Origin: Rugalucina vietnamica
Taxonomy: Eukaryota; Mollusca; Bivalvia; Lucinida; Lucinidae
Length of the DNA stretch: 64,000 nucleotides
Direction of reading: 5' to 3'
Assembly: GCA_964017185.1 (NCBI GenBank)
Contig: OZ024880.1
Coordinates: forward strand, 43,475,071 to 43,539,070
Within the stretch, counting starts at the first letter, position 1, and each line of letters begins with the position of its first letter. The notes below the pieces were generated by a model, which was given only the letters and a program-made list of their open reading frames with translations, was not told the DNA's origin and searched no databases. Below are positions 1-64,000 of this stretch, piece by piece. Both the position numbers and the translations under genes were made by a program.

Positions 1-67
1 ATAGAGTTAATACAGTTAAAATCAAAATCCCAACCGAGACGCCTGGCGGGAATGAAAGTACAGCACG

Positions 68-109
<42 letters not shown>
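68..109. repeat. poly(A) tract, about 42 bp
   Basis: Uninterrupted run of A. It lies just outside the left end of the foldback element at 136-1209; a second long A run (1326-1363) lies beyond the other end. Confidence 0.95.
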
Positions 110-114
<5 letters not shown>

Positions 115-135
115 CACGCATGAAGGGCAATATAA

Positions 136-1209
136 CTACTGTCTGTACACCACCTTTCAGAAACTGCATTTTTCAAAATCTCACTTATCTGAAACACCAC
201 AAGAAAAATGTGACCATGTCATCTTTTTGCAATCCAAAAGTCGTACAAATGCCGCAATATTTTTGAAAATTGGCACACTAATAAAATAATTATGCCCAAA
301 AAATATTTTGAATAGGAATTTGCATGCGCAAGGGAGGTAATTCAAACACATTAAAATTGAAAATCAAGCAAATCTGTGGAAATTTTTTTAAAAGTCTGGA
401 GCTCAGCTATGCATGCAATACAATGATCTAGGGAATTTAAGGCCTGATTTCGGCCTCATGCGTTGGTAAAAAAGTAAATTTTGGAATTTTGAGGAGAAAC
501 GTATTGCAAATAGCAGGTTTATGCCCCTGCTTACTTATGCTAGCACAACTATCACATTCAAATTACACCTGTTGCCATGGAAACGCTCCGAAAAGCATAG
601 AAATTCCACTTTTTGCAATTTTGGGTCTATTTTCCACCAAATAACATTATTTTCAACTACAATTATTTTCAAGAACAATTTCTTATTATGATATAATTAT
701 GGAGTATCATCCAGAGATATTGTATGCAAAGTATCATTTTGTTCGTCATGTGGGCCGGCACTTAAAAATTAAAATATGTGTTCAGAAATGGTCAAAAATA
801 GACCAAAAGGTGCAAAATGGTTCTTCTACGCGTTGCAGTGGCAACGCTTGGAGGATAAATGAAGTACTTGTTCTGGTTTTCAAAAGACGAGACATATGGC
901 TGTTTTTAGGAATAGTTGTCGCACCTAAATGCCAAAATTTATAATTTAGCAAAATCTGGTCTTCTGAGACCAGATTTTTTCTGGAAAAATAATTACTTCC
1001 CTTGCTAACATTTTTACAATAGAAAAAGCCCTATTCGAAATTATTTTCTAGCATAAAACTTTTATTTGTTAACCGATTTTCATTTTTGTGGGACTTTTTT
1101 AAGACTTTTGGAATGCAAAATAGTGAGATGGTCACATTTTTCTTGAGGTCTTTACGAAAAGTGAGATTTTGAAAAATGCAGTTTCTGGAAGATGGTGAAT
1201 AGACACTAG
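136..1209. mobile_element. 1.07 kb foldback (inverted-repeat) element F1
   Basis: The left arm begins CTACTGTCTGTACACCACC and runs into a segment with CAGAAACTGC and TTTTTCAAAATCTCACTT. The same segment returns in reverse complement at about 1124-1209. The arms match over roughly 90 bases with scattered mismatches. The interior is AT-rich. An 81-codon frame at 699-944 inside it has no recognisable domain and is treated as chance. A second, internally deleted copy lies at 11588-12025, which supports a dispersed family. No transposase is seen, so it is presumably non-autonomous. Confidence 0.75.
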
Positions 1210-1324
1210 CTTTTTCCCAATAAGGTTGTCATCCTGCTAGCATCAACCAACTACAAAGGTGACAAGAACAACAAACAGACAGACAGAATGAACAGAAATA
1301 GGCTAGCCACAAATTTCAAATTTT

Positions 1325-1325
<1 letters not shown>

Positions 1326-1363
<38 letters not shown>
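1326..1363. repeat. poly(A) tract, about 38 bp
   Basis: Uninterrupted A run beyond the right end of element F1. Confidence 0.95.
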
Positions 1364-1366
<3 letters not shown>

Positions 1367-1540
1367 AAATTTAGGTAGACATAAAGACAGACCGACGCTG
1401 ATGATTGACTTAATTTCACGTGGTAACGTTCATCGAGAAACTTAAATTTTACGTACTGTACAAAATTGAAAAGATACAGATACAGATACGTACATTTATT
1501 TAAGTCTCACTTCTGTACATACATATACAAATACATAATA

Positions 1541-2595
1541 CTGCGTTTACACTATGTTCCCGGTGGCCCCGGTAGCCCCGTTTGCTAGAAACGTAGCGTG
1601 CCGTGGAGTTTTGTTAATCTATTTCTCTGATTTTCAAGATTTATCACGTTTTGTTACGTTTTCTTACGTTGTATTACGATATCCGTAACAAGCCGTGTTA
1701 GTGATAAGCCGGTGTGTCACGGAGGCGCTAAGGTACGTTACGGTTTACCACGATCTATCACGATTATTAGCACGTTCTATTACGGCCTGTTACGTTCTGT
1801 TGCGGTCAGTTGCGTTTTGACCAAGGCGTAACACGTTTTATTCGGTCTGTCAAGGTCAGCTACGGACGAAACGTAGACACCATACAATATGAAGCACATT
1901 TTTTCCCTTTTGTTAACGAATAAGTCCTTTGAAATAATAACAACCGCGCTCCTCAACAACTGACTGCAGAGGTGATTAAGAAAGCTCGGAATTGTAGTTC
2001 TTCTTCAATTGCATAGTGCAGCGTATGGTCTGTATTGTTCACTATAGTGACTGCTCCAGTATGAAGGAACTTGTCCTCATGATATGCCATTTTATATCTA
2101 TAAACTTCACGCGCCGTGATAACCGTAACACAACGTGACATACGTAGTAGAACGGGGTGAACACTGTCAAAGACCGTAACGCACCGTAACATAACGCAAC
2201 AAAACGTGTTGAGTATTCCGTAGGAAACGGGACGAGACGTGAGACGACCGTGCCCAAACGCAACAGAACGTGGAAGATCCGTAGCTTGCCGGGCTATGCA
2301 CTAGCATCCCGTTGCACTACGGACCGCCTCCAAGTTTCGCTACGTACTGTTACGTTCTGTCACGGCGTGTTACGTTCAGCCCGTTTTATCACGGCCCATT
2401 ACGTTTCTCATTTCCGCCGTGACTGCCGTGGCAGATTTTTAAACTGTCAAAAAATTTGTCACGGTGTCCACGGTTATCCCGGCGTGCTACGTTTGCCTAT
2501 CCCGTTCCCCTGCGTTACCTCTCGGTTATCCCGTTTTGCTCACGGTTGTCTGAAACGTGGCCGCCGTGACCGCCGGGAACATAGTGTAAACGCAG
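1541..2595. mobile_element. 1.06 kb TIR element built of degenerate ACG-rich short repeats
   Basis: Perfect 23-bp terminal inverted repeats start CTGCGTTTACACTATGTTCC. The element is flanked on both sides by TA (1539-1540 and 2596-2597), which fits a 2-bp TA target duplication. The interior is packed with degenerate 9-12 bp words of the type TTACGTTCTG or CGTTACGG. They read on one strand in 1600-1870, on the other in 2100-2270, and on the first again in 2280-2570. It is far richer in CpG than its surroundings. A 116-codon open frame at 2250-2600 falls in the repeat array and is not considered a gene. Confidence 0.8.
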
Positions 2596-2721
2596 TATAA
2601 AACATGGCATCTTATAAAAAATATACAGAACCATTCTAAAAGAATTATGAGAGACTATAAAAGAATTAAGAGTCATACGGTTAAAACACATTTTACGGTC
2701 TTAAAAACTTCATAATAAAAA

Positions 2722-2996
2722 TCATTGATATAACAAGGTCCGTCGCCTTACAAGGATATCATGGCAGGTTTTGGCACAAGAACGTATTACATGGACATTT
2801 TCATTTCCCAGGATCATTGACACTTTCACATTATCGGACATGCTATTGAAATCAACCTCGTGAGATCGTATTGCTTGAAATAGCAGCTTTTCCCTAAAAT
2901 CTGAATACAGAGGACAATGCAAGAGTGCATGTTCTTCGGATTCAACCACGTTTGTATATTTAAAGCAGTGTCTTTTGTCCAGTCGAAGTCCCTCGA
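2722..2996 (-). pseudogene. LINE-type reverse transcriptase C-terminal fragment (zinc-knuckle-like end)
   Basis: Reading on the minus strand, the frame contains RHCFKYTNVVESEEHALLHC followed by PLYSDFREKLL. This is the Cys...Glu...His...Cys-Pro-x-Tyr arrangement that closes the C-terminus of many non-LTR retrotransposon ORF2 proteins. The remaining segment, ending CHDILVRRRTLLY, also fits that position. No reverse transcriptase core is found upstream on the minus strand (3000-3520), because the foldback repeat at 3046-3514 abuts it. This is therefore a truncated relic. The clade is not assignable from so short a piece. Confidence 0.6.
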
Positions 2997-3045
2997 AAAG
3001 AAGAATTCAAACAGTTTCGAGCAAAATACATAGGCAATAGCACGG

Positions 3046-3514
3046 CTGAGAATCACGTGGTATTGTATACATATAAACCGATAAATGATCGGTGACACAC
3101 ACTGCAATTGAGACAGAAGTTGAGGTTAGATTTTCGACTTTTCTCCTACAGCGTTTCTTCAACTGACTGATAGATAGGTGCAGTCAATGCAGAAAATGAT
3201 CATTTATTGAAAGAAAGTAACACAAGAAATCCTGGTTATTTCGTTTTCGCAAACACTTCAATGATATTGTGATGGAAGTGCTTTATATTTATGGGGTGGA
3301 AGTGTTTGCGAAAACGAAATAGTCTGGATTCCTTATGTTTCTTTCATTCGATAAACGTCCAATTTCTGCATGGACTGCACCTATTTATCAGTCAGTAGAG
3401 TAAACGCTATAGGAGAAAACTCGAATTTATCGCCTCAACTTCGGACAGAATTGCATTGTGTGTCACCGTTCATTCGGATCGGTTTGTATGTATACTATAC
3501 CACGCGATTCTCAG
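3046..3514. mobile_element. 470 bp near-palindromic foldback element
   Basis: The left half reads GAGAATCACGTGGTATTG, later TATAAACCGAT, then GTGACACACACTGCAATT. It reappears in reverse complement at 3410-3514. The central arms GTGTTTGCGAAAACGAAATA and TATTTCGTTTTCGCAAACAC flank the axis near 3280. Arm identity is high near the axis and lower outside. It has no coding capacity and no clear target duplication. Confidence 0.8.
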
Positions 3515-3616
3515 TAATGAATAGTACTTTCTCCTTAACATAACCTTTGACTCAAATCGACTGCCTAGAGTGTAATGACCATTTTACGCTTAAGCTACTA
3601 AAGAAATAAAATAAAA

Positions 3617-3838
3617 TGAGCCGCCTCATGGAAAAAACCAACAGTCTGCATATGCGAAACCAAAGACGCAGATCAGCTTCGCAGTAACTGCGAAGCTGAT
3701 TAGCGCCTTTTTTTTCGCTACACGGATAGTACAATTCCTCTACTTTATAAATCCGAAATTTCAAGCTTCTAGCCTGCATCTGACTTGTGTCGGAGCTGTT
3801 CGGAAACCACATTGTTGGTTTTCCCACGAGGTTGCTCA
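3617..3838. mobile_element. MITE-2 copy (222 bp)
   Basis: Ends in imperfect terminal inverted repeats TGAGCCGCCTCATGG and CCACGAGGTTGCTCA. It carries an internal hairpin, GCAGATCAGCTTCGCAG paired with CTGCGAAGCTGATTAGC. Related copies lie at 25381-25616, 31000-31206 and 44943-45165. No protein is encoded. The 95-codon minus-strand frame here simply reads through the hairpin. Confidence 0.85.
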
Positions 3839-4287
3839 AATGTTTTGATCCTTTGGAAGCAGTAAAACATACAAAGGGAGATAGTATGGACTATATAAAA
3901 TTAAAGCCCATTTCATTTTTTTCTTGTATCTAAGGTAGTTTTCTATCACTCTTGTTTTTGTAGGGTTACGCTTCTTCAGAAAAAAGTCTCAATTGCGTCT
4001 GAGAAAAGTTTAAGCAAACATAATGGCGAATAAATGTTTACGGATAAAATTGTTTCTAGTGTTATAATACACGATCTTATGCTTATTCAAATGAGGTATA
4101 TACTAAATAAGGTTTTAAGCAATGAAAAGTAAAGCGTTTTATTACGAATTTTGCCTCTTAATGTCCGTGCTGGAGTTAAGGTAAAGTTGTGTAAATTCCT
4201 GGATGAATAATTTTACTCTAGTAAGCTGTCAAGGTAGAAAAATAAAAGATGTGGTCCCGAGGTTACAAAACTTTATAAAATCACCAG

Positions 4288-4665
4288 ATGTATGATGCAG
4301 CACTGTTGACAAGATGTTATACTCAGCAGGCCCTTCGTCTATTTATTGATTCCAAATCTAATCACATTAGATATTTTATCAAAATTCCTTTCATTTATAA
4401 AGAAATTTACTTTATCGATTTACTTGGCATATTTCAGGATAAATCAGTGACACAGTTTATACCAACGTACTTCCAATATTCAGAACCTCCTTTTATTTGT
4501 TACAAATATAATAAACCAGAAATACTATTTTCAATTTCAATAACCTTGTTTCTGATCTTGTTATCCATGCTAATATTCCTAAGTCTTGAGATTGTAAAGA
4601 TTCAAATTATGTTTATCAACCAGCTGGACATATAGTAACAGTTTTATTCATGATACTAAAATTTT
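4288..4665 (+). pseudogene. Degraded N-terminal fragment of a Penelope-like reverse transcriptase polyprotein
   Basis: The first frame reads SNHIRYFIKIPFIYKEIYFI, then FIPTYFQYSEPPFICYKYNK. After that the coding sense shifts frame to TIFNFNNLVSDLVIHANIPK, a stop, and DCKDSNYVYQPAGHIVT. I recognise this order of segments from the region that precedes the reverse transcriptase core in animal Penelope-like polyproteins. That recognition is from memory and has not been searched. At least one frameshift and one in-frame stop make it non-functional. A 3' tail of the window's Penelope family lies 140 bp away on the opposite strand. Confidence 0.5.
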
Positions 4666-4804
4666 ATCCTGATAATCAATGTTAACATTTTTTTAGTTGG
4701 ATAAATTGTTGGCTTTGATGGTCTAAACCAAAAATTTCAATAAATTTGAGCTATTTGAGAATTTATGAGGAATTATAATTTCACGCTCAGCTGAGCTTAG
4801 CAGG

Positions 4805-5262
4805 AAGGTAAAAGTAGGCAATGATCAGTAAATGGCGCAATCAGAAAAGAAAGAAATTTCCACTCCATTAACCGAGGTGGGAAAAACTAAATTAACAATT
4901 AGGTACTAATACTAAGAAAACATATCATTAGCCGAGTGAGCAGCTATTTTCCCAGTAGATGGCCACTCAGTTACCCAAACTTAACTAAAAATATGAAAAC
5001 GTTATTAAGGTGCAAACAGCAAAAAATTCCAACACCAAGACATAAACCAATAAGAACCACCACAGAAGTATCGCATTGGAACGATCAGTAATATAAAATT
5101 ACTGGCTGGCTTTAACTAGTTTTGCAGGTACCTAACCTCAGCCTCAGCTTCTGCAGTGGTTCATAGTATTATTATTTAGTTAGTTGTTCGGTCCACGTGG
5201 TGAATCTCTCTAACTCGTCAATGAATCATTAAGGACAAACAAATAATCATGATAACGTCCAC

Positions 5263-5264
<2 letters not shown>
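4805..5264 (-). mobile_element. Penelope-like element, 3' part, 5'-truncated
   Basis: Read on the minus strand it is the long non-coding 3' region of the family. It runs from the CACTGCAGAAG...GGCGGGCTTAAA block through GATCGTTCC and the GTGGCCA...CTATTTTCCC block to the common end TACTTTTACCTT. The homologous region in the reference copy is 58097-58520. It is moderately diverged and without coding sequence. Confidence 0.8.
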
Positions 5265-5298
<34 letters not shown>

Positions 5299-5357
5299 GA
5301 GTGGGGTTTTCTTTCTGATTGCACCATGTCCTGATCATTGCCTACTCGTACCTTCTT
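5265..5357 (+). repeat. poly(T) tract followed by an inverted Penelope tail end
   Basis: A 33-base T run (5265-5297) is followed directly by the last 60 bases of the Penelope tail in + orientation (GGAGTGGGG...CCTGATCATTGCCTAC...GTACCTT). Together with 4805-5264 (-) this makes an inverted pair of tails around the T tract. Confidence 0.7.
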
Positions 5358-6050
5358 ATAACCTCGGGACCTGATCGGCTGTCTGGCACGATTATTCATG
5401 ATCTGGCCAACTTGTTAATATCAAGATTGTGAGTGCCAATCAATAATAACTTTTAAGACAATGATCTTTTATTGTTAAAGCTTATAAATGAGAAGAGAGA
5501 GATATATGCCTTTTATGTTTTAGTTGTCATGAGGATATCGTTTCTTTCCAGGATTACACCAGGGAGATGGAGACGTAAGCAGGGGCAAAGGGTTTAATTT
5601 TTTTTTATCAATTTTAACATTACATTTGTTATGAGTGAAATCTTGGTCATGTGAAACCAATAATCAGTTAAACCAATTTTTGTTCCCTCTTCCAAAAGAA
5701 GCTCTATATTTTATATCCTGTGTGTTATTATGGCGTGTGGTGGCCCTAAAAGGGCTACCCGTATATCATCCATAGTGCAGATTATATCTTTTCTTTCGGT
5801 CCTTTGAGATCGGCAAGAATATTCAGAGTATTAAATTAGTGTACATTCATCTTATAAACAATGTTTAAACTGTCTCCGCATAGGCATGTGTCTTTGATCT
5901 AGACTTCCGTTTTGTATTTTTTTTAAACTGCAGTATATTTGTCTAGCTTTCGTAGCCGATTGTCTATTAAGGGTCACTAATGAGAGTTCAGTACTCGAAA
6001 TTGCGCAAAATGGCCAATACCACCTCCCTTTGAACGATTTCACTGCTTCA

Positions 6051-6277
6051 AAAGGTACAAGTAGGCAAAGATCAGGAAAATACGCAATCAGAAAAAGATT
6101 CCCACTCCAAAAACTAAATTAACAATCAAGTACTGATACCATGAAAACATATCGTAAGCCGAATGGGCAGCTATTTTCCCAATAGGTGGCCACTCAGTTA
6201 CCTAAACTTAACTAAAAATATGAAAACATACATAAGGTGCCAACAGCACAAACACCAAGACATAAAACGAAAGAATC
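6051..6277 (-). mobile_element. Penelope-like element 3' tail
   Basis: Starts with the family end AAAGGTACAAGTAGGCAAAG (reverse complement of the 3' terminus). It runs through ACATATCGTAAGCCGAATGG and CCAATAGGTGGCCACTCAG to CATAAAACGAAAGAATC, where similarity stops. The 3' end is intact and the 5' side is truncated, as expected of target-primed reverse transcription. Confidence 0.85.
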
Positions 6278-6361
6278 TTACATTTATATTTTATTTAATA
6301 TATAAATTAAATCTAGCTTTAATTAGCCAACAGGTTTGTGAGAAAATTCAATTTAAAGTTT

Positions 6362-7000
6362 GATTTATAAATGACCTTAGACCAAGGTTAAGAAATGACA
6401 TTGACCTTGATTATTCAAAAAACCTCCTTACCTCAATAAGGTGTTTGTATCTACACCAACTTTCAGGTCACAGGCTACAAACTGTTTTTAAAACATCAAG
6501 TCTTTACATTTTTTTTCTTATGCAAAGCCTATGTGATAAATTTTGACCTTGATGTAAAATAGGTTATGAGCAACCCAAGGTCACGATTTATACAAACTAT
6601 TTGGGGCCAAAAAACAAGGTGGGAAATTAAAATTGAAAATTAGGTACTTATACTAATAAAAATATCGTAAGCCGAGTGAGCAGCTATTTCCCAATAGAAA
6701 TAAAATGATTTATACAAACTATTTGGGGCCAGAGTCCCCGATGCTCGTACATATCAAGTTGCGTTTAAATTGGTTTTAAGGGGTTTTACCATATTTGGGC
6801 ATGGTGATTATCTTGGTCATGTGACCCGGGCCATTTATACCAATGTTCGTCTCCTTTCCTAAAGGATTATCTAAATAAAGTTTAGCTCTGATTTGCTCAG
6901 CGGTTTCAGGGAAGATATTTGAACATTGCGGACGATGCCGACAACGACATTCACGATGACCCCAGTGCATTTTATCCCATAATTTCACCTTCAATGCTCA
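6362..7000. repeat. Dispersed AGGTCA/CATGTGACC-type repeat, diverged copy
   Basis: Contains TGACATTGACCTTGATT, TTTTGACCTTGATG, CTTTCAGGTCACAGGCT, CTTGGTCATGTGACC and a final AGCGGTTTCAGGGAAGAT. These blocks recur in the same order at 59921-61410 and 62930-64000. The copy is interrupted by a Penelope fragment at 6613-6706. No coding sequence is supported. Confidence 0.7.
6613..6706 (-). mobile_element. Short internal Penelope tail fragment with 24-25 bp flanking duplication
   Basis: Matches the tail from AAGGTGGGAAA through TAGGTACTTATAC and ATCGTAAGCCGAGTGAGCAG to CCAATAG on the minus strand. It lacks the terminal 60 bases. A 24-25 bp direct repeat flanks it (6585-6609 and 6707-6730), as a long target-site duplication would. 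Confidence 0.7.
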
Positions 7001-7344
7001 TGTAGGCTAAAAAGACTCAGTTAAAAAAGTTTGACTAAATGTACTTTACAGAAAGACATAAAACTCAGGATTGAGATAAAATTATGACGACGAATAAATC
7101 AATCCGTTAAACATAAAAACAATCATACAGAACTATTACAATAAAAATCAGGCGACATCTGGTTATCATATCGTTTTACTGGGTTTTATAAGGAAACGGT
7201 TGCTAACGAATGATAATCAATTTGCAACCGGCAGCTTTGTGTAACATAAGCGTGAAATCATTTTAGTCGATAATTATATGTACATTTAGAGCCTTTTAAA
7301 CTGGTCTAAACACCAGTAGTTATATAGCAGTGAGCTCTCAAAGG

Positions 7345-7600
7345 CATTTCTTCTGTTGTGGCTCTAATTGTCATATCCTGTGGTGTCGAGTTTTAGTGCT
7401 GTTTACACCTTTATGTACGTTTTCATATATGTTGTAAAGTCCGTGTAACTGTGTGGCCACCTACAGGGAAAATAGCTGCCCACTCAGCTTAAGCTATGTT
7501 CGATTTGTTTAGTACCTAGACAATTTAGCTTACCAACATCGGCTTTAACGGTAGTACTTTCGTTTTGATCGTCCATTTCCTGATCATTGCTTTCTCTTAT
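7345..7600 (+). mobile_element. Penelope-like 3' tail, diverged
   Basis: Recognisable blocks in order are TTCTGTTGTGGCTCTAATTG, GTGTGGCCACCTACAGGGAA, AATAGCTGCCCACTCAGCTT, and CATTTCCTGATCATTGCTTTC. The final TACCTTTT is eroded. Confidence 0.7.
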
Positions 7601-9599
7601 CATCACTCATTATTACAATCTCACGTGATTTCTCTTATTTTCATTCAGTTTGTCACTGACTTGCTTCAAATAATAATCAAGCCAAAGAATTACGTGGCTT
7701 ATAGCGAACGATCTTGAAACCATATATCGAATGACCAAGGGTACTTGCTACATGTACCTGTGATATGATATTTCTGTTGAAGGAGTGAAGAAGCTACAAA
7801 ATTAAAGTTATCATTATGAAAACTATTTACATTAAATGTTACAGAAAGAAGTAGGAGAAGAAGAAAAAGAAAGAAAAGATGAACACAAAGAAAAACACTT
7901 CCATCGACAGTGTCTCTAATCACTTCGTTGTAAACCAATCTCAAAAGTCCCGGAATTCGTCATAATTTGGTTTCCCTTAACTGTGAATCAAATGTTTCCA
8001 TAGGGTATTTTGCCCATACGAGTATTGTCCTTAATGTCCCACTAACGCCTAGTGTCGCCTGATCATCAGATTTTCTCTCGTCACCCAATGCAGCCTACAT
8101 AGTTCCAATTTGCATAATGACCTGATTAGTTTTCTGGGCTTACATCTACTGTACCATATATTATTTTGCTTATCAGGGCCTCCAACAGAGTATCTGTGTC
8201 TTAACACCTCAATAACTGATAATATGATGAAACCTCCTGCAGATATGTACTTCACCACATTTAAATTGCGAATAATCTTCTACAATGCCATTTCCGGGAA
8301 TTATAGAATAATTGTTTGTATTATTCATATAACTATAATTACCCAGTATATACAATGAAGCATTTCTTCACATGTAAGATCAAACTTTGACCATATACAG
8401 TGTAAATAAATTAAACTAACCATTGTAGTTTCAGCGCACCACGGCATCCCAAACAATCTATCGACATAACTGCCAATTCATGACCATATTCATGAAAAGC
8501 CGTTTCCCAAAGAATGATAAAGCATAATAAGAATAGCGTTATGTCAACAATCGTGGTATTATTCAATAATATTGATGGCATCATAAGCATTATGTTAATA
8601 TGACGTAAAACTTATGAATTTTTTCATATTTACAGCTTTCTTTAGAACCAAATCTATAATGTATACAATCACGATGCAATTATTCAGTAACGTACGTTAA
8701 CGCGAATTAAACATACGTCAACATTAAATTAACGTTGTCCTTACCAGCAGAGTTATACAAATATGCAGAAATTTGTCATTTACAGCATACAATAGACGCA
8801 ATCATTAAAACTTGTGCATTTAAATCCTTGATTCATCGCAAATAAATTCAACATTCATTAAATAATTCAGCACGATTCCAAGCAATCGCAATGCACAAAC
8901 GGAATTTCTTCATAATGCATATTTACAAATGATATCTCAACTTACCGACAGCTGAATCTGGCCGGTTTGCCTGGCATAAACAAGTGCGAAGGTGCACAAT
9001 TTCCAACACCTAACAACGTCAGCACATGCATCTTGAGATTCAAATAACATTCACCAAGAAACAACAGATCGTGCTTGTCAAACTGGTTACAAATTCCAAA
9101 AGAGCCACAGCGAGAAATATTTATTAAGAATTGGTTTCGATGATGTATATTTATCTTCGTATTATATATATATTTGGTAGTCAGTGATTGCTAGGTCATC
9201 TGGCTTACCTGTACTCGGATTCTTTGGGTACTTCATTCATTTTCTTTTGAGAACTCAACAGGGTTCCACCGGAAACATGCTGCTACAGCAGGTAAACCTT
9301 GTGACCATCTTGTCCAGTCACCAAATTGAAATGAAGACATAAAAAGAAAACAATCCTGGCATATAAAAATGTCTCGACCGTACAAAGCAAAATCAACATT
9401 TGGTCCTTCTAACTCGGATTCGTACATGAAACAGACTTGAAGATGTAAGACATAACACTGAAAATAATTCGGTGTCCTTTATGTTTTGTCGTTTTTGGTG
9501 ACAAAATGACAGGTCATACAGAAAATGTCTGGCCATAAATACCCAAAATTAGATGCCTCTTGTATTTATTATTTACTATGTGTTTTATTCTTACCTTCT
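7601..9599. other. No recognisable gene or repeat; upstream region of the sulfotransferase gene
   Basis: About 2 kb of AT-rich sequence. It should contain the promoter and any 5' untranslated exon of the downstream gene, but I see no element that pins a start site. Open frames here, all under 85 codons, show no domain. Confidence 0.5.
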
Positions 9600-9838
9600 C
9601 ATCAGGAAAACATGCCCGTGAAATCCCCCTTATACCTCACTTTTATATATAGTTAAACTGGGGTATGCAGGGGTATACCTATTTTTCTTATTTTTGCTCC
9701 AAAACATAGATTGTGGGTACTAGTTAGAACCGCCTCGCTGAGCAAAAATAAGGAAAATATCAAAAACTTTCTACTAAAAATTTCAATTTTTACAACTACA
9801 AAAATCTCTGTATATTGCATGGACATGTTTTCATAATG
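9600..9838. mobile_element. MITE-1 copy immediately upstream of coding exon 1
   Basis: Starts CATCAGGAAAACATGCCCGT and ends TTGCATGGACATGTTTTCATAATG, the two imperfect terminal inverted repeats of the family. The internal parts are TTATACC...TTTTATATA, GGGGTATACCTATTTTTC, CAAAACATAGATTGTGGGTA and AACCGCCTCG. The internal hairpin is partly deleted. It ends 13 bases before exon position 9852, so the acceptor-like TTGTTCTTTTCAG lies hard against the element. Its last three bases are an ATG in frame with the gene. Confidence 0.85.
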
Positions 9839-9853
9839 TTGTTCTTTTCAGAC

Positions 9854-9941
9854 ATGAAAGCACACTGTTTCCGCTCCGTGGTGTTTCTGGCTGGGCTTCT
9901 TGTAGTTGTTATAATTTTGTTGACATATCAAACAGATAAAG
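9854..9941 (+). CDS. Sulfotransferase coding exon 1 (signal anchor)
   Basis: Encodes MKAHCFRSVVFLAGLLVVVI and the rest of the signal anchor up to YQTDK. The donor is AAAG|GTAAAT. CTTTTCAG directly before AC-ATG looks like a splice acceptor, so a non-coding 5' exon probably lies upstream. Confidence 0.8.
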
Positions 9942-12916
9942 GTAAATATATATGAAAAATAAACATGCTTTACATATACATGTACATGATACATGTTATT
10001 TACAACAATTTTAAATCTGTTAAACGAAGACAACAAAGATCTAGTTGTGAAAATGCAACTGGGAAGACAAAGAAAGCATAAAGATTAATTGCTGAGGAAC
10101 GACAGGAAGAGGACAAATATTTTAGTACTTATGTTGCCAAAAATAAGCCAACACAAACTGTTTTACCTCTACGTCTATAACCAAGGCATGGCTTCGACAA
10201 GTTACCAAAACATACGATATTTTTATCATACACAATACATTTTGATCTTGTAACCATGATAATTTGAATGTAAAAAAATTATAGTTATTGAAACAGGACG
10301 AAGTGCGCTATATGTGTGATAATAGACAAATTTCGTTCAATGTTTCCATAACAATCGCCTCGTAGATAGAAAGTTTGATAAACTCATACATACCAAAACA
10401 AGTCAATGAAATAAATACCCCCTTAAATCCCACTTTTATATATTAAAACTGGGGTATGCCTATTTTTCTTATTTTTGCTCTAAAACATAGATTGTGGTTA
10501 CACAATAGAACCGCCTTGTAGCGGTTCTAACTTGTACCCGCAGCCTATGTTTTGACCAAAAATAAGAAAAATATCAAAAACATTTCCATTGAAAATTTAC
10601 AATTTTCAATTTGTGAAAAATCTGTATATTACATGGGCGTGTTTCGTAATGTGTTTTCAGTGTTCATATACAGAATAAGCTCAGACACCATCTTCATGAG
10701 CCCAGAACAGCGGCCCATTAAACGGGACCAAACGTTTACGGCATGGGCGACGTCAAAATCGACACTCTCGTCCTCTACACCAACACCCAAACCAACACAA
10801 GGTACAGGAATGGGTGTACATGACAGTCAAGAAATAGAAGAAATATATAGAGAAGACATTTCAACTTCTGCTGCTTTGGGTGTTGATGAAGATGTCAGTA
10901 CCTGGGCATCAAAACAGCAGGGTATGAGGCATTTGTTTTAATAACGGACAATGTACATGTATGTATATGCAATACATCAATTAATTATTACTTTCAAACC
11001 AGCGTTATTTTTTTTATCAAATGATGTTTGACAAAAACTAGAATAAGTGCCTTCTTGTACTCGTTGAGAGGCACGTGTACCCCCGGCTAATAGCCCCCAC
11101 TCCCCTTTCCCACCATACACTTAAGCCCATCGCCTCAACCTCCCCCTGGACATGTTCACCATTTTGTTTTAATTAATGAATACACGTAATCGATATTGAA
11201 ATATAAGAACGTTCTTATATCTTCAAACTATATTCACAGAGAAAATACACGTATGTTGCAGGTTTTAAGAACAAAGGAATCAAAGTCTCGTCACGACCAG
11301 GCAATGCCTTCTTGAATCACACATTTGACATTCAATCGATTGGACGCCTACAAAAAGAGTACACACAAACAACAACCAATGTACTGCTAGTTACATACCT
11401 AAGGTCCGGTTCCACATGGCTAGGTGATATAACCCGACAGGCTGAAAACTCCTTCTATGTATATGAACCATTCAAAAACTTGATCAAACAGGGTTATTAC
11501 GCCAACAACTCCGTCTGTTTTAATGACAATACATGCAGGTAAGTGCAAACTCCTTCACAGAGAAAATGTATAAGTTGATATGAAAACACCTGCTGTCTGT
11601 ACACCACCTTTCAGAAACTGCATGTTTCAAAATCTCACTTTTCTGAAACGCCACAAGAAAAATATGACCATAGTACTGAAAAAAAAAAAACAAAAAAAAA
11701 AACAAAAAAAAAAAACGGTACACTCTTAAAAAATTATGTCAAAATTTATTTTGAATAGGCATTTTGCATGTGCATGACTGGTAAACCAAACACCCCAAAA
11801 TAGAAAATCAAACAAATCTGTGGAAACAGTTTACGAATTTGGCATTCAGCTATGCATACAATACAAATTTGTTTTGGTTTGGTGCATTTTTAATGAAAAA
11901 TAACCAATTTAGTTGTTTTTTCCGGAAAAATAGTTACTTTCCTTGCTGACATTCTATAATAGAAAAAAGCCATTTTCAAAATTATTTTCAGACATAAAAT
12001 TTTTATTTTGCAAACCGATTTTCAACTAAACGAACGTGTTTCTATTAAATAGCATTGGTGCATGTTTCAAAGATAAAGCATGCATCTATTTATATGTATT
12101 TGCAGGGGGCCAATAACAGATCACGAGCATGACCAAGTAGCAATAGAAAGCCTTCGCCAAATTTACACATGTGACTTTTTGAACATGAACAAAGTGGTTC
12201 TAAATAATGTAGTGAGATCGCAAATGAAAGACTGTCAACAACTAAGGAGAACTTCACACACATTCGTACCTTTAACGAGACAGATGCAGTTAAGCGAATG
12301 TATAAAGTACACGACACAGAAGTGTTTCCAAGCAAAGTATAGAATTGCGAAAACAATCCGATTTTCAATGGAGCTGATAGAGACACTAATGACGAACGTA
12401 GAGAACCTGAAAGTGATCAACCTCGTTAGAGATCCTCGGGGAATAACAAACAGTCGCGTTCACGGGCGTTACTCCATGACTCTGAATAATGTCGTGCCGC
12501 ATTCAATAAACATGTGTACCCGGATGTATAATGACGTCATAATCGGTGATAGACTAAGAAAGAAATACCCGGATAAATTGGCACTGGTTATGTATGAAGC
12601 TTTGGCTGAAAGACCGATGGAGGGGGCGAGGTATGTGTTCAAGTTTCTGAACGCAACATACAGTGATAAAGTTCAACAATGGGTGTACGATTCCTCACAC
12701 GGAAATTCAAATGGCTTTTATGCAACAACAAGAAATTCGTCCGCTGCGTTATCACACTGGCGCAGCGAACTGACATTCGCACGAATTATATCAATACAAA
12801 ATAATTGTGAAAACCTGTTCAATTTACTCGGGTATATTTCATTCAAAACGATTAGTGATTTGAGAGATTTTGAAAAGAAATCGAGAATCACTGCTTACAG
12901 AAGCGGCTTTTTGTAA
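9854..12916 (+). CDS. Carbohydrate sulfotransferase-like, type II Golgi membrane protein (4 exons, 478 aa)
   Basis: Predicted to transfer sulfate from PAPS to a sugar hydroxyl of a glycan in the Golgi lumen. Coding exons are 9854-9941, 10661-10921, 11262-11538 and 12106-12916. They join in frame (phases 1, 1, 2) with GT-AG introns to give 478 residues. Residues 1-8 are cytosolic, about 9-26 form a signal anchor (VVFLAGLLVVVIILL), and 30-117 are a Ser/Thr/Pro-rich acidic stem. The luminal catalytic domain has the 5'-phosphosulfate loop TYLRSGSTW (161-169) and the 3'-phosphate motif LKVINLVRDPRG (310-321, Arg317, Ser325). The C-terminal RNSS...HWR block and CENLFNLLGY also fit the CHST1-7 (GlcNAc/Gal/GalNAc 6-O) group. 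N-glycosylation sequons NHT, NNS, NAT and NSS are present. Subfamily and substrate cannot be told from sequence alone. An in-frame ATG at 9836, inside MITE-1, is an alternative start. I saw no clear AATAAA signal downstream. Confidence 0.88.
10389..10651. mobile_element. MITE-1 copy at the 3' end of intron 1
   Basis: Left end CATACCAAAACAAGTCAATG is diverged; the right end is ATTACATGGGCGTGTTTCGTAATG. The internal hairpin is ATTGTGGTTACACAATAGAACCGCC against GCGGTTCTAACTTGTACC. It ends 9 bases before the AG of exon 2, so the branch-point region and part of the pyrimidine tract of this intron are MITE sequence. Confidence 0.87.
10661..10921 (+). CDS. Sulfotransferase coding exon 2 (luminal stem)
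   Basis: The acceptor is GTGTTTTCAG|TG and the donor CAGCAGG|GTATGAG. It encodes a stem rich in Ser, Thr, Pro and acidic residues (SSSTPTPKPTQGTG, then SQEIEEIYREDIS). An alternative in-phase acceptor at CTCAG|AC (10685) would shorten it by 8 codons. Confidence 0.72.
11262..11538 (+). CDS. Sulfotransferase coding exon 3 (5'-PAPS loop)
   Basis: The acceptor is TATGTTGCAG|GT and the donor GCAG|GTAAGT, a consensus. It carries LLVTYLRSGSTWLGDI and FYVYEPFKNL, the signature start of the sulfotransferase fold. Confidence 0.85.
11588..12025. mobile_element. Internally deleted copy of foldback element F1 in intron 3
   Basis: Begins CTGCTGTCTGTACACCACCT and matches 136-420. It then jumps to sequence like 985-1085 (TTTTTCCGGAAAAATAGTTACT, AACCGATTTTCA) and ends without the outer right arm. 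An A-rich stretch (11681-11714) interrupts it. Confidence 0.75.
12106..12916 (+). CDS. Sulfotransferase coding exon 4 (3'-phosphate motif to stop)
   Basis: The acceptor is TGTATTTGCAG|G, and the exon continues in frame to TAA at 12914-12916. It holds the 3'-phosphate motif, the YEALAERPMEGARYVFKFLN helix segment and the C-terminal substrate-lobe residues. Confidence 0.85.
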
Positions 12917-13049
12917 GCTGGATGGAAGAACATTTGGAAATAATATTACATCGACGACTTCATGATTCTGCTGAGTATTTTGTGTGTGCCAGCTGATTGA
13001 AATGCGCAGTGACAACACAAACAGTCAAACAAGGATGCCAGATCGGTGG

Positions 13050-13452
13050 TCTTTCACACGAGGACCGAACAACTAACTAGATGTTGTGAACCACTGCAGA
13101 AGATGAGGGTGGGGCCAGGCGCCTTTAAAACCGGTTTAAGCCCCCCAGTAATTTTATATTTCTGATCGTTCAAAGGCGATACTTCTGTTGTGGTTCTAAT
13201 TGTTTTGTGTTTTGGAGTCGAATGTTTGTGCTGTTTGAGCCTTATGTACGTTTTCATATTTTTAGTTCAGTTCGGGTAACTGAATGGCCGCCTGCTGGGG
13301 AAAAGCTGCTCACTCGGCTTACGATATGTTTTCTTCAAGCCGGGTATAAGTACCTAAGTGTCATTTTAGTGTTTTTCCCACCCCTCGGTTTATGGAGTGG
13401 GAATTTCTTTCTGATTGCGCCATTTCCTGATCATTGCATACTTGTACCTTTC
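13050..13452 (+). mobile_element. Penelope-like 3' tail just downstream of the sulfotransferase gene
   Basis: Includes ACACGAGGACCGAACAACTA, CCACTGCAGAAGATGAGGGT, GATCGTTCAAAGGCGATAC and the end CATACTTGTACCTTTC. It starts about 130 bp after the stop codon, so the 3' untranslated region may run into it. Confidence 0.85.
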
Positions 13453-13636
13453 AATTAGTTTTATGCTTATTGTGGACCGCAAACTGTAAACACAAAATCA
13501 TTTGCTTTAAATGGACTGAAATTTTCTAAATGCTGTCAGTAAGTGATAGTGTATTTCCTGTCCAATTAAATTTAAAGTTCGGTAATATAAATAAAATTAA
13601 AGACAATAGGTTCAAAGTACTACGAATGCTAATGAA

Positions 13637-13858
13637 TAACTCATATAAGCCTGACGTCCTTTTTGTGGGACATAGGCAAACAGCATAGCCCCAGATGTGA
13701 CGCCGCAGAACGCGGCGTCCCATCTGGGGCTGTTCTGTTTGCTTAGATGAATTTCATAGAAAAATGGAATAAAATTTGAAAATCCTACCTGAAGCCCCTC
13801 AAAATGAAAGCGGACTCACCCCAAATGATAATAATGGGAGAATCCATTCGTGAAATAT
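13637..13858. mobile_element. MITE-4 copy with strong GC hairpin
   Basis: The hairpin AGCCCCAGATGTGACGCCGC / GCGGCGTCCCATCTGGGGCT has an AGAAC loop and sits inside AGGCAAACAGCAT...TGTTCTGTTTGC. The flanks TAAGCCTGACGTCC and GGACTCACCCCAAATGAT recur at 23052-23282 (inverted) and in part at 45752-45832. Confidence 0.75.
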
Positions 13859-14473
13859 GGGTTAAATAAAGAGCAAACGATTTACCTCTATAAATGTGGC
13901 CACTGTCAACACGTTGTGTGGTATACAGTACTCCAAATTGTGACAGAATAAGCATTTGCTATCTCCATTGGTTTTGCAAATGCAGAGTCTATCACATATT
14001 GAACTACCGTTTTAAATAAATTCGTTGTTATTTCACAGATAGCATGTAAAAAGTGAGGATGGTTGTGTTAAATACTTTTTATATGACTAGTGCGCACCGT
14101 TTTATCTTTTCAAATGTGTTTATACAATTAACAATTGCAGTGATTAGATAATTGAAAGCGAAAGTCATAAAAAGTATATTGGTGCATTAATATACTGACT
14201 TGAACAAGAAATGCTCTTGCATGAATATTGCATTCTGTACACATTGTAATAGGCAGTGACGGTTAAATCAATGAAAATAAAAAGGTTCAAATAAGAGCTA
14301 CTGTCAATGTAATATTGCGGCAACATTAAAAGAATTTAAATTGCGTAATTGGAGCCTTGGGTAATAAACACCAAGTTGGGAATTGAACAATACCGACGGG
14401 GATGTCTTCTCACCTACTTAAACCACGAAACCAAGGCACATATAGATCTACCAATATAATACCATAGTATTAA
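13859..14473. other. No recognisable feature
   Basis: AT-rich sequence between two repeats. No long frame, hairpin or repeat match was seen. Confidence 0.5.
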
Positions 14474-14757
14474 TGATCGTTCCAAGGCGAGCCTTCGGTG
14501 GTGGTTCTTATTGCTAAATGTCTCAGTGTTGAATTTTAGTGCTGATGACACCTTACAAATGTATGTTTTCATGTTTTAGTTAAGTTTGGGTAACTAAGTG
14601 GCCACCTATTGGAAAAACAGCTGCTCACTCGGCTTACGATATGTTTACTTAGCATAAGTACCTGATTGTTATTTTAGGTTTTTTCCACCTCGGTTTTTGG
14701 AGTGGGAATTTCTTTCCAATTGCGCCATTTCATGATCATTGCCTACTTTAACCTTTA
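14474..14757 (+). mobile_element. Penelope-like 3' tail, + orientation, abutting a - strand body
   Basis: Runs GATCGTTCCAAGGCGAG to GCCTACTTTAACCTTT. It joins at 14758 to the opposite-strand body, which begins at the AAATTACTGACGGGCTT hairpin block and so lacks its own tail. Confidence 0.8.
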
Positions 14758-16205
14758 TAAAATTACTGACGGGCTTAAAGTAGTTTTACAGGTCTATCTT
14801 CATCCTCAGTTTCTGCAGCGGTTCACAACATTTCGTTAGTTGTGCGGTCCCCGTGGTGAATCTGTAACTCGTCAATGAATCAGCAAGGACAAACAAATAA
14901 ATTATGATAACGTCCAAGATGAAGCAAAATCAAGGATTCACAATAGACTGCCCGGCGATAGAGAGCTCTGGGCGCCAAACATTATGACTGAAAATCTGGA
15001 GCAAAAGAAAAACAAAGGGCCAAGCAACAGACAAGAAGCTCCGACCCGAACCAGCTAAACGGAATAGCTTAAAGTCGGGACCATCATAGAGTCTGACGCC
15101 CGACCCACCGGTGTACAATTAAAGAAGGCAGCGTAGTTATCAACCGTGATTGGGTTGAAAACTAGGCATGCAGACTGTCGCATAAAATTTATTTATATTC
15201 TATACGTTTGTACCGTATAATAATTTTTCTAAACTGAAAAGAAAAATCATTCCTTCCTATAGGTTTCCTAAATTTGTAAACCAAGTCACCATAAAATTCT
15301 GGTTCCGAAAGGCCATCACGTAAAAGCACTCTTAACCGTACGTTATATTTGGAAATCCATTCGAAATTTATGGTACCGATTGCCCTGTTGGAAAAGTTAA
15401 TCATTTATTTCGAGCATTGAAGTCTGTAACTCTAGCATACCTAATAAGATGCAAAATATATACACCATAAGAAGCACGGCGAGGAACGCCACCATCCAAA
15501 AATGGACAATTTACTGTATCAAAATCAAAGTCATCGCGCTTATCATAAATTTTAGAAGAAACAAATCAATTTTCAATAGAGAGATGGAAATCTAAAAAGG
15601 GGGCTTCGGTTCATGTGGTATTGGCTTTGTTCAGCTGTAGTGCAGGTGGATAAATTTGATTGACCATACCTTCAAAATAAGGGTTGTCAATGTTAAAAAG
15701 GTGGTCATCGAGGTTCCTGGAAGTCGAATTAAAAGCCTCTCGATAACATCAGCTTGATTTTCATGGTTAAAAGAATCCGTGAAATCTCTTTCGTAGCAGT
15801 ATAAAAATAAATCAGCTATGAGAGGAACGCAATTTGTACCCATCGGAATGCCAACAATTTGTCTGTATAACTTGGTCCCAAATTTGATATAAATATTATC
15901 CAGGAGATAGGATAAGGCGTCAAATACATTCTGACATGACCAAAGAGTATATCAACTTTGGCCAGAGGAAGTGAAAAGCCATTTGGGTCCTTACAGGTTA
16001 AATAAAATGAATCATAGATTTTAATGCCCTTTTGAAGGTCCACTCTATCAAATCCAGAAGTTTTTCCTTCATTAGATTAAGTGGCAATGTGGCATACACT
16101 ATACAGAGTTGAAAAATCATATGTGGACAAGCTGGTCGCAAGGAACCCTCAACACTTCAATTTACTGAGCACCTCGCCAGACCATTTTATTGACCAAATG
16201 CAATT
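14758..16205 (-). pseudogene. Penelope-like reverse transcriptase body, degraded
   Basis: On the minus strand, RT blocks occur in the order LSTYDFSTLY (motif A, Asp intact), MDLQKGIKIYDSFYLTCKDP, SWIIFISNLG, MGTNCVPLIADLFLYCYERD (motif B region), and later ISKYNVRLRVLLRDGLSEPE and FYGDLVYKFRK. The Tyr-Leu-Asp-Asp motif C is lost in a frameshifted stretch near 15690-15730. Several frameshifts and stops separate the blocks. No GIY-YIG domain follows; the frame runs into the non-coding 3' region at about 15100. It is the second longest copy of the family. Confidence 0.82.
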
Positions 16206-16321
16206 GTTAAAAAATTATTCACATTGATGGCTGTTGGCTATGTACCAAATGAAAACATCTACACATTACATTTAATGACCTTGTAGTTGAGCTACCAACT
16301 CGGCTTCTGTGCAGTTTGCTC

Positions 16322-16584
16322 CATTACGAAAACTTGCCCATGCAATATACAGATTTTTTTTCATATATAAAAATGAAAATTTTCAGTAGAAAATTGTTGA
16401 TATTTTTCTTATTTTTGCTCAAAACATAGATTGTGGGTACACGTTAGAACCGCCTCGGAGTACCCACAATCTATGTTTTGGAGCAAAAATAAGAAAATAG
16501 GTATACCCCTGCCAACCCCAGTTTTTTTCTATATAAAAGTGGGGTTCAAGGGGGTATACTTTTCACGGACATGTTTTCCTGATG
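16322..16584. mobile_element. MITE-1 copy
   Basis: Ends CATTACGAAAACTTGCCCAT and CACGGACATGTTTTCCTGATG. The long internal inverted repeat TTTTTGCTCAAAACATAGAT...GTTAGAACCGCCTCGG turns back as ACCCACAATCTATGTTTTGG. No clear target duplication. Confidence 0.88.
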
Positions 16585-17532
16585 CCTTCCACGCTCCTTA
16601 GATGCATAAATAGTGTACTTCAACTCCATCAAAATCAATGGAGGGCGAGGGAATGGGGATGGTACATTTTTGTAGGCTTGCTAGAAGTTAAAAGATCGCC
16701 ATAGTTTCATGTGGCAGTTTCATATTTAGAGGAGTATGCTGACATATATGATATCAGGCTAGTTAAATGGAAAGTTTATCAACACAAATTAAACAAAATA
16801 ATATTATCAATAATGATTTTACATCATGCAGTATAAATAAAATAATTTGTAGTTCAGATAAAACACCGGTTCAATAATTTGCGCATCGTAAAAACAGTAA
16901 ATATGATTATATAAAGTAACATGGACATTAGAGTCGGAAGTTCGCTACCGGTATACAATGTATTACATGTACGAGGGTCTGGATGGGGTATAATGATTAA
17001 TGAATAATGGCCTAAAATTTTTAATGAGAGTGAATAATGAGCAAAAAATTTAATGATAAGTGAATAATGAGGTCCTAAAGAATAATGAATAAATGTAAAA
17101 TTTTAATGAATAGCAGAGTTATATAATGAATAGTGAATAATAACATTTTAAAGAATAATGTATGTGCTAAGATTTGGCTATGGAATTGTCTTAGATGGCC
17201 TCCCTGACATTCCAGAATTTCATTTTTTTCTGGAGTCCTGACTCCCCCAGACCCGATTTAGTTCAAATGTTGTATTCATATTTCAGAAATCCTTGAATGT
17301 TTGGAAAGACATATGTCTGGAAGCCAAGCATGTAGGGACCCACCTCATTTGAAGGCAGAGTAAAATAAATTAAATCATTCTGGATGTTTACTGAGCCAGA
17401 TACTATTTCACTGTTTTGTTTGCTTATGTATATGTATTTTCTTTTTATTTTATTACCCTACTTTGTCCTTATTATGTATGTTCCAATCCTATAATGATAC
17501 TCTTTTTTGTGGATGAACATCATCTTGCTTTT

Positions 17533-18508
17533 TATGTTCCCCCTCCGACGGGGTGGGGGACATATTGTTTTTGGTGTGGATCCCATCGGCGTCGGCGTAG
17601 CTTTTTGTCTGAACCACTGGATGGATTTAGACCAAACTGGCACAGAAACTTCATTGGGGCAGCCGAATGGAGTGATTAGATTTCGGTGACCTTGACCTAA
17701 TTTTGAAGGTCACAAAGGTCAATTAACTGTTTGAAAATCCAGGTGTCTCCATTCGTTTCCGCTCTCTAACTTGAGTAGTTTTTGACTGATTTTCTTCAAA
17801 CTTTGCATATTGATACCGGCAAGGAGTGGTTTGGGATTGTAGATGGGTAAATTTCGTCAAACGACCTCAGAGTTATGGCCCTTGATTGAGGTTAAAAATT
17901 GCATTTTATTCGTTTCCGCTCTCTAACTTGAGTAGTTTTTGACCGATTTTCTTTAATTTTTGCATATGAGTTGATACCGGCAAGGAGTGGTTTGGGATTG
18001 TAGATGGGTAAATTTTGTCAAATGACCTTAGAGTTATGGCCCTTGATTGAGGTTAAACATTGCATTTTTTTCGTTTCCGCTCTCTAACTTGAGTAGTTTT
18101 TGACCGATTTTCTTCAAACTTTGCATATGAGTTGATACCGGCAAGGAGTGGTTTGGGATTGTAGATGGGTAAATTTCGTCAAATGACCTTAGAGTTATGG
18201 CCCTTGATTGAGGTTAAAAAATGCATTTTTTTTCATTTCCGCTCTCTAACTTGAGTAGTTTTTTACCGATTTTCTTCAAACTTTGCATATTAGTTGATAC
18301 CGGCAAGGATTGGTTTGGGATTGTAGATGGGTAAATTTCGTGAACCTTCAAACTTTTTAAATATGGAAAGCTGAAACATGTGATATTTTAAATGTCTGTT
18401 GGTATATATTGGTTTTAATTTAAAATGTCTGTTCGTAAATATTTTTCAGGGTTATATGTAAAAATTTACAAAATTAAAAGTGGGTTGGGGCAGAGAGGGG
18501 GGGACATA
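17533..18508. mobile_element. Nested element with TATGTYCCCC ends and 165-bp tandem core
   Basis: Bounded by TATGTTCCCCCTCC and, in reverse complement, TATGTCCCCCCCTC. The left part has GGTGACCTTGACC...AAGGTCA; the middle is the tandem array at 17735-18345. The structure (unique arms, about 165-bp core repeats) recalls the pearl-type elements described in oysters, but that is an analogy only. Confidence 0.55.
17735..18345. repeat. Tandem array, about four units of about 165 bp
   Basis: Each unit has TTTCCGCTCTCTAACTTGAG, GATACCGGCAAGGAGTGGTT, TGGGATTGTAGATGGGTAAA and GAGTTATGGCCCTTGATTGA. Units start near 17752, 17910, 18074 and 18235; the last one is partial. Confidence 0.92.
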
Positions 18509-19275
18509 TGTTTTCCTCTGAAACTTTTTCTAGTTTATATGACAGAACATAATTATAGTGTATTTTGCAATCAGAAACAAGGCAGCACTAAGAACGTTAA
18601 TGCAAATCTATCGCACTACATATTTCTTTCCTCGCTCGCTCCGCTCGCTCGGTATTTAAGACATTAATAAAATGTATTGTACAATCCGGCACAAGCACAA
18701 ATCCATACGTCACATAGAACTCCTATGCTAACTAGTTTACTAAATAAAAACAACAGCATTTTATTATAACTTTTACCCCTACAGTTACATTTTTTCTTAA
18801 ATAACTTTTGGTATTCATAATTGAAGAGAAAGATTCAGGGTAAAATTTAGGGCATATGGAGGGGATTATACTCCCAACAGATTTAAAAGGGGAGTTGCTA
18901 AAAAAATTGGTATACTATTTCGAAAAGTTTCCATGCTCAAGGCTTTGTGATCTAGCAGAGTATATAATTATGCTTCTTTCAAGGTGTTAATATCAAAGCA
19001 GTCTACAATTTGATATCATAGAACTAGTCCTTGTGGCTTTAGATAAGGGATGCCTTAGGCGGGCAACACCTATTTGCTTATGGATATTAGCTGGTTGAAG
19101 AAGGTGTGACTAGTAATTATCACGTTTTAATGAATAATCGAGCTAATTTTAATGAATAAGCCAAAATTTTAATGACAGTGAATAAATGGCTAATTTTTTA
19201 GTGATTAGTGAATACCAGGACCCCCCATCCAGACCCTCATGTACATGCCATAAAACATCAAACTTTAAGGTCAAA

Positions 19276-19665
19276 ACTCTGCAGGCTTAGTTTTTAACCC
19301 AATCATGGCTGATAACTATATATTTTCTATAATTGCACGACGGTGGGTCGGGCGTCAGAGTCTATGATGGTCTCGACTATAAGCTATTGGGTTTAGTTGG
19401 TGGAGCGGGAGTATCTTGTCTGTTGCTTGACCCACCGGGGCTCAACTGGTGATTTTAGTTTGCTCCAGATTTTTAGTGATGTTGTTTGGCGTCCAGTGAT
19501 CTCCTTTTCCTGGCAGCTTATCGTATATGCAAGTCCTTGTTTGTTATTCATCATGTTGGTTATCATAATTTGCTTGTTTGTCCTTGATTTATAGATTCAC
19601 AACGACGACCGAACAGCTTATAAACACTGCAGAAGTGGGGGTGATGTTAGGCGCCTGTAAAACCG
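19276..19665 (+). mobile_element. Penelope-like fragment: end of ORF and first part of 3' region
   Basis: Contains CAGGCTTAGTTTTTAACCCA, GGTGGGTCGGGCGTCAGA, TTGCTTGACCCACCGGGG and GGCGCCTGTAAAACCGG. It stops before the GATCGTTCC block, so the terminal tail is missing. Confidence 0.8.
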
Positions 19666-20173
19666 GCGCTTGTTTTAAAGCGCACCAAAATTCACCATAT
19701 GATTCTACAGTGGTTCATTACATTAAATAATTGTTACACTATTTGTCATACCCATTTTACCGTATCGCTGTCCCAGTGTTCTAAAGCAGTCTGATTGAGT
19801 CATTAATCAAGATTTTAGCTAATGGAATGAAGATCTTTCGAAATTAATCCTGCTCTTTAGTATTCTTTAAAGCCAAACAAATCCAATTATTGGCATTATA
19901 AATAGCAAATAATTCAACATGGAAAATAAAAAAATATCTAATGAGAAATCGTATTGAAATGAAATAGTACAACCTCTAATTTGAAAACCGGTGGTTGTCT
20001 GGACTGTTGGGCATGGTAGGTGCATCTGTTCTAACCATTGGTTGTGTTAGCGCTCTGGCTGTTTGTTTGGTAATCGTTAAACATTTACAATGCAGCAATG
20101 TTGCCGTTTGTGTCGGTTCCTTGTCGTTCCTTAATTGTACATTATATTATATAAGGATAATTCAGGTTTGCGT
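19666..20173. other. No recognisable feature
   Basis: AT-rich. A 60-codon frame at 19995-20177 has a hydrophobic stretch but no support as a gene. Confidence 0.45.
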
Positions 20174-20671
20174 TTAAAAAGTACAAGTAGGCAAAGATCT
20201 GGAAAAGGCGCAATCAGAAAAAGATTCCCACTCCAAAAGCCGTAGTGGGAAAAACTAAATTAACAATCACGTACTTATACCATGAAAACATATCGTAAGC
20301 CGAATGGGCAGCTATTTTCCCAATAGGTGGCCACTCAGTTACCTAAACTTAACTAAAAATATGAAAGCATACATAAGGCGCCAACAGCACAAAAATTTCA
20401 AACACCAAGACATAAAACAAAAAGAATCACCACAGTAGTATCGCCTTGGAACGATCAGTAACACAAAGTTACTGGCGGGCTTAAACCGGTTTTACATGGC
20501 CATAACCTCACCCTCAGCTTTTGCAGTGATTCATAACATTTAGTTAGTTCTTCGGTCCTGGTGGTGAATCTCTAACTAGTCAATTAATCATCAAGAACAA
20601 ACAAATAAATCACGATAAACATCCTGATGAATACAAAACCAGGACTCACAGATTGAGTAAGCTGCCCGAAC
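20174..20671 (-). mobile_element. Penelope-like 3' region, well preserved
   Basis: Minus strand from TTGAGTAAGCTGCC (reverse complement GGCAGCTTACTCAA) through the CACTGCAAAAGCTGAGGGTG, GATCGTTCCAAGGCGATAC and GTGGCCACCTATTGGG blocks to the end CTACTTGTACTTTTT. Confidence 0.88.
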
Positions 20672-20871
20672 TTATATATAGCACTGCATTAATATCATTA
20701 ATAGTAATACTTTAAACTTATATGTAGCACTGCATTAATATCATTTCCGTTATTTTTATTCTTACTTTCATGTAAATGTTCTGCTAAATGTCATCTATGT
20801 ATTTTTGACTGGCGAAATCTTATGGAACATAAGGAGCACAAGAAATCACAAAAGGAGTGTGAGAATATGGG

Positions 20872-21131
20872 TCCCCGCCAATTGGGGACTAAAGATATAG
20901 ATGGTCAGGTCTGAGCCTGCCCAGAAAATCTGGTTCTTGTCAAATTATCCATACTTATAAGCCTTGTTGGTTTAGTCGGGTGGTTTTATTAGAAGCACCT
21001 TTTGGATATGATGACGTCCTAATTTTGGGTAAAAGTCCTATAAAATGGAGGCAGCGTCCCGACTTGACCATTAGCTGTTGACTGGGACGTAAAGCATCAA
21101 TTTAAACAAACAAACAAACAAACAAACAAAA
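20872..21131 (+). mobile_element. SINE-like element with (AAAC)n tail
   Basis: Begins near ATATGGGTCCCCGCC, carries GATGACGTCCTAATTTTGGG and GACTGGGACGTAAAGCATC, and ends in an (AAAC)5-type tail. Copies with the same order lie inverted at 32186-32420, 35143-35478 and 39424-39758, with a fragment at 51600-51836. A B-box-like GGTTCAACTT is visible in other copies; an A box is not clear. Confidence 0.7.
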
Positions 21132-21197
21132 AGAGTTATGTTATTCCGCTGTATCTTGATCGGTGTTTTGGTTCAGTCTAGCGACTGACCCAGCAAA

Positions 21198-21432
21198 CAT
21201 TATGAAAACTTGCCCATGCAATATACAGGGAATTTTTAGACAGTGAAAATTAAAAATTTCATTTGATTTTTTTTTTCTTATTTTTGTTCAAAACATAGAT
21301 TGTGTGTATACCCACAATCTATGTTTTGGAACAAAAATAAGAAAAAAATAGGTTTACCCCTGCATACCGCAGTTTTGCTGTATGAAAGTGGGGTATAAGG
21401 GGTTTGCATTACACGGATATATTTGCGTGATG
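21198..21432. mobile_element. MITE-1 copy with shortened hairpin
   Basis: Ends CATTATGAAAACTTGCCCAT and CACGGATATATTTGCGTGATG. The AACCGCCTCG apex of the internal hairpin is missing, so the two arms meet at GTGTGTATACCCAC. Confidence 0.87.
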
Positions 21433-23051
21433 CACTGCATCTGGTTCAGTCTGGCGATCGATGGGTAGGGATTAACCAAGCAAATACCTCCCTCATTATA
21501 GTCCAATGTGTCTGTTATGTCACCTTGTTTTCCAAAAAGCACAAACGCTTCTATACGCAATAATTATTGTAACTGTACGAGACAACACCGATGGGCAAGT
21601 GATGGTTTATTGAAATATTCTGGATATATACGCTGGGTCTATTATGGAGGTCTTAATCTCAGCATTTTGGTGTTCTCATGCTATTAAAACACTGTTGATG
21701 GGTATGAGTCAGTTCTTAGCTTTACTAGTTTTTAGGAATATGTCTCAATAAACATACAATATGATTGAGTTGTTACAAATCAAAATCTCATACATGTATC
21801 TTGGGATTGTCATTGAAACGCATGTACCTGACCTGTTATGGGGCGACCCGTTTGACCAGGTAATTTGACTGGCGATTAGCTTCAAAAGCGTACATGATTT
21901 AAAGCTTTATTCTGGCCTCAGATTTGTTTGTAAAAACAAATTTTTATCAAAACCTGAGGTACACCCTATGTCGTTTGATATTGCTATTGTCAAAGCCTTA
22001 CTGTATCATTAAATCTGCCGGTATCTTATAAGTAAAATTGTTTCATGTTGTTTCCCTTACACCAGAAAGAAAAATTCACTACGATAGGGCAGAGGAAAAT
22101 ACGATTATCTTTCCCATAGACTCTCATTAAATTTTACCCCAAAATAAGGCTAATTCATATGCTTAGTTGGTCCAAACTCATTCAGCAGATAAGAGTCTGC
22201 TCCAAGCAGTATCAAAGGAAAGCAAAGAAATAGAGTCGTAGCCAGCATCCAAGGACGCCGACTAAATTGTTTGCTGTTAAGGGACACCCCGAAAAAGATG
22301 AACAATGATAAACGCGAATTCAAAGATCAGTTCATTCGCAATTTTGGCCATTGTAAGTATGCCTTAACAGCACCACATTTAATCACACATTCAAGAAGGG
22401 TTGCAATATCTTATGAATTATGATAGACGGTTGATAGATACCCATTTATGACCAATCGTAGTCTTTCAGGTTAAATTTACTGCTTTAGCTCTATCCAAAC
22501 TTTTGGCCAATAGTCTGCAACGTTATATTTAGGGGTCGTTGTCCACGATATACTGACGGGGTCGAGTGTATACTTTCTGTAAATATACTTAATTCCATTA
22601 AAACGCAACTGACATAAATCTTAGGACTTCCTAGTACGGTTTGTTTAAGAGTAAATCAGCTTGTCCCTCATCCGAGAATGTCTCAGGACAAATAGAGCTC
22701 CATTTGACACTTTCGGTTGATTTCTGGGTGAAAAATGGCAAATTCATCAAATTTGAATCTAAACCCACCCAACTTTACATCGCAACCTAATTTCGATGTG
22801 GAAGTATGCGGTCGACACTAAGTAAACGAAAACAGTGTTAAACCGAAAACATCGACCTATATTAATTTTCAAAAGTTCGAATTTTTGAAAAATAACCAAT
22901 GATTTTGAGAAACTTCCAAAACCCCAATAAAACGGAATCATTCAATATTTGGAATGTAGGACTTGTAACTTTCTAACATATGGACCTAATTTACGTCAGT
23001 TTTTATGGTAAAAGTTGATGTTCTTGAATGCACTTCCGGTTTTCATGTTGT
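21433..23051. other. No gene recognised; probably old interspersed repeat
   Basis: Contains CCCATAGACTCTCATTAAAT and similar blocks with a repeat-like look, but no second copy in the window to prove it. Short frames carry no domain. Confidence 0.4.
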
Positions 23052-23282
23052 GACTTTGATGGTCATTTTAACTGGATTTTCCCATCATTATCAATTGAGT
23101 GAGTCCACTTCAGTTCTTAGGGGCCGCAGGTGTGATTATAAATTTTTATTCCATTTTTTGATGAAATTTCTGTAAGCAAACAGAATAGCCCCAGATGGGA
23201 CGCCGCGTTCTGTGGCGTCACATTTGGCGCTATACTGTTTGCCTATGTGCCACAAAAGGGACGTCAGGCTTAAATGAGTTAA
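23052..23282. mobile_element. MITE-4 copy, inverted relative to 13637-13858
   Basis: Hairpin AGCCCCAGATGGGACGCCGC / GTGGCGTCACATTTGGCGCT. Flanks AGTGAGTCCACTTCAGTTCT and GGGACGTCAGGCTTAAATG match the other copy in reverse complement over more than 200 bp. Confidence 0.75.
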
Positions 23283-23677
23283 AGACGAAAACTTGAAACA
23301 ACGAAGTACGGTTTGGTAAGCAAAGAATTTAAAGCGGTTCTGAAAATAACAGAAAGTTTGAATTCAAAAGAGCCAGGCATAAAAATCAACAGGTAGCCCG
23401 ATTAGAAGGTGCATCCGCTTTTGTTTTGCCAAAATTTTAGTTGTGTCCCTTTATCGATGAACGCATGTTGCTTTACTCGATCTGCTTATTAGAAACAGAA
23501 AAGTATGGCCTTTATATCGTGAAGAAAATTGCATGATTATATGTGATAACATTGTCAAAATATCTAAGAATATAGGGACAGGTTATATGCTGAAGGTTGT
23601 GTTTTTACTGGCTTCAAGTATACATGCATAAAGGCGCTATATAACGGGTCAGCTGTATACCATTTATTGGCTGTGAG

Positions 23678-24010
23678 GCTATGGCCATGTAAACCTAGTT
23701 TAAGCCCGCCAGTTATTTTATATTACTAATCGTTCCAAGACGATACTTCTGTGGTGGTTCTTATTGTTTTATGTTTTGGTGTTGATTTTTTGTGCTATTT
23801 GCGCCTTACGTGCGTTTACACATTTTAGTTAAGTTTGGGTAACTGAGTGACCCCCTATTGAGAAATAGCTGCTAACTCGGCTGGCAATATGTGTTCTTAG
23901 TATACACGTAAGTATCTAATTATTAATTCAAGTTTTCCCACTTCGGTTTTTTAGAGTTGAAATTTCTTTCTGATCGGTCCATTTACTGATCATTGCAACT
24001 TTTACCTTTA
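23678..24010 (+). mobile_element. Penelope-like 3' tail
   Basis: From CTATGGCCATGTAAACC and TTTAAGCCCGCCAGT through ATCGTTCCAAGACGATACTT to TTACTGATCATTGCAAC and TTTTACCTTT. Confidence 0.85.
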
Positions 24011-24119
24011 ACAGTGTCTCTATGTACATGTTTAAAGCATCTCGTACAGCACACTGGCTTGCATTAAAGTTTGACCAGTAAGACATAAAGTGTCGCAGAT
24101 TCGCTCCCGAAGAATGCAT

Positions 24120-24399
24120 CATTACGAAAACTTGCCCATGCAATATACAGAGATTTTTTAGCTTTAAACATTGAAAATTTTCAGCTGAAAAATTTTAATA
24201 GTTTTCTTATTTTTGCTCAAAACATAGATTGTGGGTACACGTTAGAACCGCCTCGCCGAGGCGGTTCTAACGAGTACCCACAATCTATGTTTTGGAGCAA
24301 AAATAAGAAAAATAGGTATACGCCCTTAAACCCCAGTTTTTTTCTATATAAAAGTGGTGTTCAAGGGGGTATACATTACACGGACATGTTTGCATGATG
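24120..24399. mobile_element. MITE-1 reference copy with 8-bp target duplication
   Basis: The most complete copy. Ends are CATTACGAAAACTTGCCCAT and ACGGACATGTTTGCATGATG. The inner palindrome is GTGGGTACACGTTAGAACCG with apex CCTCGCCGAGG and return arm CGGTTCTAACGAGTACCCAC. GAATGCAT directly precedes (24112-24119) and follows (24400-24407) the element. CA...TG termini and 8-bp duplications are typical of hAT-type elements, but no transposase is present to confirm it. Confidence 0.92.
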
Positions 24400-24407
24400 G
24401 AATGCAT

Positions 24408-24864
24408 GTTACAATATTGAATTAGCATCGGGGTCATCCTTATGCTAATTACAATGACGCGGATTTAGAATAAACTAATTTGATTAAAAACTAATAACAC
24501 AACATAATTGCAAGATAAATCAAGATTTAAGTCGAGAGAATTGCATTCTGTCGGATAAGGCGACAGTTAAATCCGAATCTTTAACGTCCATTACAGCTAA
24601 ACAAATCCAATTAAAGACATTATCGCAGAATTAAAGAGAGAATAATTGAAGATTAGAAATAACAAGTTTTACAATCATGCGCCAAGTAAAATATCCATGT
24701 CACCACATCATCGAACCAAGTTATGGTTAGTGGGTTTAGTATGAAAGGTAATTAATGATAGATTTCTGAAGAAAATTGTTACATGCATCCTCAGATACAA
24801 ACTTAATTATAAAAACATTATGGGATATTTGATGATAATGTGGCATTTTCGAGAACCCCAAATA
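24408..24864. other. No recognisable feature
   Basis: AT-rich sequence without repeats shared elsewhere in the window. Confidence 0.45.
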
Positions 24865-24991
24865 GAAAGGTACAAGTAGGCAATGATCAGGAAATGGCAC
24901 AGTCAGAAAGAAATACCCACTCCAAAAACGATGGGAGGAAAAAAAAACTAAATTGACACTAAGGTACTTATACCAAGAAAACATATCGTAA
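24865..24991 (-). mobile_element. Short Penelope-like 3' tail
   Basis: Starts AAAGGTACAAGTAGGCAATG (family terminus, minus strand) and stops after AAAACATATCGTAAG; 5'-truncated to about 127 bp. Confidence 0.85.
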
Positions 24992-25380
24992 GAACCGGAA
25001 TGTAACAGTGAATCAGAGAAATCAGAAATTCATTCACGGTTTAGATAACGTTTTATGTACTTGGCTTTGTTCTTTGTACTATCCTGTTTTTTGCAAAATT
25101 ACAGTATTTCTCTTTGGCTCCATTTGTCGTATTTAAAGGGTCACTGAAGAAGCTTAAGTAGCAAAAACCGCGGCATGATCCACCCCTTTTATCATTAACA
25201 TGCTAACTCAGGATCTCAGTTTTATTTTTATTCAATATAAATATTTAGAGAAAACAAAGCAAAAAATGTTTGGATAAGAAAGAGGGACATATATAAACGA
25301 CTCAATATGACTTTAGAAGGGATAAATTGATTGGTCAGGCTATCGGTGTTTCGATAGCTGTTTTCATTCGCTTCAGCATT

Positions 25381-25616
25381 TGAGCCGCCTCATGGGAAAA
25401 CCAACAATCTGCATATGCGAAAACAAAGGCGCAGATCAGCTTCGCGGTAACCGCGAAGCTGATCAGCGCCTTTGTTTTCGCTACACGGAGAGTACAATTC
25501 CTCCTCTACTTAACTCCAAAATTTCAAGCTTCTAGCTCTTTTCTGTGACTGTACAGGTCGGTTTGTGTCTGACCTGTTCGGAAACCACATTGATTGTTTT
25601 TCCACGAGGTGGCTCA
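25381..25616. mobile_element. MITE-2 reference copy (236 bp)
   Basis: Ends TGAGCCGCCTCATGGGAAAA and TTTTTCCACGAGGTGGCTCA. The internal hairpin GCGCAGATCAGCTTCGCGG / CCGCGAAGCTGATCAGCGCC is nearly perfect. The flanking sequence at both ends is T-rich. Confidence 0.88.
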
Positions 25617-25683
25617 TTTCAGAGTATAAATTTTTGAGTCCTAATTTCTGCATCACCACATGTTCATTCTTGTTTAGTTACAG

Positions 25684-25841
25684 CCCGCTGGTTCGAAGGC
25701 CAGTTAGTCCGAAGGCCCACTGGTCCGAAGGTCCGCTAGTCCGAGGGCCCGCTAGTCCAAAGGCCCACTAGTCCGAAGCTCCGCTGGTCCGAAGGCCCGC
25801 TAGTCCGAAGGTCCGCCAGTCCGAAGGCCCGCTAGTCCGAA
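25684..25841. repeat. Minisatellite, 16-bp unit GGCCCGCTAGTCCGAA, about 10 units
   Basis: Direct variants of GGCCCGCTAGTCCGAA. Three units make 48 bp, so a repetitive open frame appears on this strand without meaning a protein. The same array in reverse complement is at 30588-30806. Confidence 0.95.
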
Positions 25842-27569
25842 ACTAATTTTAATCCCAATTATATCATTATTGCAGCTGTTGTATGAATGCCGCAATGATT
25901 TGAAAAAAATCCTACACGCGTGTCGCGAGGAACAGCGGAAAAGTGATTAAAATTCATGTAAAAATCACGCGAAAATCGTGCAAAATCCTCGAGTGCTTCC
26001 CGCAGCCCATATGTATTGTATAATTCACGCGACGATTTCTCACGCATGACGCGTGGAGCTTGCATTGCGTCAACGAAGATCGATACTACATGTAGTGAGA
26101 ATAAACGGTAAAATGCAAATTTACATGCAAAGTTTTTATATGCGTGTACGGTCTGAGATCTTTAACGGCTATGCTTCGAGCCACGGTAAAACAAATTTCC
26201 GACAGTGTCAAGGGTCGAACGCCACTTCTGATCATATATTAGTCAAAAGTTCTAAACGGCCACAATGGATTTTGTCGATTCTCGTCGTTGCCAAAGAGCA
26301 CTAAAAATGTTTTTGCTTCATTGAATACTCCAACGTATCTGTAAAGATTGCCACAAAACAACGTAGCATTAATTCCAAAACATACCCCAGGGCTTTTAAT
26401 TTCCCGCCGAAATAGACGGTCACATTAATTCAAATTAGATATTAGCTGTAATTTTTGAAACATCTGATTACTCTTTGGTCCTTATTTAATTTGCAAATGT
26501 ATCTTTACTTTTATATGCAGAAATGTAAGCCCCTCTCTCACATTGATTCATTAGAACAACTCTCAGCTGTTCTTCCACATTGTTGTCGCTCGTCTCCGGG
26601 GAGCCGGGACTTTTAGCAGGGACTTCACCACAAATCTGACCCCGTAGTGCTGTTATTTTAGCAGGGCTTTAAAACCTAAAAAATTAACATCCCGCTATTC
26701 CCCGGCCTTAGGTCTGTGGGGATGGGATGGGGATACACATGACTAGTGCATAAGACATCGTATTATATGGAGGACTAAATATTTTTATGAAAATTTATGG
26801 AGGACTAAATATTTTTATGAAAATTTAGAATGTGACGTCAATCTGACGTATGTTGCGTGGGTGATTTAAGGAAAACAGTTTATTTCCTAATCTATACCGT
26901 TCAAATGGGATCAAGAGCACAAGAATTTGTAAACTACATGAATGTGTACTATTGTAAACGTGAAGATATACGACTATGAAATGTGACTGCATATCCGACG
27001 CAATACGTCTCCAAATTAATATCGACAACATGCATACACGGTAGGTTCTGTTACGCAAGAAACGAGTCAAGCACGTTAAATGGTTTGAGTTTGCTGTCCC
27101 TGCTATAACCGACGTCAGCTAATTTATCCAGACATTTATTTCGCGTGCTACATCATTATAGTTTTCGAAACTAGGTTAAATTTGCACCCGGGTGTTTATT
27201 ATTCTGAATACGCTGTTCACATGGCATAAAATACACCCGCCCAGAGGTGCAAAAATACACCCAAGTACAAATGTTGTACATGAACACGGCTTAAGCCTAA
27301 TATTTAGGTCATGGAAGGGTATTTTGGGATATAGTGATATCGGCAAAACAATGAAATGCATAAGGTATATATTTTTGTCAAAATTTAAAGGGATATATAT
27401 AATACTGAAGATGTCCTGCAAGCATATTTAGAATATATATATTAGGATGCCAATTTTGGCGATACTTACTCAAATCTAGGGAACACTTTTTCGGAAACAT
27501 TAATAAAGGAATACGGGATACAGGGACATCCCTTCCAGGGCCTCAGTATTTAGTTTCTACTGTAGGTGC
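25842..27569. other. No gene recognised; contains a 30-bp tandem duplication
   Basis: The first 150-200 bases (CCAATTATATCATTATTGCAG onward) match the inverted sequence before the second minisatellite (about 30370-30587). At 26767-26826 the 30-mer starting ATGGAGGACTAAATATTTTT is repeated twice exactly. No coding region is supported. Confidence 0.55.
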
Positions 27570-28131
27570 CGCCCATAGGCCCTGGCTTAAAGCTATTCAT
27601 TTTAGTTGATTGGGGCCGGAGCTTCTTGTCTGTTGCTTGGCCCACCAGGGTCCAACTGGTGTTTTTCTTTTGCTCCGGAGTTAGTAGGTTATTCGGCGCC
27701 CAGGGATCTCCATCGTCGGGCAGCTTACTCAATCAGTGAGTCCTGGTTTTTGATTCATCAGGATGTTTATCGTGATTTATTTGTTTGTTCTTGATGATTC
27801 ATTGACTAGTTAGAGATTCACCACGAGGACCGAAGAACTAACTAAATGTTATTAACCACTGCAGAAGCTGAGGGTGAGGTTACCGGTTTAAGCCCGCCAG
27901 TAACTTCGTGTTACTGATCGTTCCAAGGCGATACTTCTGTGGTGGTTCTTTAAGTTTTATGTCTTGGTGTTTAAAATTTTGTGCTGTTGGCGCCTTATGT
28001 ATGTTTTCATATTTTTAGTTAAGTTTAGGTAACTGAGTGGCCACCTATTGGGAAAATAGCTGCTCATTCGGCTTATGATATGTTTTCATGGTACCTGATT
28101 GTTAGTTTAGTTTTTTCCCACCTCGGTTTTT
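27570..28131 (+). mobile_element. Penelope-like 3' region, first of three head-to-tail copies
   Basis: Runs from TTAAAGCTATTCATTTTAGT through TTGCTTGGCCCACCAGGGTC, GGGCAGCTTACTCAATCAGT, GATCGTTCCAAGGCGATACT to CCCACCTCGGTTTTTC. It is then cut and joined directly to the body of the next copy at 28133. Confidence 0.87.
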
Positions 28132-28132
28132 C

Positions 28133-29210
28133 AACGCTCGAAATAAATGTTTAACGGCAAAACTTCTTCAACAGGGCTATCGGTATCATAAACTTCGAAA
28201 AACCTTTTCTAAATTTTATCGTAGACACTATGAATTGATTTCCAAATATAATGTTGGGTTAAAGACGCCTTTAAGTGAGGGCCTTTCGGAACCTGAATTT
28301 TATGGTGACTTGGTTTACAAATTTAAGAAACTTATAGGAATTAATGATTTTTCTTTTCAGTTCAGAAAAATCATAACACGTTACAGACGTATAGGTTATA
28401 ACTTGAATGTTATGCGACAGTCTGCATGCTTAGTTTTTAACCCAATCATGGTTGATAACTATGCTGCCTTCTTTAATTGCACGCCGTTGCGTCGGGCGTC
28501 AGACTCTATGATGGCCCCGACTAAGCTATTCATTTTAGTTGGTTGGGGCCGGAGCTTCTTGTCTGTTGCTTGGCCCACCGGGGTCCAACTGGTGTTTTTC
28601 TTTTGCTCCGTAGTTAGTATGTTATTCGGCGCCCAGGGATCTCCATTGTCGGGCAGCTTACTCAATCTGTGAGTCCTGGTTTTTGATTCATCAGGATGTT
28701 TATCATGATTTATTTGTTTGTTCTTGATGATTCATTGACTAGTTAGTGATTCGCCACGAGGACCGAAGAACTAACTAAATGTTCTGAACCACTGCAGACG
28801 CTGAGGGTGAGGTTAGGCGCCTGTAAAACCGGTTTAAGCCCGCCAGTAACTTTGTGTTACTGATCGTTCCAAGGCGATACTTCTGTGGTGGTTCTTTTTG
28901 TTTTATGTCTTGGTGTTTAAATTTTTTTGTGCTGTTGGCGCCTTATGTGTGTTTTCATAGTTTTAGTTAAGTTAAGGTAACTGAGTGGTCACCTATTGGG
29001 AAAATAGCTGCTCATTCGGCTTACGATATGTTTCATGGTATAAGTGCCTGATTGTTAGTGTTGTTTTTTTTCCCACCTCGGTTTTTGGAGTGGGAATCTT
29101 TTTCTGATTGCGCCTTTTCCTGATCTTTGCCTACTTGTACCTTTTTGGAGTGGGAATCTTTTTCTGATTGTGCCTTTTCCTGATCTTTGCCTTCTTGTAC
29201 TTTTTTATCC
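28133..29210 (+). pseudogene. Penelope-like polyprotein C-terminus plus 3' region, second tandem copy
   Basis: The open frame begins at the junction (NARNKCLTAKLLQQGYRYHK) and continues LRKTFSKFYRRHYELISKYN, FYGDLVYKFKKLIG and RQSACLVFNPIMVDNYAAFF to RASDSMMAPT. At that point the reference copy stops (58713), but here a small deletion removes the stop and the frame reads on to 28672. It is not interrupted but lacks the reverse transcriptase core. The end of the tail is duplicated: about 63 bases ending CTTGTACC at 29147 are repeated to 29210. Confidence 0.85.
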
Positions 29211-29519
29211 ATGTAGAAATATACAACATTGATCAGGATACAGAGAGATTACTTGAAATTTCTTGCGTTTGTTCCAGTTTAAAATGTAAAGATCGTAGCA
29301 CCAAAATCAACAAATCATTTGCGAGAATGTGAGACATTAACATGATGAGTTGGCGCAGATTTCTCCTCTTTTTAGCAGAAGAAATGACGTTCGATGCTTC
29401 AAAACAAATACAATGTAGACTGACAGGAGACACTTCGTGGTGCCGTTACTGTGATATAGGCGCGCGGTAGGATCAAGTACAGATCAAAACTGTTAAAATA
29501 TCTACAATGCTACTGCTAT

Positions 29520-30199
29520 GTTGCCTTTAATTGCACGCCGGTGGCTCGGGCGTCAGACTCTATATTGGCCCCGACGTAAAGCTATTCATTTTAGTTGGTT
29601 GGGACCGGAGCTTCTTGTCTGTTGCCTGGCCCACCGGGGTTAAACTGGTATTATTCCTTTGCCCCGGATTTTCAGTGGATACGTAGATCGATCTCAACGC
29701 ACTTTTCAGTTGCTTGGCGCCCAGTGAACTCCATCGTCGGGCAGCTAATTGTATTTGCGAGTCCTTGTTTGTAATTCATCGTGGTGGTGGTGATTATCAC
29801 TATTTATTTGATGATTCATTGACTAGTAAGAGATTCGCCACGAGAACCCAACAACTAATTAAATGCTGTGAACAAGTGCAGAAGATGAGGGTGAGTTTAG
29901 ACGCCTGTAAAACCGGTTTTGGACCCCAGTACTTTTATATTACTGATCGTTTCAATGGGGTTCTTCTCTTGTGGTTCTAATTGTTTTATGTTTTGGTGTT
30001 GATTTTTGTGCTGTTTGCACCATATGTTTGTCTTCATATTTTAGTTCGGGTAACTGAGTGACCGCCTGTTGGGAAATAGCTGCTCACTCGGATTTCGATA
30101 TGTTGTCTTGGTATAAAAGTACCTAATTGCTAATTTAGTTTTTTGGAGTGGGAATTTCTTTTTGATGGCGCCGTTTCCTGATCATTGTCTAGTTTTATC
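29520..30199 (+). mobile_element. Penelope-like 3' region, third + copy
   Basis: Starts in the last ORF codons (TTTAATTGCACGCCGGTGGC) and runs through the whole non-coding tail to ATCATTGTCTAGTTTTATC. It is more diverged than the two copies before it. About 310 bp of unassigned sequence (29211-29519) separates it from them. Confidence 0.83.
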
Positions 30200-30369
30200 T
30201 ATTTACTCTTGATTGATCAATCTGGAATGGCATTTCTTTCAAACAGTGATCTTTGATGTACGGCATCATGCAGAAAACTCGAACTATGAAGAACTAAAAG
30301 AATTTATTATTAAACTTCGTCAATGGCGTAACATATACTGTAACGATTTTACAAGGACGGAAAAGTACC

Positions 30370-30587
30370 GTCCGTGACACGTAATAGAATAAGCGCGAAA
30401 TTCGCACGATTTTCACATAAAATGCATGCAAGTTTTTTTTTTTTTTTTTTTTTTTAAATAAATGTTCGTACGTGTATATGATGTCCGCGCACGGCGCAGA
30501 ATTTTTAATAAATCCTGCTACCACTGTTGGCAGACCGAAACCTATTTTATATCTGCAATGATGATATAATTGGAATAAAAATAGTTT
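30370..30587. repeat. Inverted homologue of 25842-26040, with poly(T) tract
   Basis: CTGCAATGATGATATAATTGG is the reverse complement of the sequence just after the first minisatellite. A T run of 23 bases lies at 30433-30455. Confidence 0.65.
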
Positions 30588-30806
30588 TTCGGACTAGCGG
30601 GCCTTCGGACTAGCGGGCCTTCGGATTAGCGGGCCTTCGGACTAGCGGACCTTCGGACCGGTGGGTTTTCGGACTAAAGGGCCTTTGGACTATCGGGCGG
30701 CCTTCGGACTGGCGGACCTTCGGACTAGCGGGCCTTCGGACTAGCGGACCTTCGGACCGGTGGGTTTTCGGACTAAAGGGCCTTTGGACTATCGGGCGGC
30801 ATTGAT
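30588..30806. repeat. Minisatellite, inverted copy with higher-order repeat
   Basis: Units of TTCGGACTAGCGGGCC, the reverse complement of the array at 25684-25841. Within it a block of about 70 bases (CGGACCGGTGGGTTTTCGGA to GGACTATCGGGCGG) occurs twice. Confidence 0.93.
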
Positions 30807-30999
30807 GCTTCAATTAGCTACGAAGCTTCTACAAACACTACAGCAATGAAATTCGTGTAACTGAAAGGCGAAAGTCGGACCCACTAGAATCGGTTTAAGT
30901 ATTACACTTATTTCTTTATGTACCTTTCCAAGTTGCCTCTCCTATGGTGTCTGTTCAGTTTGTCTTCTTGTCTGATCGCACGCAATTTTTGTTCTAATT

Positions 31000-31206
31000 T
31001 CAGCCGCGCGGCAAGAAAACCGGTCTTCGGGGTTTCCGACCAGGTCCGACACAAACCGGCCTGTACATCCACAGAAGAAAGCTAGAATCTTGAAATTTGT
31101 TGGTATAAGTAGAGGAGGAGTTGTACTATCCGTGTAGCGAAAACAAAGGCGCTGATCAGCTGTGATGTTACTGCACTGATCTGCGCCTTTGTTTTCGCAT
31201 ATGCAA
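31000..31206. mobile_element. MITE-2 copy, inverted and eroded at one end
   Basis: Starts TCAGCCGCGCGGCAAGAAAA (diverged terminus), includes CTTGAAATTTG and CCGTGTAGCGAAAACAAAGG, and turns at the hairpin CGCTGATCAGCTGTGATG. The far terminal repeat is not recognisable after GCATATGCA. Confidence 0.75.
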
Positions 31207-31302
31207 AAATCCGGTTTTTATGCATTTGATGCTAGGTGGATCGCCGCCTGGCTGGAAAATACTAGTCATCTTGCCCTTCATACGTATGGATATAGTTTAT
31301 AT

Positions 31303-31427
31303 TACGATATGTTTTCATTGTATAAGTACCTGATTGTTAGTTTGGTTTTTTCCCACCTCGGTTTTTGGAGTGGGAATCTTTTTCTGATTGCGCCTTTTCC
31401 TGATCTTTGCCTACTTGTACCTTTTTA
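31303..31427 (+). mobile_element. Short Penelope-like 3' tail
   Basis: From TACGATATGTTTTCATTGTA to CTACTTGTACCTTTTTATC; only the last 125 bp of the family. Confidence 0.87.
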
Positions 31428-32185
31428 TCTGACGTCTTTTTTGACATGGTGTCTTGGTTTGGGTTTTAAATAAATGTATCATTTCCTGGACTTCACATTC
31501 TTACTTTAATTAACTTGATCAAACGAATAACTATAAAATTATATCCAAAATGTGATGTAGCACGCTAGGTTATTATTCAGATATCGGGACTCTTTATTCC
31601 CGTTAAAACCATGGCTTATTAAAACCTAACAATACTAGACAAATACAGGCGATTGTCTTAAATATTTAAACTTATATTCGCCTTTTTCAACAGTATACGT
31701 GATAAATAATATGCTTTTCTGGATTATGTTTTCAAAGGCCCAGCAGCACAACCTCACCATACAACAAATGACTAAGCTATCTTCACCTAGCTTAGGTCGC
31801 ATGTTGAATAAAAATGATTATTTTTTGCAAATATACAAAATATTATTTATTTGTGCTCATTTCCTAATTGTAAATGCATATGTAGGTGAATTAAATATGG
31901 GCAAAACAAATTTACCAGGCAATGAAATGATATGGTAGAATTGTAAATTTGCCATGCAGCGTAATGGTATGCTATTAATGTGAAAAGCATGACAATTTAT
32001 CTCCATATTATTCTTGTACTGACAATATTTCATATTTTAATGCGATTTTATTGGTAATTTGGGGACCGTTATTACAGAAATAGAGGTGGTTGCATTTTAT
32101 TATTCTCTGGAAATGATATATTAGTAATTCAGAGTTTCTAAATCGTAACTCAATACCTAACGAACAGAACTGTGTTTATTTGAAT
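31428..32185. other. No recognisable feature
   Basis: AT-rich. A 79-codon frame at 31699-31938 shows no domain. Confidence 0.45.
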
Positions 32186-32420
32186 TAGTGTTTACGTCCC
32201 AGTAAACTTATGTTTTCTTGTCGGGACATTGGCACCATTTTACAAGACTTTTACCCTACATAAGGACGTCACGACAGCCAAAGTTTGTTAAAATATAACC
32301 ACAAAAGTAAACAACCAAGACTATGACTAACCCACTTTGTCTGGGAAGGTTCGGACCTGAGAAGTGGTTGAACTCTTATAAGAGGATCAGCCAGTCAGTT
32401 GTAAGCTTTGATTGCCGATC
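32186..32420 (-). mobile_element. SINE-like copy, diverged
   Basis: GTTTACGTCCCAGTAAAC, TTGTCGGGACATTGGCACCA, GACTTTTACCCTACATAAGG and GACGTCACGACAG follow the order of the SINE at 35143-35478. The (GTTT)n end is reduced. Confidence 0.6.
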
Positions 32421-32519
32421 TATTTCACATTGTTAATGTATTTCTACGTCGTAAAATTTAAAATCAGTAAACGAATGCTTTCAAGTTGTTTTAATCCGTT
32501 TTTACACTCTTTCAGAAGC

Positions 32520-32645
32520 TTAAAATACGATACTCCTGTGATGTTTCTAATTGTTTTGTTTTGGTGTTGATTTTTATAATGTTTGCACCTTATGATTATT
32601 TGCATATTTTCAGTTAAGTTTAGATAACTAAGTGGTCGCCTGCAG
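32520..32645 (+). mobile_element. Internal Penelope tail fragment
   Basis: ACGATACTCCTGTGATGTTT through AGTTAAGTTTAGATAACTAA to GTGGTCGCCTGCAG; both ends are missing. Confidence 0.7.
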
Positions 32646-33084
32646 CTGCGTTCAGTCATGCAATAAGCAGAAATAACTCCTCTTGTTTTTTAAGACTCGT
32701 CACTGACAAGAAATGGATAACTGGATAATTTTATTTACTTATTTTGTTGAGTATACGGTAAAAATAAATTCTGTATGTAAAACTGCCAGATCGTGTGATG
32801 CTGTATGCTGAAATCGATTGCATAATACCTGAAGCCCATTTTTAAACAAAAATTCGCTGATATTTGAGTTTCAAGGATTCCACATGGAACCATACAAGGA
32901 ACCATGGTTAATGGTTTGTAATATTATTAATAATTTATGAAAGAATAACCATTTTTGTACTACGGGTAAATTGGTGTCTTTATAAGCACTACTTATTTAC
33001 AAAGTTTCATTCAATGTGCATTTTAGAATTTCACGGTAAAGTGGTTGTTACAATTTAAAACATAACACGTCAGTGTTATTTTGC

Positions 33085-33700
33085 AAGAATCACTGAACCG
33101 TGAATTTTGGTCACAGTGACCTATAAGTATATTGGGGTCAAAGATCTGGTCATACTCGCTCATAATCTGAAAGAAGTATGGAATACATGTATACTAATTG
33201 AGTGTCAAAATAAAAGGCAAAATTACTGAACCGTGAAGTTAGGTCACAGTGATCTATGGCTATTGGGATCTGAGGTATGGTCACTTCTGTGGTGGTTCTT
33301 TTTGTTTTATGTCTTGGTGTTTAATTTTTTTTTTGTGCTGTTGGCGCCTTATGAGTGTTTGCATAGTTTTAGTTAAGTTAACTGAGTGGCCACCTATTGG
33401 GAAAATAGCTGCTCATTCGGCTTACGATATGTTTCATGGTATAAGTATCTGATTGTTAGTTTGGTTTTTTTCCCACCTCGGTTTTGGAGTGGGAATCTTT
33501 TTCTGATTGCGCCTTTTCCTGGTCTTTGCCTACTAACTGAGTGTCAAAATATAAGGCAAATTACTGGATCATTATGGAAAGTAGGTCAACCCACCCTTAC
33601 AGTCATGACACACAAGTCAGTGTCACAAAGTTAAAAAATGAATGACCGGCACTCTTCTTAAGTTGTTTCTATTGAGTAATACAAGTAAAAATATTTCAGG
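33085..33700. repeat. Diverged tandem units around a Penelope tail
   Basis: TCACTGAACCGTGAATTTTG with GGTCACAGTGACC occurs near 33091, again near 33222 (TTACTGAACCGTGAAGTTAG), and in part at 33551. GAGTGTCAAAATA(A)AAGGCAAA flanks both sides of the tail inserted at 33283. Confidence 0.7.
33283..33533 (+). mobile_element. Penelope-like 3' tail
   Basis: CTTCTGTGGTGGTTCTTTTT to CTGGTCTTTGCCTAC; the last few bases (TTGTACCTTTT) are lacking. Confidence 0.85.
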
Positions 33701-34360
33701 GAGTTCTAGAGTTTGACCTCTAGCCCCCCCCCCCCCCCCCACTCCGACCAAGAGGTCCGATGTCATGGAACATAAAGTGTATGAAGTATGAATGCTTTAT
33801 GATAAGTTGTTGTCAAGATATGGACTCCTTGTAAAAGTTACAGTGCAGTACATCCATTTCTACAGTGTTCTAGTTTTTAACCTCGAGTCCCAACCCAGGC
33901 ATAGACCCAGGGATCCGATGCAATGAAACAAAACCCTAGAGGGTACCTTTGGTTCAAGTATGAAATCCCTCTGATAAAAGGTTCTCAAGATATTGACTTC
34001 TAGAATACTATACCACAGAAAAGCCATTATTAATGGTGTTCTCGATTTTAACCTCTAGTCCCACCCCCAAGCATAGACCCAGGTCTTCGATGCCATGGAA
34101 TGAAAGCCAACCATGTTTTTGAAGAGAAGAATGATTGTCAAATATGGACTTCTAGAAAACTATACCGCAGAATTGCCGCTTTGAAGACGTTCTAGATTTT
34201 GTTTTAACCTTCAGCCCCCAACCCCCCCCCCCCCGGCCTGGATCCAGGGCCCCGATGCCATGGAATGAAAGCTCACAATAGAGGGCATCTATGGACCAAG
34301 TATGAATGCTTTCTCATGAGTGGTTGTCAAGATATGGACTTCTAGAAAAATATACCAGAA
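33700..34360. repeat. Tandem array of about 150-170 bp units with poly(C) cores
   Basis: Units start near 33702, 33868, 34039 and 34190. Each has GTTCTAGATTTTAACCTCTAG, a C-rich run (up to 17-18 C at 33724), AGACCCAGG, CGATGCCATGGAATGAAAG and GTTGTCAAGATATGGACTTC. Two further units lie at 38310-38640 in the duplicated copy. Confidence 0.88.
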
Positions 34361-34806
34361 GTTTTACGCGCACGTGCACGGGAACGTAGACGAACTGGAT
34401 GTTAACAATAGCTCTATGCACTTCGGGCAGTCGAGCTAATTAGACATATGAAAAGCATAATGATTGAATTTTTCTCAGCAAGCTGGCCATCTGGCTAAAA
34501 AAGATGACACTGCTGTACCTTTATTCTGATATATTATGTCTGAGACCGTAACCTTATGTTCCTATAGTGATAAAATTGGGAAATATTCATCCAAAATGAG
34601 ACATAATGGTTAAACCAGAAATGCAATATTTGATTTGATGTCTAGCCGGTCAAATGAATGTGGGAAAAGGTTGTTCTGGAGATTTTGAATTGTCTCTCTG
34701 TAGACGACCACTTAATTTGTAACGTCCAGATAAATTCGGAGTCTCGAAACATTTAAGGTAATTTAAGCTTATTTAATCGTAATAGAAAATATTATATAAC
34801 TATTTA

Positions 34807-35072
34807 CATCATGAAAGCATGTCCGTGTAATGTATACCCCCTTGAACCCCACTTTTATATAGCAAAACTGGGCTATGCTAGGGTATACCTATTTTTCTTA
34901 TTTTGCTCCATGGGTACTCGTTAGAACCGCCTCGGTGAAGCGGTTCTAATGTGTACCCACAATCTATGTTTTGAGCAAAAATAAGAAAAGTATCAAAAGT
35001 TTTCAACTGAAAATTTTCAATTTTTAAAGCTCAAAAAATCTCTGTATATTGCATGGGCAAGTTTTCGTAATG
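34807..35072. mobile_element. MITE-1 copy in duplication A
   Basis: Ends CATCATGAAAGCATGTCCGT and GCATGGGCAAGTTTTCGTAATG with the full hairpin. Its counterpart is at 39099-39355, so this insertion predates the duplication. Confidence 0.9.
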
Positions 35073-35142
35073 AGGTGATTCGACATCAAGTTTGGAAATA
35101 ATGACTTCCTCATTCGCCTGGACACTGCGTTATTATTACTAG

Positions 35143-35478
35143 TTGTTTGTTTGTATGTTTGAATTGATGCTTAACGTCCCAATCAACAGCTATGGCCATG
35201 CCAAGACATTACCTATACATCTGTATTTTATGGGACTTTTACCCAAAATTAGGATGTCATGCCATTCAAATATGATCACCCAACTGAGCCACTAAAGCTT
35301 AATATATATGGATGGTTTAAGTTGAACCTCTTTCCTGGGCAAGCCCATTCCTGAGCGGTTAACTGAGAATCAGATGGTCAGTCAATAGCGCATAAGATTC
35401 TCCTGGAGGCACAAGCAACACATCTATTCCTTAAGGCACCACAGGACGGGGACCCATGTATCTGCCCGACCATCCTTT
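35143..35478 (-). mobile_element. SINE-like copy in duplication A
   Basis: Minus strand: head near GGGTCCCCGTCCTG, TAACCGCTCAGGAATGGGCT, a B-box-like GGTTCAACTT, then GACGTT-type end and (AAAC)n. Present in both duplicates. Confidence 0.75.
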
Positions 35479-36687
35479 ATTACTAGCTGTAATTTGGATT
35501 GTTTTTCTCATATTGTCAGACTTTTTCTATCGTATCAGTTCCTGATCATTTAGTTTCTTATACCTTTAGGTTTACGTCTACGTCGTGTTTATATACCAGT
35601 AATTCTCATGATTTCCACGAAGGGTCATCGTCCTGGTGGATAAACATATTTATTTTCATTGTTTTCATGTCCCACTTACATTACCAAAATACAGCGGGAT
35701 GCTCAGGTCTAGGACAATTTTCTTAGCATTTTCTTGCTATTACACACACTGTAAAAGCTTTGTACTTCAGATCTGGAATAAGTGACCACTATAAACCTGA
35801 CTCTTATTGCTGTAAAAGAAAATAATCGCAATCAGATACAAATTGTACTTTTGAATGATTGATAAGACATGTATAATGCCCTAAAACACATAAACTGGTT
35901 TTTGAATAAGATATAGAACATTGCAGAAACACAACACACATTTTTATGTACATGTATCTACACTACTCACTAAACATACTAATTTGCATGATGAGCACAG
36001 AAACTAAGCCCTGGTGAATGGATACTTTGACTTTTCCTCGATCAAACCTATGCTTTAAGTCCCATCTTCTTGGTACACTGTGGCAGGTATTTCCCGTAAT
36101 TTGTTGTTTGTAATTTTCTATATTACAGTGCCGTCGTGGCTATGCACACGCCACGAGACAGTACACAGCCCGAATAGCACCATCGTTTGACTTTGTAGCA
36201 TTAAGGGGAAATCAGACTTGTGGCAAGAACTTTTTATAACAGTTTTACGTAAGAACAGAAACAATCGATAATTTTATTTTTTGATAAAAAGCTTAGACTA
36301 CAAGCTTAATGATAAACAAGTGTTTTGGTTCTTATCCAGCCAGCATGTTTGTCCATTTTGCTGAAAGTACCACTTAGATTAATTGCAGGGAAGAAAATGG
36401 GTCGGAAGTAATTTTCTATATTAGGACAATTGGAAAGTAGCCTTGAACAGCGTTATTTCAATGTAACACATGGTAATATGTGTTCAATATTTGCAGACCA
36501 TTTTATACGTCCCGTCGACATTATCAAGTTTATTTTATCGTAAGTTTAAAATGTAAAAAGGGTAAGCATTATTACGAAACTGGTAGAATCACCTGCCCTC
36601 AACCAACGAAGCTAGTCGCATGATATCGAGGACAACAGACATACCAAGAAGCGTGACAGAAGTATATAGTAGCTCGTAGACAGGATA

Positions 36688-36966
36688 ACATGTTTTGATA
36701 TGTATACCCCCTTGAACCCTATTTTTATATAGCAAAACTGGGGTATGGAGAGGTGTACTTATTTTTCTTATTTTTGCTCGAAACCATAGATTGATGTAAC
36801 ATGTTACAACCGCTTCAAGAAAAATGTCAAAAACATTTTCATTCTACTGATTCTTTTATTTATTTATTCATCTATTTTTTATTTTCTTTTATTTTTTTTT
36901 TTTTTTTTTTATTTTTTTACAGATGAAAATAATCTCTGTTCATTGCCTTGGCAAGTTTTCGTATTG
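36688..36966. mobile_element. MITE-1 copy with T-rich expansion
   Basis: AACATGTTTTGATATGTATACC to TTGCCTTGGCAAGTTTTCGTATTG. The hairpin apex is collapsed, and a T-rich stretch (36850-36918, with 19 or more T in a row) occupies the right half. This is the empty-site counterpart of the LINE-bearing copy at 40977-44184. Confidence 0.85.
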
Positions 36967-37908
36967 AAAAAATGTTAATTTTGATTAGAAGAAAACCCAA
37001 TTTGAAATGAACAAGGCACAAGGGCACAATTGAATTCACAATCCACAGCCCAGGCCTTGGGTGTATATACGATAATTATAATTCACCTTAAAAAAGGTTG
37101 GGCTAACCTTCATCGACACACATATTTATGAGCGTTTTGATAACGTCAGTATCTAATTGTATACATGCAAATGACTATTGTTTTGTCAATGGATTTTCGT
37201 TATATTTTCATATTCAGTCACCCTTATGTACTCTAACTAATGCCCGACTAACTGTAAGATTTTCGTATTATATATTGGTCACCACTGCACTCAGATGATT
37301 TACTAAAAGTAGAAACAATTGTTTGAAAGGCATTTTAAGTGATAAAGAATGACTGATCTAAGTGAAATATCCTTTAACAAAGCATGTTCCAGACACTTCT
37401 GTAGCAAAATGCCTGTTTCAATAATAGTCAAACAATGCAGTTAATTTTGTGTGCAATTTAGCCTACTCATAAGATTAGCGTACCTTTGGATATGCGAAAG
37501 CAAAGACACAGAGTAGCTGCGCAGTATTCACACAAATGGCCACAGCCCCTTTATATTTCATCTGATAAAATACTTATTCTTCATTACTGACCCAAAAATA
37601 TAGTCATAAGCCATCATCTATGGCTGTGAAGCCCGTTTTGTGTCGCACCTGGCTTCGGTTTTCTTGCACAAAAGCTATAATATCTTCCAGGAAATGCATC
37701 TCAAATTTATAACAATTTGTACCAATTGTATGCTTGCAGACTTTGCCTAATTGTGATTTGTCGTTTTCCAAAATAAGCAAGTCTTATCTAAATGTCTGGG
37801 ACAGCTTGCTTTTGTCTGAACTTTAAGATTTCGTATCTAAAGTCTTACACAATGAGCGTTAGTCCAGGTGTATAAAACGGGATGTATACTTACGCGTTAG
37901 AGATTCAC

Positions 37909-38020
37909 CATCTTGAAAACATGTAGGTGAAATGTATACCCCCTTGAACCCCACTTTTATATAGCAAAACTGGGGTATGCAGGGGTATACCTATTTTTCT
38001 TGTTTTTGCTCCAAAACATA
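37909..38020. mobile_element. MITE-1 left half, truncated by a Penelope tail
   Basis: CATCTTGAAAACATGTAGGT to TTGCTCCAAAACATA, where the Penelope tail begins. The right half is absent. Confidence 0.85.
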
Positions 38021-38286
38021 CTTCTGTGGTGGTTCTTTTTGTTTTATGTCTTGGTGTTTAAAATATTTTTGTGCTGTTGGCGCCTTATGTATGTTTTCAT
38101 ATTTTTTAGTTAAGTTAAGGTAACTGAGTGGCCACCTGTTGGGAAAAAAGCTGCTCATTCGGCTTACGAAATGTTTTCATGATATAAGTACCTTATTGTT
38201 AGTTTAGTTTTTTCCCCATCTCGGTTTTTGGAGTAGGAATCTTTTTCTGATTGCGCCTTTTCCTGATCTTTGCCTAATTGTACCTT
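38021..38286 (+). mobile_element. Penelope-like 3' tail at the junction of duplication A and B
   Basis: CTTCTGTGGTGGTTCTTTTT to CCTAATTGTACCTTT, directly followed by the start of duplication B. Similar tails lie just left of the array in copy A (33283) and at the end of copy B (45337). Confidence 0.88.
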
Positions 38287-39098
38287 TGAGATACTATACC
38301 ACAGAAAAGCCATTATTAATGGTGTTCTAGATTTTAACCTCTAGTCCCACCCCCAAGCATGGACCCAGGTCTTCGATGCCATGGAATGAAAGCCAACCAT
38401 GTTTTTGAAAAACGATTGTCAAGATATGGACAAGATATGGACTTCTAGAAAACTATACCACAGAATTGCCGCTTTGAAGACGTTTTAGATTTTGTTTTAA
38501 CCTTCAGCCCTCACCCCCCCCCCCCCCGGCCTGGATCCAAGGCCCCTATGCCATGGAATGAAAGCTCACAATAGAAGGCATCTATGGACCAAGTATAAAT
38601 GCTTTCTCATGAATGGTTGTCAAGATATGGACTTCTAGAAAAATATACTATAAGTTTTACGCGCACGTGCACGGGAACGTAGGTGAACTGGATGGAAACA
38701 ATCGCTCTATGAACTTCGTGCAGTCGAGCTAATTAAACATATGAAAAGCATAATGACTGACTTTTTCTCAGCAAGCTGGCCATCTGGCTAAAAAGATGAC
38801 ACTGCTATACCTTTATTCTGATGTATTATGTCTGAGACCGGAACCTTATGTTCCTTTAGTGATAAAATTTGGAAATATTCATCCAAAATGAGACATAATG
38901 GTTAAACCAAAAATGCAATATTTGATTTGATGTCTAGCCGGTCAAATGAATGTGGGAAAAGGTTGTTCTGGAGATTTTGAATTGTCTGTCTATAGACGAC
39001 CACTTAATTTGTAACGTCCAGATAAATTGGGTGTCTCGAAACATTTAAGTAAATTTAAGATTATTTAATCATAATGGAAAATATTGTATAACTATTTA

Positions 39099-39355
39099 CA
39101 TCATGAAAGCATGTCCGTGTAATGTATACCCCCTTGAACCCCACTTTTATATAGCAAAACTGGGCTATGCAGGGGTATACCTATTTTTCTTATTTCGCTC
39201 CATGGGAACTCGTTAGAACCGCCTCGGCGAAGCGGTTCTTATGTGTACCCACAATCTATGTTTTGAGCAAAAATAAGAAAAGTATCAAAAGTTTTCAACT
39301 GAAATTTTGAAGCTCAAAAAATCTCTGTATATTGCATAGGCAAGTTTTCGTTATG
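39099..39355. mobile_element. MITE-1 copy in duplication B
   Basis: CATCATGAAAGCATGTCCGT to TTTTCGTTATG; counterpart of 34807-35072. Confidence 0.9.
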
Positions 39356-39423
39356 AGGTGTTTCGACATTAAAATTGGAAGTAATGACTTGTCATTCGCC
39401 TGTACACTGCGTTATTAAAACAT

Positions 39424-39758
39424 GTTGTTTGTTTGTATGTTTGAATTGATGCTTAACGTCCCAATCAGCTATGGTCATGCCGAGAAGTTGCCTATACAGC
39501 TGTATTTTATGGGACTTTTACTCAGTACTAGGATGTCATGACATTCAAATATGATCACCCAACTGAGCCACTAAGGCCTAATATGTATGGATGGTTTGAG
39601 TTGAACCGCTTTCCTGGGCAAGCCCATGCCTGAGCGGTTAACTGAGAATCAGATGGTCAGTCAATAGCGCATAAGATTCGCCTGGAGGCACAAGCAGCAC
39701 ATCTATTCCTTAAGGCACCAAAGGGCGGGGACCCATATATCCGCCCGACCACCCTTTA
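39424..39758 (-). mobile_element. SINE-like copy in duplication B
   Basis: Counterpart of 35143-35478. The head GGTCCCCGCCCTTTGGTGCC and the (AAAC)n end are preserved. Confidence 0.75.
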
Positions 39759-41088
39759 TTACTAGCTGTAATTTGGATTGTTTTTCTCATATTGTCAGAC
39801 TTTTTCTATCGTACGTATCAGTTCCTGGGCATTTAGTTTCTCATATTACATCTACGGATTTTTTATATACCAGTAACGAGTAATTCTCATGATTTCCACG
39901 AAGGGTCATCGTCCTGGTGGATAAACATATTTATTTTCATTGTTTTCATGTCCCACTTACATTACCAAAATTCAGCGGGATGCTCATGTCTAGGACAATT
40001 TTCTTAGCATTTTCTAGATATTACACACACTGTAAAAGCTTTGTACTTCAGATCTGGAATAAGTGACCACTATAAACCTGACTCTTATTGCTGTAAAAGA
40101 AAATAATCGCAATCAGATACAAATTGTACTTTTGAATGATTGATAAGACATGTATAGTGCCCTAAAGCACATAAACTGGTTTTTGAATAAGATATAGAAC
40201 ATTACAGAAACACAACACACATTTTTATGTACATGTATCTACTCTACTCACTAAACATGCTAAAACTGCATGATGAGCACAGAAACTAAGTCCTCGGGAA
40301 TAATGAATACTTCGACTTTTCCTCGAGTAAACCCATGCTTAAAACGCCACCCTCTTGGTACACTGTGGCAGGTATTTTCCGTAATTTATTGTTTGTAATG
40401 TTTTATATGGTTTTATGCGTGTATGTATGCACACGCCACGTGACCTTACACGCCACATGACCGAATAGCATCGTCGTTTGTTTTTGTCACATAAAGAGGA
40501 CATCAGACTTGTGGCCAGAACTTTTATACCAGTTTTACGTAAGAACAGAAACAATCGATAATTTTATTTGTTGATAAAAAGCTTACAGTACAAGCTTAAT
40601 GATAAACAAGTGTTTGGGTCCTTATCCAGCCAGCATGTTTGTCCATTCTGCTGAAAGTACCACTTAGATTAATTGCAGGGAAGAAAATGGGTCGGAAGTA
40701 ATTTTCTATATTAGGACAATTGGAAAGTAGCCTTGAACAGCGTTCTTTCAATGTAACTCATTGTAATATTTGTTCCACATTTTCAGACCATTCTATGCGT
40801 CCCGTCTACATTATCAAGTTTATTTCCCCATAAGTCTAAAATGTAAAAGGGAAATACATGTATAACGAAAGTGGTAGAATCACCTGCACTCAACCAACAA
40901 AGCTAGTCGCATGATATCGAGGACAACAGACATACCAAGAAGTGTGACAAAAAATATAGCAGCTCGTAGACAGGATAACATGTCTTGATATGTATACCCC
41001 CTTAAAACCCATTTTTATATAGCAAAACTGGGGTATGGAGAGGTGTACCTATTTTTCTTATTTTTGCTCGAAACAATAAACTGATGGC

Positions 41089-42276
41089 CTAGGTGACCAT
41101 GACATGGTCACTGCTTCCTGTGCTCTTAAGCCCTCCATTCAGAAACAGAAACCTCGAAAAGTCCCACTTCTCAACAAAGCGGACTGGCCCAAATTAAAAT
41201 CTCTCATGAGGGATTATCAGAAAAAGTTCCTGCTCAACCATGCAAATAGATCAGTTGAGGAACTCTGGTCTGATTTTGTCACAACACTAGAGGCTTTTAC
41301 CTCAAAGTGTATCCCCACTAAGATTATCCGAGGTAAATGTTCCCTACCTTGGATTACCCAGAGCATTCGCAGACAGATTAGGCGCAGAGATGATTTATAC
41401 AGGAAATTCAAAAAGACTGGAGACCAGACATTTCGTGATAAGTTCCTTGCCCTCCGTAAAAACATTAAACACAACATTAAGTCTTCTTATAACTTATACC
41501 TTGAAGGTCTCCTTGGCATAACTGATGAAAACTCTGCCTGCAGCAATAAAAAGTTATTCTCATTTCTTAAGAGCGCTAAGCAGGACCAGACTGGCTCACC
41601 TCCTCTCCAAAACAAAAACGGACTCGCAACTGACACCACTGAAAAAGCTGACATACATAACCAACAGTTTCAGTCAGTTTTCACTACCAAGGCACCCCTG
41701 TCACTCTCTCGACTGTGTAAGACACAAATCCAGGACATGGTAGATTGTGGTACATTGCGTCATGACGCAGTACCAGAAGGCATTCTCACCTCCAACCCCA
41801 AAATGGAAGAGTTTACCATCTCCTGCAATGGCATTTTAAAGCTCCTTCAAAACCTGAAACCCTTCAAGGCAGCCGGTCCAGATAAGCTCAAACCATTCTT
41901 GCTCAGAGAACTGCGGGAGGAAATTGCTCCAATTATTCAAATCATCTTTGAGCGCTCTCTCCAGACAGGCAAACTCCCGGCAGACTGGTGTAAAGCACAA
42001 GTCACACCAATCTTTAAGAAGGGAAATAAATCATCTGCTGCCAACTACAGACCCATATCCCTGACTTGCATACTTTGTAAGGTCCTCGAGCATATCATCG
42101 CTTCACATGTGGTAAAGCACCTCAATGCACATGATCTCCTGTATGATTTACAACATGGCTTTAGGGAGAAGAGGTCATGCGAGACACAGCTTACAATGTT
42201 GGTCGAGGACCTTGCCAGGAATGTGAGTAAAGGTAAACAGACTGACTTGATACTGTTGGATTTTTCAAAGGCTTTT
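41089..42276 (+). pseudogene. LINE ORF2 protein, N-terminal half (endonuclease end to RT motif A)
   Basis: This uninterrupted frame encodes the linker after the endonuclease and the first RT blocks: FKAAGPDKLKPFLLRELREE, WCKAQVTPIFKKGNKSSAAN, YRPISLTCILCKVLEHII, LQHGFREKRSCETQLTMLV and LILLDFSKAF. The frame breaks exactly after the Phe of motif A, where the Penelope tail is inserted; the catalytic Asp of FSKAFD begins the second half. The protein type (APE endonuclease, RT with PISL/FADD motifs) fits the Jockey/CR1/Rex group. The finer clade is not decided. Confidence 0.9.
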
Positions 42277-42570
42277 TGTTACTGATCGTTCCAAGTCGAT
42301 ACTTCTGTGGTGGTTCTTTTTGTTTTGTGTCTTGGTGTTTAAATTTTTTTTTGTGCTGTTGGCGCCTTATGTGTGTTTTCGTGTTTTTAGTTAAGTTAAG
42401 GTAACTGAGTGGCCACCTATTGGGAAAATAGCTGCTCATTCGGCTTACGATATGTTTCATGGTATAAGTACCTGACTGTTGGTTTGGTTTTTTCCCACCT
42501 CGGTTTTTGGAGTGGGAGTCTTTTTCTGATTGCGCCTTTTCCTGATCTTTGCCTACTTGTACCTTTTTTT
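42277..42570 (+). mobile_element. Penelope-like 3' tail inside the LINE reverse transcriptase
   Basis: Starts GTTACTGATCGTTCCAAGTC and ends CTTGTACCTTTTTTT, 294 bp. It lies between the codons TTT and GAT of the LINE. Both the target and the tail end in T runs, so a short T target duplication (3-4 bp) is possible but cannot be delimited. Confidence 0.93.
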
Positions 42571-43626
42571 GATAAAGTGAATCACTCCAAACTCCTTTGG
42601 AAACTCCACCAGTATGGAATCAGAGGACACGCACTTGCCTGGATCCGTGCCTTCTTGGGAAACCGGTCGCAGACGGTGGTCCTTGATGGAGAGGAATCAG
42701 AATCGGTCCCTGTGACTTCTGGGGTACCCCAGGGCTCAGTCCTTGGGCCGATCCTGTTTCTAATCTATATCAATGACCTGCCGGATGAACTGTCATCACA
42801 GGTTCGACTATTTGCAGATGACACGGCCGTGTACCTGACAATTGGAGATACGGAGGATGGCAAAGTGCTACAAAATGACCTGGACAGACTAGCTGCGTGG
42901 GAGGACAGGTGGGACATGGAATTCAACCCCTCTAAGTGCCAGGTGGTACGGGTGACAACATCCAGGAAACTTATTAACGTAACTTACACTTTACATGGCC
43001 AAGTCCTGGAGGTTGTCACAAGTGCAAAGTACTTGGGGGTTGATATCTCCAATGGCCTATCCTGGAATCCCCACATAGACCACATTACTAAAACTGCCAC
43101 CAGGACGCTAAACTTTATCCAACGGGACATAAAAACAAAGAATCAAAAGGTACGAGAGACTGCCTATAATACACTGGTCCGCCCTCAGCTGGAGTATGCC
43201 GCCCCAGTTTGGGACCCACACACTAAGGAGAAGGTACTCCATCTGGAAAAAGTACAACGCAGGGCAGCACGCTGGACCACCAGCAATTACGACTACCGGT
43301 CAAGCACTACTGCCACTGTTAATAACCTTGGATGGAGAACGCTTGAATTACGACGGGCAGATGCGCGTCTAGTACTATTCTTCAAAATAGTACATGGCCT
43401 TGTCGCTGTACCCCTTCCTGATTATATCCACCCTCCAAACAGAATTTCTAGGCATTGCCATTCAATGACATTCCAACAACTCCAGACTACCCAAAACTAC
43501 TACAAATACTCCTTCTTTCCACTGGTGATTGTCCAGTGGAATGCCCTCCCTGCAGATGTTGCAAGCTTACCAGACCTTGATTCCTTCAAGGTTACAGTCA
43601 GTAAGCTGCAACATTCCAGGCCGTAG
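42571..43626 (+). pseudogene. LINE ORF2 protein, C-terminal half (RT motif A to stop)
   Basis: Resumes DKVNHSKLLWKLHQYGIRGH, then SGVPQGSVLGPILFLIYIND (motif B), VRLFADDTAVY (motif C, catalytic Asp-Asp intact) and SAKYLGVDISNGLSWNPHID. The thumb region with RPQLEYAAPVWDPH follows, ending at TAG 43624-43626. The 352 codons contain no internal stop, so the inserted Penelope tail is the only lesion between this half and the upstream one. The first 162 bases of the longer open frame (from 42409) are Penelope sequence, not LINE. Confidence 0.92.
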
Positions 43627-43860
43627 ACCCAGAAATTGTTGTTTTTAACCTGATTTTAACTTCAACTTAGCTATTTTAACCTATCATCTTTTATCCGTCT
43701 TACTGAATGCTTTTAACCTGTCTCTTCATTAATTTTCAGTCTTTTTTCTTTTTCGACAGCGCATCTGCCTAGAATGTCCGTGAGGGCGTATGGCAGTATA
43801 CGAAGATAGATAGCTAGATAGATGTTACATGTTAGAACCGCTTCAGCGAGAAGGTTCTAA

Positions 43861-44010
43861 AAAGGTACAAGTAGGCAAAGATCAGGAAAAGGCGCAATCA
43901 GAAAAAGATTCCCACTCCAAAAACCGAGGTGGGAAAAAACCAAACTAACAATCAGGCACTTATACCATGAAACACATCGTAAGCCGAATGAGCAGCTATT
44001 TTCCCAATAG
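43861..44010 (-). mobile_element. Short Penelope-like 3' tail inside MITE-1
   Basis: AAAGGTACAAGTAGGCAAAG to CAGCTATTTTCCCAATAG. Compared with intact MITE-1 copies, about 10 bases of the MITE (CGTGTACCCA) are missing at the site, suggesting a small target deletion. Confidence 0.88.
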
Positions 44011-44942
44011 CAATCTATGTTTTGAGCAAAAATAAGAACAATGTCAAAAACATTCTCATTCTACTGATTTTTTTTTATTTATTTATTCATTTATTTTATT
44101 TATTATCTTTTTTATTATTATTATTTTATTTATTTTATAGATGAAAATGATCTCTGTTCATTGCCTAGGCAAGTTTTCATATTGAAAAATTGTTAATTTT
44201 GCTTAGAAGAAAACACAATTTAAAATAAACAAGTAATGGGCACAAGGACACAATTGAATTCACAAACCACAGCCCAGGCCTTGGGTGTATATACGATAAT
44301 TATAATTCACCTGTTGATAAAGGTTGGGCCAACCTTCATCGACACACATATTTATGAGCTTTTTGATAACGTCAGTATCTAATTGTATACACGCAAACGA
44401 CTATAGTTTTGTCAATGGATTTTCGTTATATTTTCATATTCAGTCACCCTAATGTACTCTAACTAATGCCCGACCAACTGTAAGATTTTCGTATTATATA
44501 TTGGTCACCACTGCACTCAGATGATTTACTAAAAGTAGAAACAATTGTTTGAAAGGCATTTTAAGTGATATAGAATGACTGGTCTAAGTGAAATATCCTT
44601 TAACAAAGCATGTTCCAGACACTTCTGTAGCAAAATGCCTGTTTCAATAATAGTCAAACAATGCAGTTAATTCTGTGTGCAATTTAGCCTACTCATAAGA
44701 TTACAGTGCCTTTGAATATGCGAAAGCAAAGACATGGAGTAGCTGCGCAGTTATCACACAAATGACCACAGTCCCTTTATATTTCATCTGATAAAATACT
44801 TATTCTTCATTCCTGGCCCCAAAATATAGTCACAAGTCATTTTTTATGGCTGTGAAGCCCGCTTTGTGTCGCACCTGAGTTTGGTTTTCTAGCACAAAAG
44901 CTATAATATCTTCCAGGAAATGCAACTCAAATTTATAACAAT

Positions 44943-45165
44943 TGAGCCGCAGCATGGAAAAACAAACAATCTGCGTAGGCGAAAACAAAGGCGCAGATCA
45001 TCTTTGCAGTAACTGCGAAGCTGATCAGCGCCTTTGTTTTCGCTACACGGATAGTACAATGTCTTCTTCTCGAATCCGAAATTTCAAGCTTCTAGCCTGA
45101 TTCTGTCTGTTTTGGTCGGACCTGGTCGGGAACCCAAATTGTTGGTTTCCTCATGCACATGCTCA
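44943..45165. mobile_element. MITE-2 copy with visible empty site in copy A
   Basis: TGAGCCGCAGCATGGAAAAA to CCTCATGCACATGCTCA with the GCAGATCATCTTTGCAG hairpin. Copy A reads ATAACAATTTGTACC near 37710, where this copy reads ATAACAATT, the element, and AATTTGTACC. Confidence 0.92.
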
Positions 45166-45336
45166 ATTTGTACCAATTGTCTGCTTGCAGACTTTGTCTA
45201 ACTTTGATTTGTCGTTTTCCAAAATAAGCAAGTCTCATCTAAATGTCTGGGACAGCTTACGTTTGTCTGAAGTTTCTTCGTGATTTCGTATCTAAACTTC
45301 TTGCACAATAAGCGCTAGTACAGGTGTATAAAACGG

Positions 45337-45446
45337 GGTATAAGTACCTGATTGTTAGTTTGGTTTTTTCCCACCTCGGTTTTTGGAGTGGGAATCTTTT
45401 TCTGATTGCGCCTTTTCCTGATCTTTGCCTACTTGTACCTTTTTAT
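45337..45446 (+). mobile_element. Penelope-like 3' tail ending duplication B
   Basis: GGTATAAGTACCTGATTGTT to CTACTTGTACCTTTTT; copy A diverges from copy B exactly at its start. Confidence 0.87.
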
Positions 45447-45523
45447 GCTTACTTTAATTTGATGCTAGACTTCAATACATAAATAACATGAATAATTCAA
45501 GACGTTATATCGAAGCTAATAGG

Positions 45524-45706
45524 AAAAGGTAAAAATAAGCAATACCCAGGAAATGGTGCAGTCATAGCAAAAATCTCACTCCAAAATCAGAGATAATTAA
45601 CAACATAATTAATAATCGGGTATACATTATTAAAGTTTAAGAGGTGCATCAACACCAAAATTGAAAACAATCAGAACCACAACAGAAGATGCGCATTGGA
45701 AAGGCC
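45524..45706 (-). mobile_element. Diverged Penelope-like tail
   Basis: AAAAGGTAAAAATAAGCAAT, CCAGGAAATGGTGCAGTCAT, CACAACAGAAGATGCGCATT in family order on the minus strand; older than its neighbours. Confidence 0.65.
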
Positions 45707-45751
45707 AGAGTAGAAAATCATATGTGGACACATGAAAAATGAGCTAAAATT

Positions 45752-45832
45752 AAAAACCACTCCTAACGCCCCTAGAAATGAAAATGGACTCACCTAAATG
45801 ATAATGATAGGAGAATCCATTCGTTAAAAATG
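45752..45832. repeat. Partial MITE-4 copy
   Basis: CCTAACGCCCCTAGAAATGA and GGACTCACCTAAATGATAAT, then GGAGAATCCATTCGT, match 13793-13853. The GC hairpin part is absent. Confidence 0.6.
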
Positions 45833-45963
45833 GGTAAAGTACATGTAAGTTCATATTAAATCGATAAAATAGATCACATGGTACAGCGTTATTGCACTGA
45901 TGAACTAAGAAGATATGTCCATAAGGAAAAAGTTCAATTAAAAGAACACGACACCGCAAAAAC

Positions 45964-45965
<2 letters not shown>

Positions 45966-46013
<48 letters not shown>
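45966..46013. repeat. poly(T) tract, about 48 bp
   Basis: Uninterrupted T run. Confidence 0.95.
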
Positions 46014-46138
46014 CTATATCAGCTAGTTATAAGACAAACACATGGTCTTTAGAAACTGACGCAGCGGTGTATCGCGTTGACAGTAAGCGTCGTTACACAG
46101 CAGTCTATGTTTATTGGAGATGGGTGGTATTATTTTAG

Positions 46139-49100
46139 ATAAAGACGACAGAAAACAAACTAGTACCCCTATTATTCGGCGTAATAATCAAGTCAACGTA
46201 TACGATCAAACATTTCACATTGATGCGTCAGTCGGTTTGTAAATTATTGCAGTAAAACTTCAAGAACATATTTGAATGCTCAAAACTGTATAAAACTGCA
46301 CTAGTATCATGGGCGAATTACTGGCTGTTCGCAGTTTTCAACCATACTCTGGTACATCAAAACATTATTTGATCGCAAATACGATTTAAAGGGGGTATCA
46401 TTACATGTGGAGTGCTGTTCAAAATTTCTTTAAAGCAATGGACATTGATCAATTTCAATTTTGTTACTTTTAAGGTTACTAATTTAAACAGTTAAATATT
46501 GAACTCATCTTCAGCAGGTAACCGAAATGCCGATAAGGGATAACTGATGAACGAGGCGTTACCGCATAGACAATTGTTCCTTACATAACCTGACAGACGT
46601 AATTGAATGAGTGATACATTTTAAACAAGCTGACTACGGAGAATTAAGCATACTCAAGGAGTATCGATATTCCAGTGTTTGACAACTCCGTCGTGTTTGA
46701 GAATAAGTGCTAATACCATGTCACAGACCAGATAGGTACATGTATATATGAATTTGCAAACGCAATAGCTTGACCTTTTTTGCTTTGCTATGTTACATGT
46801 ACCACAAGAGGAAAAGCGGTAAGGTCAAAATATGTAAATAATATGCATATATAATGTCATTTTGTAAACAATACGGCCACTGTTCATGTATATATTCAAC
46901 CTTAACATTCTTTTATCGTAAAGTGTCCACATTGTTTATTGTCGCCTCCATCTCGTTTTAACTGTTAACGGAACACGGAACCAAAATGACCTTTGCCACG
47001 ACCTGCTTACAAAATGGTATTAAATTTGTTTACAGGCGAAGAAATAAAATTGGAGAACCAAACGTGTATGTGAGCGGTACAGTAACAGAATTGGCTACAG
47101 TTTCATCTAGTACTCGTATTTTTTTATCTCCTGGAAAAGTTCATTTGATAAAATGATGTTCTAAATATTTGCCTCATTAACTTTGTTTTAAGACGCAATG
47201 TATTCGTTTTAACACAATGCTAGATAAATTTTAAATGAAATGTCGTATTTGACAAAAATTGCAAATGGTTTAAAGACACAGTTTTCTTAATCAGAATAGC
47301 ATTTAGTCGATATGTATTTAGAGATAATCAAGAAGGTGAGGCGGTGTCGATGATTCACCCATCTCTTTTCTTGAGAATAAGCCATTTGATCGCAAGACTT
47401 ACTTAAAACCAAGGAAAGAATCCTAATCGCATTTTAATAACAAGTTCCAGCCACATTATTATATCAATGATGGATTTATTGCGTACGAGATGGTTAAATT
47501 ATTTCCCTTTGATCATTAAATGACGACGCGAATCTCGTTACTATGGGTAGATGATTAAAAGGAAATACTATACCTGATTAGATGTCTGGCTTAAAAGATG
47601 CATGAGACAATCTGAGCTCGAATGAAAATTCTTTAAACATCGCTAAAATCACAAAGACAAAATGCAGACTGTGCATGATGCTATCATAGCCAATGAAAGA
47701 CTTAATCAGAGCAGAAGCTATGACATAGTACTATCTCCAGACTCTGAACTTGCAGAACTGGATTAAAATCATTACAAAAACTTGCCCACGCAGTGTGTAG
47801 CAGTTTTCATTTGTGCGAAACTAACATTTTGTCGTAAAACCCGGACCTTTCAATACGACAAAGCGGGGGTTCGTAGATCTGAAGGCTTTTACCCAGATAT
47901 TTTGCGAACACAAGTCAGGATGACACCACAGATTGATGGGCTCAATCCGATAAGCCTAACCATACAGTTTTAAGTTCAGACTGCTTTTCGGACAACTATT
48001 TTAAGGGATTGAAACAGAGGAAGACGGTTCTGCTTATTTACCAAATTTATCCATTATTAATATGTTTACAAGAGCATGCAACAAAGAAAATGAATGATTT
48101 CAATTTTAATACCAATGTATCATTACTGTAATTTACTTAACTAATGCCAGCAGAAATAATCCTTATAATTCAGGGTAAAAAGGGACTTTAATTTGGACAA
48201 AGGCAACAGGTCTAAACAATTCCAAATTTCTTTAAAGCTCATGGGCCAAAATAGCTTTATGAATAATCAGGTACATATTCAAAGCCTTTTAAACAAATTA
48301 TTCAAGATTGGAAAGTTAGAGGATAGACTATGGGTAATATGGACTTTTTTTCTTGTCTTGACTTTTTCTGATACAATAATTTTCATAGAAATTAGCAGTT
48401 GATTCTTGACTGAAACCCAAAATATTCAAAATCAAAGTTGGGAGTCACTTACTCGTGCTCGTTAGGAGGCTTTTCGCTTTAAACTCCTTTATATTCCAAC
48501 CTTGAGTTCGCTTTAAGAAACCTTCTTGCTTCAAAATTAAACAAGGAAAAATATCCTAAAATTTCATAAATTAATCTGGAGAAATCTCAGGAAAAGTTAA
48601 ACTGCTTTGCAATTAATCTTGCAAAGGGTACAAATTTAATCACTTGTACACTCAGAGAACCCTCCGAAGAAACTCCAAGTCCCTTACAATTTCATAAATT
48701 GTCCAAACTTTTAATTACAAGTTATTTTTTCTAAATCTTCTGAAATATTTAACCAAAACTTGTATAATATTTAGAAAAATATTTATTTATTAGTAAGAAA
48801 TAAATCTTACTTTGACTCTCCAAAGTTAAACCCAAAATTAAACTAAATGTACCAGAAATACAAGACTTAACTAAAACTAATGTTGCCTTTCAAAGAATTT
48901 TGGACGGAATGAATCTACTGGCAGCAATAATCATATTTATTGTGCGATACAGAAAATGACATCATGTGACATAACAGAATTTTCTGATTGGCTACAGCAG
49001 AAGGTCGACATCTCTGCTATACATGAAAGACCATAAAAATTTCTCTAACTATTCTTTCTAAAGCTTTACAGAAAATCCTCACAAAATTCATATCTCATAT

Positions 49101-50539
49101 GCAAAACATTTCTGAAGCTTGACCAGTTGTAACTCAATAACAACATTGATTTTACATTCACTTATCCTAATTACTAATCCAAATAAAAGTAATTTAACAA
49201 ATTATTAATCACCAAACATTACTGCAAAACTTAAAATCAGGCAATTTCTGGTTTACATTTATATTTCATAGTATACAATAGCTGTTTTTAACCCAAAATC
49301 AAACAATTGCTGCAATTAATTATGTTAATTAGCTCTTTTATAGTTCCAAACATCTGACATGGATTTTTTAAGAAAAGTGAAAAAACTCCAATACATGGCT
49401 ATTTTTCTGATATCCAATTCCAAAATTATGACAACTTCACATCATAACAGGATATACACATTTGGATTTTACACTTTCATACAACTTAAAGATGAATTTG
49501 AAAAGTTGAATCAAGCTTCATCATGACTAAATCCAAAGGTAACCATTTCCATATTTTAGTGTCTTTTTAACTGACAATTAAGGTATATTGCCCAAAGTAC
49601 ATTGGAATCTTTCTAAAAACATCATTTCTAGCATTCCAATATGCAAAACCTTAACTATACAGCTTATTTCACAGAATCTGAGAAAACCACACATAGGCAG
49701 CCATCTTGGGTAACAAACATCAGACAATGATGTTTTCAGTATCTATGCAAGAACAATTCCCATAAATGCATTTTAGCACCCTTAATCCTATTTCTCTACA
49801 TGTCTCAAATACTTTTAAACCATTAAAATGCCCCAAACATAGTATGAGCATTTGACCACCTTGAATATAGGTCAAGTTTGCTTTGACACATGATTTCTAA
49901 GAAATTACATGCATTTTATATCTAAAATATAAACATCCACATTAAAAATGGCACAAATTCTCTGACTCTAATCTGAGAACATTGATCAGACTGTACTTAT
50001 TGATAAATTATGCACAAATCAGCTTAACCAAACATTACAACAAGTAGGTTTTTTCTTGATCATACATGAGTCTTAGAATGCGCAAGAATATGCTAATTCT
50101 AATAAATAAACAACCTGAGTAGGGGTAATCTCAAAACCTTCCAAAATAGTGTTAAAGGTCAACCACCTAAATTTTGATCTGAATATGGGTCAATTTTACT
50201 ATTTTCCTAAAAAGGATAACAATTTATTTTTTCTCAGTACCATTCTATACTTATGAGATTTACGCAACTCCATATAAAATTTCATTGCAATCAGAGCAGA
50301 ATTACTCATGTAAAATGTGACTCAAATTCTGCATATTTTCACATATACAAATAATGTTAAAAGTTTTCAGATTTTCTCTGTTGGGTCATAGACCACGATC
50401 ACAAAAATCACTCTTTACATCACGAAAATGCTAGCAGCTTATCTAAATCGGCAGAACTTAGCTCTTACTGAACACTTTCGAAAAATGATGATAACTCAAT
50501 TTTACGACAATTTCAATAGACGAATATTTGGTATTTTAA
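46139..50539. other. Long AT-rich stretch without recognised gene or repeat
   Basis: The largest span without family members in this window. It has only short frames (under 75 codons) without domains. A possible MITE-1 terminus (AAAACTTGCCCACGCA) lies near 47778. It could hold intronic or intergenic sequence of an unseen gene. Confidence 0.45.
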
Positions 50540-50640
50540 TGCTTTAGCTCCAAACATTGATTGTGTGTATTGGTTACTCACCGAGGCGGTTCTAACGAGT
50601 ATCCGCAATCTACGTTTAGGACCAACAAGAAATATCTTTT
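50540..50640. mobile_element. MITE-1 core fragment
   Basis: GCTCCAAACATTGATTGTGT, CACCGAGGCGGTTCTAACGA and GTATCCGCAATCTACG are the hairpin core; both termini are missing. Confidence 0.75.
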
Positions 50641-50744
50641 AAAAAGATAATCGGCTTAGAATTTGCAGATTTTGATATGTGCTTCGTTTTGTTGAATATG
50701 TCCATGTATAGAGTCCCAGAGCTGGTCAGAATAATTCCAGAGAA

Positions 50745-50905
50745 CAATAATTGAATCTATGATGGGGCTGAGGCCGAGACAAGGAAATCTCAGGCTAGCT
50801 TTCAGATTATTCAAGTCTCATACGAGGCTCTGCCGAGGATGAGACTCGAATAATCTGAAAACGAGCCTGAGATTTCCGTGTTGAGGCCTCAACACCATCA
50901 TTGAT
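50745..50905. repeat. About 160 bp near-perfect palindrome
   Basis: GAGGCCGAGACAAGGAAATC, TCAGGCTAGCTTTCAGATTA and AGTCTCATACGAGGCTCTGC return on the other side as GCAGAGCC-type arms around an axis near 50822 (GCCGAGGATGAGACTCGAAT, AATCTGAAAACGAGCCTGAG). The outer arms are TGATGGGGCTGAGGCC and GGCCTCAACACCATCA. It is probably a foldback MITE; no second copy is seen here. Confidence 0.85.
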
Positions 50906-51599
50906 TATTTTTCTCACCCATCCATTAAAGCATTTTGAATTTGAATATGCTACAAGTGCTATTCAGGCAGCTTTTTGTTTTTACATGAAACAATATGCAA
51001 ATTAACCAATGAAAAAATAAAAATAATTTTGTATATGCACTAACCTTACAAAAAGATTCAATCAGCATTTTGTTCTGTGCATAAAATTCTCAGCAAATTA
51101 AATTTTGAGATTTTTATCAAAGCAGCAGACTACAATTACTCCAGCAAATTTCTTGAAATTAACATCTCCAAGTTTATTTTGTCACTGACAGTTGACACCT
51201 GGCTTACCATTTCCTTATATGGAAGGACACAATCATGAAGATGTACATTTCTATTGGCTAAATACAGAAATCTTGAGACAGCTGAAATCTACTAGTACTG
51301 TGACAGAAATATCTCAGACAGGCACACAACGGGATATGCGCATGTGTTGGTTGAGAAAATATTTTCTTGTACCTGGAAGGCAAATTCTTGCAAACGTTTT
51401 TAATAAATTTTCCCCTTGAAGAAGTAATTAAACTGTAACAGAATGCAGATTTAACTCGACCCACTAAAGAAGACAACTTTTCCTACTTTAGAAGACAGCT
51501 CGCCCCACTGCCTGAGACAGCTCCACTTCATCCCGGGTCCATATATCCATAACTCAACACAAAACTAGCCTAGTAAGATTTCGTAAAATAATGAACGAC

Positions 51600-51836
51600 A
51601 TCCAGAAAGTGCTTAAAACATAACCATCCAACTAAGTCATTAAGGCTTATGGGTATGGGTTATATGTATGGGTGGTTCGACTTGAAACCATATTTCCTGG
51701 GCATGCTCAGACCAGAGCGGTTAACCAGTAATTAGATGGTCAGTAGTGTATAAGCTTTGCCTGGAAGCACAAGCAGCCCATCTATATCTTTAGGCAACAA
51801 TGGGCGTGGGCCCATATTCCCATCGACCACCCATAT
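51600..51836 (-). mobile_element. SINE-like fragment
   Basis: CATAACCATCCAACTAAGTC, TGGTTCGACTTGAAACC, CCAGAGCGGTTAACCAGTAA and AGCACAAGCAGCCCATCTAT match 35270-35470. The (GTTT)n side is missing. Confidence 0.7.
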
Positions 51837-52116
51837 GCCTACGGACATGATACACACTCAGTTCCGGTTTTTTATGTTTAAGTTCTTGGTTTAAAATGGT
51901 CTGTGGAAGTGGAAAAACCAAACATATACGTCTTCGAAATTCCTCAAAATATGACGTAGTTTGTTGCCCTCCATGCAATATGTGTAAGTTAAATTTGATT
52001 TGAGTAATCTACCTCGCCAAAACGCGATTTTATTTTTACTTTTCCTTGATGGCAGAGTTAGTGTGTGCGTTTCTTTCTTTCTTGTTTATTTCGATTTTAC
52101 TCTCGTTGAAACTTAA

Positions 52117-52886
52117 GTCCAATTCGCATGCGCCAAAAATACACACGTGTAAATATACTCCGGTGTGCAAATTTTACTCGGGGTAAGTAAATGGCGCATG
52201 CGAACGCAAATACACACCGGAGTATATTTACATATGGGTAAATTTACTCCTGGGTCTGACCAGATGCAAATTTTATTTTTACAAATACACACATGTAAAT
52301 TTACTATTATGTCCCATGCGAACGGAAAGTAAAATTTACCCATGAGTATTTTTATTTCAAGTCAATATTCTGCTTTTAGATAACGAATTTTCTCATTTTT
52401 TGTTCCTAACTGATTATATAACAGTTGCTGAAACTGTGGACATTGTTGCTAAATAAGAGTTTATTGCCATTCATAACATTTTAGATCATATGGAGTGCAA
52501 ACAGCCACACTATTTCTTCATCACTATTTCTTCATCATTCTTGGTTATGATTCTTGGGGCATTTTAACAGTAATTCCTTGTGAAAGGATGAAAAAAGGGA
52601 ACTGTATAACTGCTAAGGTTATGCCTGACCATTACATGATTCCCCTCTGCTGCCAAAGTCTACATGAACACTTTGAAGCAGCCTCTTCTTGTTTTGCAAA
52701 TACAGAAAACTTAAACGAACAGGTTTTAATCCAGAAATGATAAATTTACCTACAAAAATACTCCTGGCGATAAAACCCATGTGAACGCAATTTAAATTTA
52801 CTCTCAGGTTGATTTGCACACCGGAGTATAAATACACACCGGAGTATATTTACACGCGTGTATTTTTTTGCGCATGCGTATTGGAC
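52117..52886. mobile_element. 770 bp TIR element flanked by TTAA
   Basis: The termini are GTCCAATTCGCATGCGCC and, in reverse complement, GTCCAATACGCATGCGCA. Both continue as an inverted repeat of about 60 bp with TACACACGTGTAAATATACT and CCGGTGTG. TTAA lies directly outside at 52113-52116 and 52887-52890. A TTAA duplication is the hallmark of piggyBac-type transposition. The interior has further CACACCGGAGTATATTTACA inverted copies and about 350 bp of unrelated sequence, with no transposase. Confidence 0.8.
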
Positions 52887-53044
52887 TTAAGATAGCTCTA
52901 TGCCATAAATTACAGCAACGAAAACTAGAACAAATACAACGCTACAAACTGAAAGTTAATTAATGGCATGCAAACATACAGTTAGTACGTTCAAATAAAA
53001 TACGCCCTAAACGGCAATGTTGTTGCTTGAAAATATGTCATTTT

Positions 53045-53384
53045 TATGCCCCCAACTTTGAAAAAGTTGGAATGTCATATTGCTTTCGGCCTGCCTGTGT
53101 GTGGGGCATACTAGGGTTTTGAAATTTCATACACATATTCCTCATTAATATTTTTTCATGTCCGAGTTATGTCCTTTTTCTGAGTTATGTCCCTTTGAAA
53201 ACAAAATTAGAAAATCTTGTGTGCAAGATATCTCAAGAAGTATTTTTGGTATACTGATTGGGGCTGAAGAGTAGATCACCTGATTAACTTTTACAATACA
53301 ATACAAAACAATAATTTTACGAGTATTGTTCAGTCTCAAAACATACATGAGACATTAACAATATTTAATAGATTATCAACAAAG

Positions 53385-53454
<70 letters not shown>

Positions 53455-54206
53455 ATGATGAGAGATGCATGTTTTGAGAACATAACCTTAAATTTTAACA
53501 AAATTACAGAATTTTGAAATTGTTCAACTTAACTCAACTCAACTTTATTTAACTCAAGGTTACATATGTAACATACGAGCATAACAGAAACAAAATATGC
53601 AAATGAAAGACGTAGTGACAAAACAAAGCATTGTTGATTGATTATTCCACTTTTCGGTGAAATTTGAAACTTTTGAATGATGCATGTTAGGGTTTTGAAA
53701 TTTCATATATATTCCGCATGAAAAAAAAAAGTTTACCCGTATTTTTATCTCCGAGTTATGCCCCTTTTCTGAGTTATTTCCCTTTGAAATCAACATTTTA
53801 AAATCGTGTGTGCAATATACCTCAAAAGGTATTTATGCTAAAGCCTTCACATTTGGTATACTGATTGGGCTGAAGAGTAGATCAGCTGATTACCTTTTAA
53901 GAGCTTTACCTTAAATTTTGACAAATTACAGAATTTTGAAAATTTGATCGATTATTCCACTTTTCGGCGAAATTTCACTTTGAGAAATCTTTTGAGAAGT
54001 TTCTGTTAGACTTTTGTCATAATTACGGAGTTTTGAATTTTTTACTCCACTTTGAACTGTTTTGCAAAAAAAAGCCTTTATTCTGTCTCTGGATTTAAGT
54101 AAAAACAGAGGCAACCTAACAGCTACACAGGAAATGAAACGTCAATGAAATAAATGCATCATACAAACTACGCCTGGTTAGGGGCAAGCATACAGTTGGG
54201 GGCATA
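53045..54206. mobile_element. 1.16 kb element with TATGCCCCCAACT ends and two internal units
   Basis: Inverted ends TATGCCCCCAACT and AGTTGGGGGCATA. Two direct units inside (near 53110-53300 and 53686-53900) share AGGGTTTTGAAATTTCATA, CCGAGTTATG, CTGAGTTAT and TGGTATACTGATTGG. A (GA)n tract lies between them. Confidence 0.65.
53395..53451. repeat. (GA)n microsatellite, about 28 units
   Basis: Uninterrupted AG dinucleotides following ACACACACAC. Confidence 0.96.
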
Positions 54207-54756
54207 GTATTTACTTAGTAGTTATATGCATTGATTTCACGGTCGAAAGTACTTGATTCAAAATGCGATAAGTAATGGTATGCTGTGTGTGTATCGCAAA
54301 ATTCTACAACATTTGTCTAGGGATTTGGACCTTACTTCTGCTGCTGCTATACCTTCGATATCTGAGGGTCTGAAATCGCTTTATCTGAGGATCTGAAATT
54401 TTGGCAAAAATTCGCTAATCAGTAAAAATAATGGCCAAACATCGCTTATCAGTAAACCTCATTAAGACCCTTATATCTCTGGTACATTGACTTTACATGA
54501 TCTCATGTTGATTCTTTCAGATATTTCTTACTCTTTGGCTTTCTCGGACATCCGTGTCTCTCGGACATCGTCGCCTTGGACACGTTTGCCTTTTCAGACT
54601 TTTTGGACACAGATACTTATGGTAATACTGTTTAGATTTTTTCGAAAGCTTATGCTTGCACTTTTTTCAAAACTTTTGACCTTGCACAATTATGTGAATA
54701 CAATGTCTAGAATATATAGAGAGCAATAGAGATACTTGATAAGACATCCTGAATGT

Positions 54757-54779
54757 AAAAAAAAAAAAAAAAAAAAAAA
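54757..54779. repeat. poly(A) tract
   Basis: Run of about 23 A. Confidence 0.93.
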
Positions 54780-54910
54780 TTACAAGGTCAACGATCACTG
54801 GGTGCTTCCTTGGTCCCGATACCCGACCCGATATATAGAAAAAAATTGTTCCACTTTTCCGAGGAAGAACATTTTAGGGAGCTGAGGAGCTCAGAAGAAA
54901 TAATGGTGGG

Positions 54911-55879
54911 GGAGACCGGGGCTAGTTGGTCCAAAAATTGCATTTTTCTTAAATTCTGATTTTAATATTAATTTGCTGCTATTAGTTTGGCATTTTACGC
55001 CCATAATGATCTTTTTTTCTACCTTATTATATGGTTTTTAGTTTAAACAATGAAATATGTTAGCAAATGTAGTCGGTAAACTGAACCAACTTGCTCCGAT
55101 GTTGGGGCAAGCTGGACCAGGCAGAGGAGTAAGATGGTCCGACAAGGTCATCTGGAAGGAAAAAGGATGTAAGTCTCAAACAAACATAATATTAATCTTA
55201 ATTAACAATAAATAACACGCAACACGCAACTGTTTCCAAAGAGTGCATACCCTCAGTACCATTACGAAAGCACATCCATGCAATATAAAGAAATTATTAT
55301 TGACGTAACATCCTTATGTGTCTACCTGGCTACAGTAGGGGAGACCGGGGCTAATTGGTCCAAAAATGCATTTTTCAAAGTGTGATTTTAATATTAATTT
55401 CCTGCTATTAGTTTGGCATTTTACACTCAGAATAATCATTTTTCTATCGAATTATATATTTTTTTAGTTTAAACAATAAAATACAATAACAAATAATAGC
55501 CGTTTTCCAATGGGCCAACTTGCCCCATCGTAAATGGACCTGCAACTTAACCCGACCATACCGCACTGTAAATCTTCACTCATGACCGGAGCGTCGTTGA
55601 ATTTAGAAAAACAAAATGAATGCGATAGAATACCTTAGGCAATGAGCTTTCAGAAAATGTATAACATGTTTGTGTTATTCGATACACAGCGAGGACAAAA
55701 GCAAAGCAATACATTACTTACATGTGCAAATCAGATTTTTTCTATATTTTTTTAATGTGACTTCAGGCAGACATATTATTTACATCATTTCGTCATATAA
55801 ATTTCGTCATAAATGTTGTCAATTTAGAGTAAATGCCCTTGGACCAACTTGCCCAATGAACCAACTAGCCCCGGTCTCC
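54911..55879. mobile_element. TIR element(s) with GGAGACCGGGGCTAGTTGGT ends
   Basis: The left end GGAGACCGGGGCTAGTTGGT is matched exactly in reverse complement at 55860-55879. The left end and its following 160 bases occur again directly at 55339. This is therefore either one element with a duplicated left part or a truncated copy (54911-55155) beside a complete 541-bp copy (55339-55879). A MITE-1-like terminus (CCATTACGAAAGCACATCCA) lies at 55260 between them. Confidence 0.78.
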
Positions 55880-57429
55880 GGAAAATTCCCATCGGTGTAC
55901 CGTTAATGGAGTGAGGTCACAAAGTGTATCGGAGTACAGGTTAGCCTCCTTAGATTTGTCTGGAACCTTGACTTTTCTTGATTTCTGCGACTCTTTGGCT
56001 GACATCTCTTTTTGGCTTTTTTTAACGTCTTCTTGTAAATGTGTGCTTTTTAGTCTTCTTTCAGGGTACAGGAAGCTAAATATCCCCATGGTATGGCCTC
56101 ACCACACATGCTGCTGATGTACCTTCGATTTCTCGGGAACCTTGACTTTACTTTATTTCAGGGACATCTTGTATCTTTTGGACCGCTTTACATGCAACTT
56201 TTATCGCTTTCTCGGGCACTGTCTTCTTGAACATATTGTTCAGGCTTCTCGGACACCTTCACACACCTGGATTACTGCTCTATTAGATCATAAGACTTTT
56301 AAGTAGACAGATTGTCAAATTCATCCAATAAACCATAAACAATGGTATCGGTTACAGTGATTAGGGGCTTTTTCGCTTTACATTTTGTGGAACTATGTCT
56401 TAATACTGGCAGCTTATAAGGGACATTTTATGATTAGTCTATTCAGGGTTTCGGGAAAAGGTACCTCAGGAAACAGAAATATTTGAAATATTTGGGGATA
56501 TCATTGTGCCCTCTCTGGGCAGTTTTTGGGTCATGATAGGCCGAAAGTGGTCAAAATGCACCATTATCTGTTCCAGGGAAAAATCTTGTTCTCTTTTTTG
56601 GAAAGAATGAAAGAATGAGCCGTGTTTATTATATAAGGTGATAGGGGTCATGTTTCTACATGAGATATATTCTCAAAATGGCCCCTTTCATTTATCAAGC
56701 AAACATTATCCACACAATCATTACAGTCCATGTCGTAATCTGTTGAGGAAGGCAAAACTGATCCGAGTACGCAGGCAACTTTGTTGCCTCTACCAATTAC
56801 CATTCAGTTTGCAGCTGACAAACAACAATGAGTATTAATCTGTGTCTACAAATAGACTGAATCGGATTAACTTCCTCTGGCCAAGGGGACAATGACGGGC
56901 CTAGAACCTAATAAAATCTTGGACCTTATTTCGCGAAAACTTGCCTGCTGTGCTTTTTCAGCAGACCGGATAGAAACTGGCTTTTACTGTAAGAGGAGTT
57001 AAACGTATCGTGAGGCTAGAATATTCTGATTTGAAGCTCTTCTAGCGCGCATATTTGTCTGAACTGTAGGGCATCTGTTTAATTAATATGCAACAAGCCT
57101 CTTCATTGATGCTGTGGCTAGTTACTCGACGAATATCCGTCTTTGTCTTAAGAATTGAGCAGAGTAATGCCAAACAATCTAAATGCTATGTGCATTGTTT
57201 CCCAAAGAAGACACGAATGCATTCTGCATCAACCAAAAACTTTTTTTTCAGATATTAATAAAAATAAAACCCTCTTTGATCTTTTGTAATTTTGCACATG
57301 AAGGTCTATTATACTCGTATAATAGTAATGGGCTGATCGGCGAATCTACCGATAGAAGCCCATTTGTTTGGGCTTCGATGCCACGGTGCATCTGAGGCAC
57401 AGTTGAGAACAAAATGAGAAAAACAAACG
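55880..57429. other. No recognisable gene
   Basis: Only frames under 80 codons with no domain; no repeats shared with the rest of the window. Confidence 0.45.
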
Positions 57430-57639
57430 CATCAGGAAAACATATCCATGTGATACCATACCCCCTTATATCCCACTTTTATATAGTAAAACTGGGGTAT
57501 GCAGGGGTAAACCTATTTTTTCTTATTTTTGCTCCAAAACATAGATTGTGGGTACTCGTTAGAACCGCCTCTACTGAAAATTTTCAATTTTTACAACTTA
57601 AGAAAAAATTGTATATTACATGGGTGTGTTTTCGTAATG
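57430..57639. mobile_element. MITE-1 copy, hairpin half deleted
   Basis: CATCAGGAAAACATATCCAT to ATTACATGGGTGTGTTTTCGTAATG. AGAACCGCCTC joins directly to TACTGAAAATTTTCAATTTT, so the return arm of the hairpin is lost. Confidence 0.87.
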
Positions 57640-58096
57640 GGAAAGGTATACATTAGTATTCAGAGTGTGAAAATAATCTAAGAAACTGTAATCATAAAGT
57701 ACTTGAAGCCAGGGACAAAATTAGATAAGGCAATTTATTTGCAAGCAGAAAGGTTAAAGAATCTAATGAGAAAATATGACTACAATTTTAAGTTGACGGC
57801 ATAGTTCTCCCATTTTTGAAAGCTTGAAATTGAAATTGTCAATAAAGCACATCACACGCATATCTAAATCTGGCATTTTACATACAATGTACTAGACACG
57901 ATAAAACGTTTTTGAAAGTGTTTCCAATTTGGTTTAGCAAAGCACTTGCATATTGACTTGAGCATTTTCAAAGTTACATAGTCGATTAAATGTAAATGGC
58001 ATTACTGCGAAAACTGCTATATGAGCTTCCCTTGTACACAAATGTTTTACCAACTTTAGTTATTGCGGGGTTAATATTTGAGCCGTGTTTAAAAAC

Positions 58097-59935
58097 AGGA
58101 ACAAGTAGGCAAAGATCAGGAAAAGGCGCAATCAGAAAAAGATTCCCACTCCAAAAACCGATATGGGAAAAAACAAAACCAACAACCAGGCACTTATACC
58201 ATGAAAACATTTCGTAAGCCGAATGAGCAGCTATTTTCCAAATAGGTGGCCAATCAGTTACCTTAACTTAACTACAAATATGAAAACATACATATGGCGC
58301 TAACAGCACAAAAATATTTTAAACACCAAGACATAAAACAAAAAGAACCACCACAGAAGTATCGACTTGGAACGATCAGTAACACAAAGTTACTGGCGGG
58401 TTTAAATCGATTTTACATGGCCATAACCTCACCCTCAGCAACTGCAGTGGTTCATAACATTTAGTTAGTTCTTCGGTCCTCGTGGTGAATTAACTAGTCA
58501 ATGAATCATCAAGAACAAACAAATAAATCACGATAAACATCCTGATGAATCAAAAACCAGGACTCACAGATTGAGTAAGCTGCCCGACGATGGAGATCCC
58601 TGGGCGCCGAATAACTTACTAACTCCGGAGCAAAAGAAAAACATCAGTTGGACCCCGGTGGGCCAAGCAACAGACAAGAAGCTCCGGCCCCAACCAACTA
58701 AAATGAATAGCTTTAAGTCGGGGCCATCATAGAGTCTGACGCCCGACCCACCGGCGTGCAATTAAAGAAGGCAGCATAGTTATCAACCGTGATTGGGTTA
58801 AAAACTAAGCCTGCAGACTGTTGCATAACATTCAAGTTATAACCTATACGTCTGTAACGTGTTATGATTTTTCTGAACTGAAAAGAAAAATTGCTGCTTC
58901 CTATAAGTTTCTTAAATTTGTAAACCAAGTCACCATAAAGGCCCGAAAGGCCCTCATATAAATGCGTCTTTAACCCAACATTGTATTTGGAAATCAATTC
59001 ATAGTGTCTACGATAAAATTTAGAAAAGGTTTTTCGAAGTTTATGATACCGATAGCCCTGTTGGAGAAGTTTTGCCGTTAAACATTTATTTCGAGCGATG
59101 AAGTCTGTAACATGATTACAGACTCTAGCAAACCTAATAAGTTGCGAAATGTATACACCATAAGAAGCACGACGAGGAACGTCACCATCCAAAAACGGAA
59201 AATTTACTATATCAAAATCAAAGTCATCGCGCTTATCATAAATTTTAGAAGAAACATACATTTGCAACAGAAAGATGTAGATCTAAAAAGGGGGCTTCGG
59301 TATCCGAGATATTGGCTTTGTTCAACTGTAGTTCAGATGGATAAATTTGATTGACCATACCTTCTAAATAAGGGTTGTCAATGTTCAAAAGGTCATCGAG
59401 GTACCTAGAAGTGGAATTAAAAGCCTCAATAACATCAGCTTGATTATCATGGTTAAGAGAATCCATGAAATCTCTTTCGTAGCAGTATAAAAATAAATCA
59501 ACTACGAGAGGTGCGCAATTCGTACCCATCGGAATTCCAACAATTTGTCTGTTCCAAATCTAATATAAATATGATCTAAGAGATAGGATAAGGCGTCGCA
59601 CACATTCTGACATGACCAAAGTGTATACCGACTTTGGTCAGAGGAAGTGAAAAAAGCATTTCTGTCATTACATGCCAAATAAAGTGAACCATAGTTTTTA
59701 ATGCCCTTTTGAAGGTCCACTCTATCAAATCCAGAAGTTTTTCTTTAATTAGATTATGTGGTAAAGTTGTATACAGAGTAGAAAAATTATATGTGGACAA
59801 GCTCGTCGCACGGAACCCTCTACACTTCAATTTATTGAGCACCTCACCAGAATTTTTTATTGACAAAAACCAATTTTTGTTTGAAGTTTCAAATACCAGA
59901 GGACCAATGGTCCTGTAAACGCTCACCTGAAACCC
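58097..59935 (-). mobile_element. Penelope-like retroelement, longest copy in the window
   Basis: On the minus strand it starts inside the polyprotein (59935), runs through the reverse transcriptase core and a conserved C-terminal region to a stop at 58713, then about 615 bp of non-coding 3' region to CTACTTGTTCCTG (58097). It is truncated at 59921-59935, where the neighbouring GCTCACCTGA repeat begins. The 3' region supplies the reference for about twenty truncated tails in the window. Confidence 0.9.
58713..59926 (-). pseudogene. Penelope-like reverse transcriptase, broken by three frameshifts
   Basis: Blocks in order on the minus strand are NWFLSIKNSGEVLNKLKCRG; LSTYNFSTLYTTLPHNLIKE (motif A, where the expected catalytic Asp is Asn); GSLYLACNDRNAFFTS; MGTNCAPLVVDLFLYCYERD (motif B); STSRYLDDLLNID (motif C, Asp-Asp intact); and EAPFLDLHLSVAN. 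The C-terminal region is SSKIYDKRDDFDFDIVNFPF, SYGVYISQLIRFARVC and GYRYHKLRKTFSKFYRRHYE to RASDSMMAPT and the stop. Frames change near 59720, 59525 (an 8-base deletion relative to 15870) and 59265. No GIY-YIG endonuclease follows. The residues fit the Penelope-like RT family; the exact lineage is not known to me. Confidence 0.85.
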
Positions 59936-61410
59936 GAGATATATACCAATAAACTTGTTTGACTAGAATGATAATATACATGTATATAACCCCAGGGCCG
60001 GGTCAGAGCAACCCCTGGAGTCAAATTTCTTTTTGACAACATAAAACTTTAGTCCATTTGCCAATTTACTGCAAGTTTTGCCCTTCAAATGACATTTTAA
60101 CAATTTTCCCCATTCAAATGCATGGGCGACCTAAGTTGACCTTGCCGTAAAATAGGTCAAGGTCACCCAAGGGTCACGATTTATATAAAATTTGTAGAGC
60201 TCCATTGCCTGATGCTTTATGCCAAGTTTCAAAATCATAGGCCTTCTGGTTCTGGAGAAAAAGATTTTTAAATTTTTTTGCTATTTATAGCCATGGCAGC
60301 CATCTTGGTCAGGTGACCTTGGCCATTTATATATACTTTCATTCCCACTTCCTAACAATACTCCTCATAAAGTTTGGCTTTGATTGGCCAAGCAGTTTCA
60401 GAGAAGAAGATCTTTGAATATCACTGTAATATACATGTATATTGCCCCGGGGTGGGGACAGACAGACCCCTGGGGTCCAAATTTTTTCAGAATCATAAAA
60501 ATTAAGTCCATTTGCCCATTTCCTGCAAGGTTTTCCCTACAAATGACATTTTAACACTTTTCCCCATTCAAATGCATGAGCGACCTATGTTGACCTTGCC
60601 GTATAATAGGTCAAGGTCATCCCAGGGTCATGATTTATATAAACTTTGTAGAGCTCCTGTCACTGATGCTTCACACCAAGTTTCAAAATCATTGGCCTTC
60701 TGGTTCTGGAGAAGAAGATTTTTAAAGGTTTTTTCTATTTATAGCCATGGCAGCCATCTTGGTCATGTGACCTTGACCATTTATATAAACTTTCTTTCTC
60801 CCTTCCTAAGGATGCTCCATATGAAGTTTGGCTTCGATTGGCCAAGCAGTTTCAGGGGAGAAGATGTTTCATTATTATGGAAATATACATGTATATAGCC
60901 CCAGGGCAGGCGCAGACACCCCCCCAGGGGCTAAAATTTTCCATTAACATTAATCTTCTGTCCATTTGCCTATTCCCAGTTAGTTTTACCCATTAAATAG
61001 CATTTTTCCCATTCAAATGCATTGGTGACCTAAGTTGACCTTGCCGTAAAATAGGTCAAGGTCATCCTAGGGTCATGATTTATATAAACTATGATGGGCC
61101 CACATCCCCGATGCTACATACCAAGTTTCATGGAAATCGGCCCACTGGTTCTGGAGAAGAAGATTTTTAAAGGTTTTTGCTATTTATAGCCATGGCGGCC
61201 ATCTTGGTCATGTGACCTGGACCATTTATATAAACTTTTGTTCCCCCTTCCTAAGGATGCTCCACATGAAGTTTGGCTTTGATTGGCCAAGCGGTTTCAG
61301 AGGAGAAGATCTTTGAAAATGTGAACGACGGACGGACGGACGGACGACGGACGGACGACGGAGCATGGGTATACTATAAGCTCACCTGTGAGCCTTCGGC
61401 TCAGGTGAGC
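59921..61410. repeat. Element with GCTCACCTGA ends and three 450-bp tandem units
   Basis: Inverted ends GCTCACCTGA and TCAGGTGAGC. The right end is itself a hairpin (AGCTCACCTGTGAGCC, TTC, GGCTCAGGTGAGCT). Units start near 59976, 60436 and 60885. Each carries ATACATGTATAT, CCATTCAAATGCAT, GCCGTAAAATAGGTCAAGGT, GGTTCTGGAGAAGAAGATTT, GCAGCCATCTTGGTCATGTG and GGCCAAGCAGTTTCAG. A (CGGA)n-like microsatellite closes the third unit. Confidence 0.88.
61325..61362. repeat. CGGA/CGACGGA microsatellite
   Basis: CGACGGACGGACGGACGGAC, then two more CGACGGACGGA-type blocks. Confidence 0.95.
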
Positions 61411-61557
61411 TAAAAAGATATGAAACTATATCTCCAGATTAATCATCAGGCAGTGATTACGAATCTGACTGAGATGCAGCCGGCCATCACTGTTGCACGG
61501 ACCTGAGCCGCCCGGAGTGAACCCTTGGGCCAGTACATCTGCATTCCTAAATCTATG

Positions 61558-61781
61558 CATTACGAAAACACGCAAATGTAATATATAGGTTTTTCTTAAG
61601 TTGTTGAAATTGAAAATTTTCAGTGATGTTTTTCTTATTTTTGGAGGCGGTTTGAACGAGTACCCACAATCTATGTTTTGGAGCAAAACTAAGAAAATTG
61701 TTATACCCCCGCATACTCCAATTTTCTATATAAAAGTGGGGTTCGATGGGGTATACATGTCACGGACATGATATCCTGATG
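61558..61781. mobile_element. MITE-1 copy, hairpin half deleted
   Basis: CATTACGAAAACACGCAAAT to CACGGACATGATATCCTGATG. The first hairpin arm is missing (TTTTTGGAGGCGGTTTGAAC). Confidence 0.87.
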
Positions 61782-61794
61782 TCATTTATGTGTC

Positions 61795-62255
61795 CTGAAC
61801 AAAGCAGGGATGCAAACCATGCATACTGTCTTAAAGCTAGCACAGCTAAGGTGGACCGGTCATGTTATAAGAATGCCCGATGAGCGACTTCCAAAGAAAG
61901 TCGTCTATGGAGAACTACAGGAGGGTAATCGCTCTCAAGATGGCAAGAAGAAACGCTACAAAGACACCCTCAAAGCCTTTCCGAAGGATTTCGACATACC
62001 AATGGGTTCTTGAGAATGGACTGCACAGGAGCGATCAAAGTGGCGAGGTCTCATCAACAAAGGAGCAGCTCTCTATGAAAAAAAAAAAGAACCTGTGAAG
62101 CTGAGATAAAGCGCAGAGAACGTAAAGCCAATACCAATGGGCCACCAGCAGATGCCATGACATTGACTTGCTCTACTTGCAACCGATAGTTTAGAGCTAG
62201 AATTGGCTTAGTCAGCCATCAAAGAACTCACCAACACACACGAACCTATTTAAGA
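61795..62255 (+). pseudogene. LINE ORF2 C-terminal fragment with degenerate C2H2-like finger
   Basis: Reads LAQLRWTGHVIRMPDERLPK and KRYKDTLKAFPKDFDIP. It then shifts frame to WEWTAQERSKWRGLINKGAA and ends LTCSTCNR, a stop, and RARIGLVSHQRTH, a C2H2-like finger. This arrangement (LRWxGHVxRMPDxRLPKK then a terminal finger) is known from the C-terminus of many animal LINE ORF2 proteins. One frameshift near 62010, an A-rich slippage site at 62080 and a stop in the finger make it a relic. No RT core precedes it. Confidence 0.78.
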
Positions 62256-62416
62256 AATAATAATGGTCTTTCTCATTAGTGAGAGACGAACGACCAACGA
62301 CTTATGTGTTGTCTGTATGTTTATATGTCTCAAATTCAGAACATTCATCTTAATTCTGAGATGAATTGACATTTTGTTATTTTTATGCTTTTTCCCCCAC
62401 ATGTTATTAACAGAGC

Positions 62417-62664
62417 CATTACGAAAACGCGCAAATGCAATATACAGAAATTATTCTGGTTGTAAAAATGCAAATTTTCACTGGAAAAAAGTGATAGTTT
62501 TCTTATTTTTGCCTTGGCGAGGCGGTTCTAACGAGTACCCACAATTTATGTTTTGGATCAAAAATAAGAAAAATAGGTATACCCCTGCAAATCCCAGTTT
62601 TACTACATTTATATAAAAGTGGGATGTGTGGGAGTATTCACTGCACGGACATGTTTTCCTGATG
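62417..62664. mobile_element. MITE-1 copy, hairpin half deleted
   Basis: CATTACGAAAACGCGCAAAT to CACGGACATGTTTTCCTGATG. The apex begins TTGCCTTGGCGAGGCGGTTC. Confidence 0.88.
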
Positions 62665-62929
62665 TAAGTCAGGCGACATTTCAACGTGATAGGAATCAGT
62701 ACCGGTAACGTAACATGTGCTTAATGGGCAGCACCTCAGCAGAAATACTGCTGCACATAAGACCCGAGAACCAGCCTGTGTTGCTTGGGTATGACAGCCC
62801 GTGCTGACAGGCTTTTTTTTTAAATAATGACTTAAAATGGGTGTCTTTGTACAGGATAGTAAACTGATAGATATCTTATGAAACTGTAAATAGTATGGTC
62901 GCTTTTGTTAAACCTGAAGCCTGATCTTG

Positions 62930-64000
62930 GAGCAAGCATTAAGTCATCATGAAATGACCTTGACCTTGAATACTCACACACCTTTATTGACTTCATAAGT
63001 TGTCTGCATCTGCTAAGTTTCAGGTCTCAGGCTGCAATAGTTTTCAAAGCCTGTCATTTCTGTGAAAACCTTTATCTTAATTTTGATATTTAAATGACCT
63101 TGGGTCAAGGTCAAAGAATGACCTTGACCTTAAAAATTACATACCTTCATTTACTCTATCAGTTGTCTGCATCTAGCAACTTTCAGGTCTCAGGCTGCAA
63201 TAGTTTCCAAAATATCCATTGTTTTCGCCTTTTTCCCATGTAAAAGCCTATGTTTCCAAAATTGACATTGCCGTAAAATAGGTCAAGGTCATCCTAGGGT
63301 CATCATTTGAACAAACTAAGATGGACTTGAGTACCCTATGCTACAGGCCAAGCTTCGTGGATATCAGCCCACCGGTTCTGGTAAAGAAGATTTTTGAAGG
63401 GTTTTAACCATATATGGGCGTGGCGGCCATCTTAGTCATGTGACCAAGATCCCGTGAACAAAGTTTTGTTCCCTCTACCCATGAGGGCTCCATATAAAAT
63501 TTCAATAATAACCTTGACCTTAATTAATTACATGCCTTCATTGACTCCATTAGTTGTCTCCATCTAGCATCTTTCAAGTAGTAGGCTGCAATAGTTTTTA
63601 AAATATCTATTGTTTTCGCCTTTTTCCATGTAAAAGGCTATGCTTCCAAAGTTGACCTTGTCGTTAAATAGGTCAAGGTCATCCTATGGTCATTATTTGA
63701 AAAAAATATGATGGGCTGGAGTCCCCAATGCTACATACCAAGTTTCGTGGATATCGGCCCACCAGTTCTGGAGAAGAATATTTTTGAAGGGTTTTTACCA
63801 TATATGGGCATGGCGGCCATCTTGGTCATGTGACCAAGATCCCGTGAACAAACTTACATTCCCTCTACACATGTTGGCTCCTTATAAAATTTCAACTTGA
63901 TCGGCCAAGCGGTTTCAGAGAAGGGATGTTTGAAATTGCGACTTTCTTTTGCTATTTCAATGACCTTGGGTAAATGTCAAGAAATGACTTTGACCTTAAT
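62930..64000. repeat. AGGTCA/CATGTGACC tandem repeat, running off the window
   Basis: Units of about 400-450 bp with TGACCTTGACCTT, TTGTCTGCATCTAGCA, CTTTCAGGTCTCAGGCTGCA, GTAAAATAGGTCAAGGTCAT and GGCGGCCATCTTGGTCATGT, then GATCGGCCAAGCGGTTTCAG. Same family as 59921-61410 and 6362-7000, but in an arrangement with longer AGGTCA-rich spacers. Confidence 0.85.

Follow-up and report, generated by a model that had tools for sequence, protein, structure and literature searches.

Two copies of a MITE-like repeat lie just ahead of predicted acceptor sites in a sulfotransferase gene of the bivalve Rugalucina vietnamica

The 64,000 nt of genomic DNA analysed here (the window) hold a predicted gene of four exons with compatible phases (Table 1). 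Joined and translated from the window, they give a product of 478 aa. It matches Pfam Sulfotransfer_1 (PF00685, E 2.9e-13, 50.3 bits vs a cut-off of 22), i.e. the domain of a carbohydrate-type sulfotransferase gene is present. A PDB search with the predicted protein gave zero matches at E ≤ 1. Two copies of a repeat, MITE-1, lie within this locus. Copy A is located upstream of exon 1 and copy B occupies about 268 nt of the predicted intron 1 (9942-10660, 719 nt).

Table 1. Predicted exons and MITE-1 features in the window, and Pfam matches of open frames that follow MITE-1 3' ends elsewhere in the genome.
Feature	Position	Strand	Remark
CTTAC in the left flank of copy A	9590..9594	+	branch-point-like (YTNAY); candidate function
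MITE-1 copy A	9600..9838	+	complete (CATCAGG...CATAATG); 25-nt imperfect terminal inverted repeats
Terminal ATG of copy A	9836..9838	+	in frame with ATG 9854; intronic if 9851 is used
Host remnant of putative 3' splice site, exon 1	9839..9851	+	TTGTTCTTTTCAG
Exon 1, coding part	9854..9941	+	predicted signal anchor; phase 1 end, then GTAAAT
MITE-1 copy B	10384..10651	+	5' end blurred (10384-10395), 3' end ...CGTAATG; from BLAST and alignment
Host remnant of predicted 3' splice site, exon 2	10652..10660	+	TGTTTTCAG
Exon 2	10661..10921	+	phase 1-1; predicted stem region, beyond the Pfam domain
Exon 3	11262..11538	+	carries the TYLRSGSTWLG region
Exon 4, including stop codon	12106..12916	+	holds the sulfotransferase domain
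L075			Med7, E 1.4e-38
L090			PGK, E 4.3e-13
L097			kelch, E 5.6e-11
L119			KshA_C, E 3.3e-10
L016			Ig, E ≤ 1e-3
L101			TMEM232, E 5.6e-5; under Pfam's own cut-off
L080			IBR_1, E 1.3e-4; under Pfam's own cut-off
L012			Xan_ur_permease, E 9.9e-4; under Pfam's own cut-off; SLC23 in PDB, E 0.002

BLAST with copies A and B as queries detected about 16 copies or fragments of MITE-1 in the window. An alignment was made of ten complete copies, 210-282 nt long; their first letters are CATCA or a variant thereof (blurred in B), and all ten end in ATG, mostly as TAATG. Pairwise identities of 74-96% indicate that the family is old. The 25-nt terminal arms of copy A (9600-9624 and 9814-9838) are 80% complementary. 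An initial search of the genome (1.09 Gb, 47 contigs) returned 6,715 candidates. MITE-1 thus is a short (overall about 210-280 bp), non-autonomous, non-coding, high-copy element with terminal inverted repeats, as expected of a MITE. We use the term as a label of form only, since a target-site duplication of fixed length was absent: among 99 distinct complete copies an abutting 8-bp repeat was found in one and other exact repeats of 6-9 bp in none. This is odd for a cut-and-paste element. Duplications of about 27-35 bp, absent from shuffled pairs, flank three of the 99 copies (L007, L032, L095); the remaining copies lack either kind. A derivation from P or hAT transposons, hinted at by the terminal CAT...ATG and the 8-bp repeat of the copy at 24120-24399, was discarded because an 8-bp duplication occurred in one of the 99 copies.

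Copy A ends at 9838 and the next AG is at 9850-9851, i.e. 13 nt to its last base. Copy B ends at 10651, followed by AG at 10659-10660, i.e. 9 nt. These positions are as the first-pass annotation had claimed. It had also considered the two insertions to be independent, which held up. Copies A and B are 80.8% identical to each other, and each is closer to another copy (A to L002, 91.6%; B to c57, 83.6%), although node support in the tree was low (0.46 and 0.76 at the relevant nodes). From this sequence comparison we take A and B to be independent insertions in the same orientation, each just ahead of a predicted acceptor in one gene. A duplication of a single acceptor-plus-MITE unit was rejected on the same grounds. 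The ATG at 9836 shares its frame with ATG 9854 (MLFFSDMKAHCF) and had been proposed as an alternative start. It is, however, the terminal ATG of the family, present in all ten complete window copies. Because it becomes intronic and is spliced out when 9851 is used, such a start and a used acceptor exclude each other.

We infer the putative acceptor at 9851 from TTGTTCTTTTCAG directly ahead of AC-ATG. Conceivably, the gene model is in error. Exon 1 may begin within or upstream of MITE-1 without an acceptor at 9851, and exon 2 may be no exon. The model was derived from sequence alone, the sole sign of the exon 1 acceptor is TTCTTTTCAG before AC-ATG, and exon 2, having phase 1-1, can be skipped without a frameshift so that exons 1 and 3 join directly in frame. 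Moreover, the frame of exon 2 stays open upstream into copy B as far as 10531, so the frame by itself does not fix the exon border. Yet exon 2 has 261 nt, is open, fits the phases on both sides and has strong splice signals (phase check and home-made score), and haemoglobin genes of the ark clams Barbatia and Anadara have introns 1-2 nt ahead of the start codon, according to the passages on these genes in PMC4732748. Thus, the layout proposed for exon 1 has a precedent, and we consider a wrong model improbable.

Did the acceptors precede the insertions? The flanks of copy A were joined to reconstruct the empty site, TTTTATTCTTACCTTCT/TTGTTCTTTTCAG/ACATG. It has an unbroken pyrimidine tract and CTTAC about 20 nt ahead of exon 1. 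The acceptor score used was home-made; its frequencies are general approximations rather than values trained on this genome. On this scale the site of A scored 14.3 empty vs 11.2 filled. Because removal of A restores a textbook 3' splice site, the acceptor of exon 1 looks older than the insertion. The site of B scored 10.2 filled vs 7.6-9.6 empty, the range being set by the placement of the blurred 5' end; here the order of acceptor and insertion is ambiguous from the sequence.

The best reading, which we hold to be somewhat better than an even bet, is insertion into existing acceptor regions, with the tail of the element taking over the branch-point zone. Two pre-existing 3' splice sites would each have received a MITE-1 copy, downstream of the branch point and upstream of the AG, and the AG with 9-13 nt of host pyrimidine tract would have survived each insertion. 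The original branch-point zone would have been shifted about 240-270 nt upstream. We infer that both acceptors are used and that, because of this displacement, the branch point must now lie in the terminal part of each element. That MITE-1 now provides branch point and pyrimidine tract, as suggested in the first-pass annotation, is plausible because just 9-13 nt of host DNA are left.

Alternatively, the element itself may create the acceptor: its tail would furnish branch point and pyrimidine tract and any nearby downstream CAG would turn into a 3' splice site. The higher score of B in the filled state is in line with this, and the geometry leaves but 9-13 nt of host DNA. At A, however, the empty site beats the filled one. 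Further, the exons confirmed elsewhere (see below) come from ancient, conserved genes, PGK and Med7 among them, whose introns presumably predate MITE-1, and the left flanks of seven confirmed loci are acceptor-like, if anything. We regard this alternative as very unlikely.

The pair might also be a product of chance. Among tens of thousands of copies, a number are bound to precede acceptors, and this pair was noticed for sharing one gene. Among random points in the window 2.5% have an AG scoring ≥10 at 5-14 nt downstream. Such an AG follows the 3' end in two of the ten complete copies, namely A (11.2) and B (10.2), a count made post hoc. When both ends of 13 copies were scored, one 5' end (c62) also had such an AG (score 10.7, 8 nt) with no known gene, so acceptor-like AGs near MITE-1 ends do arise by chance.

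The counts that follow cover the whole genome. The 5' end of MITE-1 was described by GTTTKCMTGATG and the 3' end by GTTTTCRTAATG, whose 12 letters were matched exactly; this favours preserved copies. TTTYAG at 1-12 nt past GTTTTCRTAATG was found 897 times (491 + 406; whole genome, exact pattern). At the same distance the reverse-complement control CTRAAA occurred 615 times (324 + 291) and the T-rich non-acceptor control TTTYAC 739 times (363 + 376). The distance control, TTTYAG at 31-42 nt, gave 711 (341 + 370). The excess of TTTYAG near the end had a z of 4.6 against the far distance and of 7.3 against the CTRAAA mirror. Background frequencies, taken from fetched sequence amounting to 434,500 strand-positions, were 568 TTTYAG and 527 TTTYAC; scaled by TTTYAC, the excess was 100 with an sd of 64, i.e. 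under 2 sd. Part of the excess is T-richness, as the 739 TTTYAC demonstrate. The proposed preference of the element for T-rich pre-acceptor DNA is weakly supported, TTTYAC near the end being about 12% commoner than the far TTTYAG count predicts. The excess may reflect a T-rich target preference in one orientation, a filter that tolerates just this orientation, or functional ends being better preserved.

Next, we asked what follows the AG. The sample comprised 90 of the 897 TTTYAG places (30 loci and the next 60 listed), the first on contigs C1-C2 and hence non-random. The best-scoring open frame past the AG was scanned with Pfam if 20 aa or longer, which applied to 73 of 90. Eight of the 90 places matched host-gene families at E ≤ 1e-3 (Table 1); we take the KshA_C match to be Neverland-like. 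L014, which is outside this count, matches C1GALT1 (PDB 7q4i, E 4.8e-9). PDB searches with the exons of L034 and L105 gave zero matches, and Pfam on ten ORFs past CTRAAA returned weak matches only, all to one poly-isoleucine ORF. The background consisted of TTTYAG sites flanking these loci, treated identically in two sets. The first gave 1 of 90 (67 scanned; FANCI) with two weaker matches at E 0.004-0.005; the second gave 2 of 182 (145 scanned; ATP-synt_Eps, and DUF678 at 8e-4) with one more at 0.004.

Accordingly, Pfam recognised a coding exon past the AG in 8/90 MITE-1 places vs 3/272 background sites (p 0.0009). Removal of three duplicate places left 8/87 (p 0.0008). At E ≤ 0.01 the contrast was 8/90 vs 6/272 (p 0.009), and at Pfam's curated cut-offs 5/90 vs 2/272 (p 0.012), where passing was assumed for both background matches and for the trimmed Ig member. 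An amino-acid score of ≥12 was reached by 6/90 vs 11/885 (p 0.003) and of ≥9 by 10/90 vs 41/885 (p 0.014). This suggests that, compared with background TTTYAG sites, MITE-1 3' ends precede a coding exon at a several-fold higher rate; the over-representation is supported at roughly the 1-in-100 to 1-in-1000 level. Chance does not sit well with this contrast or with the 897 vs 711 sites by distance, although each count is modest and the surplus over TTTYAC is small; as the whole explanation we consider it rather unlikely. The idea that exons had been recruited together with the element found no support: the downstream exons are parts of different genes, among them Med7, PGK, kelch and Ig, and no exon sequence is common to the copy ends; exon shuffling with MITE-1 was rejected likewise.

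Are the elements at confirmed loci special? The terminal 24 nt were conserved at a mean of 21.2 positions in nine confirmed loci vs 18.5 in 30 CTRAAA loci (small n, raw values), whereas the 5' ends were alike (22.0 vs 22.6 of 25). The left flanks had a pyrimidine content of 0.60 in seven complete confirmed loci vs 0.50 in 19 CTRAAA loci (small n, raw values), and YTNAY was present in 5/7 vs 6/19 of them (raw counts). Tail conservation and flank composition hint at a function, and at insertion where a splice site already existed. The same data bear on a preservation bias. Insertion would be random; ends that serve as branch point or pyrimidine tract would keep the exact 12-mer, and neutral copies would decay out of the count. 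The somewhat better kept tails next to similar 5' ends agree with this, as does the identity of merely 74-96% among window copies, which makes exact ends a minority, and copy B lies ahead of an acceptor without having the exact 12-mer. Numbers are small, however, and when seven likely loci were added the tail mean dropped to 19.75, near the 19.15 of other TTTYAG loci. We view a preservation bias as possible, if on the unlikely side.

The end of the element lay exactly 10 nt upstream of the exon in 7 of 16 confirmed or likely loci (p 0.002, corrected for 12 distances); for confirmed loci alone it was 4 of 9 (p 0.05) and for listed places 15 of 100 (p 0.22). The seven would fit a fixed spacing, as if MITE-1 were a portable branch-point element that inserts preferentially between a branch point and its AG and delivers a usable branch point of its own, which would account for the over-representation of its 3' end shortly ahead of acceptors. 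More than 100 host introns would then splice through MITE-1. This extension of the insertion reading we consider unlikely.

Insertions directly before acceptors are expected to be purged because they separate the branch point from the AG. In the literature searched, with few subscription papers covered, a repeat family over-represented just before acceptors was not found among the matches listed. At this locus the observation itself is sound; the main interest lies in the genome-wide over-representation before coding exons. A repeat enriched there would test the minimal host sequence required for a 3' splice site, and it would illustrate how a transposon can remodel the 3' portions of numerous introns while leaving the proteins unchanged.

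Elements of this kind have been described in molluscs. Introns of Lucina pectinata haemoglobin genes contain MITE-like elements (PMC4732748) and MITEs are part of bivalve mobilomes (PMC10294476). Going by the descriptions in the passages concerned, MITE-1 resembles these and other animal MITEs in being short, AT-rich, high-copy, non-coding and intronic with inverted repeats; the likeness is one of description alone, and those passages place elements in introns or promoters but mention no site directly ahead of an acceptor. Introners, as characterized in PMC9860276, are non-autonomous DNA elements as well, with inverted repeats, in some cases without target duplications, and with a placement that involves splice sites. 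In contrast to MITE-1, an introner makes up a whole intron and supplies or generates the splice sites. Copy B accounts for about 268 nt of intron 1 (719 nt), and the acceptors seem to derive from host DNA; MITE-1 in its present state is therefore not an introner. In mulberry, MITEs were tied to alternative splicing via exonization, as reported in PMC6593561. An effect on the choice of 3' splice sites would be common to both, yet parts of the mulberry elements are retained in mRNA, whereas MITE-1 would leave with the intron, serving as its 3' region.

A further property of the tails was considered as a mark of selection. Before the end of the element A and B have AG-free stretches of 86 and 85 nt, respectively, vs 11-39 nt in the remaining eight complete copies of the window. 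AG-free tails of at least 79 nt occurred, however, in 9 of 44 ends (L001-L038, A included), among them close relatives of A, and about equally in TTTYAG and CTRAAA loci (4/30 vs 3/30). The candidate was dropped. Human introns have AG exclusion zones and distant branch points (PMC1431707, PMC7317903). Unlike those zones, the AG-free tail of MITE-1 is a trait that some members of the family inherited and is unlinked to acceptors. As in the human introns with distant branch points, the absence of AG from the stretch that separates branch point and acceptor would allow splicing to pass the inserted sequence.

The layout of exon 1 of the predicted sulfotransferase gene, i.e. a MITE-1 end followed by an AG and directly by an ATG frame, recurs at L105, a locus sampled elsewhere in the genome. 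There, on the minus strand, this abundant non-autonomous repeat ends 16 nt upstream of an AG which precedes ATGGGTTCC, and the ATG frame follows that AG directly. The frame presumably resembles HSPA12; a PDB search with the exon frame gave no match.

Duplications of about 27-35 bp were found beside the MITE-1 ends in three of the 99 complete copies examined. A single copy in the window (24120-24399) is flanked by an 8 bp duplication, and none was detected at the remaining ones. Such a mix of lengths, including none, is unusual within one family. Two further window copies, 34807-35072 and 39099-39355, are 96% identical and have common flanks, and hence represent a segmental duplication, not separate insertions. 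The two open frames of a retroelement in the window are separated by other sequence.

Retroelement frames and MITE-1 copies with flanking duplications
Feature	Location	Basis
Reverse-transcriptase-like open frames of retroelement	window 41080-42285 and 42409-43626	open-frame reading
MITE-1 copy, ~27-35 bp flanking duplication	L007:1150-1428	
MITE-1 copy, ~27-35 bp flanking duplication	L032:1233-1512	
MITE-1 copy, ~27-35 bp flanking duplication	L095 (centre)	

The flank adjoining the 5' end of copy A, the complete MITE-1 before exon 1, carries AGAAG/GTAAGA on the minus strand (window 9589-9599). By sequence this strongly resembles a splice donor, and it lies 5 nt away from the copy.
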